From the NCBI GenBank assembly GCA_003223295.1, contig QHYM01000100.1, positions 48,510 to 112,509 on the forward strand: a DNA stretch of 64,000 bases, read 5' to 3'. Under the pieces are notes generated by a model. It was not told the origin of the DNA. It ran no database searches and worked only from the letters and a program-made list of their open reading frames with translations. Shown here in pieces: positions 1 to 64,000 of this stretch (position 1 is the first letter of the stretch; each line of letters opens with the position of its first letter). This stretch comes from Acidobacteriota bacterium. GTDB lineage: Bacteria > Acidobacteriota > Terriglobia > Acidiferrales > UBA7541. Both the position numbers and the translations under genes were made by a program.

Positions 1-2
1 AC

Positions 3-269
3 GAGAATGCAAAGCCATTTGATTTTATCGGTTACCGCGAATTGCGCGCCGTCCTGCGAAGCGAACTGTCGCTGAAGCAAGCACGCGAGGCCATCCATCA
101 AGCCACGCGGCGTTATGCCAAGCGCCAGCTAACCTGGTTTCGTAAGGAACCTGCCGTGCAGTGGTTCTCCGGCTTTGGCGATGATCCGGCGTTACAAGCT
201 GACGTCTTCAGGTTCCTGGAATCTCAGGGAGTCGAGGCGGGTCGCGGGGCTACCGAGAGGAGTGTATAA
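3..269 (+). CDS. miaA: tRNA dimethylallyltransferase, C-terminal part (gene truncated by window start)
   Basis: Reading frame open from the window edge: [18 protein letters not shown]...[23 protein letters not shown]; the [13 protein letters not shown] motif is typical of the MiaA C-terminus. Confidence 0.9.
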
Positions 270-332
270 TTCTCTTTCGGATGCATTCCTCCAGAAAGTG
301 TAAGACCGTATCGTGACTTCCGGCCAGCTTCC

Positions 333-1718
333 GTGACGAAATCAACGCATCAAGTTTCGACAGCGGAGCGCGCCCTACTTGTGGGCGTGGGTTGGAAGCG
401 TGCGCCCCGTTTTCCGGGCATGCCCGCGGGCGAGCAAGGCCGCGAAAATCTCTCCGAGTTGGTCGAGCTGGCGCGCAGCGCCGGGGCCGATGTTGCCGGC
501 ACCGTCTTCCAATTGCGCGAAGCTGCCGATCCCGCCACGCTGGTCGGCCGCGGCAAGCTGGACGAAATTCGTGCGGAAGCCACCGCGCACAAAGCGCCTC
601 TGATTATTTTCGACAGCAACCTTTCCCCGATTCAGCAGCGAAACATCGAAACGGCCACGGACCGGCGGGTGATTGACCGCACGCAGCTTATTCTCGACAT
701 CTTTGCGCGCCATGCGCGAAGCCGCGAAGGCCAGTTGCAAGTGGAACTGGCGCAACTGAATTACCTGCTGCCGCGCCTGACCGGGAAGGGCACTGCCATG
801 TCGCGGTTGGGCGGAAAGAGCGGCGGCGGTGGCGCGGGTGGGGCTGGAGGCGGAGCGGGGCGCATCGGCGTTCGCGGCCCCGGTGAGAAAAAACTGGAGA
901 CCGATCGCCGGCGGATTCGGGAGCGCGTGCGCAAGATTCAAGCCAATATCGACGAAGTGCGTAGGCAGCGGGCGCTCCGCCGCGAGGCGCGCAATGCCGT
1001 CCCCCTGGGGACCATTGCGCTGGTGGGCTACACCAACGCCGGCAAGTCCACTTTGTTCAACGCGCTCAGCCGCGCCGAGGTCCTGGTGTCTTCGAAAATG
1101 TTCGCGACGCTGGATCCCACTGTCCGCGCAATTCGTCTTCTCTCGAATCGCCGCGTGCTGCTGTCGGATACCGTGGGTTTCATTCGAGACTTGCCGAAAG
1201 GTTTGCTGACGGCCTTCCGCGCTACGTTGGAGGAAGTGCAGGAGGCGGCGCTGATTCTGCACGTGAGCGATGCCTCGAATCCGCATCACGATGAGCTGGA
1301 CGAAGAGGTCGAGAAAATCCTGCGGGAACTTGACGTCGCGGACCGCCCCAGGTTACGGGTGCTGAACAAGGTGGACCAGCTAAGCGCCGAAGACCGGGAG
1401 GCGATGGATGTGGCCACGGCCAGAGCAGGCGGTGGCGCGCCAGTGCTTGTATCTGCGCTAACGGGCGAAGGAATCCCACAATTGTTGCGCCGCATGGATG
1501 CTGCGATGCCCGTCGATCCTGTTCTCACGCTTTCCATCCGGCTGCCTCTGGCCGAAGGCCGCACGCTGGCGATGATTCATGCGCTGGGACGTGTCTTACA
1601 TTCGGAAATTGACGATTCGCATATGCGGCTTGACGCGGAGGTTCCTTCGTCGGTCGCGAAGCGGCTGCGGCTGAACGACTATCGAGTGAAAGGAACTTTT
1701 CAGCCTTCCTTATCGTAA
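333..1718 (+). CDS. hflX: GTPase HflX
   Basis: GTG start; HflX N-domain, RGPGEKKLETDRRRIRERV, GYTNAGKST P-loop, DTVGFIRDLP, NKVD motifs. Confidence 0.96.
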   Translation: MTKSTHQVSTAERALLVGVGWKRAPRFPGMPAGEQGRENLSELVELARSAGADVAGTVFQLREAADPATLVGRGKLDEIRAEATAHKAPLIIFDSNLSPIQQRNIETATDRRVIDRTQLILDIFARHARSREGQLQVELAQLNYLLPRLTGKGTAMSRLGGKSGGGGAGGAGGGAGRIGVRGPGEKKLETDRRRIRERVRKIQANIDEVRRQRALRREARNAVPLGTIALVGYTNAGKSTLFNALSRAEVLVSSKMFATLDPTVRAIRLLSNRRVLLSDTVGFIRDLPKGLLTAFRATLEEVQEAALILHVSDASNPHHDELDEEVEKILRELDVADRPRLRVLNKVDQLSAEDREAMDVATARAGGGAPVLVSALTGEGIPQLLRRMDAAMPVDPVLTLSIRLPLAEGRTLAMIHALGRVLHSEIDDSHMRLDAEVPSSVAKRLRLNDYRVKGTFQPSLS

Positions 1719-1794
1719 TCGTAGTTGTTGGTGAATGACGAGAGCTTCGTGGGAGTGTGTCGTTGACCTGCGAAGGTTCCGAAGTGAGGTTGCC

Positions 1795-1995
1795 ATGGCG
1801 GCTTTCTTTCTCTGGTGCATTCTATTTGTGCTGTGTTGGCCGATTGCCTTGTTAGCCCTGGTCATTTACCCAGTTGTCTGGCTGCTGACGCTGCCTTTGC
1901 GCATTTTCGGTATCGCGGTCCACGGAGTTTTGAGCCTGATTAGTGCGCTTTTTCTGCTGCCGGTGCGGCTGCTTCGCGGGCCACGCGCTATTTGA
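1795..1995 (+). CDS. small hydrophobic membrane protein, function unknown
   Basis: Internal ATG of ORF 1735..1995; highly hydrophobic (MAAFFLWCILFVLCWPIALLALVIYPVVWLLTLPLR). Confidence 0.5.
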   Translation: MAAFFLWCILFVLCWPIALLALVIYPVVWLLTLPLRIFGIAVHGVLSLISALFLLPVRLLRGPRAI

Positions 1996-2539
1996 TACTT
2001 TCGCTGCTTTCAAAGTTCTTACTCTTGAATAAACAGCCTGATATCCCGTTAGTCCTTCATTTTGGAGCACTTGGGAAGGACGTCAAGCGGGCCACCGGGC
2101 ATCCTCACCGCCTGTGGAAAACGCTGTGGAAACTACCCTTCGGGGTTTCCCCGGTATGCCTGTCCGCTCAAAAACCTGGTCAAGCGGTGATACTGGGGTT
2201 GCTTGTAACATGTTGAAGATACAAATACTTATGTCCCTTCATCGGAGATTAACACTGCTAACCAGGGCAATCTCTCGACGGCAGTCCCCTTGGCAAATTT
2301 GCACAGTTCTGCAGCAATCCCCGCGCGTGGTCGTATCACCTCGCTCCCAACTCATCTCAACTAGGGTGTTAACCACGCGGTATCTAGCGAGTGCCAAATA
2401 GGTCAGGGTCACTTTGGATTAGCTTATGACTCTGCAGGTCGCCAACTATGTTCAGACGTGTTGACGCCCCTTTTGCCGAAGTCTATAGTGAAGCAGCGGT
2501 GGCTGGAACCGCACCGCGGTACCCCGCCGTCATGCACCC

Positions 2540-3166
2540 ATGAACCTTCCGAACTCACTGACGCTGCTGCGGATATTCTTCGTGCCCGTGCTCATCGTGA
2601 TTCTCCTCACCCGCAGCCCCACGGTACAGCTCTTGGGTTTTACCATGCACTTCGAAGTTTGGGGAGTGCTGATCCTCCTGCTGGCCGCGGCAACGGATTG
2701 GGCGGATGGGTATTTGGCGCGCAGGCGTCTCCAAGTCACCACCTTGGGCATTCTCCTCGACCCTATCGCCGACAAATTACTGATTTCGGCGGCGTTCATC
2801 GCGCTGGTGGATATGCATCTGGTTAAGGCCTGGATGGCGGTCATCATCATCGGGCGCGAATTTACGGTTCTCGGACTGCGGAATATTGCTTCGGCAGAGG
2901 GTTTCACCATTGCGGCTTCTACCCTCGGTAAGACAAAGATGGTCTTGCAAGTTTGTGCCGTGGCGATTGTGATCGTGGGAGCGCGGCATCCCTCCATGAA
3001 CCCCTTGGGGCTCTTCCTGCTCTGGCTCGTGGTGATTAGCGCTCTGGTTTCCGCCGCGCAGTATTTCCTGCGCTTCTGGAGCCACGTGGACGACAGCATC
3101 AAACAGCGCCGCAAGTTGCGCATGCTCGAAGCCAGCAAGAAGTCTCAGGATGCCGTGTCTCTCTGA
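2540..3166 (+). CDS. pgsA: CDP-diacylglycerol--glycerol-3-phosphate 3-phosphatidyltransferase
   Basis: N-term MNLPNSLTLLRIFFVP and CDP-alcohol phosphotransferase signature DWADGYLARRRLQVTTLGILLDPIADKLL. Confidence 0.95.
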   Translation: MNLPNSLTLLRIFFVPVLIVILLTRSPTVQLLGFTMHFEVWGVLILLLAAATDWADGYLARRRLQVTTLGILLDPIADKLLISAAFIALVDMHLVKAWMAVIIIGREFTVLGLRNIASAEGFTIAASTLGKTKMVLQVCAVAIVIVGARHPSMNPLGLFLLWLVVISALVSAAQYFLRFWSHVDDSIKQRRKLRMLEASKKSQDAVSL

Positions 3167-3713
3167 AGGGGACCAGCGAGCCATGCTGGCACTGGCCCGC
3201 GAAGCTATCCGCGGAGCTGTCCTGCATCGTACGCTCCCCGAGGTCATCCCTCGTGAAGGAATCTTCTACGAGCGGCGCGGTGTCTTCGTGACACTCCATG
3301 TGCGCGGGCAGCTGCAAGGATGCATTGGCGTGACTGAACCTAGTGAGCCTTTGGGAGAGGCCGTGGTCCGATGCGCCGTTAGTGCCGCCATGCAGGATCC
3401 TCGCTTTACGCCCGTGAAGGAGCCTCAGCTCGAAGAGATGGGCATCGAGATTTCCTTGCTTTCTCGCCTGGAACCGATCGTTCCCGAGGCCATCGAAGTT
3501 GGACGCCACGGGCTCTTGATCGCCAAGCGTGCACAGCGAGGGCTCCTTCTGCCCAAGGTTGCCATCGAACATCGGCTCACGCGTGAACAGTTTCTCGAAG
3601 AAACTTGCCGCAAGGCAGGGTTGCCACGCGAGGCGTGGAAAGACCCAGAAACGCAAATTTTTGGGTTTACCTGTGAAGTTTTCTCCGACGATTCTTCTTC
3701 GCGGAGAATTTGA
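3150..3713 (+). CDS. AMMECR1-domain protein (AmmeMemoRadiSam system protein A-like)
   Basis: RGVFVTLHVRGQLQGCIGVTEP...AAMQDPRFTPV...LEEMGIEISLLS: AMMECR1 family motifs; overlaps the end of pgsA. Confidence 0.88.
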   Translation: MPCLSEGDQRAMLALAREAIRGAVLHRTLPEVIPREGIFYERRGVFVTLHVRGQLQGCIGVTEPSEPLGEAVVRCAVSAAMQDPRFTPVKEPQLEEMGIEISLLSRLEPIVPEAIEVGRHGLLIAKRAQRGLLLPKVAIEHRLTREQFLEETCRKAGLPREAWKDPETQIFGFTCEVFSDDSSSRRI

Positions 3714-3760
3714 CCATCCATCGCGAACGAACTCCGTAGGTTGCCGAGCGAAAAAGAAAA

Positions 3761-3786
3761 GGCCCGCGCGGGAAACCCGGCGGGCC
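3761..3786 (-). terminator. Rho-independent terminator candidate for the minus-strand gene 3813..4694
   Basis: GGCCCGC...GCGGGCC inverted repeat; on the minus strand it is followed by TTTTCTTTTT (3751-3760 rc). Confidence 0.75.
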
Positions 3787-3812
3787 GGAATTGCTCGATG
3801 AGTGTCAGTCGG

Positions 3813-4694
3813 TTATTCGATTTCGATGTAGTCGCCGGCGTACACCTCAGATGAACTGAACGTGATCATCATCGTGGACGAATTGCGGCTCGCATTGAAA
3901 ACAATACCCTCGCCGAGGATTTCTCGGGGCAAGTCGTTCCACCCGTAGCGCTGCGGCGCGCTTCCGAACCCGTACATCGTGAACTGATAATCCTTTTCCT
4001 GCGGCACCGTTTCGGCTGTCGAGCCCTGGTAGCGGAATATTCGGAAGTAATCGCCAACCTTAACGCCTTGATTCGTGCCCAGATTTACATACACGGCGCT
4101 GTTCTTCCCGAGGGCGTCGGAATGATCTTTCCCAGCCACGATCATGGCCACCGGCTTGCCGCTGACCGGCGCAAAATGATCAAACGCGCCAACTTCCTTG
4201 AAGGAAGGCGTCTGGCGCTCCTGGTAGGGCAGGACAACATCTCCGCGCTGCATATAGTCGCAGGAGAAGATGACCTGGGCCACGGAAACCTTTGGCTGAA
4301 CATTGACGACGCGAACTTGCCCCGCGTCGATATACGCCGTACCCATGGCCTTCATCAGTTTTTCCTGCCACTTGAACCACGGCGTATCGCCGGCGTAATC
4401 GTCGGGCCGCACAACGGAAAACCGGTCGCCAACGCGGACGCCTTTGTCTTGCCCGCGGTTGATGTATACGTAGTCGCCGTTTGTCCAGGTGAGCTTGTAG
4501 TTGGACTGCTCGCCGGAAACGAGCCGGAATTCTCCCGAGACCTTCTGGTCCGTCATAAAACCCGAGCAATTCACCATGTTGTAGTCGGGCGCCGTCACCA
4601 CTTTCGGAGCGGTCCGAATCTCCTGGGACGAGCTCGCCGCAGCTCCCATCAACAGCACCAATGACAAAGCAGGTATTCTCACGCGCATTTCCAA
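3813..4694 (-). CDS. secreted hypothetical protein with repeated 'YINRGQDKGVRVGDRFSV'/'YVNLGTNQGVKVGDYFRI' segments (FlgT-C-like)
   Basis: Signal peptide (MEMRVRIPALSLVLLMGAAASSSQE) and two internal related GxxxGVxVGDxF segments. Confidence 0.75.
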   Translation of the reverse strand: MEMRVRIPALSLVLLMGAAASSSQEIRTAPKVVTAPDYNMVNCSGFMTDQKVSGEFRLVSGEQSNYKLTWTNGDYVYINRGQDKGVRVGDRFSVVRPDDYAGDTPWFKWQEKLMKAMGTAYIDAGQVRVVNVQPKVSVAQVIFSCDYMQRGDVVLPYQERQTPSFKEVGAFDHFAPVSGKPVAMIVAGKDHSDALGKNSAVYVNLGTNQGVKVGDYFRIFRYQGSTAETVPQEKDYQFTMYGFGSAPQRYGWNDLPREILGEGIVFNASRNSSTMMITFSSSEVYAGDYIEIE

Positions 4695-4856
4695 GACTCC
4701 TTCGAAGACACGCCTAACCGGCCGTGCGGGGACTTTTCCTAGCGAAATTATCAGGGCTCATCCCCTGCGTCAACCAGTAGCCTGGGGTTGCTTTACACTT
4801 TTGATACGGCATACTAGGAGCCGTCTTTTCAGTAGCTTGGCGGCATAGGGTGGGGA

Positions 4857-6359
4857 ATGGGTCTCTTTGGCGTAGGAGTCCAGCGCGTTTGTGCGGTCGT
4901 GGCGGCCACGACGGCATCGGAGATGTCCCGCCAGGTGCGTACCGCCCTGCGGAGCGCCCGGACCATTGAGCTGCGCCTCGATTGGCTGCGAAGCGATGCC
5001 GAGCGTTTGCGGTTTCTACGTTGGTTGAGGAAGCGCCGCCACGCAAGTGCAACATTTCTCGCCACTTGCCGCCGTAAAGAAGGTGGCGGGAGGTTCGCGG
5101 GAGACATCGCTCGCCAGCTTCACTGGGTTGCCCAAGCTCGTGAAGCGGGTTGCCAGTGGTGCGATATCGAGATGGAAACCTTCCGCGAGTTACCGGAAGG
5201 TTTCCTGCGGGCCTATCCCGTACCTCCCCGCATCCTACTCTCGATCCACGACTTCGACCGTACCCCGAACTTGCCCCGAAACATCGTCGTCGCGCGCCAC
5301 GGTCTGGTGGATGCCGTGAAAATCGCCGCCCATGCTAGGACCATCGCCGACAGCGTGCGCCTCTTGAAAGTGGCCCGGCACTCCCGAAACTTTGTAGCTG
5401 TGCCCCTGGGGGACGTGGGCTTACCCGCGCGCCTGCTTGCCCTTCGAGAAGGTAGCGAACTCGCCTATGCGCCCGTGGCGGAGGCGACGGCGCCCGGCCA
5501 GGTCCCTCTCGACGAAATGCTTCAGCTCTATCGCGCCCACTCGCTCAATCGGGGAACACACGTTTACGGGGTGATCGGCGACCCCGTCGGTCACTCGCTC
5601 TCGCCCTTGCTTCACAATACGGGATTCACGGCGCGCCACCTGAACGCTGCATATCTCCCTTTTCTCGTGCATCGGCTCGGCGATTTTCTAAAGGCCATCC
5701 CGGACTTTGGAATCCGCGGATTCAGCATCACTCTGCCGCACAAGCAGGCCATCCTCAAACATCTGAAAGAATGCGAACCGCTGGCGGCGGAGATTGGCGC
5801 GGTCAACACCGTTGTGGTCCGCCGTGATGGCTCGCTGTATGGTTGCAACACGGATTATGTCGGCGTGCTGCGGGCGCTTCAGCGCAAGCTACGCCTACAG
5901 GGCAGTCGAGCCTTGATCTTCGGCGCCGGTGGCTCGGCGCGGGCTGCGGCGTTTGCCCTGGCGCGTGCCGGAGCTACGGTTTGCATTTGCGCCCGGCGCG
6001 AGAATGCCTCGAAGGAATTGGCCCGCGCGGTTGGCGGGGAAGTTATTCCTCGCCGTGCGCTTCGCACGGAATCCTTTGATGCCATATTGAACGCCACACC
6101 GATCGGCATGCACCCTCACGAAGCCATTTCCCCTTTGTCGGCGGGTGAGTTACAATGTCGCATCGTCATGGATCTCATCTACCGCCCCGAGAGGACCAAG
6201 CTCTTGGAGATTGCGGCGCGAAAAGGGATTGCTACGGTATCCGGGGTGAACATGTTTCTCGCTCAAGGCTTTGCGCAGTGGGAAATCTGGACCGGGAAGC
6301 GCGCTCCTGAAGCGGCCATGCGTCGTGCTGTTCTTTCCGCCCTGCGATGGCGTTCTTGA
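4857..6359 (+). CDS. aroDE: bifunctional 3-dehydroquinate dehydratase (type I) / shikimate dehydrogenase
   Basis: N-terminal type I DHQase (IELRLDWL..., ILLSIHDF, VKIAAHA); C-terminal AroE (YGVIGDPVGHSLSPLLHN, GFSITLPHKQAI, GAGGSARAAAFALA, NATPIGM). Confidence 0.94.
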   Translation: MGLFGVGVQRVCAVVAATTASEMSRQVRTALRSARTIELRLDWLRSDAERLRFLRWLRKRRHASATFLATCRRKEGGGRFAGDIARQLHWVAQAREAGCQWCDIEMETFRELPEGFLRAYPVPPRILLSIHDFDRTPNLPRNIVVARHGLVDAVKIAAHARTIADSVRLLKVARHSRNFVAVPLGDVGLPARLLALREGSELAYAPVAEATAPGQVPLDEMLQLYRAHSLNRGTHVYGVIGDPVGHSLSPLLHNTGFTARHLNAAYLPFLVHRLGDFLKAIPDFGIRGFSITLPHKQAILKHLKECEPLAAEIGAVNTVVVRRDGSLYGCNTDYVGVLRALQRKLRLQGSRALIFGAGGSARAAAFALARAGATVCICARRENASKELARAVGGEVIPRRALRTESFDAILNATPIGMHPHEAISPLSAGELQCRIVMDLIYRPERTKLLEIAARKGIATVSGVNMFLAQGFAQWEIWTGKRAPEAAMRRAVLSALRWRS

Positions 6360-6461
6360 TTTTTCCTCCTTCGACGCGACAAGAAGCCGGCACTCACGCT
6401 CACTAAACAAAAGCTATTTCTACTTTGGACTTTCGATGTCTGACCGTAAACTCTTTCATCC

Positions 6462-7967
6462 ATGATTCAGCCTGACTTCCGCGAATTCCAGCGTCTCGCG
6501 AAACAGGGGAACCTCATCCCCGTCTACGACGTATTTTCCGCGGATTTGCTTACGCCCGTCAGCGCCTACCTGCGCATTGCGCAAGGCGCACGCTACTCGT
6601 TTCTTCTTGAAAGCGTCGAAGGCGGAGAGAAAATCGCTCGCTACACCTTCGCCGGCGCGCATCCAGAAGAAGTCTTCCGCTACGGGAACGGTGCGTGTGT
6701 CCTCGAAGACCGCGAACGTCTCGTCTGGGAAGAGCGCGATCCCATCTCTTTTTTGCGCGAGCGCATCGAGCGTTTCCGCCCCGTCCGACTGCCCGGTCTG
6801 CCCCCGTTGGTTGCTGGCGCCATCGGCTACTTCAGTTACGACATGGTTCGCCTTATCGAGCGCCTACCCCAGCGTCTAGGCGACGAAATCGGACTTTACG
6901 ACGCCGTGCTCATGTTCTACCACGGCCTCATTGCGTTCGATCACGTCCAGCACCGCTTGTGGATCGTCCGCAATGTTTTCACGGAGGGCCACGGCAGCTT
7001 GCGCGCGAAATATGACGCCGCCGTGCGCGAAATCAAGAGGACGCGAGAGCTTCTCGAAGAGCCAGTCGCCGCGGAGCGCCCGAAGAAATCACCCCAAACT
7101 TCCAAGCGCGCCCCTTTGAAAGTGAGTTCCAATTTCCGCCGCCCTGAATATCTGGACATCGTTCGCAAGGCCAAGCAGTACATCCGCGCGGGTGACATTT
7201 TCCAGGTGGTGTTGAGCCAGCGCTTTTCCGTGAAAGCGCAGTCCCACCCGTTTGAAATCTACCGTGAGCTCCGCGCGCTGAACCCCTCGCCCTATCTTTT
7301 TTATCTTCAGCTCAACGATGTTGCCGTCGTCGGCAGTTCGCCGGAAATGCTCGTTAAGGTGCAGGGACGCGACGTCTTTTACCGCCCCATCGCCGGCACA
7401 CGGTGGCGCGGCAAGGATGAAGCCGAAGACCTGCGCCTGGAACGCGAAATGCTCGCCAGCGAGAAGGAACGCGCCGAGCACATCATGCTCGTCGATCTCG
7501 GACGCAACGATCTCGGCCGCGTCTGCGAATACGGCACGGTAAGAGTGGAAAAACTCCTCACCGTTGAGCGTTACTCGCACGTGATGCATATCGTTTCGAG
7601 CCTGCGCGGCCGACTGCGCGAAGATGTCGATTGCTTCGACGCTTTGATGGCTTGCTTCCCGGCGGGAACCGTCTCCGGCGCTCCCAAAGTGCGCGCCATG
7701 GAAATCATCGAGGAGCTGGAGCGCACCCGCCGCGGCATTTACGCCGGCGGCATTCTCTACCTCGACTTCGCGGGCAACCTCGATTCCTGCATCGCGCTTC
7801 GGACCATGGTCGTAAAAAATGGCGTGGCTTACGTGCAGGCCGGCGGCGGCATAGTTGCGGATTCCACGCCTGAAGGCGAATATCAGGAGAGCGTCAACAA
7901 GTCCAAGGCTTTGCTGGCCGCGCTCGAAGCCGCAACGCGCGCGAATGGGGCAGGGAAGCAGCGATGA
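6462..7967 (+). CDS. trpE: anthranilate synthase component I
   Basis: Chorismate-binding domain: [54 protein letters not shown]. Confidence 0.97.
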
Positions 7968-8527
7968 TTCTGCTTCTGGACAACTACGATTCGTTCACTT
8001 ACAACCTCGCTCAGTATCTCGGCGAGCTGGGTTGCAACGTCGAGGTCCATCGCAACGACAAAATCACGGTCGAAGAAATTGCCCGCCGCAAGCCCGAACG
8101 CATTGTCATTTCTCCAGGACCGTGCACGCCTCAAGAAGCGGGCATCTCCGTCGAGCTCATCGAACGCCTCGCCGGAAAATTCCCAATCCTGGGTGTTTGT
8201 CTCGGGCACCAGGCCATCGGCGCCGCTTTTGGCGGAATAATCATACGCGCGCCAAAGCTTTTCCACGGGAAAACCAGCCAAATCCATCACGACGGCAAAA
8301 ATATTTTCCGCAGTCTGCCCGACCCGCTCACCGCCACTCGCTATCACTCCCTCATTGTCGAAAGGAAATCTCTGCCCCGCGAGCTCTCCATCACCGCGGA
8401 AACCGACGACGGTATCATCATGGGTCTCCGTCACCGCCGCCACAAAATCGAAGGCGTCCAGTTCCATCCCGAATCCGTCCTCACTGATTCCGGCAAGCAG
8501 CTTCTCTCCAACTTCCTGTCTTTGTAG
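7964..8527 (+). CDS. trpG: anthranilate synthase component II, glutamine amidotransferase
   Basis: [55 protein letters not shown] 4-nt overlap with trpE. Confidence 0.97.
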
Positions 8528-8529
8528 AG

Positions 8530-8547
8530 GCCGGGCTTTAGCCCGGC
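8530..8547. terminator. perfect 7-bp hairpin directly after the trpG stop codon; also a copy of a short dispersed repeat
   Basis: GCCGGGC-TTTA-GCCCGGC; weak T tract, so terminator function is uncertain. Confidence 0.5.
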
Positions 8548-8559
8548 ATTCTTGGAACG

Positions 8560-10116
8560 TCACCAGTTCAAAGCAGCCAAAATCGCCCCATAAATCTCCA
8601 TCCCGCGCCAAAAATGCCCGAGCCTCAGATTCTCGTCCGAGCTGTGCTGGTGATTATCGTAATTCACGATTGGCACGCCAATCCATTGCAAGCCCAAGTC
8701 TTCAAAGATGTACATGGGCACGCTTCCCCCCGTGGATGGCATGATTACTGTGTCGCGCCCCGCCGCTCCGCGGACTACCTCCACGACGGCTTTGGACACC
8801 GGCAAATCCATCGGCGTGCGCGATGCGCGATATCCTCCTTCATAAATCACTTTCGCCACCCGCGCATGCGCGCGCCGCTCCTCCAGGGTTGCCTCGTGGT
8901 CGACAACGAAAAATCCCTGCTTCTCGATAAACGAGGCAATCTGCTCAAACTTCTTCTTGGGGTCCTCGCCCTTCACCAGCCGCGCTTCCAGCGAAGCTTC
9001 TGCCTTTTCCGGCACCACGTTCTGCGCTTGTGAGCCGACGTACGCGCTGCGCAATCCGCGGACATTCAGCGAAGGTTCCATGATCAATTCCACGAGCTTC
9101 TTTCCCCTGCCTTCCGGCTTCGCGATGCCGAGCTCGCGTTTCAGATCAGCGTCGTTCTCTGGCATTTCTGCCAGCGCCTTTTTCTCCGCTTCGCCCAGCG
9201 CTGTCACGTCGTCGTAATAGCCGGGGATCAGCACGCGCCCGTCCTCATCCTTCATCGACGCCAGCAGCCGCGACAATTCCATCGCCGGATTCGGCGCCCA
9301 GTTTCCGTAGTGCCCGCTATGCAGCGCGCGCACGGGACCATAAACCGTGACCTCGATCCCGATGTCGCCTCGATTGCCAAAGAAAACCAGTGGGCGCCCG
9401 CTCTGATGCACAGGCCCATCCGCGGTAATGAGCAGGTCCGCGCCCAGCAGATTCTTATGCAGCTCCAATGTCTTTTGCAGATTTGGCGATCCCGCCTCTT
9501 CCTCGCCCTCCAGAATCACCTTGAGATTCACCGCCAGTGGAATGCCTTTCGCCCTCAGCGCGTCCAGCGCCGCCAGCAGCGCCACGATCGGCGACTTGTC
9601 ATCGGAAGACGAGCGCGCATAGATTCGCCAGTCGTCGTTGTACGCGCCGCGTGTATTGGCGCCGTTTGTCGGGAAGGGAATTCGCTTGCCTCCTGCCTCA
9701 ATCGCTGCGCTTCTTAGCACCGGTTCGAACGGCGCGCCATCGGTCCATGCTGCGGGGTCGACAGGTTGCCCGTCGTAATGTGCATAGAAAATCACCGTGC
9801 GCTTCGCTTCCGCCGAGATCAGTTTTCCGAACACCACCGGTCCGCGTCCCGTGATCGGCAGCAAATGCGTTTCGATTCCTCTGGCTTCCAGCATTTCCAT
9901 CAAGTGCGCCGCATTCTTCTGAATGTTTGGCGCGTCGGTTGCAACATTCGGAAGGGCCAGAAATTCGCTCAGCTCCCGCACGATGCGGTCCTCGTTCTCC
10001 AGCCGGTACTCGCGCACCGCCTGGGCCAATTGCGCCGGCTTCGGAGGCCAGGTCTTTTGTCCCTGCGCTAGACACGGCAAAACGAGGGCCGCAATTGCGC
10101 CTACGATCTTCTTCAA
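8560..10116 (-). CDS. secreted M20 family dipeptidase/metallopeptidase
   Basis: Signal peptide; FYAHYDGQPVDP, SDDKSPIVALLAAL, EGEEEAGSPNL, ADGPVHQSGRPLVFFGNRG M20 motifs. Confidence 0.92.
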   Translation of the reverse strand: MKKIVGAIAALVLPCLAQGQKTWPPKPAQLAQAVREYRLENEDRIVRELSEFLALPNVATDAPNIQKNAAHLMEMLEARGIETHLLPITGRGPVVFGKLISAEAKRTVIFYAHYDGQPVDPAAWTDGAPFEPVLRSAAIEAGGKRIPFPTNGANTRGAYNDDWRIYARSSSDDKSPIVALLAALDALRAKGIPLAVNLKVILEGEEEAGSPNLQKTLELHKNLLGADLLITADGPVHQSGRPLVFFGNRGDIGIEVTVYGPVRALHSGHYGNWAPNPAMELSRLLASMKDEDGRVLIPGYYDDVTALGEAEKKALAEMPENDADLKRELGIAKPEGRGKKLVELIMEPSLNVRGLRSAYVGSQAQNVVPEKAEASLEARLVKGEDPKKKFEQIASFIEKQGFFVVDHEATLEERRAHARVAKVIYEGGYRASRTPMDLPVSKAVVEVVRGAAGRDTVIMPSTGGSVPMYIFEDLGLQWIGVPIVNYDNHQHSSDENLRLGHFWRGMEIYGAILAALNW

Positions 10117-10146
10117 GGTATTTTCTCCCGAGTTTTCTGTTCGCGA

Positions 10147-11172
10147 CTAAGCTGCATTCGTGAACGCCTTAAGACTTGTCAGTTTCTCGCAAGACTCTCC
10201 GGAATCGATGGCGGAGCGCGCCAATTCTGCCGCGTCGCGGAAATTCTCAGACACTCCCGTTGCCACCAACGCCGCCGCGGCATTAATCACTACAATGTCG
10301 CGCGGCGGTCCCGCCTCGGCCTCCAAAATTCGACGGATGAGCGAAGCATTCTCTTCTGCCGTTCCCCCGCGAATGGCCTCAATCGGCGCGCGCTTTACGC
10401 CAAACTCTTCCGGAGTCACGCCGAATTTTCGCACTTTCCCGTTGCGCACCTCGGCAACAGTCGTTTCTCCGGCCAGCGAAATCTCATCCAATCCCCCCGC
10501 GCCGTGTACCACGAACGCGTGCTCTGTCCCTAGTTCCGCCAGCGTCGCTGCCACCAGGTCGATCACTTCCACCGAAAAAACGCCAAGCACCTGTGCCTGC
10601 GCGCCTGCGGGATTCGTCAGCGGACCTAGGAGATTAAACACTGTTCGCGTGCCAATCTGCTTCCTCGCCGGAGTCGAATGCCGCGTCGCTGTGTGCGCCG
10701 CTTGTGCGAACAAAAATCCGATTCCAATCTCCCGGATTGCGTGCCCATACCGTTCGAATGGCAAATCGATTCGCACGCCGAGTGCTTCCAGCACATCCGC
10801 CGACCCGCTCTGCGAACTCGCCGCGCGGTTTCCGTGCTTGGCCACGCGCGCTCCTGCGGCTGCCGCTACAATCGCCGCCGCGGTCGAAATGTTGAACGTC
10901 CCCGAAGCGTCGCCGCCGGTCCCACACGTATCCACCATGTTCGTTGGCCGCGCATCACCGTCCGCAAACACGCGGGTCGCGTGCCGCCGCATCACTTGTG
11001 CGAAACCTGCAAGTTCCTGCGCCTGCACGGGCCGCCGGTTCAGCGCTTCGAGCAGCCGCACAATCTCGGGCGTCCCAAGGCGTCCCGAAAGCAGCTCTTC
11101 CATCAGCGATTCGGCGTCACCGCGCGTCAGGGCTCGGCCCGTCTCGACGCGTTCGATCAGAGTTAGGCTCAT
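10147..11172 (-). CDS. trpD: anthranilate phosphoribosyltransferase
   Basis: VDTCGTGGDASGTFNISTAAAIVAAAAGARVAKHGNRAASSQSGSADVLEALG, NLLGPLTNPAGA. Confidence 0.97.
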   Translation of the reverse strand: MSLTLIERVETGRALTRGDAESLMEELLSGRLGTPEIVRLLEALNRRPVQAQELAGFAQVMRRHATRVFADGDARPTNMVDTCGTGGDASGTFNISTAAAIVAAAAGARVAKHGNRAASSQSGSADVLEALGVRIDLPFERYGHAIREIGIGFLFAQAAHTATRHSTPARKQIGTRTVFNLLGPLTNPAGAQAQVLGVFSVEVIDLVAATLAELGTEHAFVVHGAGGLDEISLAGETTVAEVRNGKVRKFGVTPEEFGVKRAPIEAIRGGTAEENASLIRRILEAEAGPPRDIVVINAAAALVATGVSENFRDAAELARSAIDSGESCEKLTSLKAFTNAA

Positions 11173-11365
11173 CGCGCAGCGCCCCGGCAGCGGCTGTCAG
11201 CCATCAACAATTTACATTTGCTCGTCATTACCCCAGTTCTTTCCCAGTGAAATGGCGTGTTCTTGCTCCCTTTTCGTGTTCCGAGTACACTTTTATGTTT
11301 CGACTAGCCTCAAATTCTAACACTGGCTGACTGTTTCAAGCCCGAACGGGAACACAGAAACCTCA

Positions 11366-12535
11366 ATGAAGATTCACGAGTACCAAGCCAAAGCAATACT
11401 CGCGCGTTATGGCGTCACCACTCCTCGAGGCGAAGTTGCTTTCACCAAAGAAGAAGCGCGCGAAGCGGCGCAGCGCCTGAAATCCAACATTTGCGTCGTC
11501 AAAGCGCAAATCCATGCTGGAGGCCGCGGCAAAGGCGGTGGCGTCAAGCTCGCCCGTTCGGCGGACGAAGCGGCGGACATTGCCGGACACATTCTCGGGA
11601 TGAAGCTCGTCACTCCCCAGACTGGCCCTGCCGGTCGTATCGTCAAGCGCCTGCTGATCGAAGAAGGGCTCGACATCAAGCGCGAACTGTATCTTGGTCT
11701 TCTCGTGGATCGCGCCTCCGGCCGCGTCCTCTTCATGGCTAGCGCTGCAGGCGGCATGGAAATCGAAGAGGTCGCCAAGAAAGATCCCGCCGCCATTTTG
11801 CGTGAGACCATCCATCCTTCCGTCGGCTTGCAACCGTACCAGGCCCGTAAGATTGCTTTCGGCCTCGGTCTGCCGCTCGAAGTCACCACGTACGCTACGC
11901 CCTTTTTGCAAGCTCTCTACCGCGCTTTTACCGACACGGACGCCTCGCTCCTCGAAATCAATCCCTGCGTCTTGACGGGCGACGGCAAGCTCGTTGCCCT
12001 CGATGCCAAGATGACCTTCGACGACAACGCTTTATTCCGTCACAAGGAACTCCGCGAGCTGCGCGACCTCGATGAAGAAGATCCTCTCGAAGTCGAAGCC
12101 TCCAACTACGGCCTCAACTACATCAAGCTCGACGGCAGCGTCGCCTGCATGGTGAACGGCGCTGGCCTCGCTATGGCTACCATGGACATCATTAAATACG
12201 CTGGCGGCTCCCCCGCAAATTTTCTTGACGTGGGCGGCGGCGCCTCGTCCGATCAGGTCAAGAATGCCTTCCGCATTTTGATGAACGATCCCGCCGTGAA
12301 GGCCGTGTTCATCAATATTTTTGGCGGCATTCTCCGCTGTGACGTCCTCGCTACCGGCGTAGTTGCCGCCGCCAAGGACTTGCAACTGAAAGTCCCTGTT
12401 GTGGTTCGCATGGAAGGCACCAACGTGGAGGTCGGCCAGCAGATTCTCCGCGAAAGCGGCTTGAACTTCACTATCGCCAATGACATGAAAGACGGCGCCC
12501 AAAAAGTCGTGGCGCTCGCGGGAGGCGCCCGATGA
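11366..12535 (+). CDS. sucC: succinate--CoA ligase subunit beta
   Basis: [62 protein letters not shown]. Confidence 0.97.
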
Positions 12536-13401
12536 GCGTCCTCGTCAACGAAAAAACGCGTTTGCTCGTTCAAGGTTTCACCGGCCGCGAAGGAACGTTC
12601 CACGCCCAGCAGATGATCGAGTATGGCACCAACGTGGTCGGCGGAGTCACACCCGGCAAAGGTGGAACCAAGCATCTCGAGCGTCCAGTCTTCAATACCG
12701 TGGCCGAGGCCGCCAAGGCCACTGACGCCAACGCCACTGTTATCTTCGTTCCCCCGCCATACGCGGCTGACGCCATCCTCGAAGCTGCCGACGCTGGCCC
12801 TGCGCTTGTCGTTTGCATCACCGAAGGCATTCCCGTGCTCGACATGGTGCGCGTGGCCTCCGTCGTGGATTTCAAGAAGACGCGCCTCATCGGCCCCAAC
12901 TGCCCGGGCATCATTTCTCCCGGCAAATGCAAAATCGGCATCATGCCGGGCCGCATTCACAGACAGGGAAATGTTGGTGTCGTGAGCCGCAGCGGCACGC
13001 TCACTTACGAGGCGGTTCATCAATTGACGGTTCTCGGCATCGGGCAGTCCACCTGCATCGGCATCGGTGGCGATCCTATCGTCGGCACGCCTTTCCTCGA
13101 CGCCATCAAGCTCTTCAACGATGATCCCGACACGCGTGCGATCATTTTGATCGGCGAAATCGGCGGCAACGCGGAAGAACGAGCGGCTGAATGGATCAAG
13201 GCCAACGTGAAAAAGCCCGTCGTCGGCTTCATCGCCGGGCAAACTGCGCCCCCGGGCCGCCGCATGGGCCACGCCGGCGCCATCATCAGCGGCGGCCAGG
13301 GCACTGCGAAGGATAAGTACGCCGCCATGGCCGCCGCCGGCATCCGTTGCGTCGAAACGCCAGCGGACCTCGGCTCCACCGCCGCCGCCGCCCTGAAATG
13401 A
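12532..13401 (+). CDS. sucD: succinate--CoA ligase subunit alpha
   Basis: [70 protein letters not shown]. Confidence 0.97.
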
Positions 13402-13476
13402 ATTTTGGTAGCACCGGCTTCATCCTGTGCAGCTGACCCGATCTTGCAGCGCGAGCCTTTTGGTGGAGGTTTTGAT

Positions 13477-13504
13477 TTTGTAGAGGCCCGGCTTTTAGCC
13501 CGGC
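13477..13504. repeat. second copy of TTTGTAGAGGCC(C)GGCTTT(T)AGCCCGGC hairpin repeat (first copy 8521..8547)
   Basis: TTTGTAGAGGCCCGGCTTTTAGCCCGGC versus TTTGTAGAGGCCGGGCTTTAGCCCGGC at 8521..8547. Confidence 0.7.
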
Positions 13505-13534
13505 GTGTCGGTGCAATTTTGGAGGGATTTCTTC

Positions 13535-13954
13535 GTGTCAATCGAGCGTACTTTTGCAATCATCAAACCCGATGCGGTCGGGCGCAATCTCCAAGGCGAG
13601 ATTCTTTGCCGTATTCACAAAGCCGGCTTCAAAATCGTCGCCATCAAATCCATGCGCCTCACTAAGGAAGAAGCCGGTGGCTTCTACGCGGTCCACCGCG
13701 AGCGCCCTTTCTTCGGCGAGCTCACTGACTTCATGAGTTCCGGCAAGATCTTCGCCATGGTTCTTGAAGCCGATGGCGCCATTTCCAAATGGCGCGAAAC
13801 CATGGGCGCCACCGACCCAAAGAAGGCCGCTCCCGGCACTATCCGGCGTGACCTCGGCACCAGCATCGGCAACAATTGCACGCACGGCTCCGACGCCCCC
13901 GAGACCGCCGCCTTCGAAATCGGCTACTTCTTCTCCGGCCTCGAACTGATCTGA
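13535..13954 (+). CDS. ndk: nucleoside diphosphate kinase
   Basis: GTG start; [76 protein letters not shown]. Confidence 0.96.
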
Positions 13955-14065
13955 CTCTGCGTACGGGCGGGCTTGCACCGCCTTCCCTTGCGGTGGGCTT
14001 CGTTTTAGGAGTTCTTTCATCGTTGGCGCATTACTTCTTTACTTCATTTCTTCTAGAATCTTTCC

Positions 14066-14299
14066 ATGGATCCCCTTCGCGAACTCGGCCGCTCTCTCCT
14101 TCTCTCCGGCACTCTCCTCGTCCTTCTCGGCGCTCTTCTTTACTTTGGGAACAAGCTCCCCTTCCGCCTGGGAAAATTGCCCGGCGACATCGTCCACCAC
14201 GGCGAACACACTACGTTCTACTTTCCTATCGTCACCTGTCTTGTCCTTAGCGCTGCTCTTTCTTTTATTTTTTGGTTGTTCTCCCACTTCCGCCGCTAA
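14066..14299 (+). CDS. DUF2905-type small membrane protein
   Basis: GRSLLLSGTLLVLLGALLYFGNKLPFRLGKLPGDIVHHGEHTTFYFPIVTCLVLS: typical of the DUF2905 family. Confidence 0.85.
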   Translation: MDPLRELGRSLLLSGTLLVLLGALLYFGNKLPFRLGKLPGDIVHHGEHTTFYFPIVTCLVLSAALSFIFWLFSHFRR

Positions 14300-14398
14300 T
14301 CGACACCTTTCTTTCGGCATGGACCGCACTACTGGTATATATTCTCGATGCTTGATCATCGGGATTATCACGATTGCGCGATCCCGAATGGAGAATCC

Positions 14399-15007
14399 AT
14401 GAGTCGTGCTCTTCTTGCTTTGCCGCTAATTCTTGCTTTTTCTCTTTCTGCTGCTGCTCAATCGCCCTCCGCAAAAACTTCAGCCCCTCCTCAGCAAGTG
14501 TCCCTGCCAACTCCCGTCACACTCCCTGCAAACCTTCCGCAGCCCCGCCCCGATGACGTGAAGTCCATCGACAGCGTCCTGTCTGCCCTCTACGGCGTGA
14601 TCTCCGGTCCCGCCGGGCCACGCGACTGGGATCGCTTCCGCTCCCTGTTTCTGTCTCAGGCGCGCCTCACCTCCGCCACGAAAAACGCCGACGGCACATC
14701 GCGCGTCCACCCTATGGGTGTCGAAGACTACGCCAAGGGAGCCGGCGATTATTTTCTGCAACACGCCTTTTTTGAGAGCCCGATCGTGAATCGCGTCCAA
14801 ACGTTTGGAAATATTTCACAGATCTTCAGCAGTTACGAATCTCGCCGCGCCGCCGGAGAAGCGCCCTTCGCCCGCGGCATCAATAGCATTCAGTTGCTCA
14901 ACGACGGCAGCCGTTGGTGGATTGTCAGCATCTTGTGGGACGAGGAGCGCAGCGACAATCCTCTTCCCAAAGAACTCGCCTCCAAGTCCAGCGCTGATCA
15001 GAAATAA
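14399..15007 (+). CDS. secreted hypothetical protein (about 200 aa)
   Basis: ATG with signal peptide MSRALLALPLILAFSLSAAAQS; followed by a terminator-like hairpin. Confidence 0.75.
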   Translation: MSRALLALPLILAFSLSAAAQSPSAKTSAPPQQVSLPTPVTLPANLPQPRPDDVKSIDSVLSALYGVISGPAGPRDWDRFRSLFLSQARLTSATKNADGTSRVHPMGVEDYAKGAGDYFLQHAFFESPIVNRVQTFGNISQIFSSYESRRAAGEAPFARGINSIQLLNDGSRWWIVSILWDEERSDNPLPKELASKSSADQK

Positions 15008-15026
15008 TTGGATATGCGAGCGGTGT

Positions 15027-15057
15027 GCCGGCCTTCCATTGCCAATGGGAGGCCGGC
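15027..15057 (+). terminator. Rho-independent terminator candidate after 14399..15007
   Basis: GCCGGCCTTCCATTG/CCAATGGGAGGCCGGC stem with one mismatch, followed by TCTCGCTTTT. Confidence 0.7.
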
Positions 15058-15080
15058 TCTCGCTTTTCCCCGCGGCCGCC

Positions 15081-15542
15081 TCAGTGCACTCCAAATTCCG
15101 TCCGCATGAATTGCTTGATTCCTTCTTCCCCCGTCACTCGCAAACAAATCAGCTTGCCTTCGTTTTCCAAATCAATGTGAAAATCAAAGAAGGAGCAGCA
15201 CTTGCTTTCCGCCAGCACCCAGTCCGCCAATTCCGCAAGCGTCACGTTTTGCGGACTGAACTGGAATTCGTACCCCTTCTCGGTCTCGACGATTTCCTTT
15301 CGTACCGCCATCAACTTCTCGCTCAGTTGCTTGTGGTGTGCACGCTCTTCCGGCGTCAGCGCTTTGGTGTTGCAAAAAAACTTGCTGTGCGTCGTTGTCA
15401 TCTGCTTCTCCGCCTTTCTTCCTTCCGGCGCGGACTGTCCTGCCAACCCTGCTGCTCCTGCGCTCCCGGCGACTAAAGCCAGCGCTGCAACGGTCGCGAT
15501 CTTCTTGCGTATTCCTGTAAACTGTTCCTTCGCGTAATTCAT
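15081..15542 (-). CDS. secreted hypothetical protein with Cys-Cys motif (ESKCCSFFDFHIDLE), divergent from a MerR regulator
   Basis: Signal peptide IATVAALALVAGSAGAAG; conserved-looking LAESKCCSFFDF motif; divergent operon with MerR. Confidence 0.78.
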   Translation of the reverse strand: MNYAKEQFTGIRKKIATVAALALVAGSAGAAGLAGQSAPEGRKAEKQMTTTHSKFFCNTKALTPEERAHHKQLSEKLMAVRKEIVETEKGYEFQFSPQNVTLAELADWVLAESKCCSFFDFHIDLENEGKLICLRVTGEEGIKQFMRTEFGVH

Positions 15543-15586
15543 GGCTTTCCTTTCCTCCGAATTGATTTGCCACGTCCCATCCCGGA

Positions 15587-15617
15587 ATGCTAGAAGTTAA
15601 AGTCCGCTTTAAGTCAA
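15587..15617 (-). promoter_or_regulatory. MerR-type promoter/operator (extended 19-bp spacer) for gene 15081..15542
   Basis: Minus strand TTGACT-(19 bp TAAAGCGGACTTTAACTTC)-TAGCAT; dyad TTAAAG-CGGA-CTTTAA centred in the spacer (15597..15612). Confidence 0.85.
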
Positions 15618-15812
15618 GACTTTGTTGTGTGGCGGGAACGGTCGTGCAGATTCCTTGGTTAGGGCGCGGCACGGCTGCTCCCTTCCTGCGGGGCCGTGAT
15701 TTCAAGGAGTTGTCACGCTGAGCAAAGCGATCGAAGATTCCGGCTCCTGCCGGAAAGAGTCTCACCCGATCCCACATCAGATATGTTTGCCTGACATCGA
15801 AAGGGGACTCGC

Positions 15813-16223
15813 ATGAAGATTGGTGAACTAGCCCGCCGCGCTGGCCTCCATGCCTCTGCCATCCGCTACCACGAGAAACTCGGCCTGCTCGCCCCGCCAC
15901 ACCGTACTGGCGGTCAGCGCCGCTATCCCCCTGACGCCCTCGACCGCGTCCTGCTTATTCGCTTCGCCGGCGAAATGGGTTTCTCCCTCGCCGAAATCAA
16001 GCTCTTTCTCAGCGGCCTCCGCGACAACGCTCCAGTCGGCCCGCGCTGGAAAAAACTCGCTGCCAAAAAACTCATCGAGGTCGAAGACCACATCGTCCGC
16101 TCGCTCCGCCTCAAAACCCTTCTCCAGAACCTTCAACATTGCCATTGCGCCTCCCTCAAGCAATGTGTCACCGCCCTCGGCCTCAGCGAAAACCTTCGCT
16201 TCATCGCGCGCCGTTCCCGTTAG
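15813..16223 (+). CDS. MerR family transcriptional regulator with C-terminal HCHC...C motif
   Basis: MKIGELARRAGLHASAIRYHEKLGLLAPPHRTGGQRRYPPDALDRVLLIRFAGEMGFSLAEIK; C-terminal LQHCHCASLKQC. Confidence 0.93.
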   Translation: MKIGELARRAGLHASAIRYHEKLGLLAPPHRTGGQRRYPPDALDRVLLIRFAGEMGFSLAEIKLFLSGLRDNAPVGPRWKKLAAKKLIEVEDHIVRSLRLKTLLQNLQHCHCASLKQCVTALGLSENLRFIARRSR

Positions 16224-16341
16224 ATTTCTGGCAGTTGATCGCTAGCGCTGCCAGCGAATCCTCATACAAACTTGCGCAAACGAGGTGCGTCTAAGTTGCA
16301 GTAGACTGAATCGGATGTGCTTTCAGGAATTCGGACCCACA

Positions 16342-16830
16342 ATGCCCCGTCGTCTCATCCCAACCATTCTCTTCGCCGTGCAATTTGTTTTCTGCGCCTA
16401 TCCAGCTCCCGCGCAATCCTCCTCATCGTCCTCCTCTTGCCCTTGCACCCTTCAGGGTTCCGTCGTGGATTCCGTTTCCGGCCAGCCCATCCCTCATGCC
16501 CTGGTGAAGCTCGCCACCAACTCTCCTCGTGTCACTCTCACCGACTCCGAAGGCAAATTCCAGTTTGAAGGCCTCCCCGCCGGCTCCGTCACTCTTGAAG
16601 CCGTTAAGCCCGGCTACCTTGGCAACGATGGCTTCGTCCCCTGGTCTGGCAGGGTTACCCCCTTTCAGCTTGGCCCCGACGCCGCGCCTACCCTTCTCAA
16701 GCTCACGCCCGAAGGCGTCATCTCCGGCCAAGTCTCCGACGAAAACGGCGAGCCCCTCGAAGGTTTCACCGTCAGCGTCCTCTTGCCGGGGGTGGGTGTA
16801 CTCCGGGGTGTACTCCCCCTCAGCTTGTAA
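16342..16830 (+). pseudogene. carboxypeptidase-regulatory-like domain protein, apparently C-terminally truncated
   Basis: Signal peptide, CTLQGSVVDSVSGQPIPHALVKLATNSPRVTLTDSEGKFQFEGLPAGSVTLEAVKPGY, then a second such domain begins (VISGQVSDENGEPLEGFTVSVLLPG) and stops at a G-rich repeat. Confidence 0.6.
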
Positions 16831-17021
16831 CGCCACGATTTTTCGCTCCTCCAGTCTTCCGTATATTCTTTCAAGTTCCGTATGCTCTAACTCCTTTGTT
16901 TCTCACTCTTACGAAAACTGCCGGCGTGTGCCCTATTCTTCCCGATTTGGAACGCGCCTCTGCGCTATCCTTAATCTTCTTCTGGACATGAGAACGGACA
17001 ACTGACGACTGACCACTCAAA

Positions 17022-18383
17022 ATGAGCCAACTCACATTCAATCTCCAGCCCACGCGCCAAATTCTTACCGTCAGTGAACTCACGGCTCGCATCCGCGACC
17101 TGCTCGCGCGCAACTTCACCGACATCTTCGTCCAGGGCGAAATCTCCAATTGCCGCGAAGCCCAGTCCGGCCACATTTACTTCACTCTGAAGGACGATCG
17201 CGCCCAGGTCCGCTGCGTCTTCTTCAAACAGCAGCAGCGCGGCATCAAGTTCCGCCCCGAAGACGGCCTGCAAGTCACCGTGCGCGGCACCATCAGCGTT
17301 TACGAGCAGCGCGGCGAATATCAGGTTTATGTCGAGAAGATCGAGCCCATCGGCCTCGGCGCGCTCCAGCTCGCCTTCGACCAATTAAAAAAACGCCTCG
17401 AAGCCGAAGGCCTCTTCGACGCCGCGCGGAAGAAGCCGCTCCCGCTGCTTCCCAGCCGCATCGGCCTTATCACTTCGTCGCGCGGCGCGGCCGTGCGCGA
17501 CGTTGTGCGCATCCTCACGCGCCGCTTTCCCAACGTCCATCTCACTGTTTTTCCCGTGCGCGTGCAGGGAGAAGGCGCTGCTCAGGAAGTCGTCAAAGCG
17601 CTGAAGTTCTTCAACGCAAAAAAGTTTGTGGACGTTCTGATTCTCGCCCGTGGTGGCGGCTCGCTTGAAGATTTGTGGGCTTTCAACGAAGAAATCGTCG
17701 CGCGCGCCATTTTCGATTCGGAAATTCCGGTGATCTCCGGTGTTGGCCACGAAACCGATTTCACCATCGCCGATTTCGTCGCCGACGTTCGCGCCTCCAC
17801 GCCTTCCGCCGCTGCCGAACTCGTCGTGGCAACGCGCCGCGAATTCGATAAGCACATCGCCGACCTGCGCGGCGCTCTTGCCGAGCAAATGCGTTATCGC
17901 ATCCTGGTTCTCAGCCGCCGCATTCACGAGCTTTCCGGTGGTTCCGGTTTCCGCCGCCCGCTCGATTTACTTCGTCAGCAGCGCCAGCGCGCGGATGAAA
18001 TGACCGCGCGGCTCGCTCTCGGCCTCCGCGCGCGCCTGGAACAATCGCGCAAGCGCTTCAACACCGCTCATTTGCGCATCGTGTCCTTTGATTTTCGTAT
18101 GAAGATTGCCGCGTTTCGCTTGCGCCTCGAAAAGCGTGCCGCCGATCTCGGCGTTCGCGCCGAACGCCTGCTCCGCGCCAAGCGCGAGCGGGTCGCCCGC
18201 CTCGCCCTACAGCTCGAAGAACGCAGCCCCCTAAAAGTCCTCGAACGCGGCTACGCCATCGCCACCGACGCCTCCGGCAACGTTCTCCGCGACGCCGCCC
18301 AAGTCCAGATTGGCGACTCCGTCTTGCTGCAGCTCCACCGCGGCCGCCTCACCACCGAAGTGAGGAAGAAAGAAACAACATGA
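17022..18383 (+). CDS. xseA: exodeoxyribonuclease VII large subunit
   Basis: OB-fold FVQGEISNCREAQSGHIYFTLKDDRAQVRCVFF; LITSSRGAAVRDVVRILTRRFP; ARGGGSLEDLWAFNEE; SGVGHETDFTIADFVADVRASTPSAAAEL. Confidence 0.97.
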   Translation: MSQLTFNLQPTRQILTVSELTARIRDLLARNFTDIFVQGEISNCREAQSGHIYFTLKDDRAQVRCVFFKQQQRGIKFRPEDGLQVTVRGTISVYEQRGEYQVYVEKIEPIGLGALQLAFDQLKKRLEAEGLFDAARKKPLPLLPSRIGLITSSRGAAVRDVVRILTRRFPNVHLTVFPVRVQGEGAAQEVVKALKFFNAKKFVDVLILARGGGSLEDLWAFNEEIVARAIFDSEIPVISGVGHETDFTIADFVADVRASTPSAAAELVVATRREFDKHIADLRGALAEQMRYRILVLSRRIHELSGGSGFRRPLDLLRQQRQRADEMTARLALGLRARLEQSRKRFNTAHLRIVSFDFRMKIAAFRLRLEKRAADLGVRAERLLRAKRERVARLALQLEERSPLKVLERGYAIATDASGNVLRDAAQVQIGDSVLLQLHRGRLTTEVRKKETT

Positions 18384-18403
18384 ACTGTTTCCTTCCTTCT
18401 AAA

Positions 18404-19285
18404 TCAGGGCTGTGTCGCCTGTCCGGCCCTCTTCCATTTGATTTCTTCAACTCTGTCGACTAGGTAATCGGCCATCAAGAGCAGGTCGTCTCGTTCGCTG
18501 GGGCTGGCAACCGCATCCGCTTTTCGCCGGTACAAAAGATTCAGATACGCCATCGCATCATCGTAATCCGGACGCAGCGTAATCGCGTGTTTCAGGGATT
18601 CAATTCCCTCATCAATGATGGCCCCGTATTTGCGGACATATTCCTCACGAGCGTCAGGCGGGAGTGGCTCAGTGTCCTTCACTTGGTGCGCGATGTGCGC
18701 TTGGTTGTAGCGCGCTCGCAACTCGTTGTTCGCGCGAAACGACAGCGTCCAGTCAATCACGCCTACCCAGTAACAGGGTTCCGGATCCTCCGGTTTGATC
18801 TGAATGTGTTTTAGATGGAAAGACTTCGACTCTTCAAACTTCCCCGGATCATATGGCGTGCCAGCCATTTGAAAGATAAGCGAGCCGATTCCGTCGATTG
18901 CGCTCAAGTTTTGCGGATCAATATCAAGCACGCCCCGGAATTCCTCGACCGCCTTGCGCCCAAATTCCTGATTCTTCTCACTTGGCGCGCCGGGAATGTA
19001 TTGCGAAGCGTATGCGGTAGCAAGATACAGCCGCGCATTCATCAGCTTCGGGTCCAGCAGTTTAGCGCGTTGGAACTCAACAATGGCTTCATCATACTGG
19101 CCGTTCTTGAAGACTTGGACACCCTGATTGAGTGCCTGGCGTGCTTGTCTCTGATCTTCCGTTTGCGGTGGTGCCTCTTGAGCAGGCAATCTCGGTGCCA
19201 TCAGGTTGCTCAGAAAAACCAACCACACGATCACAACCCCGGCACAAATACCCGCCGGGAATACACTGCTTCTGAATTTGTGCAT
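18404..19285 (-). CDS. secreted/membrane-anchored TPR protein
   Basis: Tetratricopeptide pattern (ALNQGVQVFKNGQYDEAIVEFQRAKLLDPKLMNARLYLATAY). Confidence 0.82.
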   Translation of the reverse strand: MHKFRSSVFPAGICAGVVIVWLVFLSNLMAPRLPAQEAPPQTEDQRQARQALNQGVQVFKNGQYDEAIVEFQRAKLLDPKLMNARLYLATAYASQYIPGAPSEKNQEFGRKAVEEFRGVLDIDPQNLSAIDGIGSLIFQMAGTPYDPGKFEESKSFHLKHIQIKPEDPEPCYWVGVIDWTLSFRANNELRARYNQAHIAHQVKDTEPLPPDAREEYVRKYGAIIDEGIESLKHAITLRPDYDDAMAYLNLLYRRKADAVASPSERDDLLLMADYLVDRVEEIKWKRAGQATQP

Positions 19286-19426
19286 GGAAATCCCCGGTTA
19301 ACCTGCGGGCAGTCTCATTCTACCCTCGGCCGCCGCCGTAGGGAACCTCGAAAACGCGGAGAGACAGCTAGCACCGGAAATGATTTTGGGGCCCAAAACT
19401 TAGAACTTACAACTGATGACTTGAAA

Positions 19427-21235
19427 CTATTCTTCGTCGGAGGAGGAAACTTTCAAAACTGCAAGGAACGCTTCCTGCGGAATATCGACTTGGCCGACGC
19501 GCTTCATGCGGCGCTTGCCTTCTTTTTGCTTTTCGAGGAGTTTGCGTTTGCGCGTGATGTCTCCGCCGTAGCACTTGGCCAACACGTTCTTGCGGATCGC
19601 CGCAACCGTTTCGCGCGCGATCACGCGGCTGCCGATGGCCGCCTGAATCGGCACTTCGAACATTTGCCGCGGAATCAGTTTCCGCAGGCGCGAGACGAGT
19701 TCGCGCCCGCGCTCGTATGCAAAATCGCGGTGAACAATGAGCGCCAGCGCATCCACCGGCTCGCCACCGACCAGCACGTCCAGCTTTACCAAGTCCGATT
19801 CGCTGTAGCCCGCAAGGTGGTAGTCGAGCGAAGCGTAGCCCCGTGAAGTCGATTTCAGCCGATCGTAGAAATCGAGCACGATTTCGTTGAGCGGCAATTC
19901 GTAAGTGAGCATCACGCGCGTCGGCGACAGGTACTCGAACTTGTTTTGCGTGCCCCGCTTCTCCTGGCAGAGCTGCAGGATTCCGCCGATCGAATCGTCG
20001 TTGGTGATGATCATGGCCTTGATGATCGGCTCTTCGATTTTTTGAATGTCGCTGGGATTCGGAAACTTCGCCGGGCTGTCGACTTCCGTCACTTCGCCGG
20101 TCACCCGTGTGATGCGGTAGCGCACGCTCGGCGCCGTGGTAATCAGGTTGAGCCCGAACTCGCGCTCCAATCGCTCCTGCACAATTTCCATGTGCAGCAG
20201 GCCAAGGAAGCCGCAGCGGAAGCCGAAGCCCAGCGCGACGGAATTCTCCGGCTCATAGAAAAACGCTGCGTCGTTCAACTGCAATTTTCCGAGGGCATCG
20301 CGCAGCGGCTCGTAATCATCGGCAAGCACGGGAAAAAGCCCAGCGAAGACCATCGGCTTGATGGCTTCGAAACCCGGCAGCGCGGGAGCCGGCCGATCGA
20401 CTTCGATCACCGTGTCGCCCATGCGCGCATCGGCAACGCGCTTGATGTTCGCGACGATGAAGCCGACGTCGCCCGCTTCGAGCTCTTCAAGCGCGACGGG
20501 CTTTGGCGTGAGCGTGCCAAGCTGCTCGGCTTCGTAGGTTTGGTCGCCGGCGACGAGTTTCACTTTTAGGTGATTCGTCACGCGTCCTTCTTTGACGCGC
20601 ACCAGAATCACGGCGCCACGGTAAATGTCGAACCACGAATCGAAAATCAGTGCCTGCAAAGGGTTTTCCGCGCTGCCTTTCGGGGGCGGTACACGCGCCA
20701 CAATCGCTTCGATAACGTCCTCGACGCCGAGGCCGCTCTTGGCGCTGATCATCAGCGCGTCATCGGCCGGAATCGCTAGCACGCTCTCGATTTGCTCTTT
20801 CACGAAGTCCGGTTGCGCCGCAGGCAAATCAATTTTGTTGATCACCGGAAGGATGGTGAGGTTGTGTCCCGCGGCAAGAAAAGTATTCGCGACGGTTTGC
20901 GCTTCTACGCCCTGCGAAGCGTCCACCACCAGCAGCGCACCTTCGCACGCGGAGAGCGCGCGGGAAACTTCGTAGGAAAAATCCACGTGCCCCGGCGTAT
21001 CGATTAAATTCAAGCGGTAGGTGTTTCCGTCTTTCGCTTTGTAGTGCAGGCGAATGCTTTTCGCTTTGATGGTGATGCCGCGCTCGCGCTCCAGGTCCAT
21101 GGAGTCGAGAACCTGCTCGTGCATTTCGCGTTCGGAAAGCGCACCGGTCATTTCGAGCAAGCGGTCGGCCAGTGTGGATTTGCCGTGGTCGATGTGCGCG
21201 ATGATGCAGAAATTCCGTATGAACTTTGGATCCAT
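19427..21235 (-). CDS. lepA: elongation factor 4
   Basis: [60 protein letters not shown]-terminal [28 protein letters not shown]. Confidence 0.98.
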
Positions 21236-21480
21236 GTAGCTCGATTATCGCCCAGCTTTGCAATTGCTATTCGTTTTTTCAGTTACCGGCAGGAGCCGCT
21301 TCTTTTGAGGACAATGCGCCTCACGCAAGCAAAAACCGTGCCGAGTAAACATTCAGTTTGCCACAATTCGGAGTTCTGCGCAGCCGCAGAGAAAAGTTGC
21401 GGAGAAGCGTTGCCCCCCATCGGAAGGCGGGGGAGCAGGAGCGAAGCGCTAGTCGAAATGAGATGCGACTACGCCGCTAC

Positions 21481-23952
21481 TCATTCTTCGCGGAGGATTC
21501 GAACGGGCTCGATCCGCGTGGCGCGATAGGCCGGAATCATAGTAGCGAAGATGCCGACCATCAAAAGAAGCAGAGCGACGGCGGCAAAAGTGAGCGGATC
21601 GGTAGCGCGGACGCCGTAAATGAGAGAAGAGACGACGCGGCTGAGGGCCAGCGCGGCGGCGAGGCCAAGCGCGACACCGAGGAGGATCGGCTTCAAGCCA
21701 TCGGTGAGGATCATTCGAACGACGTCCTGGCGGGAGGCGCCGAGGGCGATGCGAATGCCGATTTCGCGCACGCGTCGGCGAACGGTATAGGAAAGAACAC
21801 TGTAAATACCAACCGCGGCAAGCACCAACGCGAGCCCCGCGAAACAGGCGAGTAGAAGCATATTGAAACGTTGCGAGGAGACGGATTGAGTAGTCACGTC
21901 GTTCATGCTCATCACGTCGACCACAGGAAGGTCCGGCCCGACCTGATGGATGGCGCTGGTGACCGCGGATACGGAATTCATGGGATCGGAATTTGTGCGC
22001 ACCGTGAAAGTCATGCCGAAGGAGCGCCAGGGCTCACTAGGAGGAGCCGTGAGCTGCGCCAGCGCAACGTAAATCGTCGCCACCGGACGCGTCTCGTCCA
22101 GCGAATCGAGCTTTACATCACCTACAATGCCGACAACTTCGCGAACGACACCCGGGAAAAAGGTGAGAGTCAAGCGCCTGCCGAGAGGATCTTCATTGGG
22201 CCAAAAACGGCGGGCGAGAGAATCGCTGATGAGCGCCACGCCAGGCCTGCCCGCGGCATCAGAATCTGAGAAGTCGCGCCCTCTCAAGATCGGAATGTGC
22301 ATTGCGCGAGCGTAGCCGGGGCTGATCAGGCGAACGTCCACTTCAGGCTGCTCAGACATGGGCAGGACGGGGCGGCCTTCGATGGAAAAAGGCTGATGCG
22401 AGCCGCCGTCGCCGAGCGGCAAGCTATCGATAACGCCCACGGAATCGACTCCAGGAAGGGCCCGAATGCGCGTCAGAGCATCCTGGAAAAAACCAATCTG
22501 ACCAGCAGGAGAAGAATATCGGTTTGCAGAAAGCGGGACCGTCATGGTGAGCACATTGTGAGGGTCGAAACCCGGCTGGACTTTGCGCAGTTCCCAAAGG
22601 CTGCGGATCATGAGTCCCGCACCGATCAGCAACACCAGCGAAAGCGCAACTTCGGTGACGACAAGAAGGCGGCGCGTTCCGCCGCCGCGAGCATCAGAGC
22701 TGCCGCGGCTCTGGCCCTGTTTGAGGGCTTCGTTGACGTCGGCTCTTGTGAAGCGCACCGAAGGAATGAGGCCTGCCAGGACACCGGCGACAACAGAAAG
22801 AAGAAGAGTAAACGCCAGTACCTGGGCGTCCAGCGTGATGGGCATGAACTTTGGGATGCGATCGCCGAGAACCTTCACGATCAAAGTGATGCCGAAACGG
22901 GCGAGAAAGAGCCCGAGTGCTCCGCCCGCAACGGAGAGAAGCACGGTTTCGGCAAGGATCTGGCGCAGGACAACGAAACGAGAGGCGCCGAGGGCCGTTC
23001 GAATGGCGATTTCTTTGCGCCGCGCAAGAGTCTTGGCGAGGACGAGATTAGCGACGTTGGCGCAGGCAATGAGCAGAACAAACGCAACGGCCCCCAGAAG
23101 AACGAGCAGCGCGGGCCGCACATCGCCGACGAGCTGTTCGCGCAAAGGGACGATGATGGCGCCCCAGCCTTTGTCATCTTCGGGATATAGTTGTTCGAGT
23201 CGGGTGGAAATGGCGCTGAGCTCTGCTTGCGCCTGACGGATGTCGACGCCTTGCTTCAGGCGGGCGACCACCAGGTAATTGTGATTGCCGCGAACCGCGC
23301 GGGTCTCGTTGGACCACGCAAGTGGGACCCAGACCTTGGCCCAGCTTGGGAACTGGAACGTTTCCGGCATGACGCCGACGATGGAATAGGTTTCGCCATC
23401 AAGAAGGATGCTGCGGCCGACGATATCGCGATCGGAAGCGAAATGGTCGCGCCAGAAATTGTAACCGAGCAGGACGACGTGACCTTGGCCGGGGCGGTCT
23501 TCGTCAGGTGCGAACGTACGGCCCAGCAGTGGCTGGACACGGAGCAAAGGAAAAAAATCAGGAGCGACCGCCGCGGCTTGAATAGCTTCGGGACGCTCTT
23601 TTCCGCCGACGTTGAAGGACCGGAATCCGTAAGCGGCCATGTGTTCGAACGAGGAACTCTGGCTCCGCCAGTCGAGGTAGTTGGCCGGAGATACCGAAAA
23701 CATGGTCAGGCCGGGGAAACTCTTGGCTGGAGGAACGTGCCAGACCTGCATGATGCGGGAAGGGTCGTCGAAGGGTAGGGGACGGAGGAGAACGGCGTTA
23801 ACGACGGAGAAGATGGCGGTGTTGGCCCCGATGCCCAAAGCAAGCACTATAGCCGCTGCGGCGGAGAAACCCGGATTGCGGCGCAGGATGCGAAGGGAAA
23901 AGCGCAGGTCAGAAAGCAGGTCTCGCATGGCCATGGATACACTCCTGATCAC
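21481..23952 (-). CDS. ABC transporter permease of the acidobacterial ADOP/MacB-FtsX-like family
   Basis: DLRFSLRILRRNPGFSAAAAIVLALGIGANTAIFSVVNAVLLRPLPF; duplicated FtsX domains; VREIGIRIALGASRQDVVRMIL. Confidence 0.93.
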   Translation of the reverse strand: MIRSVSMAMRDLLSDLRFSLRILRRNPGFSAAAAIVLALGIGANTAIFSVVNAVLLRPLPFDDPSRIMQVWHVPPAKSFPGLTMFSVSPANYLDWRSQSSSFEHMAAYGFRSFNVGGKERPEAIQAAAVAPDFFPLLRVQPLLGRTFAPDEDRPGQGHVVLLGYNFWRDHFASDRDIVGRSILLDGETYSIVGVMPETFQFPSWAKVWVPLAWSNETRAVRGNHNYLVVARLKQGVDIRQAQAELSAISTRLEQLYPEDDKGWGAIIVPLREQLVGDVRPALLVLLGAVAFVLLIACANVANLVLAKTLARRKEIAIRTALGASRFVVLRQILAETVLLSVAGGALGLFLARFGITLIVKVLGDRIPKFMPITLDAQVLAFTLLLSVVAGVLAGLIPSVRFTRADVNEALKQGQSRGSSDARGGGTRRLLVVTEVALSLVLLIGAGLMIRSLWELRKVQPGFDPHNVLTMTVPLSANRYSSPAGQIGFFQDALTRIRALPGVDSVGVIDSLPLGDGGSHQPFSIEGRPVLPMSEQPEVDVRLISPGYARAMHIPILRGRDFSDSDAAGRPGVALISDSLARRFWPNEDPLGRRLTLTFFPGVVREVVGIVGDVKLDSLDETRPVATIYVALAQLTAPPSEPWRSFGMTFTVRTNSDPMNSVSAVTSAIHQVGPDLPVVDVMSMNDVTTQSVSSQRFNMLLLACFAGLALVLAAVGIYSVLSYTVRRRVREIGIRIALGASRQDVVRMILTDGLKPILLGVALGLAAALALSRVVSSLIYGVRATDPLTFAAVALLLLMVGIFATMIPAYRATRIEPVRILREE

Positions 23953-24205
23953 TTATTGCCTAGAGGCCGTGACATACATTAGAACGAGAAAAGGCGGGTA
24001 AATGTTTCTTGTGAATATTATTGCCTGAACCCAGCTTGCACAGTTCACGGCGGTGGGCTATTTTCACCAAACTGACCCAGTACCGAAACCTGTCCTGCTT
24101 GACGGTTATTGGCCCCCGACATAGAGTTCCCGGAACCGCTGACTTCATTGCGCGTCATCAACCGCAGAGAAATCGCTGACGCGGCGAACTCGGGAAGAGG
24201 GGAAC

Positions 24206-25525
24206 TTGGGAAACCAGGCGAGCGCCGCCGAGAAATCTTTCGAGGGCAAAACGATCCGGAAGCTGCAGATCCGGCTGATTCCGTTCCTCTTTGTGCTTTA
24301 CGTGGTCGCGATGATCGACCGCATCAATATAGGCTTTGCCGGGCTGACGATGAACAAGGACCTGGGCCTCAGCAGCCAGCAGTTTTCCATCGCGGCAGGA
24401 ATTTTTTTCATCGGGTATTTTCTTTTCGAAGTGCCCAGCAACTTGATTCTGCACAAAATCGGAGCGCGCGTCTGGATTGCGCGGATTCTATTGACCTGGG
24501 GATTCATCGCCTCGCTGACCGGGCTGGTGCAGAGCGTCCCTCAGTTGTACATTGCGCGTGTTCTGCTCGGATTTGCCGAAGCGGGCTATTATCCTGGAAT
24601 CGTCTTGTATCTGACGTATTGGTTCCCGCAGCGGGAACAGGCGCGAGTGCTCTCCCTCTTCCTGACGGGGTTTGCCGTGAACAGCATCGTGGGATCGCCG
24701 ATCTCCGGCTTTATTTTGGATCACGTGCACTGGCTGGGGGTGGCAAGCTGGCGTTGGCTCTTTATCCTCGAAGGAATTCCCGCCATCGCTCTCGGATTTC
24801 TTACCTATTCTGTGTTGCCAAACCGTCCGGGCGAAGCGAAGTTTTTGACCGGCGAGGAAAAGGAGTGGCTGCGAGCGGAGCTGGAGCGGGAAGATCAACT
24901 GAAAGTACAGCGAGGGAGGCAGTCGGCACTGGAAGGGATGACAAATCCGCGAGTATGGCACCTGGTGGCCATCTATTTCGCGATGATGATCGGGAGCTAC
25001 ACGCTGAGTTTCTTTGCGCCGCAACTCGTGAAGTCTTTGTCCAAGGAATATTCGAACAGTCTGACCAGCTACCTGGTGATGATTCCATACATCGTTGCGC
25101 TCGCCGGGATGGTCCTTGTCGGCCGCAGTTCGGATCGCCGGATGGAGCGCCGGTATCACGCGGCGACTTGCTTGGTGGTGGGAGGAATTGGGTTTTTGTC
25201 GCTGGGCTGGGTTCATTCTCCTTTTGTGACCGTGGCCTTGCTGTCGCTTCTGGCGCTCGGTTATTGCAGCTCCCTCAGCCCTTTCTGGGCGATGCCCAGC
25301 GAATTTCTGACGGGATTCTCTGCCGCCAGCGGAATCGCTTTAATCAATTCGGCGGGAAATTTAGGCGGGTTTTTCGGGCCGTCCTTGGTTGGCTTCATCA
25401 CGCAGAAGACTGGCACGCTGTACGGTGGCCTCGCGTTCGCTGGGGTTTCTTTGCTGATGGCCGCAACGCTTGTCTTGCTCCTTCCGAAAATTGCGCCCGT
25501 CCGAGTACCAGCGGAAATGCGGTGA
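24206..25525 (+). CDS. MFS transporter (anion:cation symporter-like)
   Basis: About 12 TM; VLYVVAMIDRINIGFAGLTMNKDLGLSSQQFSIAAGIFFIGYFLFEVPSNLIL typical of the ACS family. Confidence 0.92.
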   Translation: MGNQASAAEKSFEGKTIRKLQIRLIPFLFVLYVVAMIDRINIGFAGLTMNKDLGLSSQQFSIAAGIFFIGYFLFEVPSNLILHKIGARVWIARILLTWGFIASLTGLVQSVPQLYIARVLLGFAEAGYYPGIVLYLTYWFPQREQARVLSLFLTGFAVNSIVGSPISGFILDHVHWLGVASWRWLFILEGIPAIALGFLTYSVLPNRPGEAKFLTGEEKEWLRAELEREDQLKVQRGRQSALEGMTNPRVWHLVAIYFAMMIGSYTLSFFAPQLVKSLSKEYSNSLTSYLVMIPYIVALAGMVLVGRSSDRRMERRYHAATCLVVGGIGFLSLGWVHSPFVTVALLSLLALGYCSSLSPFWAMPSEFLTGFSAASGIALINSAGNLGGFFGPSLVGFITQKTGTLYGGLAFAGVSLLMAATLVLLLPKIAPVRVPAEMR

Positions 25526-25582
25526 GGCTTTGAACTGCAATGGGAGCTCCGTCGATTAATCTCGAGCGAGGAGACACGGACA

Positions 25583-26899
25583 ATGCTTGTGAACCGGCGT
25601 GAATTGCTCTATGGCATGGCTGTCGCGTGCGCTGCCATGTCTGAGTTCTCTGCGTTCCAGGAGAGACAAAACGGCCTGCGGATTAATGCCGCGCGACTGC
25701 AGAGGCGGCTTGAGGATCTCAGCGTCAACGGGCGGCCTGCCGGTGGGACATTTGCCGATGGCGTGAGCCGTGTGGCTTATTCGGATGCTGACGTTGGCGG
25801 GAGGAAATATGCGATGGCAGCGATGGGCGAGGCAGGGCTGAAGCCGCGCATCGATCCGGCTGGAAACATTTTTGGAGCACGCGCGGGGTCGGATGCATCA
25901 CTACTGCGCATTCTTTTTGGTTCGCACATCGATTCGGTGCCGAACGGCGGCAACTTTGACGGTGACCTAGGCTCCATGTCCGCGATCGAGGTGATGCGGA
26001 CTCTGGAAGAACATCACGTGGCCACGACGCATCCACTGGAGATGGTCATCTGGTCAAACGAGGAGAATCTGGTTGGCAGCGCGGGGGCTGGCGGAGGATT
26101 GGGTGAGGGTGTGCTCAATCGCGTGTTCAACGGCATCCGCGTGGAAGACGGCCTGCGCAGGATTGGAGGTGACCCTGCGCGGCTGGTGGAATCGCGTATC
26201 ACTCCGCACTCGTTTTGTTGCTATCTGGAGTTGCACATCGAGCAGGGCGGCACGCTCGACAAAGCCAAGATTCCGATTGGCGTGGTGGAAGGCATCGTCA
26301 GCATTGACGAATACGAGGTGGAGATTCACGGATTTGCGAATCACGCCGGGACGACTCCCATGCCGGAGCGGCGCAACGCTTTGCTGGCGGCTGCCAAGCT
26401 GATCGAAGTGGTGCAGGAAGCGGTGACGCGAGAGCCAGGGCGCCAAGTGGGAACGGTTGGGCAGTTGCAGGTTTTTCCGAATGCTCACAACGTTGTGCCG
26501 GGTTTGGTGAAACATACGATTGAGTTGCGGGACCTTTCCGCGGAGAAGATCGCCCGCCTGGGCGAGGAGATTCAGCGGCGGGCGCAAGAAATTGCACGTC
26601 AGACAGGAACGGAGATTCAAATCAAGAAAGTCGATCACGATCCGCCGGCGAATGCCGATCCCGGAATTCAGGCAAGAATCGAACAGGCCGCGGCTGGCCT
26701 GGGACTGAAAACAATGCGTCTGCCAAGCGGCGCGGGGCATGATGCGCAATGGATGGCTCGGCTGGCGCCGATGGGAATGATTTTTGTTCCCAGCCTTCGA
26801 GGGATTAGCCATTCGCCGAAAGAGCTTACCGCGTGGCAGGATTGCGCGAATGGAGCCAACGTGCTTCTGCAGACCATTCTTTCGCTCGACCAACTTTAA
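25583..26899 (+). CDS. M20-family Zn-dependent amidohydrolase (N-carbamoyl-L-amino acid hydrolase / allantoate amidohydrolase-like)
   Basis: FGSHIDSVPNGGNFDGDLGSMSAIEVM, WSNEE, ELHIEQGGTLDKAKIPIGVVEGIV, GFANHAGTTPMPERRNAL, PSGAGHDAQWMARLAPMGMIFVPS. Confidence 0.92.
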   Translation: MLVNRRELLYGMAVACAAMSEFSAFQERQNGLRINAARLQRRLEDLSVNGRPAGGTFADGVSRVAYSDADVGGRKYAMAAMGEAGLKPRIDPAGNIFGARAGSDASLLRILFGSHIDSVPNGGNFDGDLGSMSAIEVMRTLEEHHVATTHPLEMVIWSNEENLVGSAGAGGGLGEGVLNRVFNGIRVEDGLRRIGGDPARLVESRITPHSFCCYLELHIEQGGTLDKAKIPIGVVEGIVSIDEYEVEIHGFANHAGTTPMPERRNALLAAAKLIEVVQEAVTREPGRQVGTVGQLQVFPNAHNVVPGLVKHTIELRDLSAEKIARLGEEIQRRAQEIARQTGTEIQIKKVDHDPPANADPGIQARIEQAAAGLGLKTMRLPSGAGHDAQWMARLAPMGMIFVPSLRGISHSPKELTAWQDCANGANVLLQTILSLDQL

Positions 26900-27146
26900 T
26901 GCCAAAACCAGTGTGATTAAGCATCCGTTTCTTTAACCGCTGTCTGGCGACGCAATAGTTGCACCGACGATCAAATACGGGAAAACACGGATAGACAGGT
27001 TGCCGGTGTTTTTCCTACATTTTGTTTTTCGCTGAACCGGCGAGGTCCGGTGTCCCTGGCAAGTTGGGGCGGTGTTGGAGCGCAAGAGGAACGAACATAA
27101 CCTCGGCAGCTGGTTTTGTGTGTCCATCTACTTGGCAGGAGGATCT

Positions 27147-27908
27147 ATGGGGTCTGCACCGCGCTTGAAGGCACAAGATCTCCAGACGGCTCCAGTTTTG
27201 TCAAAGGAGAGCAGGGTTCAGCCGATCTATCTCAATGGGGAATACCTGGCCAGGAATCCGCTGTGGCACCTCGAAGAATCCGAGTGGAAAGCCGTTCAAA
27301 TCACACGCATGCTCCAAAAGAACGGAGTATCTCCCGCGACGGTGTGCGACGTGGGGTGTGGTGCCGGCGAAGTGCTCAGGCAACTTCAGAAGACATTAGG
27401 CAACGACTGCAAGCTGTATGGATATGACGTCTCGCCGCAGGCCATCGATATAGCCCAGCGTAGAGCTAATGAGCGACTACATTTTTGCCTTGCCGACTTT
27501 TGCAGTGTTGAAGGGGCATGGTTTGACCTCATTCTGGCTTTGGATGTCTTTGAGCATGTTGAGGACTACTACGGCTTCCTGCGCCAACTGAAAGCCAAGG
27601 CCCGCTACAAGATCTTTCATATTCCGCTGGATATTTCTGTACAAACTATCTTCCGCAAAAATGGCCTCTTGAAGCGTCGCTATCTCCACGACCATCTTCA
27701 CTTTTTCAGCAAAGAAACGGCTCTACAGGCTTTAAAAGACGCCGGCTATGAGGTGCTCGATCACTTTTACACGGCGCGCGCCATCGAGCTTGGCGACGCC
27801 CTTGGCCAACGGCTTCTTAGAGTGCCGCGCAGACTCTGTTTTGCTATCCACCATGAACTCACCGTCAGGATGCTCGGCGGCTATAGTCTTCTAGTCCTCG
27901 CCCGCTGA
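27147..27908 (+). CDS. class I SAM-dependent methyltransferase
   Basis: VCDVGCGAGEVLRQLQ...LYGYDVSPQAIDIAQRRA...DLILALDVFEHVEDYYGFLRQL. Confidence 0.88.
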   Translation: MGSAPRLKAQDLQTAPVLSKESRVQPIYLNGEYLARNPLWHLEESEWKAVQITRMLQKNGVSPATVCDVGCGAGEVLRQLQKTLGNDCKLYGYDVSPQAIDIAQRRANERLHFCLADFCSVEGAWFDLILALDVFEHVEDYYGFLRQLKAKARYKIFHIPLDISVQTIFRKNGLLKRRYLHDHLHFFSKETALQALKDAGYEVLDHFYTARAIELGDALGQRLLRVPRRLCFAIHHELTVRMLGGYSLLVLAR

Positions 27909-27977
27909 CGCGAGCATCATCCTTCCAGAAAGCGGGACGACGGGTTAGTCCGTCTAAGGGTTGGGAGGAAACCTCGA

Positions 27978-28511
27978 ATGATCAAACGAGCATCGATTCT
28001 TCTATTTTTGCTGTCGGCGATTCCAGTTCATGCGCAGGACAAAAAACCGACGACCTTGAGAGAGGTTTTGCTGGCGGAATTGAAGTCTACGCACGGTGTG
28101 GAAGATTGGTTCGTACCCGCGAACATTGCGGTGAAAGGTTTGACGGCGGAGCAGGCAAGCTGGAGCGACGGCAAGGGAAACCACTCGGTCGGCCAGTTGG
28201 CGTACCACCTGGTGTTCTGGAATCGCCGGAATTTCCAAGCTCTCAAAGGCGAGAAGCCGGAGAAATTTAGCGGCAACAACGACGAAACGTTCGACAAGTT
28301 CGACAGCAAAACCTGGAATGAAACGGTCCAGCAGCTCGACAACGTCATGAACGAACTGGAAAAGTGGGTGGAAACCGCCGACGAGGCGAAATTGAAGGAG
28401 TCTGCCCAAGTGTTCACCCACATCAGCACGCACAATGCATATCACATCGGCCAGATCATTTACGTTCGCAAAGAGCAAAGTTCCTGGGACCCCAAGAACG
28501 GCGTTCGATAG
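27978..28511 (+). CDS. secreted DinB-family protein
   Basis: Signal peptide; HSVGQLAYHLVFWN and HISTHNAYHIGQIIYVRKEQ (DinB metal-binding His arrangement). Confidence 0.85.
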   Translation: MIKRASILLFLLSAIPVHAQDKKPTTLREVLLAELKSTHGVEDWFVPANIAVKGLTAEQASWSDGKGNHSVGQLAYHLVFWNRRNFQALKGEKPEKFSGNNDETFDKFDSKTWNETVQQLDNVMNELEKWVETADEAKLKESAQVFTHISTHNAYHIGQIIYVRKEQSSWDPKNGVR

Positions 28512-28749
28512 GCGCCGAAACTGTTACCCTAGTCTGGCCCTACAGACGGGTTGGAGTAGCCTCTTTCCCCTTGCTGCTTTTGCGGCGTTCGACAATCCAT
28601 TCCCTTGATGCATACCGCAACGCGGTTTGCGATGGGTTTTGTGCGCTTCCGATGGGCGGTATATAGTGGAAAATGACCGGCGCCCCTCACGTGGCGCGCG
28701 GTTCCACGAATTCAGCAAACAGCAAACGCCGCAAAGGCAATTCGAACGA

Positions 28750-31356
28750 ATGGCCGCAGACGTCAACAAGCAGTTGGATCGCGCCAAGCGCTTCCTTGAG
28801 AAGAATCGTGTCGAGGACGCGATCGAAGCGTATCTCGCCGTGTTGGACGAAGCGCCGCAGCACCAGGAAGCGACACAGGCGCTGGGCGATTTGTACGCGC
28901 GCATCGACCAGGCCGATCGCGCGGCGGTGTACTACGGCATGCTGTTTGATTTGCTGGTCGATCCGAAGGACGAGACCAAAGCGCTGGCTATCTACAACCG
29001 GTTTCTGCGTTCCATCCCGGCTCAACAAGCTCCCGAGCGCGTGGCGCGCTACGCTTTCCTGCAACAACGACAAAACCGGCCCGACGAAGCGATCGAACAG
29101 TACAACAAGGCGGGAGAGCTTTTCGTGGCCGCAGGACGCGATGAGGACGCGCTTTTCTGCTGGGAAAGAATCGCACAACTCCAACCCGACAGCCTGGAAC
29201 GACAGATAAAGCTGGCGGAAGGCGCGGAGCGCCTGGGAAAGAGTGCGCTGGCGGCACGCGCGTTCCTGCGTGCGGGACAACTGGCCACCAACAAGGGTTC
29301 TTCGTCGGATGCGCTGAATCTTCTGGGGCGAGCGCAGAAGCTGGCGCCACAAGAGCGAAGCGTGGCGTTGCTGTACGCGCAAGCGAACTTGCAAACCGGC
29401 AACGCGGTGCGAGCGGTTTCGATTCTGGAGCCATTCGCGGCATCGGAAAAAGACGCGCCGTTTCTCATGACCTATTCCGAGGCGTTGATGGGCGCGAGTC
29501 AACTGGAGCGCGCCAGCGAAGTGCTGCAAAAACTGCTGCGCGAAAAGAATGAAGGGTTGACACAACTTTTCGATTTGGCGGAACGGCACGCCGCGGCGGG
29601 GCAGGAGCAGAGGGCCATTGCCGTCCTCGAAATGCTGAAGCGCCGGATGTTCGCCGACAAGCGGGAAAACGATTTCGCAACGATGATGGATGGGTTGGGC
29701 GCTAAGTTTCCTCACTCGCAGAGCATTCTGGAATTCTGGGCCGGCATCCACAATGAACTGAACCGCGAAACACAGTATTTCGAAGTGATGATCAAGCTGT
29801 TCGATGTGTACCTGACTTCGGGAAACGTCAAGAAGGCGGCGGAGTCTTTGGAACGGCTCGTGGACATCGATCCGTACGATTTCCGGAACCAGGAGCGGCT
29901 GGAAATCTTGCGCGGGCGCGTGGATGATGCGTACGTGAACCGCCTTTCCAGCCGCATGATGAAAGCAGGCCAGGCTACGGGAGGGCATACTCCGAGGTCG
30001 GGCGCAACGCCTGGCTCGTCAGCCTCTGCTCCACTCGGCGGCACAGAAGAGGGGCGCCAGATGCAGGCGCTGGAAGATCTGATCGTGCAGACGGAGATTT
30101 TCCTGCAATACTCGCTGCAGAGCAAAGCGCTGGAACGCTTGCAAAAAATTGCGTCCTTGTTTCCCGGGGAAGAGGCGCGGAACGCGCGGCTCTCAAGCCT
30201 GTATCAAACAGCGAATTGGTGGCCGCCGGGCGCGCAGAAACCCAAAGCGCAGCCTGCGGCGAAGAACGAACCGGCACCGGCGGCGTCATCCGTGACTGAG
30301 CCGCAGCCCGTGACGATTACCAGCAAGACAGGAGTGTATTCCGCGGAGACGCTGCGCGACCTCTCGAAGATTTCGGAGATCAATCAGAAGATTTTCCGGC
30401 AGCAGACTCCGCGCGCGATGCTGAACACCGCGGTGAATGAAGTGGGCTCGTATCTCCAAGCAACGCGCGCGTTGGCCGTGGTTGGCGCACCGGGCAGGCC
30501 ACCGGAAATGGCCGCGGAATTTTGCGGGGACGGCGTGAAGCCCGCGCCGGGCGCACAAGTTGTTTTGTTGCTGGCGCAGATGGAGAAGGCCAAGGCGGAC
30601 GAGCTTGGCGGGCTCGTAGTACAAGCCGCCGAAGGCTCGATTTTGCGCGACCTGGGAGTGGAGACGGCGCTGGGCGTGATGATCCTGGACAAAGAGACGC
30701 AGACGCCCGCGGGCATGCTGATAGCAGCACAGGCGGAGCGTCACAAGTGGAAGCCCAATGAAGTTTATTTTTTACAGGCCATTGGCGATCAGATGCTGAT
30801 GAGCGTCAGCCACACGCGGCTGCGGTCGCTGGTGCGGCGCATGGGCGTGTCCGATGAGCGCTCCGGGCTGCTGAGCCGCAGCTCGTATGTGAGCTGCCTG
30901 CTGACGGAAGCGGACCGGGCGAAGTCGCAAGGCACTCCGCTGTCCCTGGCGGTTCTGCAAATCGACCGCGGAGGCGAAATCCTGCGGCAACAGGGCGAGC
31001 CTCCGCTGGAGCGCTTCCTCGAGCAACTGGCGCGGGCGTTGCAGCCGATTGTGCGACAGAACGATGTGCCGGTAAAATACACGGCGTGGTCCCTGGCGTT
31101 TATTTTGCCGGATACCACTCTGGCGGGGGCGCAGAACCTGGCGGATAAATTGCGGCGCGCGGCGTCGGGATTGCGGCCATCCTGGGATTCGACGCAGATT
31201 ACGTTGAGCGCGGGAATTGTCGAGGCGGTTCCGAAACCGGATTACGACAGTGAAGATATTGTGACGGATCTAATCAATCGCGCGGAATTTTCGATCGAAG
31301 AAGCAAGGAAGAAGGGCGGCGACAGCATCATCGCGCTCGAAACGCCGAAACTGTAG
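28750..31356 (+). CDS. TPR-repeat protein with GAF-like and degenerate GGDEF-like C-terminal domains
   Basis: Long TPR region; C-terminal VSDERSGLLSRSSYVSCLLTEADRAKSQGTPLSLAVLQIDR...VKYTAWSLAFILPDTTLAGAQNLADKLRR...ITLSAGIVEA resembles a GGDEF fold but lacks the GGDEF motif. Confidence 0.8.
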   Translation: MAADVNKQLDRAKRFLEKNRVEDAIEAYLAVLDEAPQHQEATQALGDLYARIDQADRAAVYYGMLFDLLVDPKDETKALAIYNRFLRSIPAQQAPERVARYAFLQQRQNRPDEAIEQYNKAGELFVAAGRDEDALFCWERIAQLQPDSLERQIKLAEGAERLGKSALAARAFLRAGQLATNKGSSSDALNLLGRAQKLAPQERSVALLYAQANLQTGNAVRAVSILEPFAASEKDAPFLMTYSEALMGASQLERASEVLQKLLREKNEGLTQLFDLAERHAAAGQEQRAIAVLEMLKRRMFADKRENDFATMMDGLGAKFPHSQSILEFWAGIHNELNRETQYFEVMIKLFDVYLTSGNVKKAAESLERLVDIDPYDFRNQERLEILRGRVDDAYVNRLSSRMMKAGQATGGHTPRSGATPGSSASAPLGGTEEGRQMQALEDLIVQTEIFLQYSLQSKALERLQKIASLFPGEEARNARLSSLYQTANWWPPGAQKPKAQPAAKNEPAPAASSVTEPQPVTITSKTGVYSAETLRDLSKISEINQKIFRQQTPRAMLNTAVNEVGSYLQATRALAVVGAPGRPPEMAAEFCGDGVKPAPGAQVVLLLAQMEKAKADELGGLVVQAAEGSILRDLGVETALGVMILDKETQTPAGMLIAAQAERHKWKPNEVYFLQAIGDQMLMSVSHTRLRSLVRRMGVSDERSGLLSRSSYVSCLLTEADRAKSQGTPLSLAVLQIDRGGEILRQQGEPPLERFLEQLARALQPIVRQNDVPVKYTAWSLAFILPDTTLAGAQNLADKLRRAASGLRPSWDSTQITLSAGIVEAVPKPDYDSEDIVTDLINRAEFSIEEARKKGGDSIIALETPKL

Positions 31357-31560
31357 TGATCGCGCATCGCGGAGTACACTGTGGGTGGCCATTAACGATG
31401 CTCACCTTGGGTATTTCCGCGCCGCCTGTGAAAAGGCTTCCCGCCAGTGTGTTTCCGGAGAAGGCAGGTCAGGTCGCTTTGGCGAACTACGTTTGGCAAC
31501 AGTACGATTGCCGGACGAGAATAGAAGATGAAGCGACGTGTAAATTGAAACGAGGGAGAC

Positions 31561-32751
31561 ATGTTTCCGACGGATGTGGTGATTGTGGCGGGGGCGCGGA
31601 CGCCGATGGCGCGCTACACGGGCGCGTTTTCCGACGTGAGTGCAATTGACCTGGCGGCGCATGCTTCGAAAGAAGCGATTCGGCGGGCAGGAGTTGACCC
31701 CGGCGAGTTCGATCACGCTGTTTTTGGCAACGTGATGCAAACGAGCACCGACGCGCTCTATGGTGCGCGGCATGTGGGTTTGAAAGCGGGGCTAAAGATT
31801 GAGACGCCTGCGGTAACGGTGAATCGCCTTTGCGGTTCGGGAATTGAAGCGATCGCGCAGGCTGCTCAACGGCTGCTGCTGGACGAAGCGACGATGGTGC
31901 TGGCGGGTGGCATGGAAAACATGACGCAGGCGCCCTTTGTGATTCGCGGCTTGCGCAACGGCTTGAAGCTCGGCGGCGGCGCGCTGGAAGATTCACTGAT
32001 GGCCGGCCTGACCGACACGTATTGCGGATTGCCGATGGCATTGACGGCAGAGAAGTTGGCAGAGCAGCACGGAATCACGCGAAAAGACGCGGATGCGTAC
32101 GCGCTGCGCAGCCAGCAGGCCGCGGACGCGGCCTATAGGGCGTGCCGCATCAAGGAAGAGCTGGTCCCCGTGGAAGTGAAGCAGGGAAAGAAAACCATCG
32201 TCGTGAGCGAAGACGATCACCGGCGGCCGGAAACAACCATGGAGACGCTGGAAAAATTGCCGCCGTCGTTCAAGAAAGACGGGATTGTAACTGCCGGGAA
32301 CGCCAGCGGGATTGTAGATGGCGCGGCGGCGGTAGTGGTGACGCGCGCGCAAACCGCAAAAGAACGTGGGCTGAAGCCGGTGGGGCGCATCGTCTCGTGG
32401 GCCGTGGCGGGCGTCGACCCCAGCATCATGGGAATCGGGCCGGTGCCCTCTTCGCAAAAGGCGCTGAAGCTCGCGGGAATGACGATGGAGCAGATGGATC
32501 GCGTGGAAGTGAATGAGGCGTTCGCGGCGCAGTATCTGGCGGTGGAAAAGGTATTGGGGCTAAAGCGCGACAAAACCAACGTGAATGGCGGCGCGATTGC
32601 GCTCGGGCATCCGTTGGGAGCGAGCGGCACCCGGCTGGTCATCACAATTCTGAACGAGCTCCGACGAAATGGCTTGCGCTACGGGCTGGCCACAGCGTGC
32701 ATCGGCGGCGGGCAGGGGATTGCGATGATTGTGGAAGCCATGAAGAACTAG
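31561..32751 (+). CDS. acetyl-CoA acetyltransferase (thiolase)
   Basis: VNRLCGSGIEAIAQAAQRLLL, GGMENMTQAP, NVNGGAIALGHPLGASGTRLV, ATACIGGGQGIAMI. Confidence 0.95.
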   Translation: MFPTDVVIVAGARTPMARYTGAFSDVSAIDLAAHASKEAIRRAGVDPGEFDHAVFGNVMQTSTDALYGARHVGLKAGLKIETPAVTVNRLCGSGIEAIAQAAQRLLLDEATMVLAGGMENMTQAPFVIRGLRNGLKLGGGALEDSLMAGLTDTYCGLPMALTAEKLAEQHGITRKDADAYALRSQQAADAAYRACRIKEELVPVEVKQGKKTIVVSEDDHRRPETTMETLEKLPPSFKKDGIVTAGNASGIVDGAAAVVVTRAQTAKERGLKPVGRIVSWAVAGVDPSIMGIGPVPSSQKALKLAGMTMEQMDRVEVNEAFAAQYLAVEKVLGLKRDKTNVNGGAIALGHPLGASGTRLVITILNELRRNGLRYGLATACIGGGQGIAMIVEAMKN

Positions 32752-32884
32752 TGACTCGTGAAACCTGACCTGTCTGCTTGATGGGCCACTCGTTTGCATC
32801 ATCTAAACAATCTTTCTGATAGACTTCCGTTTCACCGCCTGGGTGATTCGTTACGGCGGCCCTGTAAACCAAACGAGGAAAAGC

Positions 32885-33766
32885 ATGGCGATTCAAAAAG
32901 TGGGAGTCGTGGGGTGTGGGCTGATGGGTTCGGGCATCGCGCAGGTTTGCGCGGCGGCGGGATTCCCCACGATGGTGCGCGAAGTAAGCGCGGACTTGGT
33001 TGACAAAGGGCTGAAAGGCATCGAGAAAAATCTGGGTCGGCTGGTGGAGAAGGGAACGATTACTGAGGCGGTTAAGGGCGAAATTCGGGGACGGTTGAAG
33101 GGGACAACTTCGTTGGAGGATTTAAAAAACTGCGACCTGATCGCGGAAGCGATCATTGAGCAGTTGCCAGCGAAGCGCGAACTGTTTGGGGCGCTGGATG
33201 GCCTCTGTCCGCCGTCAACAATTTTCGCGAGCAACACCTCTTCACTGACGATCACGGAAATCGCCACGGCGACAAAGCGGCCCCAACGCTTCGTTGGGCT
33301 ACATTTTTTCAACCCCGTGCCGGTGATGAAGCTGGTGGAAGTGGTGCGGACAATCGCGACCGATGACGCGGTTTATGAAGAGATGGTGGCGTTCGGCGGG
33401 AAGCTGGGTAAGACGCCGGTGCGCGCAAAAGATAGCACCGGGTTCATCGTGAACCGGCTGCTCGTTCCGTATCTTCTCGACGCCATTCGCGCACTGGAAG
33501 AAGGCGTGGGTTCGATCGAAGACATCGACAACTCGATGAAGCTGGGCTGCGGCCATCCCATGGGGCCGCTGACGCTGCTGGATTTCGTGGGACTGGATAC
33601 GACCTATTACATTTCGCAGATCATGTTTGATGAATTCAAGGAGCGGCGCTTCGCCGCACCGCCACTGCTGAAGCGCATGGTGCTGGCGGGATGGAACGGG
33701 CGGAAGTCGGGACGCGGGTTTTATGATTACGCGGATCCACAGAAGCCGAAGGCGATAAAATTCTAG
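32885..33766 (+). CDS. 3-hydroxybutyryl-CoA dehydrogenase
   Basis: VGVVGCGLMGSGIAQVCAAAGF; SSLTITEIATATKRPQRFVGLHFFNPVPVMKLVEVV; STGFIVNRLLVPYL. Confidence 0.95.
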   Translation: MAIQKVGVVGCGLMGSGIAQVCAAAGFPTMVREVSADLVDKGLKGIEKNLGRLVEKGTITEAVKGEIRGRLKGTTSLEDLKNCDLIAEAIIEQLPAKRELFGALDGLCPPSTIFASNTSSLTITEIATATKRPQRFVGLHFFNPVPVMKLVEVVRTIATDDAVYEEMVAFGGKLGKTPVRAKDSTGFIVNRLLVPYLLDAIRALEEGVGSIEDIDNSMKLGCGHPMGPLTLLDFVGLDTTYYISQIMFDEFKERRFAAPPLLKRMVLAGWNGRKSGRGFYDYADPQKPKAIKF

Positions 33767-33860
33767 TGACTCTTACTGCCGAAAAGATACGGAATTAACG
33801 GAGAGGACGCCCCGACGGGGTCGGGCGGGCGCCGATCACAGAGGACACAGAGAAGAATCG

Positions 33861-34643
33861 ATGGCTTACGAAAACATTCTGTTCGAGAAGAAAGATGGGA
33901 TTGCGTACATCGCATTCAACCGGCCGAAGGTGCTGAACGCGTTGAATCGCAAAACTGTCGAGGAATTGCATCAGGCCTTGCTGGATGCGCGCGATGATGC
34001 GAGCGTGCGCGTGCTGATTCTGACCGGCGCGGGTGAAAAATCATTCGTGGCAGGCGCGGACATCAGCGAGTTGGCGGTGCAAACGCCGGTGAATGGCAAG
34101 GAGTTCTCACTGTATGGTCAGAGCGTTTTCCATTTGCTGGAGACTATGGGCAAGCCGTCAATTTGCGCCATCAATGGATTTGCGCTGGGCGGCGGCTGCG
34201 AGTTGGCGCTCTCGTGCACGATTCGAATCGCCAGCAAGACCGCGAAACTGGGGCAGCCGGAGGTGAAGCTTGGCATTCTGCCCGGCTACGGCGGATCGCA
34301 AAGGTTGGCGCGGCTTTGCGGCAAAGGCGTGGCGCACGAGCTTTGCCTGACCGGAGAGATGATCACCGCAGAAGATGCGCTGCGCATCGGTTTAGTCAAT
34401 CATACTTATGAGTCTGCGGAACTGCTTCCCGCCGCGGAGGCGATGGCGAAAAAAATCATCGCGAACGCGCCACTGGCCGTGAAGTACGCCATGGAAGCGA
34501 TTGAGCGCGGCGTGGAAATGCCGCAAGAAGAGGGCTTGTTCTTGGAAGCGACACTCTTTGCGCTTGCTTGCGCCACCGAAGACATGCGCGAAGGAACGAA
34601 AGCGTTCTTGGAGAAAAGGGCGCCGCAATTCAAGGGGAAATAG
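33861..34643 (+). CDS. enoyl-CoA hydratase/isomerase
   Basis: ITAIA-type ECH motifs: ILTGAGEKSFVAGADISEL, AINGFALGGGCELALSCTIRIAS, LGILPGYGGSQRLARL. Confidence 0.95.
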   Translation: MAYENILFEKKDGIAYIAFNRPKVLNALNRKTVEELHQALLDARDDASVRVLILTGAGEKSFVAGADISELAVQTPVNGKEFSLYGQSVFHLLETMGKPSICAINGFALGGGCELALSCTIRIASKTAKLGQPEVKLGILPGYGGSQRLARLCGKGVAHELCLTGEMITAEDALRIGLVNHTYESAELLPAAEAMAKKIIANAPLAVKYAMEAIERGVEMPQEEGLFLEATLFALACATEDMREGTKAFLEKRAPQFKGK

Positions 34644-34703
34644 AGGACCTAAATCACGCAAAAGAGGTCAAGGATAAGCGGAGGAATTTCAGCGCGATCA
34701 CCG

Positions 34704-35234
34704 ATGTCAGAGAAACTCCAGCCCGGCAAAATTGATGGCGGTTTGAGCGCCGAAGGTTTGCGCTTTGGGATGGTCGTAAGCCGCTTCAACAGTTTCATCA
34801 CGGACCGTTTGCTTGCCGCCGCAGTGGACGCCCTGGAACGCGCAGGTGCGGGGAGCAAAGATGTGGACGTGGTGCACGTTCCGGGCTCCTTCGAATTGCC
34901 GCTGGCAGCAAGAAAGCTTGCCGCCACGGGGAAGTACGACGCGTTGATCGCCATTGGATGCATTTTGCGCGGCGAGACGGCCCACTACGATTATGTGTGT
35001 TCTGAAACGGCGCGCGGGTTGCAGCTCGCACAGATGGACAGCGGGCTGCCCATCATGTTTTGCGTGCTGACCTGCGACACGCTCGAACAGGCCATCGATC
35101 GCGCGGGGCTGAAGGGCGGGAACAAGGGATTTGAAGCCGGGCTGGCCGCAATTGAGATGGCGCATCTTTCCCGCAAACTGCGCGGGCCGGAAGCGAAAGC
35201 GGCCCCGTCAACCGAACCGCGGCGGCGCAAGTAA
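34704..35234 (+). CDS. ribH: 6,7-dimethyl-8-ribityllumazine synthase
   Basis: VVSRFNSFITDRLL, VVHVPGSFELPLAARKLA, DALIAIGCILRGETAHYDYVCSE, FCVLTCDTLEQAIDRAG. Confidence 0.96.
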   Translation: MSEKLQPGKIDGGLSAEGLRFGMVVSRFNSFITDRLLAAAVDALERAGAGSKDVDVVHVPGSFELPLAARKLAATGKYDALIAIGCILRGETAHYDYVCSETARGLQLAQMDSGLPIMFCVLTCDTLEQAIDRAGLKGGNKGFEAGLAAIEMAHLSRKLRGPEAKAAPSTEPRRRK

Positions 35235-35235
35235 C

Positions 35236-35643
35236 GTGTCGCTCCGAACCAAAGCGCGCGAATTTGCGATGCAGATGCTCTTTCAGTGGGACATGAGCCA
35301 GCAGATCCCCACCGCGCTGGAGGCGAAATTCTGGAAGAGCGCCAAAGCTGCCGACAAGACGCGCACCTTTGCCAACCAGCTTTTTGAAGGCACCGCCAAG
35401 GATGTGACCGCGCTCGATGAAATCATCGGCAAGCACTGCGAGAATTGGCGGTTCGAAAGGCTGGCGGCCATCGACCGCGCGATCTTGCGGCTGGCCATTT
35501 ACGAAATGAGCTCCGCGGATACCCCTGCCAAAGTTGTGCTGAACGAAGCGGTCGAACTGGCGAAAAAGTTTTCCTCAGAAGACTCCGGGGCGTTCGTAAA
35601 CGGCGTTCTAGACTCCGTCCATAAGTCATTGACGGCCCAGTAG
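35236..35643 (+). CDS. nusB: transcription antitermination factor NusB
   Basis: LRTKAREFAMQMLFQWDMSQ; RLAAIDRAILRLAIYEM; VVLNEAVELAKKFSSEDSGAFVNGVLDSV. Confidence 0.95.
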   Translation: MSLRTKAREFAMQMLFQWDMSQQIPTALEAKFWKSAKAADKTRTFANQLFEGTAKDVTALDEIIGKHCENWRFERLAAIDRAILRLAIYEMSSADTPAKVVLNEAVELAKKFSSEDSGAFVNGVLDSVHKSLTAQ

Positions 35644-35780
35644 TTAGGCCCCGCAAAAGCAACCCTCCTATCGGTCAATAACAACCTGGCCGCCGCCTCC
35701 CGAAACTTTGCTGCCCCGCGCGTGTTTGACCTGCCAAGTGTGGTGGTGACTCCAGGAACGTTCTTAACGAGGAGCGAAAA

Positions 35781-36416
35781 ATGAAGGCAGAACTCTTGGT
35801 TCGTCGAGGCGTGCTCGCGATGGCGTTTGCCGGTTTGCTTGCCGCCGGCGCTTACGCCCAGGATCCTACCCCCCAGCAGCAGGATATTAAGAGCGACAAG
35901 AAGGACATTCGGCAGGACAAGAAAGACCTGGCGAAGGATCGCGCGGATCGCAACGCGGATCAGCGCGATATCAACAAGGACAAGCGCGACCTGTCCAAAG
36001 ACCGCGCCGACCGGAACGCCGATCAGCGGGATATCAATCACGATAAGCGCGATCTAGCGAAAGACCGTGCGGACCGCAATGCCGACCAGCGCGACATCAA
36101 TAAGGACAAGCGCGAACTCGCCCGCGATGATGCCAAATATGGCGCCAACAGCGCGCAAGCAAAGGGCGACCGCAAGGACCTCCGCGCCGATCGCGCTGAC
36201 CGCAACAAAGATCAACACGACATCAACCACGACAAAGTCGACCTGGCCAAAGACCGCGCGGATCGCAATGCCGACCAGCGCGACGTCAATCATGACAAGA
36301 AAGACCTGGCCAAGGACCGCAAAGACCGCAACAAGGATCAGAAGGACATCAACAAGGACAAGCGCGATCTCCATAAGGACCGCAAAGACCTGCGGAAGGA
36401 TCGCAAGGGGCACTAA
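35781..36416 (+). CDS. secreted, highly charged heptad/21-aa repeat protein of unknown function
   Basis: Signal peptide MKAELLVRRGVLAMAFAGLLAAGAYAQ followed by repeats of (R/K)D(I/L)xKDK-(R/K)DLAKDR-ADRNADQ. Confidence 0.85.
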   Translation: MKAELLVRRGVLAMAFAGLLAAGAYAQDPTPQQQDIKSDKKDIRQDKKDLAKDRADRNADQRDINKDKRDLSKDRADRNADQRDINHDKRDLAKDRADRNADQRDINKDKRELARDDAKYGANSAQAKGDRKDLRADRADRNKDQHDINHDKVDLAKDRADRNADQRDVNHDKKDLAKDRKDRNKDQKDINKDKRDLHKDRKDLRKDRKGH

Positions 36417-36463
36417 ACTTAGTTTTCAGTTTTCACTCTTCAGTGTTCAGTGCAGAAAAGAAA

Positions 36464-36487
36464 GGCCGCTCGAAATGACGGGCGGCC
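36464..36487. terminator. bidirectional terminator candidate between the repeat protein and the PhzF gene
   Basis: AAAGAAA-GGCCGC-...-GCGGCC-TTCTTCTTTT. Confidence 0.78.
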
Positions 36488-36512
36488 TTCTTCTTTTCGG
36501 AGTGTGGCTTTC

Positions 36513-37394
36513 TCAGATTCGAATAGTTCCTTCGAACACTTTCACCGCTGCGCCGCTGACGCGCGGAACGAGTTTCTTCCCGGACTGAGTGACCGCGACC
36601 TCGATATGGCTGGGGCGGCCCATCTCCGCTCCTTGCAGAATGCTCAACGTATGCCCGGGTGTGAGTTTTCCATGGCGCACGAGATACGCGCCCAGGGAGC
36701 CCGCCGCCGAACCGGTCGCGGCATCTTCATACTGCTCCCATGGGAGCATGCCCCGGGAACACACCTTGCCATTGCCGTTCGGGGCGAAGCAGTACGCCAT
36801 CGTGGCGTTTTTCCCCTGCAGCTTTCCGAGCTCGATCATGTTCATGGCGATCTTGCCAAGAGCGGCGCGGTTGCGCAGCGGCACCATCAGGTTGAAGATG
36901 CCGGTGGAAACAAATTCCGGCTCGAGTTTCGTGTCGAAGTCCTTAGGCGAAAGACCGAGTGCCGAAGCCAGTTTTTTCTTGTCGAGCTTTGCTGGCTTGA
37001 AGAGCGCTTCTTTCTGCGTCATGGTCACGCGGTACGGGCGGCCATCCTTGAAGCGGATCTCCACGGGCAGAACTCCCGCGCCCGTTTGTTGAAGAACGTG
37101 CACGCCGCCTTCCTGTGCGGGAACGACGCCAAGTTCCGCGAGCAGGAACCAGGTGCCGATGACCGGATGTCCTGCGAGCTTCAGTTCTTCCTTGGTGGTG
37201 AAGATGCGCAGGCGAGCGAGCGCTTCTTCATCCGTGGGCTTCTGGACGAAGACCGTTTCGGAAAGGTTCATTTCGCGAGCAATCACGAGCATCTCGTCTT
37301 CCGAGAGCCCGTCGCCGTCGGTAAACACGGCCAGTGGATTGCCTGCGAAGCGCGTGGTGGTGAAGACGTCGAGCGTGTGGTATCGGTGTTCCAT
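36513..37394 (-). CDS. PhzF family isomerase/epimerase
   Basis: YHTLDVFTTTRFAGNPLAVF, AREMNLSETVFVQKP, RIFTTKEELKLAGHPVIGT, EDAATGSAAGSLGAYL. Confidence 0.94.
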   Translation of the reverse strand: MEHRYHTLDVFTTTRFAGNPLAVFTDGDGLSEDEMLVIAREMNLSETVFVQKPTDEEALARLRIFTTKEELKLAGHPVIGTWFLLAELGVVPAQEGGVHVLQQTGAGVLPVEIRFKDGRPYRVTMTQKEALFKPAKLDKKKLASALGLSPKDFDTKLEPEFVSTGIFNLMVPLRNRAALGKIAMNMIELGKLQGKNATMAYCFAPNGNGKVCSRGMLPWEQYEDAATGSAAGSLGAYLVRHGKLTPGHTLSILQGAEMGRPSHIEVAVTQSGKKLVPRVSGAAVKVFEGTIRI

Positions 37395-37427
37395 AGCTGA
37401 GTTTCCCTTGGGTTGCAGCAGCGGCGT

Positions 37428-37787
37428 TCAGAGGCGCTGGAGTTGGGGGACGGTCCTTTCGTTGACAATGTTTCCTGTATTCAAAGTCGATTTTGGCTCG
37501 ATCAGGACGAGGTGTACCTCTTCGTCGGCGACGGGGCAGTGCTCGACGCCGCGCGGCACGATGATGAATTCGCCTTCCCGCACGAGCGCGTCACGCTCGC
37601 GAAACTTCATCCGCAGCGTGCCTTTGACCACTAGAAAAAGCTCGTCTTCCTTTTCATGGTGGTGCCAGACGAAGTCACCCGTGAATTTGACCGCTTTGAG
37701 GTAGCAGTCGTTCACTTCACCGATGATGCGTGGATTCCAGTAGTCGGAGAACGCACTGAATTTGTCCTTGAGATTAACGACATTCAT
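37428..37787 (-). CDS. cupin domain protein
   Basis: HHHEKEDELFLVVKGTLRMKFRERDALVREGEFIIVPRGVEHCP cupin motifs. Confidence 0.9.
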   Translation of the reverse strand: MNVVNLKDKFSAFSDYWNPRIIGEVNDCYLKAVKFTGDFVWHHHEKEDELFLVVKGTLRMKFRERDALVREGEFIIVPRGVEHCPVADEEVHLVLIEPKSTLNTGNIVNERTVPQLQRL

Positions 37788-37816
37788 GACCTCACCCCTA
37801 GATCTGCTCTGACCGG

Positions 37817-39229
37817 CTAAAGATTGTGAACAGTTTCTGCCACAGAATCGAGAACGCGTCGCGTTGTTTCTGGCCTGGCGGTTTCGGAATAAATGCGCAG
37901 GACGTTTTCGGTGCCTGACGCGCGGACCATCACCCAACCTGCTTCGCCGAGATAGAGTTTGATGCCGTCCATGTTTTCACGTTGCACGACAGGGAAATCG
38001 AGGACGCGGCTGAGCTTTCCGTCGGAAAAATGCGAAATGGCTTTTTCTTTTTGTCCGGGCTTAAGTTCGAGATCCACGCGCCCGTAGTGGTATTCGCCAA
38101 ACTCGGCATGCAGCGCCGCCAGCAGCTCGCCAAGCGATTTGCCGTGCCAGGCCATCAACTCCGCGAGGAACAGGGCGGAGACGGTCGCGTCGCGCTCGGG
38201 AAGATAGAGGCTCGTGCCAATGCCGCCGCTTTCCTCGCCGCCAATCAAAATGTTCTTCTCTAACATTAATTCGCAAATATATTTGAAGCCGATGGGCACT
38301 TCGCGAAGCTTACGGCCAAATTTCGCCGCGAGCTTGTCGATCAGTTTCGTCACGGAAAAAGTCTTTGCGATCTCTCCAGGGAGATTGCGGGTCCCGGCGA
38401 GGTGCCAGACGAGCAGCGCCAGAATCTGGTGGGGATTCACGAAAGCCCCGGTGCGGTCGATCGCGCCAATGCGGTCGCCATCGCCATCGGCGCAGAAGCC
38501 CGCGTCGTATTTCCCCGCGAGCACAGCCTGGCGCAACGCTTCAATGTGCGGCTCAATCGGTTCGGGATGCACGCCGCCGAAGCGCGGGTCGCGCGTTCCG
38601 CGAATCTCATCGCATGGGATGCCGTTGCGGCGGAGCAGTTCCGGCAGCAAGCCGGCTGCGGCTCCATGCATGGGATCGAAAACGAAACGCAGCTTCGCGC
38701 CGCGCAGGCGTTTCCAGTCCACCAGTTTTTCAAGGGCCTCTAGGTACGGCGCGCGAGGCTCGAGCGAGTGAATTAAGTCCTTGCGCGGGGGAAGTGGCGG
38801 CACGCCCTTTTCCATGACGCCCGCAAGCTCCTTTTCGATTTCCGCAACAATCGAAGGAAGCGCGCTGCTGCCGTAGCTTGCTTTGTATTTCATTCCGTTC
38901 CAGCGGTAAGGATTGTGGCTCGCCGTGATAACGATGCCGCCGGCAGCTTTCTGGTGCCGCACCAAAAAGGAAATCGTAGGCGTGGGGCAGGGCTTGTCCG
39001 CAAGCCATACCGGAGTTGCGGACGCGCTTATGACCTCAGCAACTGCGGCGGCAACGCGGTCGGAGGCATAGCGGTGGTCGTAGCCGATGATCACGCCCCG
39101 CCGCGCGTCCTCGCCGCGAACCACGTAGCGCGCAATGGCGTGCGCCACGATGCGCGCGTTCGCAAAGGTGAAATCTTCCGCGATGACGCCGCGCCAGCCG
39201 TCCGTGCCAAACTTGATCGAGGGAATCAT
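37817..39229 (-). CDS. phosphoglucomutase/phosphomannomutase family protein
   Basis: IKFGTDGWRGVIAEDFT, GIVITASHNPYRWNGMKYK, DGDGDRIGAIDRTG, GGEESGGIG, VRASGTENVLRIYSET. Confidence 0.95.
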   Translation of the reverse strand: MIPSIKFGTDGWRGVIAEDFTFANARIVAHAIARYVVRGEDARRGVIIGYDHRYASDRVAAAVAEVISASATPVWLADKPCPTPTISFLVRHQKAAGGIVITASHNPYRWNGMKYKASYGSSALPSIVAEIEKELAGVMEKGVPPLPPRKDLIHSLEPRAPYLEALEKLVDWKRLRGAKLRFVFDPMHGAAAGLLPELLRRNGIPCDEIRGTRDPRFGGVHPEPIEPHIEALRQAVLAGKYDAGFCADGDGDRIGAIDRTGAFVNPHQILALLVWHLAGTRNLPGEIAKTFSVTKLIDKLAAKFGRKLREVPIGFKYICELMLEKNILIGGEESGGIGTSLYLPERDATVSALFLAELMAWHGKSLGELLAALHAEFGEYHYGRVDLELKPGQKEKAISHFSDGKLSRVLDFPVVQRENMDGIKLYLGEAGWVMVRASGTENVLRIYSETARPETTRRVLDSVAETVHNL

Positions 39230-39304
39230 GAATGAGCAAGAGTATACGCGAATCGAAGTGGAGGCCAACAGCCGGATTGGCCCGTGCAGTGAGGGCGCAA
39301 ACAG

Positions 39305-39688
39305 TTACATTTCTGGCCCAAGTTTGAGCCCTGCAGCCTCAGCAAACGCCCGGAAGTCTCGGTCCCGCGTCAGGAGTGGAATGTGCGCGTCGATGCAGCT
39401 CTGGGCGATCAGTGCGTCGCCAAGGCGCGCTTTGCGGCGCTTTGCCAGTACTTTTGCCCGCAATGCTCCTGCACGTTGCCAATAACCAGTGCCAATCTCG
39501 ACGAGAGGTACATCGGAGAGCGTTTCGGCGACGCTCGCAGGAAGCTTCGGGTCACTGAGAAGCTCCGCAAGCACGACTGGTACCATCACCACTTGTCGAT
39601 CCGCCAGCGCCTTATCGAGCAACTGAGCATCCTTACCCGGATCGCCTTCCAGAAAGGCAACCCAAGTGCTCGTTCCGGCTGCAATCAT
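39305..39688 (-). CDS. PIN-domain (VapC-like) ribonuclease toxin
   Basis: MIAAGTSTWVAFLEGDPGKDAQLLDKAL...VVLAELLSDP...KARLGDALIAQSCIDAHIPLLTRDRDFRAFAEAAGL; PIN acidic residues, though the first is atypical (AAGTSTW instead of xxDTSxW). Confidence 0.9.
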   Translation of the reverse strand: MIAAGTSTWVAFLEGDPGKDAQLLDKALADRQVVMVPVVLAELLSDPKLPASVAETLSDVPLVEIGTGYWQRAGALRAKVLAKRRKARLGDALIAQSCIDAHIPLLTRDRDFRAFAEAAGLKLGPEM

Positions 39689-39887
39689 CGGTCGGCTTTT
39701 AACTCGGCAAACGTACGGCTGAAGTGAACCTTGCCTCGTAGCCTGCGCAGGCGGGCATAAGTCCGCGATGCGGCTACAAGCTGCAACCCGTACGAATGGT
39801 TTGCGTGATGCCCGTGCCGCTGGCTCGTTGCGCTTTTTTGAGAAGCTCTCGCGGTATCTCAACAGTGATTTTACGCGCTGTTTCCAT
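39685..39887 (-). pseudogene. frameshifted antitoxin gene (ribbon-helix-helix-like) upstream of the PIN toxin
   Basis: Minus strand METARKITVEIPRELLKKAQRASGTGITQTIRTG | then in another frame LQLVAASRTYARLRRLRGKVHFSRTFAELKADR*, whose TGA overlaps the toxin ATG (ATGA). The 203-nt span is 1 nt short of in-frame. Confidence 0.75.
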
Positions 39888-39956
39888 AGACTTGATTGCA
39901 TAGAGTATGGCATGTTGCTTGAGAATCGTTAAACAGTTCTTAGGCTTGGGAGTGCA

Positions 39957-41075
39957 TTAGAGAAGGTCCGAGCGCCTTGTTTCTTCTAAAGTCCTCACGA
40001 TTTTGGCGACGTCCTGGGCACGGTCGCGGGGGCAAATCAGCAGGGCATCGCGTGTTTCCACGACGACGAGATCGCGGACGCCAATAGCCGCCACGAATTT
40101 GGAAGGAGACCAAAGGAAATTGCCTTCGGAGTCGAGCGCGTGACCTGCGCCGGCAAGCACGTTCTCACCGCTTCTCTTCGCGAGTAGTTCGTACACGGCC
40201 GCCCAGGAGCCAATGTCGCTCCAGCCAATTTCGGCAGGAATGACGAACACACGCGGCGGGCCTTCCGTCCGCGTAGCCGGTTCGAGCACCGCGTAGTCTA
40301 CGGAAATGCTTTCAAGTTTTTGATATATAGCACGAAGCCGGCGCTCGTACGTGCGTGTGCCGATAAAGCCGGCAAGGTCTTCAAGGGCAGCATGCGTCTT
40401 CGGCAGAAAACTTTTCAGGTTTTCGAGGAACGTCGAAACGCGCCAGAAAAACATCCCCGCGTTCCAGTGATACTTGCCCGAAGCCACGTATTCCACGGCG
40501 AACGGCAGCGCGGGCTTCTCCGTGAAACGCTTCACCGCAAAAACGGGGAAGCCTTTGCCGGTGATCGGCTCGCCCATGCGCTCGATGTAGCCGAAACCGG
40601 TTTCCGGCCGCGTTGGGGGGATGCCCAGAACCACCATGCGTCCGGGCCCGCGCGCGACGTCCAGCGCCGCCGCAACAATGTCACGATATTTTTCAGGCCG
40701 CGCGATGAAATGGTCCGCGGGCAGAACCGCGAGCAACGCGTCACCGCCCCCAGTATGGCGCGCGTGAATGGCGGCGAGCCCAATCGCAACTGCAGTATTC
40801 AAACCTTTCGGCTCGACCAGTACGCGTTTGCGCGCAGCCGCCGGAACCTGCTTGCGAACGGCCGCGGCCTGCTCCGCGTTGGTCACCGTCCAAATGCGTT
40901 CGGCGGGAATGAGCGGCCGCAGCCGCGCGACGGTCTGCTCCAGCATGGTCTCTTTGCCGATGATGTTCAGAAGTTGCTTCGGCGTGCGCGTGCGGCTCCG
41001 CGGCCAGAACCGCGTCCCCCGCCCCCCCGCAAGAATAACGGCGTGGATTGTCAACTTTTTTTCGGGCTTAGCCAT
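39957..41075 (-). CDS. manC: mannose-1-phosphate guanylyltransferase
   Basis: HAVILAGGRGTRFWPRSRTRTPKQLLNI, VLPADHFI, FTEKPALPFAVEYVASGKYHWNAGMFFWRVSTFLE. Confidence 0.95.
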   Translation of the reverse strand: MAKPEKKLTIHAVILAGGRGTRFWPRSRTRTPKQLLNIIGKETMLEQTVARLRPLIPAERIWTVTNAEQAAAVRKQVPAAARKRVLVEPKGLNTAVAIGLAAIHARHTGGGDALLAVLPADHFIARPEKYRDIVAAALDVARGPGRMVVLGIPPTRPETGFGYIERMGEPITGKGFPVFAVKRFTEKPALPFAVEYVASGKYHWNAGMFFWRVSTFLENLKSFLPKTHAALEDLAGFIGTRTYERRLRAIYQKLESISVDYAVLEPATRTEGPPRVFVIPAEIGWSDIGSWAAVYELLAKRSGENVLAGAGHALDSEGNFLWSPSKFVAAIGVRDLVVVETRDALLICPRDRAQDVAKIVRTLEETRRSDLL

Positions 41076-41153
41076 TGGCAAGAGAAACGAATTTAGCACA
41101 GAGACTGCGATGGTAGGGGAAGCAAAGGATTGTACGTGCGCTGTTGCGAAAGG

Positions 41154-42218
41154 TCACGGAAGAGACGCAGTAAGCACGGAGATTTCCCCGTTCGACCTGT
41201 AGGAATAGCTTTCGAAGGTGTTCGCCGGAATGAACCAGCACTCGCCCGGCTTCAAAGGAATAGACCCTTGCGTGTGTCTGGGCGGAAACCAGGTCAGAAG
41301 ACCTTCGCCGGAGAGCACTATGAGGAGTTCAAAGCGGCTCTGACCTGGCTTCAGTTTCGCTAATTTGAAATCAATCATACGATCAACGTCCAGCCGGTCC
41401 ACCGAAAAATATGAGCATTTCACTAAGTGGTTCAAGCCCCTATTCTCCCGGCCTTTGATCCAACTGCGCGGAGTCACTTTGCCGCCATGTGGAGGATCGA
41501 AGTCCATTACGGCCAGCGCTTTGTCGACATGCAGTTCGCGGGGCTTGCCGTGCGCGTCGACGCGCCCGTAGTCGTAGACGCGATAGGTAAGATCAGAATA
41601 TTCCTGCACCTCGCAAATCACCATGTCGGTACCGATAGTGTGTGGAGTGCGCGCAGGGACAAAAAAAGTATCGCCGGCGTGGACGGGATGGCGCTCTAAG
41701 AGATCCTCGAGAGTGTGGTTCTGCAGGGCCTCCAGTAATTTCTCGCGAGTGACTCCGGCCTTCAGTCCCAGGAGCAGCGAAGCGCCGGGCTTTGCCGAAA
41801 CCACGTGCCACATTTCCGTCTTGCCGCGGCCCCCTGCGGCTTGTTCATGGACGGAGGCGTAGGTATCGTCGGGATGGACTTGAATGGAAAGCTTGTCGGT
41901 CGGGAAAAGGAATTTCACGAGCAGCGGAAAATCACCTGGTTCGGCAAAGTTTGCGCCGCGCCATTCGGCAGGCATCTCACGCCAGGCTTCCGCTAGAGTT
42001 TTTCCTGCGAACGGACCGTTAGCAACACGGCAATTTATATCCGTGAGCCAAGCTTCGCCGATGGGTTCGGCAAGACTTGTTTTTTCGGGATAGAGCGGAG
42101 CGAGTGAGCGTGAGCCCCAAATCCGCGGACTGAAAGTTGGCTCAATCCGAAATGGCTCACGGTCAGGCTCGTCCTTCAATGCTGCCGGGTCGGGATTCGG
42201 AATTAGACGAGGCAGCAC
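41154..42218 (-). CDS. manA: mannose-6-phosphate isomerase, class I
   Basis: PRIWGSRSLAPLYP, PLLVKFLFPTDKLSIQVHPDDTYA, KTEMWHVVSAKPGASLLLGLK, VPARTPHTIG. Confidence 0.93.
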   Translation of the reverse strand: MLPRLIPNPDPAALKDEPDREPFRIEPTFSPRIWGSRSLAPLYPEKTSLAEPIGEAWLTDINCRVANGPFAGKTLAEAWREMPAEWRGANFAEPGDFPLLVKFLFPTDKLSIQVHPDDTYASVHEQAAGGRGKTEMWHVVSAKPGASLLLGLKAGVTREKLLEALQNHTLEDLLERHPVHAGDTFFVPARTPHTIGTDMVICEVQEYSDLTYRVYDYGRVDAHGKPRELHVDKALAVMDFDPPHGGKVTPRSWIKGRENRGLNHLVKCSYFSVDRLDVDRMIDFKLAKLKPGQSRFELLIVLSGEGLLTWFPPRHTQGSIPLKPGECWFIPANTFESYSYRSNGEISVLTASLP

Positions 42219-42235
42219 GTCGTCGCGCCTCCCAG

Positions 42236-43438
42236 CTACGCCGCGGCTTCCGCACGCGCGAAAAAGCGTTCGAGGCGGCGCAGGCCTTCCTCGATGCGTT
42301 CGATGGACGTGGCGTAGGAAAGGCGCAAGTAGCCGGGCGCGCCAAACGCTTCGCCGGGAACAACGGCGACATGCGCTCGGTCGAGGAGCATCCTGGCAAT
42401 TTCCGTGTCCGATTTCGCCAGCGCTTGCTTGCCGCCGCCGTGCAAAAGATGCTCGGAAATGTTAGGAAACGCGTAGAACGCGCCGCCGGGCCATTCGCAA
42501 GAGACCCCAGAAATGCCCCGCAGTCCTTCCACGATGCGCTTGCGCCGCTTCGCGTACTCCCCAAGCATCACTGGCACGCTGTCCATCGAGCCTCGCATCG
42601 CCTCCAGCGCGGCGTATTGCGCGATCGACGTAGGATTCGACGTGGACTGACTCTGCAATTTGATCAGCCCCTGAATCAAAGCTTCCGGCCCAAGCGTATA
42701 GCCGATGCGCCAACCTGTCATGGCAAACGTTTTCGACATCGAGCCGATAATAATGACTTTTTCCTTCGCGCCTTGCGCGCTCGCAATCGAATACGGCTTG
42801 TGCGGCTCGTAGGTGAAGTGTGAATAACACTCGTCGCCCATCAACCAAACGTTGTGTTTCTTGCAGACGGCAAGAATGCGCTCGTACTCTTCTGGTGGAA
42901 CGACGCCCCCGGTCGGATTATTCGGCGAATTAACAATCAGAAGCTTCGTCTTAGGCGTGATCGCTTTCTCAATCGCGGAAGCTCTAACCGTGAAGCCCTC
43001 TTGGGGCCGCGTCTCGACAAAGACAGGCGTTCCGCCCGCGTACTTTACGATGTCGGGAAAACTCACCCAGTACGGCGCAGGAATGATGACTTCATCGCCC
43101 TGCTGAATGAGCACGCTCACCACATTGAAGATAGAATGCTTGCCGCCGACGCTGACGACACATTCCTTGGGTTCGAACGACGAGCGGAGTTCTCGTTTGT
43201 GCCATGCGCATATGGCCTCGCGCAACGGCATAATGCCGCCAGCGGCCGTGTATTTCGATTTGTTCTCCTCAATCGCCCGGATCGCGGCCTTCTTGATATG
43301 TTCGGGCGTCGGAAAATCCGGCTCGCCGGGGCCGAAGTCGGCAATGTCGACGCCTTTCGCTTTCAACTTGTCTGCTTCGGCGATGACTGCCGCAGTCGGT
43401 GAGATTTGGATGCGGTTGATGCGGTCCGTGAGTTGCAC
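42236..43438 (-). CDS. pyridoxal phosphate-dependent aspartate aminotransferase
   Basis: VDIADFGPGEPDFPTPEHIKKAA, NSPNNPTGGVVPPEE, GSMSKTFAMTGWRIGYTLGP. GTG start in window. Confidence 0.94.
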   Translation of the reverse strand: MQLTDRINRIQISPTAAVIAEADKLKAKGVDIADFGPGEPDFPTPEHIKKAAIRAIEENKSKYTAAGGIMPLREAICAWHKRELRSSFEPKECVVSVGGKHSIFNVVSVLIQQGDEVIIPAPYWVSFPDIVKYAGGTPVFVETRPQEGFTVRASAIEKAITPKTKLLIVNSPNNPTGGVVPPEEYERILAVCKKHNVWLMGDECYSHFTYEPHKPYSIASAQGAKEKVIIIGSMSKTFAMTGWRIGYTLGPEALIQGLIKLQSQSTSNPTSIAQYAALEAMRGSMDSVPVMLGEYAKRRKRIVEGLRGISGVSCEWPGGAFYAFPNISEHLLHGGGKQALAKSDTEIARMLLDRAHVAVVPGEAFGAPGYLRLSYATSIERIEEGLRRLERFFARAEAAA

Positions 43439-43571
43439 TTCTAGCTCCTTCGGAAGATTGGGCAAGTTTACAACCAACAGTTTACAGGCATGTCCCAAGA
43501 GGGCAAACACCGAATTGGCCGGGTCGGGGTCGCCCGGCTCGATTTCGGAAACAGGGATCAAACTCTTCGAT

Positions 43572-44054
43572 TTAGGAGACTTTAGCGCGCAAGCGCTGCT
43601 CGACGACTGGCGGCACCAAACCGTTGAGCGGCCCGCCGTGCTGCGCGATTTCGCGAACGAGCTTGGAGCTCAGGTAGCTGTAGGGTTCGCCGGGCAGCAT
43701 GAACACCGTTTCCAGCCGCGGCTCGAGTTTGCGATTCATCAGCGCCATCTGCAATTCATATTCGTAATCCGAGACGGCACGAATGCCACGTAGAATCACG
43801 CCGGCGCCGCGTTTGCGCGCGTAGTCGACGAGCAGTCCTTCGAACACGTCGACCTCGACGTCAGCCCATTTTTTTGAGACTTCGCGCAGCATCTCCACGC
43901 GCTCGGGAACGCTGAATAGCGGCTGCTTTTCCGTATTTCGAAGTACGGCCACGATCAGGAGGTCAAACATTTTTTCGCCACGCTCGATCAAGTCGAGGTG
44001 GCCGTTGGTGACCGGATCAAACGAGCCCGGATAAATGGCAATCGAGGTCTTCAT
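43572..44054 (-). CDS. coaD: phosphopantetheine adenylyltransferase
   Basis: IAIYPGSFDPVTNGHLDLIERG, LLVDYARKRGAGVILRGIRAVSDYEYELQMALMNRKL, SSKLVREIAQHGG. Confidence 0.97.
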   Translation of the reverse strand: MKTSIAIYPGSFDPVTNGHLDLIERGEKMFDLLIVAVLRNTEKQPLFSVPERVEMLREVSKKWADVEVDVFEGLLVDYARKRGAGVILRGIRAVSDYEYELQMALMNRKLEPRLETVFMLPGEPYSYLSSKLVREIAQHGGPLNGLVPPVVEQRLRAKVS

Positions 44055-44265
44055 AGCAGTTTGATGGTTGGCGTAATCCCGCGGGTATTCTAACCCAGGC
44101 CCGAAAAGCACGGCTGGTAAAGTTTGTAAAGCAGCAGTCAAGACGGTTTAAGGAACCTTGCAAATCCTCTTCGCAGGACGGCTGAGTTATGACAGTATGC
44201 ATCACGACAGTGCTACATAGCAGCAACCTGCGTTTCCATTTTGAGCGGAAGGGATTGAGCCGATC

Positions 44266-46356
44266 ATGATTCAGAACTTCGCTTTGCGGGGCTTCCTCTT
44301 GCTGTTTCTATTCGCGGTTCTGATTCCGAAATGGACCGGCGCTCAGCAACCGGCGCCGAATCTCATCCCGGTGCCGGCAAGCGTGAAGTCAGGCACAGGA
44401 AGCCTGCGCGTGGATTCCAGCTTTTCCGTGGCGTTGACGGGATACACGGAGCCCCGCCTGGAGCGCGGCGTGGAGCGATTTCTCCAGCAACTGTGGCGTC
44501 AGACGGCGCTTCCCGTAAACCTCAAGCCAGCCAAGTCGGCGCAAGCGACGTTGGTCATTCACACGGATCATGCCAACAAGGAAATCCAGGAAGTGGGCGA
44601 GGATGAATCTTACGTGCTCGAATTGACCACCACGGGTGCAAAGCTCACTGCGCCGACGCTTCTCGGCACGCTTCACGGTTTGCAAACTTTTCTGCAACTG
44701 GTCGACGTTTCGCCTGATGGGTTTGCCGCTCCTGCCGTGACGATTCAAGACCGGCCGCGCTTTCCCTGGCGCGGGCTGATGATCGATTCCGCGCGCCATT
44801 TCACTCCGCTCGAAGTGATCCGGCGCAATCTGGACGGCATGGAAGCCGTGAAGATGAACGTCTTTCACTGGCACCTTACCGACAACCAGGGCTTCCGCGT
44901 CGAAAGCAAGAAATTCCCAAAGCTCCACGAGTTGGGCTCCGACGGCCTGTACTACACGCAGGAAGAAATCCGCGACTTGATTGCTTATGCGCGCGATCGC
45001 GGCATCCGTGTAATGCCGGAATTTGAAATGCCGGGCCACAGCACCGCTTTCTTTGTCGGCTATCCGGAACTGGCGAGCGCCCCGGGGCCTTACCAAATCG
45101 ACCGCCGCTGGGGCGTTCTCGATCCCGCCATGGATCCTACGAACGAGCGAACGTACAAGTTCCTCGACGAATTCATCGGAGAAATGGCCGGGCTCTTTCC
45201 GGATAAGTTTTTTCATGTTGGCGGCGACGAGGTGAACGGCAAGCAGTGGGATGCTAACAAAAGGATTCAGGAGTACATGCGCGCCCATGGTCTGAAAGAC
45301 AACCAGGCCCTGCAAGCTTATTTCAGCAAGCGGCTTCAGCCCATCGTTCAGAAGCACGGCAAGAGCATGATCGGTTGGGACGAGATTCTCGATCCCAGCC
45401 TGCCCAAGGACATCGCCATTCAATCCTGGCGTGGTCCGGAGTCGCTCGCCGCCGCCGCGAAACAGGGCTACCGCGGCCTTCTTTCGAATGGCTACTACCT
45501 TGACCTTGGCTGGTCCGCAGCCCGGCACTATGCTGCCGATCCGCTGAGCGGTGACGCAGCCAATCTTTCGCCTGAAGAAAAGCAGCGCATCCTTGGTGGC
45601 GAGTCCACGATGTGGTCCGAGTATGTCAGCGCGGAAAATATTGATTCTCGTATCTGGCCGAGAAACGTGGCCATTGCAGAGCGTTTGTGGTCTCCCGCGG
45701 AAGTGCGCGATCTGGCGTTCATGTACGCCCGGCTGGATTTCATCAGCGCTAGGCTGGACTGGCTCGGACTGACTCACCGGACGTACTATCGGCGGATGCT
45801 TCGCCGGATTGCTGGTTCGACCGCGACCGCCGAGGAATTCGCCGCGCTGGTGACGCTTGCGGACCAGATGGAACCGGTGAAGGATTACACGCGCGAAGAG
45901 ACTGCAACGGTGGAAGCGACCAGCTTGTCGCCCATGAACCGCGTTGTGGACGCTGTGCCGCTGGAGAGCGACCCAGGGAGGCACTTTGGGGAGCTCGTGG
46001 ACAAATTCATCTCTGCCTCCTGCCAGGACGGGAATGCCGAAGCGCGACTCCGCGCACAATTGGCAACCTGGCGTGATAATGACGCCAAGCTGCAACCTCT
46101 TGCGCAGCGCTCCTTCCTTGTCAAAGATGTCGCCGTTCGCTCTCGGGATTTATCGGCGCTTGGCGTGATGGGGCTCGCGGCTCTCGACGCTATCGCAAAA
46201 CGGCAGCCCGCTCCGGATGCCTGGAAGACGCAGCAGCTTGCCACCCTTGAGCAATTGAAAAAGGGAAAGCTGCAGTTACTTCTGATTCCTGCGTCGGCCG
46301 TGCAGAAGCTGGTCGACGCGGCAGCGGCCGGCGGAACTTGCGCGGGCGCCAAGTGA
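44266..46356 (+). CDS. beta-N-acetylhexosaminidase (GH20)
   Basis: RGLMIDSARHFTPLEVIRRNLDGMEAVKMNVFHWHLTDNQGFRVESKKFP, FFHVGGDEVNGKQW, GWDEILDP; signal peptide. Confidence 0.96.
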   Translation: MIQNFALRGFLLLFLFAVLIPKWTGAQQPAPNLIPVPASVKSGTGSLRVDSSFSVALTGYTEPRLERGVERFLQQLWRQTALPVNLKPAKSAQATLVIHTDHANKEIQEVGEDESYVLELTTTGAKLTAPTLLGTLHGLQTFLQLVDVSPDGFAAPAVTIQDRPRFPWRGLMIDSARHFTPLEVIRRNLDGMEAVKMNVFHWHLTDNQGFRVESKKFPKLHELGSDGLYYTQEEIRDLIAYARDRGIRVMPEFEMPGHSTAFFVGYPELASAPGPYQIDRRWGVLDPAMDPTNERTYKFLDEFIGEMAGLFPDKFFHVGGDEVNGKQWDANKRIQEYMRAHGLKDNQALQAYFSKRLQPIVQKHGKSMIGWDEILDPSLPKDIAIQSWRGPESLAAAAKQGYRGLLSNGYYLDLGWSAARHYAADPLSGDAANLSPEEKQRILGGESTMWSEYVSAENIDSRIWPRNVAIAERLWSPAEVRDLAFMYARLDFISARLDWLGLTHRTYYRRMLRRIAGSTATAEEFAALVTLADQMEPVKDYTREETATVEATSLSPMNRVVDAVPLESDPGRHFGELVDKFISASCQDGNAEARLRAQLATWRDNDAKLQPLAQRSFLVKDVAVRSRDLSALGVMGLAALDAIAKRQPAPDAWKTQQLATLEQLKKGKLQLLLIPASAVQKLVDAAAAGGTCAGAK

Positions 46357-46500
46357 GGGTAGCCTCCAAGAGTACGGGAGGAATAGCGGAGGCGGCGCAG
46401 CATTCTGAACCCAGTGCTGGCAACTAGACGGCTTGTGAAAAGCCTGGGTATTTTCTTCTGACTGAAAACTTAAAACTTACAACTCATAACTTTTTTCCGC

Positions 46501-47523
46501 TCATTCCGCGGATGGCGGCGCGTTGTGGCAGACGCCGCTCCCCGAATCGCGAAACGTCTGGCCCTCCGCGGGCAGGAATTCCCAGTTGTATTTTCCAGGA
46601 GCGAGGGTGAGCTTGAGCACGCCATAGGTTCCCGCTTCTCGCACTTCACTGTTGCGAATCGGCGTCCCTATTTCGTCGTGTTGCCTCCCGCCGGTGCCGA
46701 CGATAATTTGCCGTATTCCACGTGCGGGATCCGGATTTCCCTGAGGATCCTGAGGTGCAAGGCGTTCGTAAAAATGTTCGTGGCCCGCAAGCACCACGTC
46801 GGCGTGCGCCGCATAGAGGTCTTCCCAAAGAGGCCTGAGTTCCGGGTGCATCGCGTGCTTCTTTTTAACCCCGCTGCTGTTGAGCGGATGATGGCCATAA
46901 GCGAGAATGCAGGCATCGGGATGTTTCGCAAGATCGCCCTTCAGCCAGCTTTCTTGTGGTGAATCCGTGCCGCAGCCGCCTACCCCTTTTTCGAAGCAAT
47001 TCGTATTCAAAACCACGATGTGCCAGCTGCCCAAATCGTAGCTATAGAACCCCTGGTCGGGAGGCCCAGCCTGCTCACCCCAATACTCGAAATAGCCGGT
47101 GGCGGAGTGGCGCGCATATTCATGATTGCCCAAAGCGGGTTTGGTGCGGTCCTTGAATCGCCCCCAAGACGGGTCATAGCAATTCTTGAACTCTTTCGCG
47201 ATTCCCCTTTCGTAGGCCAGGTCACCCGCAGCGAATACAGTACCTGGGATCCGCTCGATGAGCTTGGCAGTTGCGTAGGCGCTCTGCAGGTGATTGCAGG
47301 TGGCGATATCACCCGCGCCAATCAGTGTGAAAGTTTGGGCTGCGGGGGCCGATTGCAGATCTTTGCCCGGGTTATTTTCGTGAGGGGTTGCAAACACAGG
47401 GCTTGTGGATTGCGCGTCAACCCGCATAGCGGCCGGAAATATAACGGCTGCCAGGGCACCGATTCGAACGAGCCGTGAGAACTGCCAGCGCTTCTTGACC
47501 TTGAACTTAAAAATGTGACCCAT
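46501..47523 (-). CDS. secreted metallophosphoesterase
   Basis: IGAGDIATC, FAAGDLAYERG, PALGNHEY, AYGHHPLNSS, VVLAGHEHFYERL. Confidence 0.9.
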   Translation of the reverse strand: MGHIFKFKVKKRWQFSRLVRIGALAAVIFPAAMRVDAQSTSPVFATPHENNPGKDLQSAPAAQTFTLIGAGDIATCNHLQSAYATAKLIERIPGTVFAAGDLAYERGIAKEFKNCYDPSWGRFKDRTKPALGNHEYARHSATGYFEYWGEQAGPPDQGFYSYDLGSWHIVVLNTNCFEKGVGGCGTDSPQESWLKGDLAKHPDACILAYGHHPLNSSGVKKKHAMHPELRPLWEDLYAAHADVVLAGHEHFYERLAPQDPQGNPDPARGIRQIIVGTGGRQHDEIGTPIRNSEVREAGTYGVLKLTLAPGKYNWEFLPAEGQTFRDSGSGVCHNAPPSAE

Positions 47524-47718
47524 CCCAACCTCCAAAACCACCAAACAGCAATGAGAATTTGTCTTAATTCGTGCAAGAAATGCTGAGTGACCTTACTTTA
47601 GCTAGGATTCGCTACCAAAAGGGACGGTTGCCGCAGTGCAAGAAAGTAAGACTGTTTTAGTCCTATTATAACCTACACAAAATAAAGCGCTTACTGTAAA
47701 ATATTGTAATAAATAGAA

Positions 47719-47748
47719 TTGACTTTTTCCCGCGGAAGGAGGTATAGT
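47719..47748 (+). promoter_or_regulatory. candidate sigma70 promoter of the isc operon
   Basis: TTGACT - 18 bp - TATAGT; followed by a perfect TGCGAC-N7-GTCGCA inverted repeat (47755..47773) in the 5' leader of the rrf2 gene. Confidence 0.7.
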
Positions 47749-47805
47749 ATCAAGTGCGACTAGAACGGTCGCATATGTGGGGGATTCAAGGAAGTCCCGG
47801 GTTCG

Positions 47806-48243
47806 ATGTTCAAGCTTTCCAAGAAGGCTGATTACGGGCTGATAGCCGTCAAGCATCTGGCTCTGCATCGTCGTGACCATGCGTGCAGCGCCAACGAAAT
47901 CGCGGAAGAATACGGCATTTCCGCAACGCTGATGGCCAAGGTGCTTCAGAAACTGGCCCATAAGTCAATTGTGGCGGCCAAGCACGGTTCGAGCGGTGGC
48001 TACCAACTATCGAAGGAGCCGTCGCAGATCAGCGCGTTGGATGTGATTTCGGCCATTGACGGGCCGGTGCTGATTACTTCGTGCGTGACCAACCACGGAA
48101 ATTGCGACGCAACCGAGCGGTGCTCGGTAAAAGAGCCGTTACGGCGGGTGAACGAGAGCATCTTAAATGTGTTGGGCTCCGTCACGATCGCGCAGATGAG
48201 TGAAGATCCGCACGAGCCTTCGCTCGTGGCATTAAGAACTTAG
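47806..48243 (+). CDS. Rrf2 family (IscR-like) transcriptional regulator
   Basis: [70 protein letters not shown]; three Cys [15 protein letters not shown]. Confidence 0.94.
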
Positions 48244-48256
48244 GAGAAGAGGGAAC

Positions 48257-49477
48257 ATGGCCGTCACACTGCCTATTTACATGGACAATCACGCCACCAC
48301 GCCGGTCGACCCCCGCGTGCTGGAAGCGATGCTGCCGTATTTCACCGGGAAGTTCGGGAATGCGGCGAGCCGCAACCACTCTTTCGGCTGGAGCGCCGAA
48401 GAGGCGGTGGAAAACGCGCGGCAGCAGGTGGCTTCGCTGATCAACGCCACCTCGAAGGAAATCATCTTCACCAGCGGCGCCACGGAATCCGACAACCTGA
48501 TGATTAAGGGCATCGCGGAAATGTTCCGCGAGAAGGGCAATCACATCATCACGCAGGCGATCGAGCACAAGGCTGTGCTCGATACTTGCAAGAACCTCGA
48601 GAAGCATGGGTTCGAAGTGACTTACCTTCCGGTGCAGCGCGACGGCCGCGTCAGCCTGGAAGATTTGAAGGCGGCCATCAAACCAACGACGATCTTGATC
48701 ACCATTATGTACGCCAACAACGAAATTGGGGTCATCAACCCCATCGCAGAAATCGGCAAAATTGCCAAGGAGCGTGGGATTTTCCTTGCCGTGGACGGCG
48801 TGCAGGCGGTTGGCAAGATTCCGGTCGACGTCCAGAAGGACAATATCGACGTGCTGGCCATCAGCGCGCACAAGATTTATGGCCCCAAGGGAGTCGGCGC
48901 CCTGTACGTGCGCCGCCGCAATCCGCGCGTCCAGCTCTCGGCAATCATTGATGGCGGCGGGCACGAGCGCGGCATGCGTTCCGGCACTCTGAACGTGCCC
49001 GGTATCGTAGGCCTGGGCAAGGCTTGCGAAATCGCGCAAAAGGGGATGCCGGAGGAGAGCGTGAAGATGCTCGGCCTGCGTGAGCGTCTCCGTAAAGGCC
49101 TGGAGGCCAAGCTGGATGAGGTTTTCATCAACGGCTCGATGGAACACCGCTTGCCGAACAACCTGAACATGAGCTTTGCCTATGTCGAAGGAGAATCGTT
49201 GCTCATGGGTATCAACGACATCGCGGTTTCCAGCGGTTCGGCCTGTACTTCGGCAACCCTGGAACCCAGCTATGTACTCAAAGCATTAGGAGTTGGCGAA
49301 GACCTCGCCCACACCTCGATTCGATTTGGCCTCGGCCGTTTCAACACGCAAGAGGAAGTCGACTATGTCATCGATAAGATGGTACAGGTCGTCACCAAGC
49401 TGCGCGAGCTTTCGCCGCTCTACGAAATGGCCAAAGAGGGAATCGATATCTCAAAGATGAAATGGCAAACCGCCTAG
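48257..49477 (+). CDS. iscS: cysteine desulfurase
   Basis: [78 protein letters not shown]. Confidence 0.98.
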
Positions 49478-49495
49478 AAGGATTGAAAACAGACC

Positions 49496-49798
49496 ATGGC
49501 AAATGAAGGAACAATTCGCATTCATCGGTCCATCGCAGGCACCGGTGCGGCTTTCCGCGTCAGCTTCGTGCCTTACGATGCGGAGGAGGAAAGCGGGGGC
49601 GAGCGCTCATTCCGCGAACTTCAGCAGGTGCGCGCTTTCCTGAAGATGCTCGGGCTGGGAGCGGAGTATATTAAGGATGCTCTTCGTCAGCTTACCGCGG
49701 GTCGTTCGGCTTCGGTGCCGAACGTTTCGCTCTCGGACAAGGCCGTCAAGAGCGCAGGTTTCGTGAATCTCGAAAATCTGGCAAGGAGCAACGGGTAA
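49496..49798 (+). CDS. uncharacterised 100-aa protein encoded inside the isc operon
   Basis: Intact ORF between iscS and iscU with TAATG stop/start overlap to iscU; Cys-free; no family recognised. Confidence 0.85.
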   Translation: MANEGTIRIHRSIAGTGAAFRVSFVPYDAEEESGGERSFRELQQVRAFLKMLGLGAEYIKDALRQLTAGRSASVPNVSLSDKAVKSAGFVNLENLARSNG

Positions 49799-50214
49799 TG
49801 GCATACAGCGAAAAAGTAGTGGATCACTACAACAATCCTCGCAACGTCGGCAGCCTCCCGAAGGAAGATCCCAACGTCGGAACCGGGCTCGTCGGCGCGC
49901 CGGAGTGCGGCGACGTGATGAAGCTGCAGATGAAGATCAACCCGGAGACCCAGGTCATTGAAGAAGCCAAGTTCAAGACCTTCGGCTGCGGGTCGGCCAT
50001 CGCCAGCTCCTCGCTCGCCACCGAATGGGTGAAGGGCAAAACGGTCGAAGAGGCGCTTTCGATCAAGAACACGGACATCGTGCGCGAGCTATCGCTTCCG
50101 CCGGTCAAGATCCACTGCTCCGTGCTCGCTGAAGACGCCATCAAGGCCGCCATCGGCGACTGGAAGAAGAAGCACGGTGCTGAAGTGCCGGCCACCGAAA
50201 AGGCCTCGCACTAA
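49798..50214 (+). CDS. iscU: Fe-S cluster assembly scaffold
   Basis: MAYSEKVVDHYNNPRNVGSL, GAPECGDVMKLQMKI, FKTFGCGSAIASSSLATEWVKGK, LPPVKIHCSVLAEDAIKAAI. Confidence 0.98.
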   Translation: MAYSEKVVDHYNNPRNVGSLPKEDPNVGTGLVGAPECGDVMKLQMKINPETQVIEEAKFKTFGCGSAIASSSLATEWVKGKTVEEALSIKNTDIVRELSLPPVKIHCSVLAEDAIKAAIGDWKKKHGAEVPATEKASH

Positions 50215-50300
50215 GATTTGCTCTGCCGCACGCACCCGCCTCCAATTGCCGGAGCCCAGGGTGACGTGCCTTGTACGGGATTTAGTTTGGAAGAACTGCA

Positions 50301-50428
50301 GCGCTAAGCGCTTTAGAATCAACACTTGCAAGGCGTCTTGGATGTGTTGATTCTAAGCGACTTGCGGTAGATGTAAGTGCTTTTGAATGAACACTTACAC
50401 AAAACCGGGGGGAGGGGGCCACTCCCCC
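50301..50428. repeat. multi-hairpin structured element in the iscU-iscA gap
   Basis: TTAGAATCAACAC(313-325)/GTGTTGATTCTAA(344-356); TGTAAGTG(372-379)/CACTTACA(392-399); GGGGGAG(408-414)/CTCCCCC(422-428) (last three digits, +50000). CTTTAGAATCAACACTTGCA and CTTTTGAATGAACACTTACA are imperfect direct repeats. Confidence 0.8.
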
Positions 50429-50463
50429 ACGTGGAAGGGTCCCAGGCTTGAGAATAATTGAAT

Positions 50464-50826
50464 ATGGCTACTGAAGTTGTAAGCCCGAACATTGCGAAGA
50501 TTCACCTGACCGAGCGCGCGGCGAAGCAGATTCGCCTGCTGCTCGAGAAGGAAGGCGTGTCGCCGGAGGTCGGTGGGCTGCGCGTGGGCGTGCAGGGTGG
50601 TGGCTGTTCCGGCTTGTCTTACGCGATGCGCCTGGATACGCAGGCGCGGGACCGCGACAAAGTTTTCGAGGAGTACGGCGCGCGCATTTTCGTGGACCCG
50701 AAAAGTTTTCTGTACCTGAATGGCACGACGCTGGAGTACGAAGAGACGCTCATGCGCCAGGGATTTGTCTTCCAGAATCCCAACGCGGCGCGGAATTGCG
50801 GCTGCGGCAGCTCTTTTACGGCGTAG
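50464..50826 (+). CDS. iscA: A-type Fe-S carrier protein
   Basis: ITLTERAAKQI-like start; GLRVGVQGGGCSGLSYAM; C-terminal NCGCGSSF. Confidence 0.96.
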   Translation: MATEVVSPNIAKIHLTERAAKQIRLLLEKEGVSPEVGGLRVGVQGGGCSGLSYAMRLDTQARDRDKVFEEYGARIFVDPKSFLYLNGTTLEYEETLMRQGFVFQNPNAARNCGCGSSFTA

Positions 50827-50951
50827 GAGCGGGATAGGCTTCAGCCTGTCCGCCGTTCAAGTGCGGCTCAGGCTGATGCGGACAAGTGGTTGGCAGCCGC
50901 GCTCGCCAGCCACTTTTTTTGTGCCTCGCAGCAATTCGTGAAGGGCATTTC

Positions 50952-51560
50952 ATGAGTACAGCAACCACATCTACGAACTCAGAGAAGGTATTGGATTACT
51001 TTGCGATTTTTGGGGTGCCGCGAAAGTTGTGGATTGAAATGAGCGAATTGGAGCAGAAGTTCCTGCAAATGAGCTGGAAGTTGCATCCGGACAATTTTGT
51101 GAACGCCACCGAGCAGGAGCGCGAGCTTTCTCTCAAGCGCAGTTCGGAGTTGAACGATGCCTATCGCACGCTGCGCGATCCCATCGCGCGCGTCGAGTAT
51201 TTGCTTGGCATTGAGGGCGAGCGCAAGGAAGGCGAGAAGAAACAGCAGGCGCCTCCCGAATTGCTCGAAGAAGTCTTTGAGCTGAACGAATCGCTCGAGG
51301 AACTGCGGGAAGCGAGAGCCTCGGGACAGGACTTGACGGGGTTGCAAGCCCGTCTCGAAACCGCGGAGAAAAGTTTTCAAGAAAAGCTCGGTGAGGTGGA
51401 TGCGGAATTGCAATCCGCGGCGCGCGAATGGGATGCCACGCTGACGGTTGATTCAGCTGCTCGAAAAAAGGTGATGGCACGCTTGAATGAATTGCTAAAT
51501 CGCCGCTCGTATATTCGGAATCTAGTCACGAACGTCGCCAAAGAATTAGGGGAGGTTTGA
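50952..51560 (+). CDS. hscB: Fe-S cluster co-chaperone HscB (J-domain)
   Basis: [74 protein letters not shown] motif. Confidence 0.95.
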
Positions 51561-51568
51561 TCGCAGGC

Positions 51569-53410
51569 ATGGGAAGGATCGTCGGAATAGATTTGGGGAC
51601 GACGAACAGCCTGGTCGCGTACGCAGACGCACTGACGGGGCAGCCCAAGTGTATCCCGGGTCCTTATGGATCGACGCTGTGCCCGTCGGTTGTGAGCATT
51701 GATACGGACGGCAGCGTCATCGTGGGCCAGCCTGCAAAGCGGCGACTTCTTACGCAGCCCGAGCGCACGATTTATTCCGTGAAGCGGTTGATGGGCCGCG
51801 GACCGACGGACATTCAGGATGAGTTAAAACTGTTTCCATTCCGCATTGCTCCTGCAAGCAGAAACGTCATTCGGGTGCGGCTTGGGGACAAAGTTTTCAC
51901 TCCGCCGGAGATTTCTGCGTTCATCTTGCGCGAATTGAAGAATTGGGCCGAAGCGTTTTTCGGCGAAACAGTCGACCGCGCTGTCATTACCGTGCCTGCT
52001 TACTTCAACGATGCGCAGCGCCAGGCCACTAAAGACGCCGGGAGGATTGCGGGCCTCGAAGTTTTGCGCCTCGTCAACGAGCCCACGGCTGCGGCGCTTG
52101 CTTATGGCCTGCACGAGAAGCAGCGCGGCAAAGTTGCAGTCTACGATCTTGGTGGTGGAACCTTCGATATTTCCGTCCTCAAACTTATTTCTACGAGCGA
52201 GGGCGACATCTACCAAGTTTTGTCGACCAACGGCGACACGCACTTGGGCGGCGACGACATCGACAATTTGCTTCAGGCTTTTGTCCACGAACTGATTCTT
52301 CAGCACGACCGGGTTGATTTTTCGCCTCACGGCGAGCTGGCGCAGGAGCTTCGCAAGGCGCTGATCCAGGTGAAGCATCAGTTGTCCGAGACCGAGGCGG
52401 CGACGCTGCGCTTTTCTTTGCCGAACGGAAAGGTCTTTACGCACGAGTTCACGCGAGGCGCGCTGGACGCGCTGATTCGTCCCGTCGTCGACCGCACCAT
52501 GGGTCCGGTGAAGCAAGCGCTGGCCGACGCGCAACTGAAGCCTGCGGACATTGGCGAAGTGGTGCTTGTCGGCGGCGCCACGCGAACGCCGCTGATTCGC
52601 CGTACGGTGCAGGAATTCTTTGACCGCAAGCCGCACACGGAGTTGAACCCCGATGAAGTGGTGGCTCTGGGCGCGGCAGTGCAGGCCAATATTCTGGATC
52701 GCGGCGTGAAAAACATGCTGCTGCTCGATGTGACGCCGCTTTCGCTGGGGATTGAAACGTACGGTGGCGCCGTGGCAAAAGTGATTCCGCGCAATTCGAC
52801 GATTCCTGCGAGCGCTCAAGAGCTTTACACCACGGGAGTGGACAACCAGACGGGCATCGAGATTCATGTTTTGCAAGGCGAGCGCGAGCTGGCCAAAGAT
52901 TGCCGTTCGCTGGCGCGCTTCACCCTGAAAGTGCCGCCGGCTCCAGCGGGTCTGCCGCGCATCGAAGTGAAGTTTCTTATCGACGCCAACGGCATCCTGC
53001 AGGTCGGCGCAAGAGATTTGCGCACCGGCGAGCAACACTCTATCGAAGTGCAGCCGAGCTACGGCATCAGCCACGCCGAGATCGAGCGCATGCTTGAAGA
53101 ATCCATCGAATACGCCGAGCAGGATTTCGCGGAGCGCCAGCTTATCGAGGCGCGTACCGAAGCGGACACGATTCTGGCGGCAACGGTTAAAGCGCAGGCA
53201 AATCCGAAGTCCGCGGAACTGACCGCCGACGAGGGCGCGAAAATTGATGCAAGCGTCGCCGCGCTCAAAGAATCTGTCGCGGGGACCGACTACAAGCTTA
53301 TCCGCAAGCGCATCGACGAATTGAATAGGGCGACTGAGCATCTTGCGGAACTGTTGATGAGCAGCGCGGTTTCGACAGCGCTCGAGGGCCGGAAGCTCGC
53401 GGAAGTCTGA
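51569..53410 (+). CDS. hscA: Fe-S assembly Hsp70 chaperone
   Basis: [66 protein letters not shown]; isc operon context. Confidence 0.96.
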
Positions 53411-53456
53411 ACTTACTTGGCCGGAGTGCATCGGAACACTGGATTTTGGGGGAATT

Positions 53457-53867
53457 ATGGGTGGAACGAATCCTTATATTGAGGAAGTCAAATACAAACC
53501 CGCCACGAAGAAATACAAAGTGACATTTCTTCCCAGCGGCAAAACCATCGAGGTCGATCCGGAAAAAATCCCGTACGGCCATAACGGTCTGCCGGGCAGC
53601 ATCCTGGATATTTCCGAGGGCTTCAAAATGGGGCTCGACCATGCCTGCGGCGGGGTGTGCGCCTGCTCGACGTGCCACGTGATCGTGCAGCAGGGCCTCG
53701 AATCGTGCAACGAAGCCACTGACGCCGAGCTAGATGAACTGGATGAAGCTCCCGGCATCACGCCGAAATCGCGCCTTGGTTGCCAGACCGTACCCGACGG
53801 CACCACGGACATTGTTGTGGAAATTCCCGACTGGAACAAGAATTACGCGAAGGAAGCGGATCACTGA
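53457..53867 (+). CDS. fdx: 2Fe-2S ferredoxin (ISC-type)
   Basis: DHACGGVCACSTCHVIVQQGLESC; ELDELDEAPGITPKSRLGCQT. Confidence 0.95.
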   Translation: MGGTNPYIEEVKYKPATKKYKVTFLPSGKTIEVDPEKIPYGHNGLPGSILDISEGFKMGLDHACGGVCACSTCHVIVQQGLESCNEATDAELDELDEAPGITPKSRLGCQTVPDGTTDIVVEIPDWNKNYAKEADH

Positions 53868-53876
53868 GGATCAAGA

Positions 53877-54095
53877 ATGCCACCAACATTTGGCTGGGAT
53901 AATTTTGAAGATATCGCCATCGCGCTGGCGGACAAATATCCGGACACCGACCCTCTGACCGTCCGCTTCACGGACATGCACAAATGGGTCACGGAGTTGT
54001 CCGGCTTCAGCGGAGATCCTGGGGCGTCCAATGAAGCCAAACTCGAAGCCATCCAAATGGCCTGGCACGAGGAATTTCAGGACCGGCAGAACTAA
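53877..54095 (+). CDS. iscX: Fe-S assembly protein IscX
   Basis: FGWDNFEDIAIALADKYPDTDPLTVRFTDMHKWVTELSGFSGDPGASNEAKLEAIQMAWHEEF. Confidence 0.95.
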   Translation: MPPTFGWDNFEDIAIALADKYPDTDPLTVRFTDMHKWVTELSGFSGDPGASNEAKLEAIQMAWHEEFQDRQN

Positions 54096-54233
54096 TGGAA
54101 ACTCGAAAACGGCAAGACTCCCGCGAAGCGAGTTGTGGAGTTACATGAGCGAATCGCGGCGATTCGGCTCTGAACTGCTTGTCCGCACCGCGGATTTCTC
54201 TTATTCTAGTTGGGTTAGATCCACAACAAATTT

Positions 54234-54308
54234 GGCGCTATGGTGCAACGGTTAGCACGCGGCCCTTTCAAGGCCGAAATACGGGTTCGATTCCCGTTAG
54301 CGCTACCA
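54234..54308 (+). tRNA. tRNA-Glu (anticodon UUC), CCA encoded
   Basis: GGCGCTA acceptor pairing with TAGCGCT, anticodon loop CTTTCAA, GGTTCGATTCC T-arm, terminal ACCA. Confidence 0.95.
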
Positions 54309-54424
54309 AGTTTCCTGCCCGTTACCCTTTGATCCCGCAACCATTGATAACCCCGCTCGTCCGGTTATAATGCGCCGCAGCCGTGTGCGTCCAAGATTTG
54401 GCGCCAGCCCTCTCAGGAGCCTCC

Positions 54425-54937
54425 TTGAGCTACGTCGAAAAGCATCTTATTCCCGGCGAGTCCATTCAGTACCAGACCAAGCTGCATTGGATTGTGATGC
54501 TGGGACCCGCGGCGATCGCCGTGCTCCTTGCCTTGCTGGCCATCGCGATTCCGATTGCCTGGGCTTCTTTTGGGACGAAGACAAAAGGTTCATCCGTACC
54601 GGGAGCGGTTTATCTATTTGCGCTAGCGTGCTTGCTTGCTGGAGCGGCTTTGTTTTTCGTTGGCTTGCTGAAGCGAAACGCCACAGAAATGGGAGTCACG
54701 AGCAAGAGAGTGATTGTGAAGACGGGTATCATCGATCGCCGCACGATCGAAATCCTTCTTTCGAGGATTGAAAGCGTGGCGGTGGAAGAGCCGGCCTGGG
54801 GAAGATTGTTTGGATACGGGACGGTGATCGTGCGGGGCACGGGAGGGACTCCTGAAATGTTCGAAAAAATCTATCATCCGCTGGAATTTCGCGATCAGGT
54901 GCAGCGGCAGATCGCTGGGGGAGTCAAGGCTGTGTGA
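54425..54937 (+). CDS. bacterial PH (bPH2/YdbS-like) domain membrane protein
   Basis: YVEKHLIPGESIQYQTKLHWIVMLGP, MGVTSKRVIVKTGIIDRRTIEILLSRIESVAVEEPAWGRLFGYGTVIVRGTGG. Confidence 0.88.
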   Translation: MSYVEKHLIPGESIQYQTKLHWIVMLGPAAIAVLLALLAIAIPIAWASFGTKTKGSSVPGAVYLFALACLLAGAALFFVGLLKRNATEMGVTSKRVIVKTGIIDRRTIEILLSRIESVAVEEPAWGRLFGYGTVIVRGTGGTPEMFEKIYHPLEFRDQVQRQIAGGVKAV

Positions 54938-54992
54938 GCGGCTTCGCCTCACGCCGCGCATAGTGTCTTGCGCCGTGCTGATTCGAGCAGAA

Positions 54993-57329
54993 CTAAAACG
55001 TCACTCGCAGTCGCGCGGAGACGCTCCGAGGCGGCGCGACCGCGGTTCCGGAGAACAAACTCGCGAAATTGATGACGTTCACGCGATCCGCCAGATTCGA
55101 AACTTGCATTTGAAACACCGCGCTTCGCTGCTCCTTGCGGTAGATTTCCGCTCCGCCCGCAACATCCAGGGAAACATTCGGCCGCACTCGCCCGCGCGCC
55201 AGGTTTACCTGGTTTAAGATTGCTGGCCCATATTGAGCCAGCAGGAAAGTCGGGTCCTGTCCACCCGTATCCGCCGGCAGGCCGCTGCCGTATTGCACAC
55301 CGAGCGCCAGCCAGACACGAGCGGGCGCCTGAAATCGAATGCGCGTGCGCAGGGTGTTGCGCTGGTCCTGCGTGACGGCGAATTTGCTCGTATCCGTCAA
55401 CTGGTTGGCCGCGTCACTTCCCAGAAAAAGTCCGCCGGTAATTGGCCCTTGCCCGATTCCGGATTGATTCGCGTAACTCAAGTAGCCGGAAAATCTTCCC
55501 CACTGCGGCGCTTCGAATCGCAATTCTTCTCCATAGATGTCTGCTTTTGTGAAAGCAATCGGGAAGCCGATGCCGGTATCGAGTAGCACGTCGTCATCTG
55601 GATATTTGCGGAAGGCGCGGCGGAATATGGTGGCGTCCAAGCGCAGCTTGCCGAAGAAAGCTTTGGTCAGTCCACCTTCATAGAAATTCGCGCGCGCCGG
55701 CCGGACCGGCAACCGCAACACGGAAGGGCTGATGGCATCAAGCTGCGGAGAGCTGGCCAGCAGCAAATTCTCCATCGCGGGCGTCTGGAACACGCGGTCG
55801 TAGGAAGCATGCAGCAACAGATTCAGGGCGGGAACAAAGCGGGAAACGCCCACGCGCGGGCTCCAGGCCGATTCGTGTACCACAAAACCGTAATGATCGA
55901 ACCGCAGCCCCGCGCTCAGGTTCCAACGCCCCACTCGAAGCTGATCCTGCACGTAGGCTGAGGGCTCAACGTCCCAGCGGTGATCCGTGAACTGAAATGG
56001 CGATTGCGTCCCGGGATCAAAAAGGCTCGGATTTGTGATGGTGTATTGCAGGGCCTCGCGCACGGGGCTGAAGATGCTATCCGCGCCGGCTTTCCAATCG
56101 TGATGGCCGTGATGTCCGGCGAGGTCCGCGCGCAGATAGCCTTCGCGATAGCCGCGGTCCTGCGAGACAATCACGGGCGTTGCCACGGCATTCGAACGCA
56201 GTGTGGCGCTCGCGTCGCGCAAGCTGCCGGATAGGCTAAGGAACAAGTCTTGAGAGATAGCATGCTGAAAATAAACTTGCCCGCTCGATTCGGTGTTGGC
56301 CAGGTCTTGCCGCTGGCCGGCCTGCTGTTGAACCAACTCATCCGGCACAAGAAATCGCACTTCGTTGTGCGTCACAGTAATTCGCAAGCGGTCTCCGCTG
56401 GAGAAATCCCGCTCGTAGGAAGCCGAAAAGCCCGCAGCATTTCCCCGGTTGGTGAAGTTCTGTAGAACAGGTGGATCGAGATAGCGGCCGCTGTGGAATC
56501 CATCCACGCTCGCGGAGAACCGGTTCGCCCCTCGAAGGAAGGAGATGCCTGCGGATCCATTCGCAGTCGAAAAGCTTCCCCCGCTCGCATCCAGTTGCCC
56601 GTGCAGCCCGGCGGGAACATCTTTCTGCGTGGTCAATTCGACGATGCCGCCGAGCTTTCTGCCATATTCGGCTGGATAATTGGCGGTAATCACGCGCAGC
56701 GATTCCACGTCATCCGCGTCGAAAGCAGGCGCAAAGGCCGGCGAGCGGTTTTGCGTCATGGGCAGTCCGTCCACAACGTATTGCACGTCGTATTCCGAGC
56801 CGCGCGGATGCAGCACGCCGTTGGCTTCGAGCAGCCAGCCGGGTTGATCGGCGACCAAGTCCGACAAGTCGCGCCCGGGTTGCGTCGTGGCGTGCTCGGC
56901 GATGCTTTGGCGGCCCAAGGTATAAAGCGTTCCCGTGCGATACGGGTCCACGAGAGTGGCTGAGTCACTGACCTGCACTTGCGTCGTCACCGGCGCAACA
57001 CCCATGGTGACCGTCAGATGGACCGGCACTTCGGAGCGAATCTCGACGAGTTCGCTCCAGGGCGCGAACCCTTCGGCCCGCAAAGTCAGCCGATAAACGC
57101 CGAACGGCAAATCCTGCGTCATGTACCGGCCGTCCGAGCCAACCGCGAATGCGCGGTGCAGCTGGTTTGCTTCGTTGGCCAATTCACCGGAGGTCGCGAG
57201 GGCGGCGCCCTGCGCATCGCGCACTTCCACGCGCAGCTCTCCGCGCACGCGCTGCGCGTGAGCGCTTAGGGCACAAAGAATCAGGAGAGCAAGGGCTCCC
57301 CCGAGCCGCAAAGCAGTTCTTGAAAGCAT
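54993..57329 (-). CDS. TonB-dependent receptor with N-terminal carboxypeptidase-regulatory-like domain
   Basis: LRVEVRDAQGAALATSGEL...MTQDLPFGVYRLTLRAEGFAPW; plug domain YVVDGLPMTQNRSPAF; C-terminal beta-barrel ending in RLRVTF. Confidence 0.92.
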   Translation of the reverse strand: MLSRTALRLGGALALLILCALSAHAQRVRGELRVEVRDAQGAALATSGELANEANQLHRAFAVGSDGRYMTQDLPFGVYRLTLRAEGFAPWSELVEIRSEVPVHLTVTMGVAPVTTQVQVSDSATLVDPYRTGTLYTLGRQSIAEHATTQPGRDLSDLVADQPGWLLEANGVLHPRGSEYDVQYVVDGLPMTQNRSPAFAPAFDADDVESLRVITANYPAEYGRKLGGIVELTTQKDVPAGLHGQLDASGGSFSTANGSAGISFLRGANRFSASVDGFHSGRYLDPPVLQNFTNRGNAAGFSASYERDFSSGDRLRITVTHNEVRFLVPDELVQQQAGQRQDLANTESSGQVYFQHAISQDLFLSLSGSLRDASATLRSNAVATPVIVSQDRGYREGYLRADLAGHHGHHDWKAGADSIFSPVREALQYTITNPSLFDPGTQSPFQFTDHRWDVEPSAYVQDQLRVGRWNLSAGLRFDHYGFVVHESAWSPRVGVSRFVPALNLLLHASYDRVFQTPAMENLLLASSPQLDAISPSVLRLPVRPARANFYEGGLTKAFFGKLRLDATIFRRAFRKYPDDDVLLDTGIGFPIAFTKADIYGEELRFEAPQWGRFSGYLSYANQSGIGQGPITGGLFLGSDAANQLTDTSKFAVTQDQRNTLRTRIRFQAPARVWLALGVQYGSGLPADTGGQDPTFLLAQYGPAILNQVNLARGRVRPNVSLDVAGGAEIYRKEQRSAVFQMQVSNLADRVNVINFASLFSGTAVAPPRSVSARLRVTF

Positions 57330-57588
57330 TTCTATCGTTAAACCTTGTAACGCCTCCCATTAATACGGTAGCACGGCGGCCGTTTTGCCCGGTTAGTTCG
57401 GTCACTTCACGGCTGGTAAAGCGCTGGCACCTGACCTCCGCTTAGCTGCCAAAAATCTCTGGTGTGTTGAGTTGCCCTCCGAGTTGTTATTGCGAGTCTG
57501 TGCTACTTGGCAGTGTTCGTCGTCTGGTGGAAGATAGAAATCTTACTCTTTGGTGGGTTCTTCTTACTTTATGGATTGAGGAACGCGA

Positions 57589-58644
57589 ATGAAAGTCCGG
57601 CCGGCCGCTGAACAGGAGACCGATTCGACAAAGCCAGCGCATGCCTTAATTGTTTCATCCGGGTTCCTTACCGGTTCGCGAGTTGTTCCGTCCGAGGAAG
57701 TGGACCGGGCGTTTGGCATGCCCATTGGCAAGCTTCGCAACCGCGCCGGCATCGCATCGCTGGCATACGCCTCCGAGGGCGAAAGCGAGCTGACCCTAGG
57801 GGCAAAGGCTGCAGAAGAGGCGCTGCGGGCTGCCTCCTGTGGCGCACAAGAGCTGGACTGGATCGTGGCCAGCAGCGAAACCCACCATAACTATCCATCG
57901 CTTGCCGCGCAACTGCACTCTCGATTGCTGGCGCGCGAAACGTGCGGCGCGCTCGACGTTGGCGGCGCGTGCCTCGGATTGCTCAACGCGTTTGCGGTTG
58001 CGCAATCATTGATCAGTTCTGGTGGGGCGAAGACTGTCGCCGTTGTCACTGCGGATGTGCACAGCCGGTCGCTGACTCCCGGCCGCGTGGCAGGAGAGTT
58101 CGGCGGACTCTTCGGGGACGGCGCCAGCGCGTTCGTAGTGCGTCACGGCCATACCGCGAATTCGACGCCGGGATATCGCATCGGCGAGTTCCTGTTCGGC
58201 TGTGTGGGGCAATATGCCTCGGCGGTTCAGGTGGTGGACAAGAAAGATGGCGGCCTCGACCTCCAGTTCGATGGCGAAGCGCTTTCTCGCGCAGCCATCA
58301 CGCGCCTGGAGAAAGTCATCACTGCGGTTGAACTGCGGAGCGGGATACCGCGCGCATCCGTAGGCGGTTTCGCCACGCATCAGCCGAACCCGCGCCTGCT
58401 GACTCTGCTTGCCAAGCAATGCGGCGTCTCAGCGGATACGTTTCCTCCGGTTTGCCGTACTTCCGGCAATCTGGGCACTTCCATGTGCGGCGCCGCGCTT
58501 CACGCCGCTCTCCAAGAAGAATGGAAGCGGGGAGCGGGCCAACGCAAGCCGATATTTCTCGCCTCCCTTGGCCCAGGTTTGCTGTTTGGCGGGAGCTGGC
58601 TCACTCCTGGAGCCAAAGGAAGACCAGCAAAAATTAGAAACTGA
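57589..58644 (+). CDS. 3-oxoacyl-ACP synthase III (KAS III)-like protein
   Basis: FLTGSRVVPSEEVDRAFG, DVGGACLGLLNAFAVAQSLI (Cys), GGFATHQPNPRLL (His), CRTSGNLGTSM (Asn). Confidence 0.88.
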   Translation: MKVRPAAEQETDSTKPAHALIVSSGFLTGSRVVPSEEVDRAFGMPIGKLRNRAGIASLAYASEGESELTLGAKAAEEALRAASCGAQELDWIVASSETHHNYPSLAAQLHSRLLARETCGALDVGGACLGLLNAFAVAQSLISSGGAKTVAVVTADVHSRSLTPGRVAGEFGGLFGDGASAFVVRHGHTANSTPGYRIGEFLFGCVGQYASAVQVVDKKDGGLDLQFDGEALSRAAITRLEKVITAVELRSGIPRASVGGFATHQPNPRLLTLLAKQCGVSADTFPPVCRTSGNLGTSMCGAALHAALQEEWKRGAGQRKPIFLASLGPGLLFGGSWLTPGAKGRPAKIRN

Positions 58645-58754
58645 GACCAAGGGCTAGAAATTAAAAACACTCTTCATGGTCCCGGGCGCGTTCTTGTGGT
58701 GAAGCTAACGTCTCTCGCGTTGACTTCCCGCGTTCTCCTGCCAATAATCCGTGC

Positions 58755-59132
58755 ATGGCTCGCCCAGATGCCGTTCGCCGCGTCAAAAGTTACTCGGCCG
58801 CTGACGGCTTCGTGTATCAGTATTATTTCTTCGAAGGCAATCGCGCCCAGCGCGGCTCGAGTCCCGGCGGCGAGTTCACTTACGTCGTTTCCATCGACCG
58901 CCAGTCTGCTTTTCCTTTCAAAATCTTTGTCCACCAATCCGCCCTCGAGGGCTGGGCCGCGCAAAACGGCCGCTCGCTCTCGAGCTCCGAAGAGTATGCC
59001 GTCGCCAAAATGCGTCTCTTCCAGGCCTTTGATGAAGGCGCGGTGCAGGCCAGTCCTAAGGGAGAACCCCCTCGGGAAGTGGTCGTCAACGAATCCAACC
59101 TCGAAGAGCTGCTGGGGCAATTGGGGATTTAG
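58755..59132 (+). CDS. hypothetical protein (125 aa)
   Basis: Intact non-overlapping ORF with hydrophilic sequence and plausible codon usage. Confidence 0.6.
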   Translation: MARPDAVRRVKSYSAADGFVYQYYFFEGNRAQRGSSPGGEFTYVVSIDRQSAFPFKIFVHQSALEGWAAQNGRSLSSSEEYAVAKMRLFQAFDEGAVQASPKGEPPREVVVNESNLEELLGQLGI

Positions 59133-59265
59133 CCCGCCGACCCCGTCTATAGCGGTACCATCGCAGTGAACTATTCCCGCCATCTCGGCGTCTGGTAGTT
59201 GTACGGGGACCGGGCACCCTGTGCCAACTCCGGGCCGCCGGCGTTTGAACGTGAGAAGGGATCCT

Positions 59266-59859
59266 ATGCAGGAGCTGGTTCTGAACCAACCAGTCAGCAC
59301 AGCAAGGAGCGAGTTGGTGCGCGAGGCAGCTCAGGCGGATGCCCGGCGGGAGTTCGAGGAGCGCCTTGCCGAATGCGGCCCGCTGGCCTACCGTGTCGCG
59401 CGCGGAGTTCTGCGCAATACGGCGGATGCCGAAGACGTGGCCCAGGAAGCGCTGCTCCGGGCTTACAAAGGTTTCGAACGGCTTCGCGACCGCAGCCGAT
59501 TCCGTGGGTGGCTGGTTCGCATTTCGTTTCGGCTTGCGCTGGACCGGTTGCGCTCCGCGAAGCGCCGGGAGCAGCGCGACACGCTCTGGTCGCATCCAGC
59601 GCATCTCCCGGCGCCCGCCAACGCGGAAGACATTGCCGCTTCGAACCAGTTTCAAAGCCACCTGGAGCGGGCGCTCGAGGAGCTGCCGGAGAAATTGCGT
59701 TTGGTCCTTTTGCTCTCGGCGATGGATGGCTACACGATTGAGGAAATCGCGGCCACAGTGGGCGTGCCAATCGGCACGGTGAAATCGCGAATTTTCATTG
59801 CTCGAAAGAAATTAGCGGAGAAGTTGCGATGCCATGCGAACAGTATAAAAATGCGCTAG
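59266..59859 (+). CDS. ECF-type RNA polymerase sigma factor
   Basis: VLRNTADAEDVAQEALLRAYKGFERLRDRSRFRGWLVRISFRLALDRLR; ELPEKLRLVLLLSAMDGYTIEEIAATVGVPIGTVKSRIFIARKKL. Confidence 0.95.
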   Translation: MQELVLNQPVSTARSELVREAAQADARREFEERLAECGPLAYRVARGVLRNTADAEDVAQEALLRAYKGFERLRDRSRFRGWLVRISFRLALDRLRSAKRREQRDTLWSHPAHLPAPANAEDIAASNQFQSHLERALEELPEKLRLVLLLSAMDGYTIEEIAATVGVPIGTVKSRIFIARKKLAEKLRCHANSIKMR

Positions 59860-60548
59860 TCGAAGCCGCTGCTGGAAGCACGACACCGTCAGGAGAGTTG
59901 CTCGCGCATCTCGGTGAGTGTGCCTCCTGTAGTGCCGCCTTCGCCCAAGAGCAATCCCTTTTTGCCGCCGTTGATTCTGGTCTGCACGCCGCTGCCAACA
60001 CCGAGGCCCCGCCCTCTCTTCTTCCTCGCGTACGCGTTGCTCTCGATGAAGCCACCGCACCCCGGCTCCGTTGGGTGCAACCGCTCGTTTTAGCCTCTGC
60101 CGGTATAGCTCTCGTGTTCGTAGTCTTTCTGCTGGCGCGCCCTCATCGCTCCGTGCAGGAAGAGGTAGCCAAACAAGCCCCAGCCATCGTCCCGATACCA
60201 AAGGTATCCGCAGCAAAGACAAATTTAGAAACGACTAATTCCTCAGGGAGCACTCAGGTCGCCGCTAATCACTTCAGTCATTTCCACGCGGCGCGAAATT
60301 CAACCAACCTCTATGCCGCGGCGTCTAGCAATCCGGAAGTCCTCGTTCCGCCGGACGAGCGCGAGGCCTTTGCTCGGCTCGTTGCCGTCCTCAATAGACA
60401 CAGCGATGTTGCTGCGGCTCTGATGGCGAAGGCACCGCAGAAAGGCGTTCTGGTGACGGCGGACCCGCTCCAGATTCCTGACATCGAGATCAAACCGCTC
60501 GAAGGCGCGGAAACTGAAACGTCCAAGGGCGCGAGCGAAAAACAGTAG
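59829..60548 (+). CDS. anti-sigma factor with zinc-finger-like HLGECASC motif and one TM helix
   Basis: LLAHLGECASCSAAF; TM VLASAGIALVFVVFLL; overlaps the sigma gene. Confidence 0.85.
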   Translation: MPCEQYKNALVEAAAGSTTPSGELLAHLGECASCSAAFAQEQSLFAAVDSGLHAAANTEAPPSLLPRVRVALDEATAPRLRWVQPLVLASAGIALVFVVFLLARPHRSVQEEVAKQAPAIVPIPKVSAAKTNLETTNSSGSTQVAANHFSHFHAARNSTNLYAAASSNPEVLVPPDEREAFARLVAVLNRHSDVAAALMAKAPQKGVLVTADPLQIPDIEIKPLEGAETETSKGASEKQ

Positions 60549-60585
60549 CGAATGGTTGAGCAAAGATAACGATTGTGGAGGAAAA

Positions 60586-61182
60586 ATGAAAATCGGTCCA
60601 ATTCATGTTGCATCGCTTGTTTTGTTGGGCATGCTTTCGCCGCTCTGTCGCGCACAGGATAAACCGAAACCGGAAGACAAGCCGAAAGCTGAAGCTCAGA
60701 CCACCCCTGTGAAGGTCTCCGTCGTGTTCACCGAATACGAAGGAGACAAGAAGACCAAAAGCCTTCCCTACACGGTTTATGTCAATGCCCCCGATGCGCC
60801 GGAACTGAAAGCGCAATGGGTGAAAATGCGTGTGGGGAGCCGGGTACCCGTTTACACGGGCGGGAGTACGGGAAACATGACCTATCTGGATGTGGGCACA
60901 AACATTGATGCGCGAGCCGCCCACACGCCTGAAGGCCATTTTCTCCTGTATCTAAACTTGGAGCGCTCGTGGGCTGAGGGCTATACGCTCGTTCCTGTGC
61001 AAAGGCCGCCGGAACAAATGGACCCACATGCGGGATCCTTCCAGGAACCCATCATTCGCAATTTTCGATCGGAACTCGATTTGAAACTGCGTGAAGGGCA
61101 GGTCATGGAGTCCACTATGGCGACCGATCCCATCAGCGGCAAGGTGATGAAGGTAGAAATTTCCTTGTCTGTTGTTAAATAG
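60586..61182 (+). CDS. secreted hypothetical protein in the sigma/anti-sigma operon
   Basis: Signal peptide MKIGPIHVASLVLLGMLSPLCRAQ; ORF follows the anti-sigma gene. Confidence 0.78.
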   Translation: MKIGPIHVASLVLLGMLSPLCRAQDKPKPEDKPKAEAQTTPVKVSVVFTEYEGDKKTKSLPYTVYVNAPDAPELKAQWVKMRVGSRVPVYTGGSTGNMTYLDVGTNIDARAAHTPEGHFLLYLNLERSWAEGYTLVPVQRPPEQMDPHAGSFQEPIIRNFRSELDLKLREGQVMESTMATDPISGKVMKVEISLSVVK

Positions 61183-61198
61183 ATGCTGGTTTACTTCA

Positions 61199-62110
61199 TC
61201 ACCTTTGCAGGACAGTATTCAACGCACTCGATAAATCGGCATGAAGAAAGCGGTAGCCAAGTTTTTCCAACCCTTTTGGCATGACGCGCTGGCTGGATAA
61301 CAGCAGCGCGTCGGCCATTTCCCCCAGCACGAGCCGCAATGCGGATGCGGGAGCAGGGAAGAGCGCGGGCCGGTGCAATGCCTTCGCCAACACCTTCGTG
61401 AACTCTTCATTCGGCACAGGCGTAGGCGCAACGACATTCACCGCGCCCCTCATTGAGCCATTCTCGAATGCGAATCGCAAGATTCCCACGACGTCGTCCA
61501 GGGTCACCCAGGACATCCACTGCTTGCCGGAACCGAGCTTGCCTCCCGCGCCCAATTGGAAAGGAAGAAGCATTTTTGCCAGCGCACCTCCGTGCCGCGC
61601 CAAAATAATCCCGAACCGCGCAAGTACCACTCGTATTCCAAGCGCCTCTGCCTTCAGTGCTTCCGCTTCCCATTCCCGCGTCAAGGCGGCCAAAAAGTCT
61701 GTCCCCGGCTTGCTTTCCTCCGTCAACACTTCATCTCCGCGATCGCCGTAGATTCCAATCGCTGATGCAGACACCAGCACGCGAGGCCGCGCATTCATTT
61801 TTGCCAAGGCGCCCACCAAGGCCCGTGTGGTATCAATCCGGCTCGTGCGCAGCAGCTCTTTCCTCTCCTTGGTCCACCGCCCGCCGGCAATCGATGCTCC
61901 CGCCAGATTCACAACTGCGTCCGCGCCAACTCCCGCTCCTCCCAGTTCGCCTGTCGCCGGATTCCACGCTACATCGAAACCTTCCTTTCCTCCGCCGCTC
62001 ACAACACTCTGCGGCCGCATCAGCCGGCATACGGTGTGATTCTCGTGGGCCAGCGCGTTCACCAGCGCCGCCCCCACCAGCCCTGTCGAACCCGTCACTA
62101 ATACTTTCAT
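61199..62110 (-). CDS. TIGR01777-type NAD-dependent epimerase (YfcH-like)
   Basis: MKVLVTGSTGLVGAALVNAL, NLAGASIAGGRWTKERKELLRTSRIDTTRALV, SASAIGIYGDRGDEVLTEESKPG, MSWVTLDDVVG. Confidence 0.94.
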   Translation of the reverse strand: MKVLVTGSTGLVGAALVNALAHENHTVCRLMRPQSVVSGGGKEGFDVAWNPATGELGGAGVGADAVVNLAGASIAGGRWTKERKELLRTSRIDTTRALVGALAKMNARPRVLVSASAIGIYGDRGDEVLTEESKPGTDFLAALTREWEAEALKAEALGIRVVLARFGIILARHGGALAKMLLPFQLGAGGKLGSGKQWMSWVTLDDVVGILRFAFENGSMRGAVNVVAPTPVPNEEFTKVLAKALHRPALFPAPASALRLVLGEMADALLLSSQRVMPKGLEKLGYRFLHADLSSALNTVLQR

Positions 62111-62306
62111 CTGACCCTCCGCCGAAGTGCGTCACAGGAAGGGATTTGCAGCGCCCGCCCGGACGCTACGCAACCAACGTTACAACGTCAAGTGATCGAA
62201 TCTTTCAAAACGTTCTTCTCCTGCGAAAAGCTCAAAGCCACGAATACCAGTCACGAGCCACTCTCTCCGGCTGGCCGCTTCCCGCTCCTCGCGCTACAAT
62301 TCCTTT

Positions 62307-62573
62307 ATGCCCTCTGTCGCGCAAACCGTCCGTGTGAAGGTGCTGTTTTTCGGCCGCCTGAAAGATGTCGTCGGCCAAGCCGCGGAATCCCTCGACCTCG
62401 CGGATGCCTCTACCATCGAACAGCTCTTTGCTCGCTATTCCGCGCGCATTCCTGAGCTCGCCAAATATCGCTCCTCGGTCGTGGCCTCCCGCAATCAGGA
62501 ATTCGCCTCCTGGGATACGCGGCTGCATTCTGGGGACGAAGTGGCTTTCCTTCCTCCTGTCAGCGGCGGTTAG
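62307..62573 (+). CDS. moaD: molybdopterin synthase small subunit
   Basis: VKVLFFGRLKDVVGQAAESLDL...GDEVAFLPPVSGG C-terminal GG. Confidence 0.93.
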   Translation: MPSVAQTVRVKVLFFGRLKDVVGQAAESLDLADASTIEQLFARYSARIPELAKYRSSVVASRNQEFASWDTRLHSGDEVAFLPPVSGG

Positions 62574-62581
62574 GCTGAACC

Positions 62582-63061
62582 ATGGCCCCGCCCCTCCATC
62601 ACGACGACATCTTCGAACTCGTACGCGAGCCGATTGATCCGCGTCCGCTGATCCAACACGTTCGCGCGCCCGAAGATGGCGCCATCGTTACCTTCGACGG
62701 TTTTGTGCGCAATCAATCGCACAATCGCGCGACGCTTTACCTCGACTACGAGGCCTATGAATCCATGGCGCTGGCCAAAATGCGCGAAATCGGCGCCCAG
62801 CTCCACGAAAAATACGGCATCCATCGCGTTGCCATCGTCCACCGCCTCGGCCGCCTCGAAATCGGCGAGACCAGTGTGTTCATTGCCGTCAGCGCGCCTC
62901 ACCGCGCGGCCGCATTCGACGCCTGCCGCTTTGCCATCGATACGCTCAAACGCACCGTGCCCATCTGGAAGAAGGAGTACTTTGAAGACGGCGCCGTCTG
63001 GGCCGATGGTGAACTTCCCCCGGCGCCTGTGGCGACACGGGGCGCGAAACCAGCATCTTAA
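62582..63061 (+). CDS. moaE: molybdopterin synthase catalytic subunit
   Basis: GAIVTFDGFVRNQSHNRATLYLDYEAYESMALAKMREIG, HRLGRLEIGETSVFIAVSAPHRAAAFDACRFAIDTLKRTVPIWKKEYFEDG. Confidence 0.96.
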   Translation: MAPPLHHDDIFELVREPIDPRPLIQHVRAPEDGAIVTFDGFVRNQSHNRATLYLDYEAYESMALAKMREIGAQLHEKYGIHRVAIVHRLGRLEIGETSVFIAVSAPHRAAAFDACRFAIDTLKRTVPIWKKEYFEDGAVWADGELPPAPVATRGAKPAS

Positions 63062-63067
63062 CTCTCA

Positions 63068-64000
63068 ATGCTCACCCCATCGCTCCGCCCTAGTCGCTTT
63101 ATCCTCTTGGCCCTCGCTGTCTCGTTTTCAATTGCAAGCGACTTTACACAGGACAACCCCAACCGCCCGCCTTGGGCTCAGAAATCCAGGGCCCAGAAGT
63201 CCAAGACCGCATCGAATTCCTCGTCTGGCTCGAACTCCACCACAACTGCTTCTGCGCCTAGCGCTCCTCCCGATGGCGAACTCGGAAAAATCGTTCAGCC
63301 CACGCCTGACCCGGCCAAAGAGGAGCCTCAGGATCCCGCGTCTCAACGGGACCGCATCCGCGTCAACGTTAATCTCGTTACCGTTCTCGTCAGCGTTCTT
63401 GACGAGCACAATCGCCCTGCTCCCGACCTGCCTCGCGAAGCTTTTCAGCTTTTCGATGAAGGCAACGAACAAAAAATCGACATCTTCGAGCCAGAAACTT
63501 CCCAGCCACTCGACCTGGCCCTGATGATCGATGCTAGCCTCAGCGCGCACAAAGAAATCACCTTTGAGCAGGAGGCCGCCGCCCATTTCATCCGCCAGGT
63601 CATACGGCCCGGTGATCGCTTGTCCGTTTTTTCCTTCGATGAGGACGTCTCTCAGCGCGCGGCGTTTTCCGATAATGTCGTTGCCCTCCAGGACGCGGTA
63701 CGAAAAATTCCAAATGGCGCGGGGACTTCTATTTACGACGCCGTGCTCCTCGGCTCCCGTTCGCTGGCCCATCGCGGGGACGACCGCCGTCGCGTCATCA
63801 TCCTGGTCACGGACGCCGGGGAAACCACCAGCCATTACGACTTCGACGCCGCTCGCCGGGAAGCGGTCAGCTCCAACGTGCTTCTGTACACCATCGTCAT
63901 CCGGCCTGTGAAAAATGAAAACGGCCGCAACACTGCCGGCGAGCACGCCCTCGAAACCATGACCGACACCACCGGCGGCGCCATGTTTTATCCGGACACT
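63068..64000 (+). CDS. VWFA-related acidobacterial domain protein (partial, runs off window)
   Basis: ATG at 63068; VNLVTVLVSVLDEHNRPAPDLPREAFQLFDEGNEQKIDIFEPETSQPLDLALMIDASLS...VIILVTDAGETTSHYDFDAARREA. Confidence 0.9.
   Translation, partial: MLTPSLRPSRFILLALAVSFSIASDFTQDNPNRPPWAQKSRAQKSKTASNSSSGSNSTTTASAPSAPPDGELGKIVQPTPDPAKEEPQDPASQRDRIRVNVNLVTVLVSVLDEHNRPAPDLPREAFQLFDEGNEQKIDIFEPETSQPLDLALMIDASLSAHKEITFEQEAAAHFIRQVIRPGDRLSVFSFDEDVSQRAAFSDNVVALQDAVRKIPNGAGTSIYDAVLLGSRSLAHRGDDRRRVIILVTDAGETTSHYDFDAARREAVSSNVLLYTIVIRPVKNENGRNTAGEHALETMTDTTGGAMFYPDT

Follow-up and report, generated by a model that had tools for sequence, protein, structure and literature searches.

The hairpins between iscU and iscA in the 64,000-nt stretch of acidobacterial DNA analyzed here (the window) belong to a single shortened copy of a repeat that had not been annotated before and is scattered through the genomes of Ca. 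Acidiferrum/Acidoferrum (order Acidoferrales). The feature is probably a decayed copy, truncated at the 5' end, of a dispersed repeat that bears a promoter and occurs mainly in Acidiferrum, and a piece of it was apparently recruited later as the start of IscA in seven species. This explanation builds on the dispersal of the repeat, the promoter sequences co-oriented with it, its gain at gapA in a clade that lacks the native gapA promoter, and the descent of the isc copies from a single lineage.

The gap measures 249 nt from the stop codon of iscU (49798–50214, + strand) to the ATG of iscA (50464–50826, + strand; MATEVVSPNIAKIHLTE...), close to the 250 nt originally estimated. The original prediction described three perfect inverted repeats, and these are present at 50313–50325/50344–50356, 50372–50379/50392–50399 and 50408–50414/50422–50428; the first reaches 20 nt with 90% complementarity (50313–50332/50337–50356). 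A direct repeat shared by the first two hairpins was likewise recovered, over 26 nt with 85% identity (50305–50330/50374–50399). The segment 50280–50450 folds with −69.8 kcal/mol vs. a mean of −49.0 kcal/mol after shuffling (z −5.16), and 0 of 200 shuffles were as stable. Thus, the repeats are real, but they are not three independent hairpins: a single 20-nt unit is present three times, and a hairpin of a G-run with a C-run comes after it. Unit U1 (CTTTAGAATCAACACTTGCA, an exact pattern match; 50311–50330, + strand) pairs with the inverted unit U2 (50339–50358, − strand) to give the first hairpin. The second, TGTAAGTG...CACTTACA (50372–50399, + strand), is a small hairpin inside the module of unit U3 (CTTTTGAATGAACACTTACA; 50380–50399, + strand), which holds an ATG (50387), the apparent iscA start in seven relatives. 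The third is formed by the G-run and the C-run at the 3' end of the element (50408–50428, + strand). The whole element spans 50305–50428 (+ strand) and consists of a unit array and a G-run hairpin without a promoter module, as judged from the copies found by BLAST and pattern search in its own genome, its fold (z −5.2) and the lack of a promoter match on the + strand.

When the window's own genome was searched with positions 50290–50450, several further places were found, in line with a mobile repeat, and more copies were gathered by pattern searches with the 20-nt unit, CTTTAGAATSMRCACTTRCA, which is the building block of the family. This genome contains 54 unit matches (29 + 25) with up to three mismatches, against 0 for a reversed-pattern control. 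Since many other copies exist, the outcome that would have spoken against the original prediction, i.e., neither other copies nor covariation, does not apply. The units are arranged in arrays, either in the order +, −, + at offsets of approximately 0, 28, and 69, as in the window, or as direct repeats approximately 40–50 nt apart, and the 3' end of the arrays mostly reads ...ACTTACAAAAAACCGGGGGGAGGGG or a close variant, with a G-run able to form a hairpin. In a set of 121 genomes, high unit numbers were confined to family f1, chiefly genus g1, with 0–101 matches per genome, and the unit was nearly absent elsewhere; the genomes compared are draft MAGs. Public records with exact unit matches are mostly titled gp2 Acidobacteria and Ca. 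Acidiferrum typicum. Related copies thus lie at unrelated loci and are absent from distant taxa, as expected of a dispersed repeat family of Acidiferrum. The family splits into lineage-specific subfamilies. Neither the gap nor any of 20 copies searched matched an Rfam covariance model, and no acidobacterial description of the repeat was found in the open-licence literature. The unit-array architecture is therefore without a match in these sources, in a host group of uncultured soil acidobacteria. That the units code for a conserved peptide was considered and rejected because neither frames nor stops are constant and the ORFs opened by unit ATGs mostly score poorly as coding.

A second, related type of element, TAAGYCCTTTGYTTTGATA...CCGGGGG, often adjoins the first one (upstream of arrays L016, L030, L032, and L037, and at gapA of G008, L424). 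Two records titled Betaproteobacteria, CAJCHZ010000028.1 and CAJCHZ010000052.1 (L133, L136), also carry the repeat; the title looks wrong because the unit coordinates agree with those of G006, a genome assigned to the same genus as the window. Carriage by phages was rejected, as only one IMG/VR contig, IMGVR_UViG_3300005265_000125 (L209), has a single exact unit; the contig is possibly bacterial, or the match fortuitous.

The suggestion that the element is a mobile intergenic repeat is supported by the genome-wide dispersal, by the copy numbers, which swing between sister species (57 in G006 vs. 0 in G032 and 1 in G016; 67 in G012 vs. 4 in G019), and by a clade-specific gain at gapA (see below). 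The lineage-specific subfamilies and the gapA copies represent past gains of copies. Every mappable element of G013, approximately 17, is common to G013 and G028 (~91% identity), so that no present-day hopping of the family is visible. Between these genomes, identity amounts to 93.6% in the units, 84.4% in the spacers, and ~91% in the flanks. An empty site that would give exact ends was not found, nor was a target duplication. Two loci of G013 (L328 and L332) map to one element of G028 (L362) and have different flanks, which suggests a rearrangement at the repeat.

Many arrays are preceded by a sigma70-type promoter on the same strand, identified as a consensus match. With up to two mismatches, such a match was found upstream of 66 of the 181 arrays in all genomes sampled, vs. 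7 on the opposite strand, 1 downstream, and ~5 expected (binomial 4e-13). Within 330 nt upstream of the 37 arrays in G013, there were 22 at the same stringency, vs. 5 on the other strand and ~1 expected. In the same genome, a terminator-like hairpin lies upstream of nine arrays on the + strand and of none on the − strand, and 15 of 34 arrays sit between convergent genes, as called with the analysis' own hexamer scorer, where no gene needs a promoter. Presumably, complete copies include a promoter module, and many copies, including the one at isc, are 5'-truncated. In a complete copy, a sigma70-type promoter would then be followed by a short leader, in many cases containing a terminator-like hairpin, by an array of + and − units, and by a terminal G-run able to form a hairpin.

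The co-orientation of promoters and arrays, the strand bias of the terminators and the arrays in convergent gaps would also suit a multicopy family of small-RNA genes with their own promoters. The units would then be a selected 20-nt RNA module, e.g., protein-binding or base-pairing sites, and fragments of the genes would have been recruited recurrently, as the iscA start codon and the gapA promoter, with the isc copy as a displaced gene fragment. The better conservation of the units than of the spacers and the stable retention between G013 and G028 are consistent with this option. So is the pairing of U1 with U2, which in G013/G028 exceeds that with shuffled partners and is accompanied by compensatory changes between subfamilies. 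However, in the window's own genome (G000) and in G014 and G006, the pairing is no better than with shuffled partners, and with this mixed result, it was rejected as proof of an RNA structure. Moreover, unit number and order vary widely, copy number drops to 0–1 in several congeners, and Rfam holds no corresponding family. Overall, a family of small-RNA genes appears unlikely.

The short intergenic palindromic units in alternating orientation are reminiscent of REP/BIME- or REPIN-type elements mobilized by a RAYT (Y1) transposase, and Y1 genes are present in 29 of 36 genomes. However, the numbers of Y1 genes and units are uncorrelated (rho 0.15, p 0.39), G006 has no Y1 match in spite of its 57 unit matches, and no single palindrome tagged with GTAG or CGTC was seen on reading the copies. 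Hence, mobilization by such a transposase is highly improbable. A MITE was rejected for lack of terminal inverted repeats, the left end (TAAxCC...) and the right end (...AAAAACCGGGGGGAGGGG) not being inverted copies, and a retroposed, SINE-like element because an RVT_1 match is missing from 10 of the 14 genomes in which the unit matches number 40 or more (rho −0.35). The search for a parent transposon or mobilizing enzyme covered Y1 and reverse transcriptase, neither of which had an association in favor of this role.

A gain of a copy is found upstream of gapA. All six members of one clade in the isc-protein tree (G000, G012, G025, G019, G018, and G031; UFboot 79) have a unit array with a G-run end there, followed by a C-run similar to that at isc. 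In the five members with enough upstream sequence, the element has a promoter, TTGACGAAAC...TAAAAT, ~325–353 nt before the start codon. In G012, where the contig is short, no such promoter was found with up to three mismatches, except for a match within the array. The scorable species outside the clade have the native gapA promoter, TTGACTTTT...CATAGCAT or relatives, at about −99 and no array. Thus, the gapA copy is a clade-specific gain, and the promoter was apparently replaced. In G008, an element of the second type lies further upstream of gapA and the native promoter is intact.

Eight species carry the isc element (G000, G012, G014, G006, G025, G018, G019, and G031), and none of the other congeners with data does. 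G000 apart, the last unit of every carrier has its ATG in the reading frame of iscA, and six of these seven species share an identical length of 21 residues up to IHLTE. The N-termini read from this ATG are MNTYTKEGEGVVSAPAIHLTE (G012), MNTYTKTGEGVADVATIHLTE (G014), MNTYTKTGEGVEAPATPAIHLTE (G006), MNTYTKIDGGIPNVAAIHLTE (G025), MNTYAKIEGGLPNVAAIHLTE (G018), MNTYANKEAGIPNVAAVHLTE (G019), and MNTYAKIAEDVANVPAIHLTE (G031), with the pattern MNTY[TA]...IHLTE. Congeners without the element mostly have MATEVxSPNIAKIHLTE, and outgroups begin at or near MIHVTE. As read by eye, the unit ATG is the only ATG, GTG, or TTG before IHLTE, G031 with a further internal GTG excepted; it is not preceded by an evident Shine-Dalgarno sequence. 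Only the ATG-bearing unit of the array is kept in G019 and G031, and this unit plus a remnant in G018. From these sequences, the unit ATG is apparently the most plausible start of iscA in the seven relatives. G000 looks like the state before the fusion because its unit ATG opens a separate uORF that ends before iscA. In the window, this putative uORF (50387–50461, + strand) has 24 codons, MNTYTKPGGGGHSPTWKGPRLENN, and its stop codon ends 2 nt before the ATG of iscA. Elsewhere, in G013, the tail of an element, GTTATGGTTAACCAG (L339), holds an ATG in frame with a coding ORF of 206 aa, a possible second case of start-codon co-option.

In a tree of the copies, those at isc group together in a single clade (0.91), apart from the remaining copies in their genomes, and therefore go back to one event or to exchange between species. 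Independent insertions at isc were rejected because of this clade, with the caveat that it may be favored in part by coding constraint acting on the last unit. The distribution over the species tree is patchy (the six-species clade plus G014 and G006), which requires losses or lateral exchange. Other repeats occupy the same gap in other species: a different dispersed palindrome of the GTAGGGGCGCAGCATGCTGCGCCCC type in G023, G028, G011, G003, and G016 (L074, L069, L075, L079, and L085), and a repeat of the GTCATCCTGAGC...GAAGGATC type in G008 and G030. Unrelated repeats thus seem to have landed in the iscU-iscA gap repeatedly. Between iscS and iscU, there is an ORF of 100 aa (49496–49798 in the window) that is conserved in the genus and had no match at the threshold used in the related genera of the family that were fetched.

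As an alternative, the original prediction proposed an RNA element for attenuation or processing, which would, in cis, uncouple the expression of iscRSU from that of iscA-hscBA-fdx. The window copy does fold strongly, lies in sense orientation inside the operon and has a G/C hairpin. However, more than 20 congeners with the same order of iscU and iscA have no element, the stems are gone in the carriers G018, G019, and G031, and no U-tract follows the G/C hairpin on the + (coding) strand, a terminator-like match being located on the − strand. Furthermore, U1 and U2 of the window's genome pair no better than shuffled partners, Rfam has no match, and the same arrays are found at unrelated loci and in convergent gaps. 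A stem followed by a U-tract and conserved in orthologous operons, the mark of an attenuator or terminator, was thus not found, and such a role is hardly credible, although there may be an attenuator effect specific to the window's own genome.

If the isc feature is a decayed copy of a promoter-bearing repeat, its history may have been as follows. Copies would once have been inserted by a mobilizing machinery, and one landed directly before iscA. Deletions would then have joined the ATG of the last unit to codon 5–8 of iscA, so that the repeat supplies the start codon and the first residues of IscA in seven species. The joining deletion could have used a shared GTC microhomology (...GGGGGTC in the element, GAAGTC in iscA). 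In the window's species, unit and iscA have not been joined, and the uORF, which stops 2 nt short of iscA, could couple the translation of IscA to its own. The isc copy would no longer be mobile; IscA translation would begin within it in seven species, and in that of the window it may act as a leader ORF. Two co-options in housekeeping genes would be traceable: one at IscA, for its start codon and N-terminus, and one at gapA, for its promoter region. As element-free sister species exist for both genes, the states before and after can be compared directly, and with a piece of repeat as the IscA start, scattered "junk" repeats would be seen turning into working parts of genes.

Several known systems resemble the repeat in part. 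BOX repeats are modular small interspersed repeats with internal modules that vary in number, and the acidobacterial repeat shares both traits. Its host and sequence are unrelated to those of the BOX repeats of Streptococcus pneumoniae (PMC3049150), and it has an inverted internal unit and a G-run end. With REP/BIME/REPIN elements and their RAYT transposases (PMC2817692, PMC3116915), it shares short extragenic units, alternating orientation and variable copy number; however, the acidobacterial elements are longer, have a promoter module and no tagged single hairpin, and show no association with Y1 counts. The Correia elements of Neisseria are promoter-bearing MITEs (PMC10969869). Compared by description, they are likewise short dispersed repeats upstream of genes, with sigma70-like promoters, that can be co-transcribed with a neighboring operon, whereas in the acidobacterial repeat no terminal inverted repeats or target duplication were found, and it is built of 20-nt + and − units with a G-run end. 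The Rickettsia palindromic elements (RPE) lie in-frame in genes (PMC10969869) and, as a dispersed palindromic repeat that adds residues to conserved housekeeping proteins, come close to the situation proposed for IscA; in contrast to RPE, the acidobacterial repeat would provide a start codon and an N-terminus at one site, and most of its copies are located outside genes.
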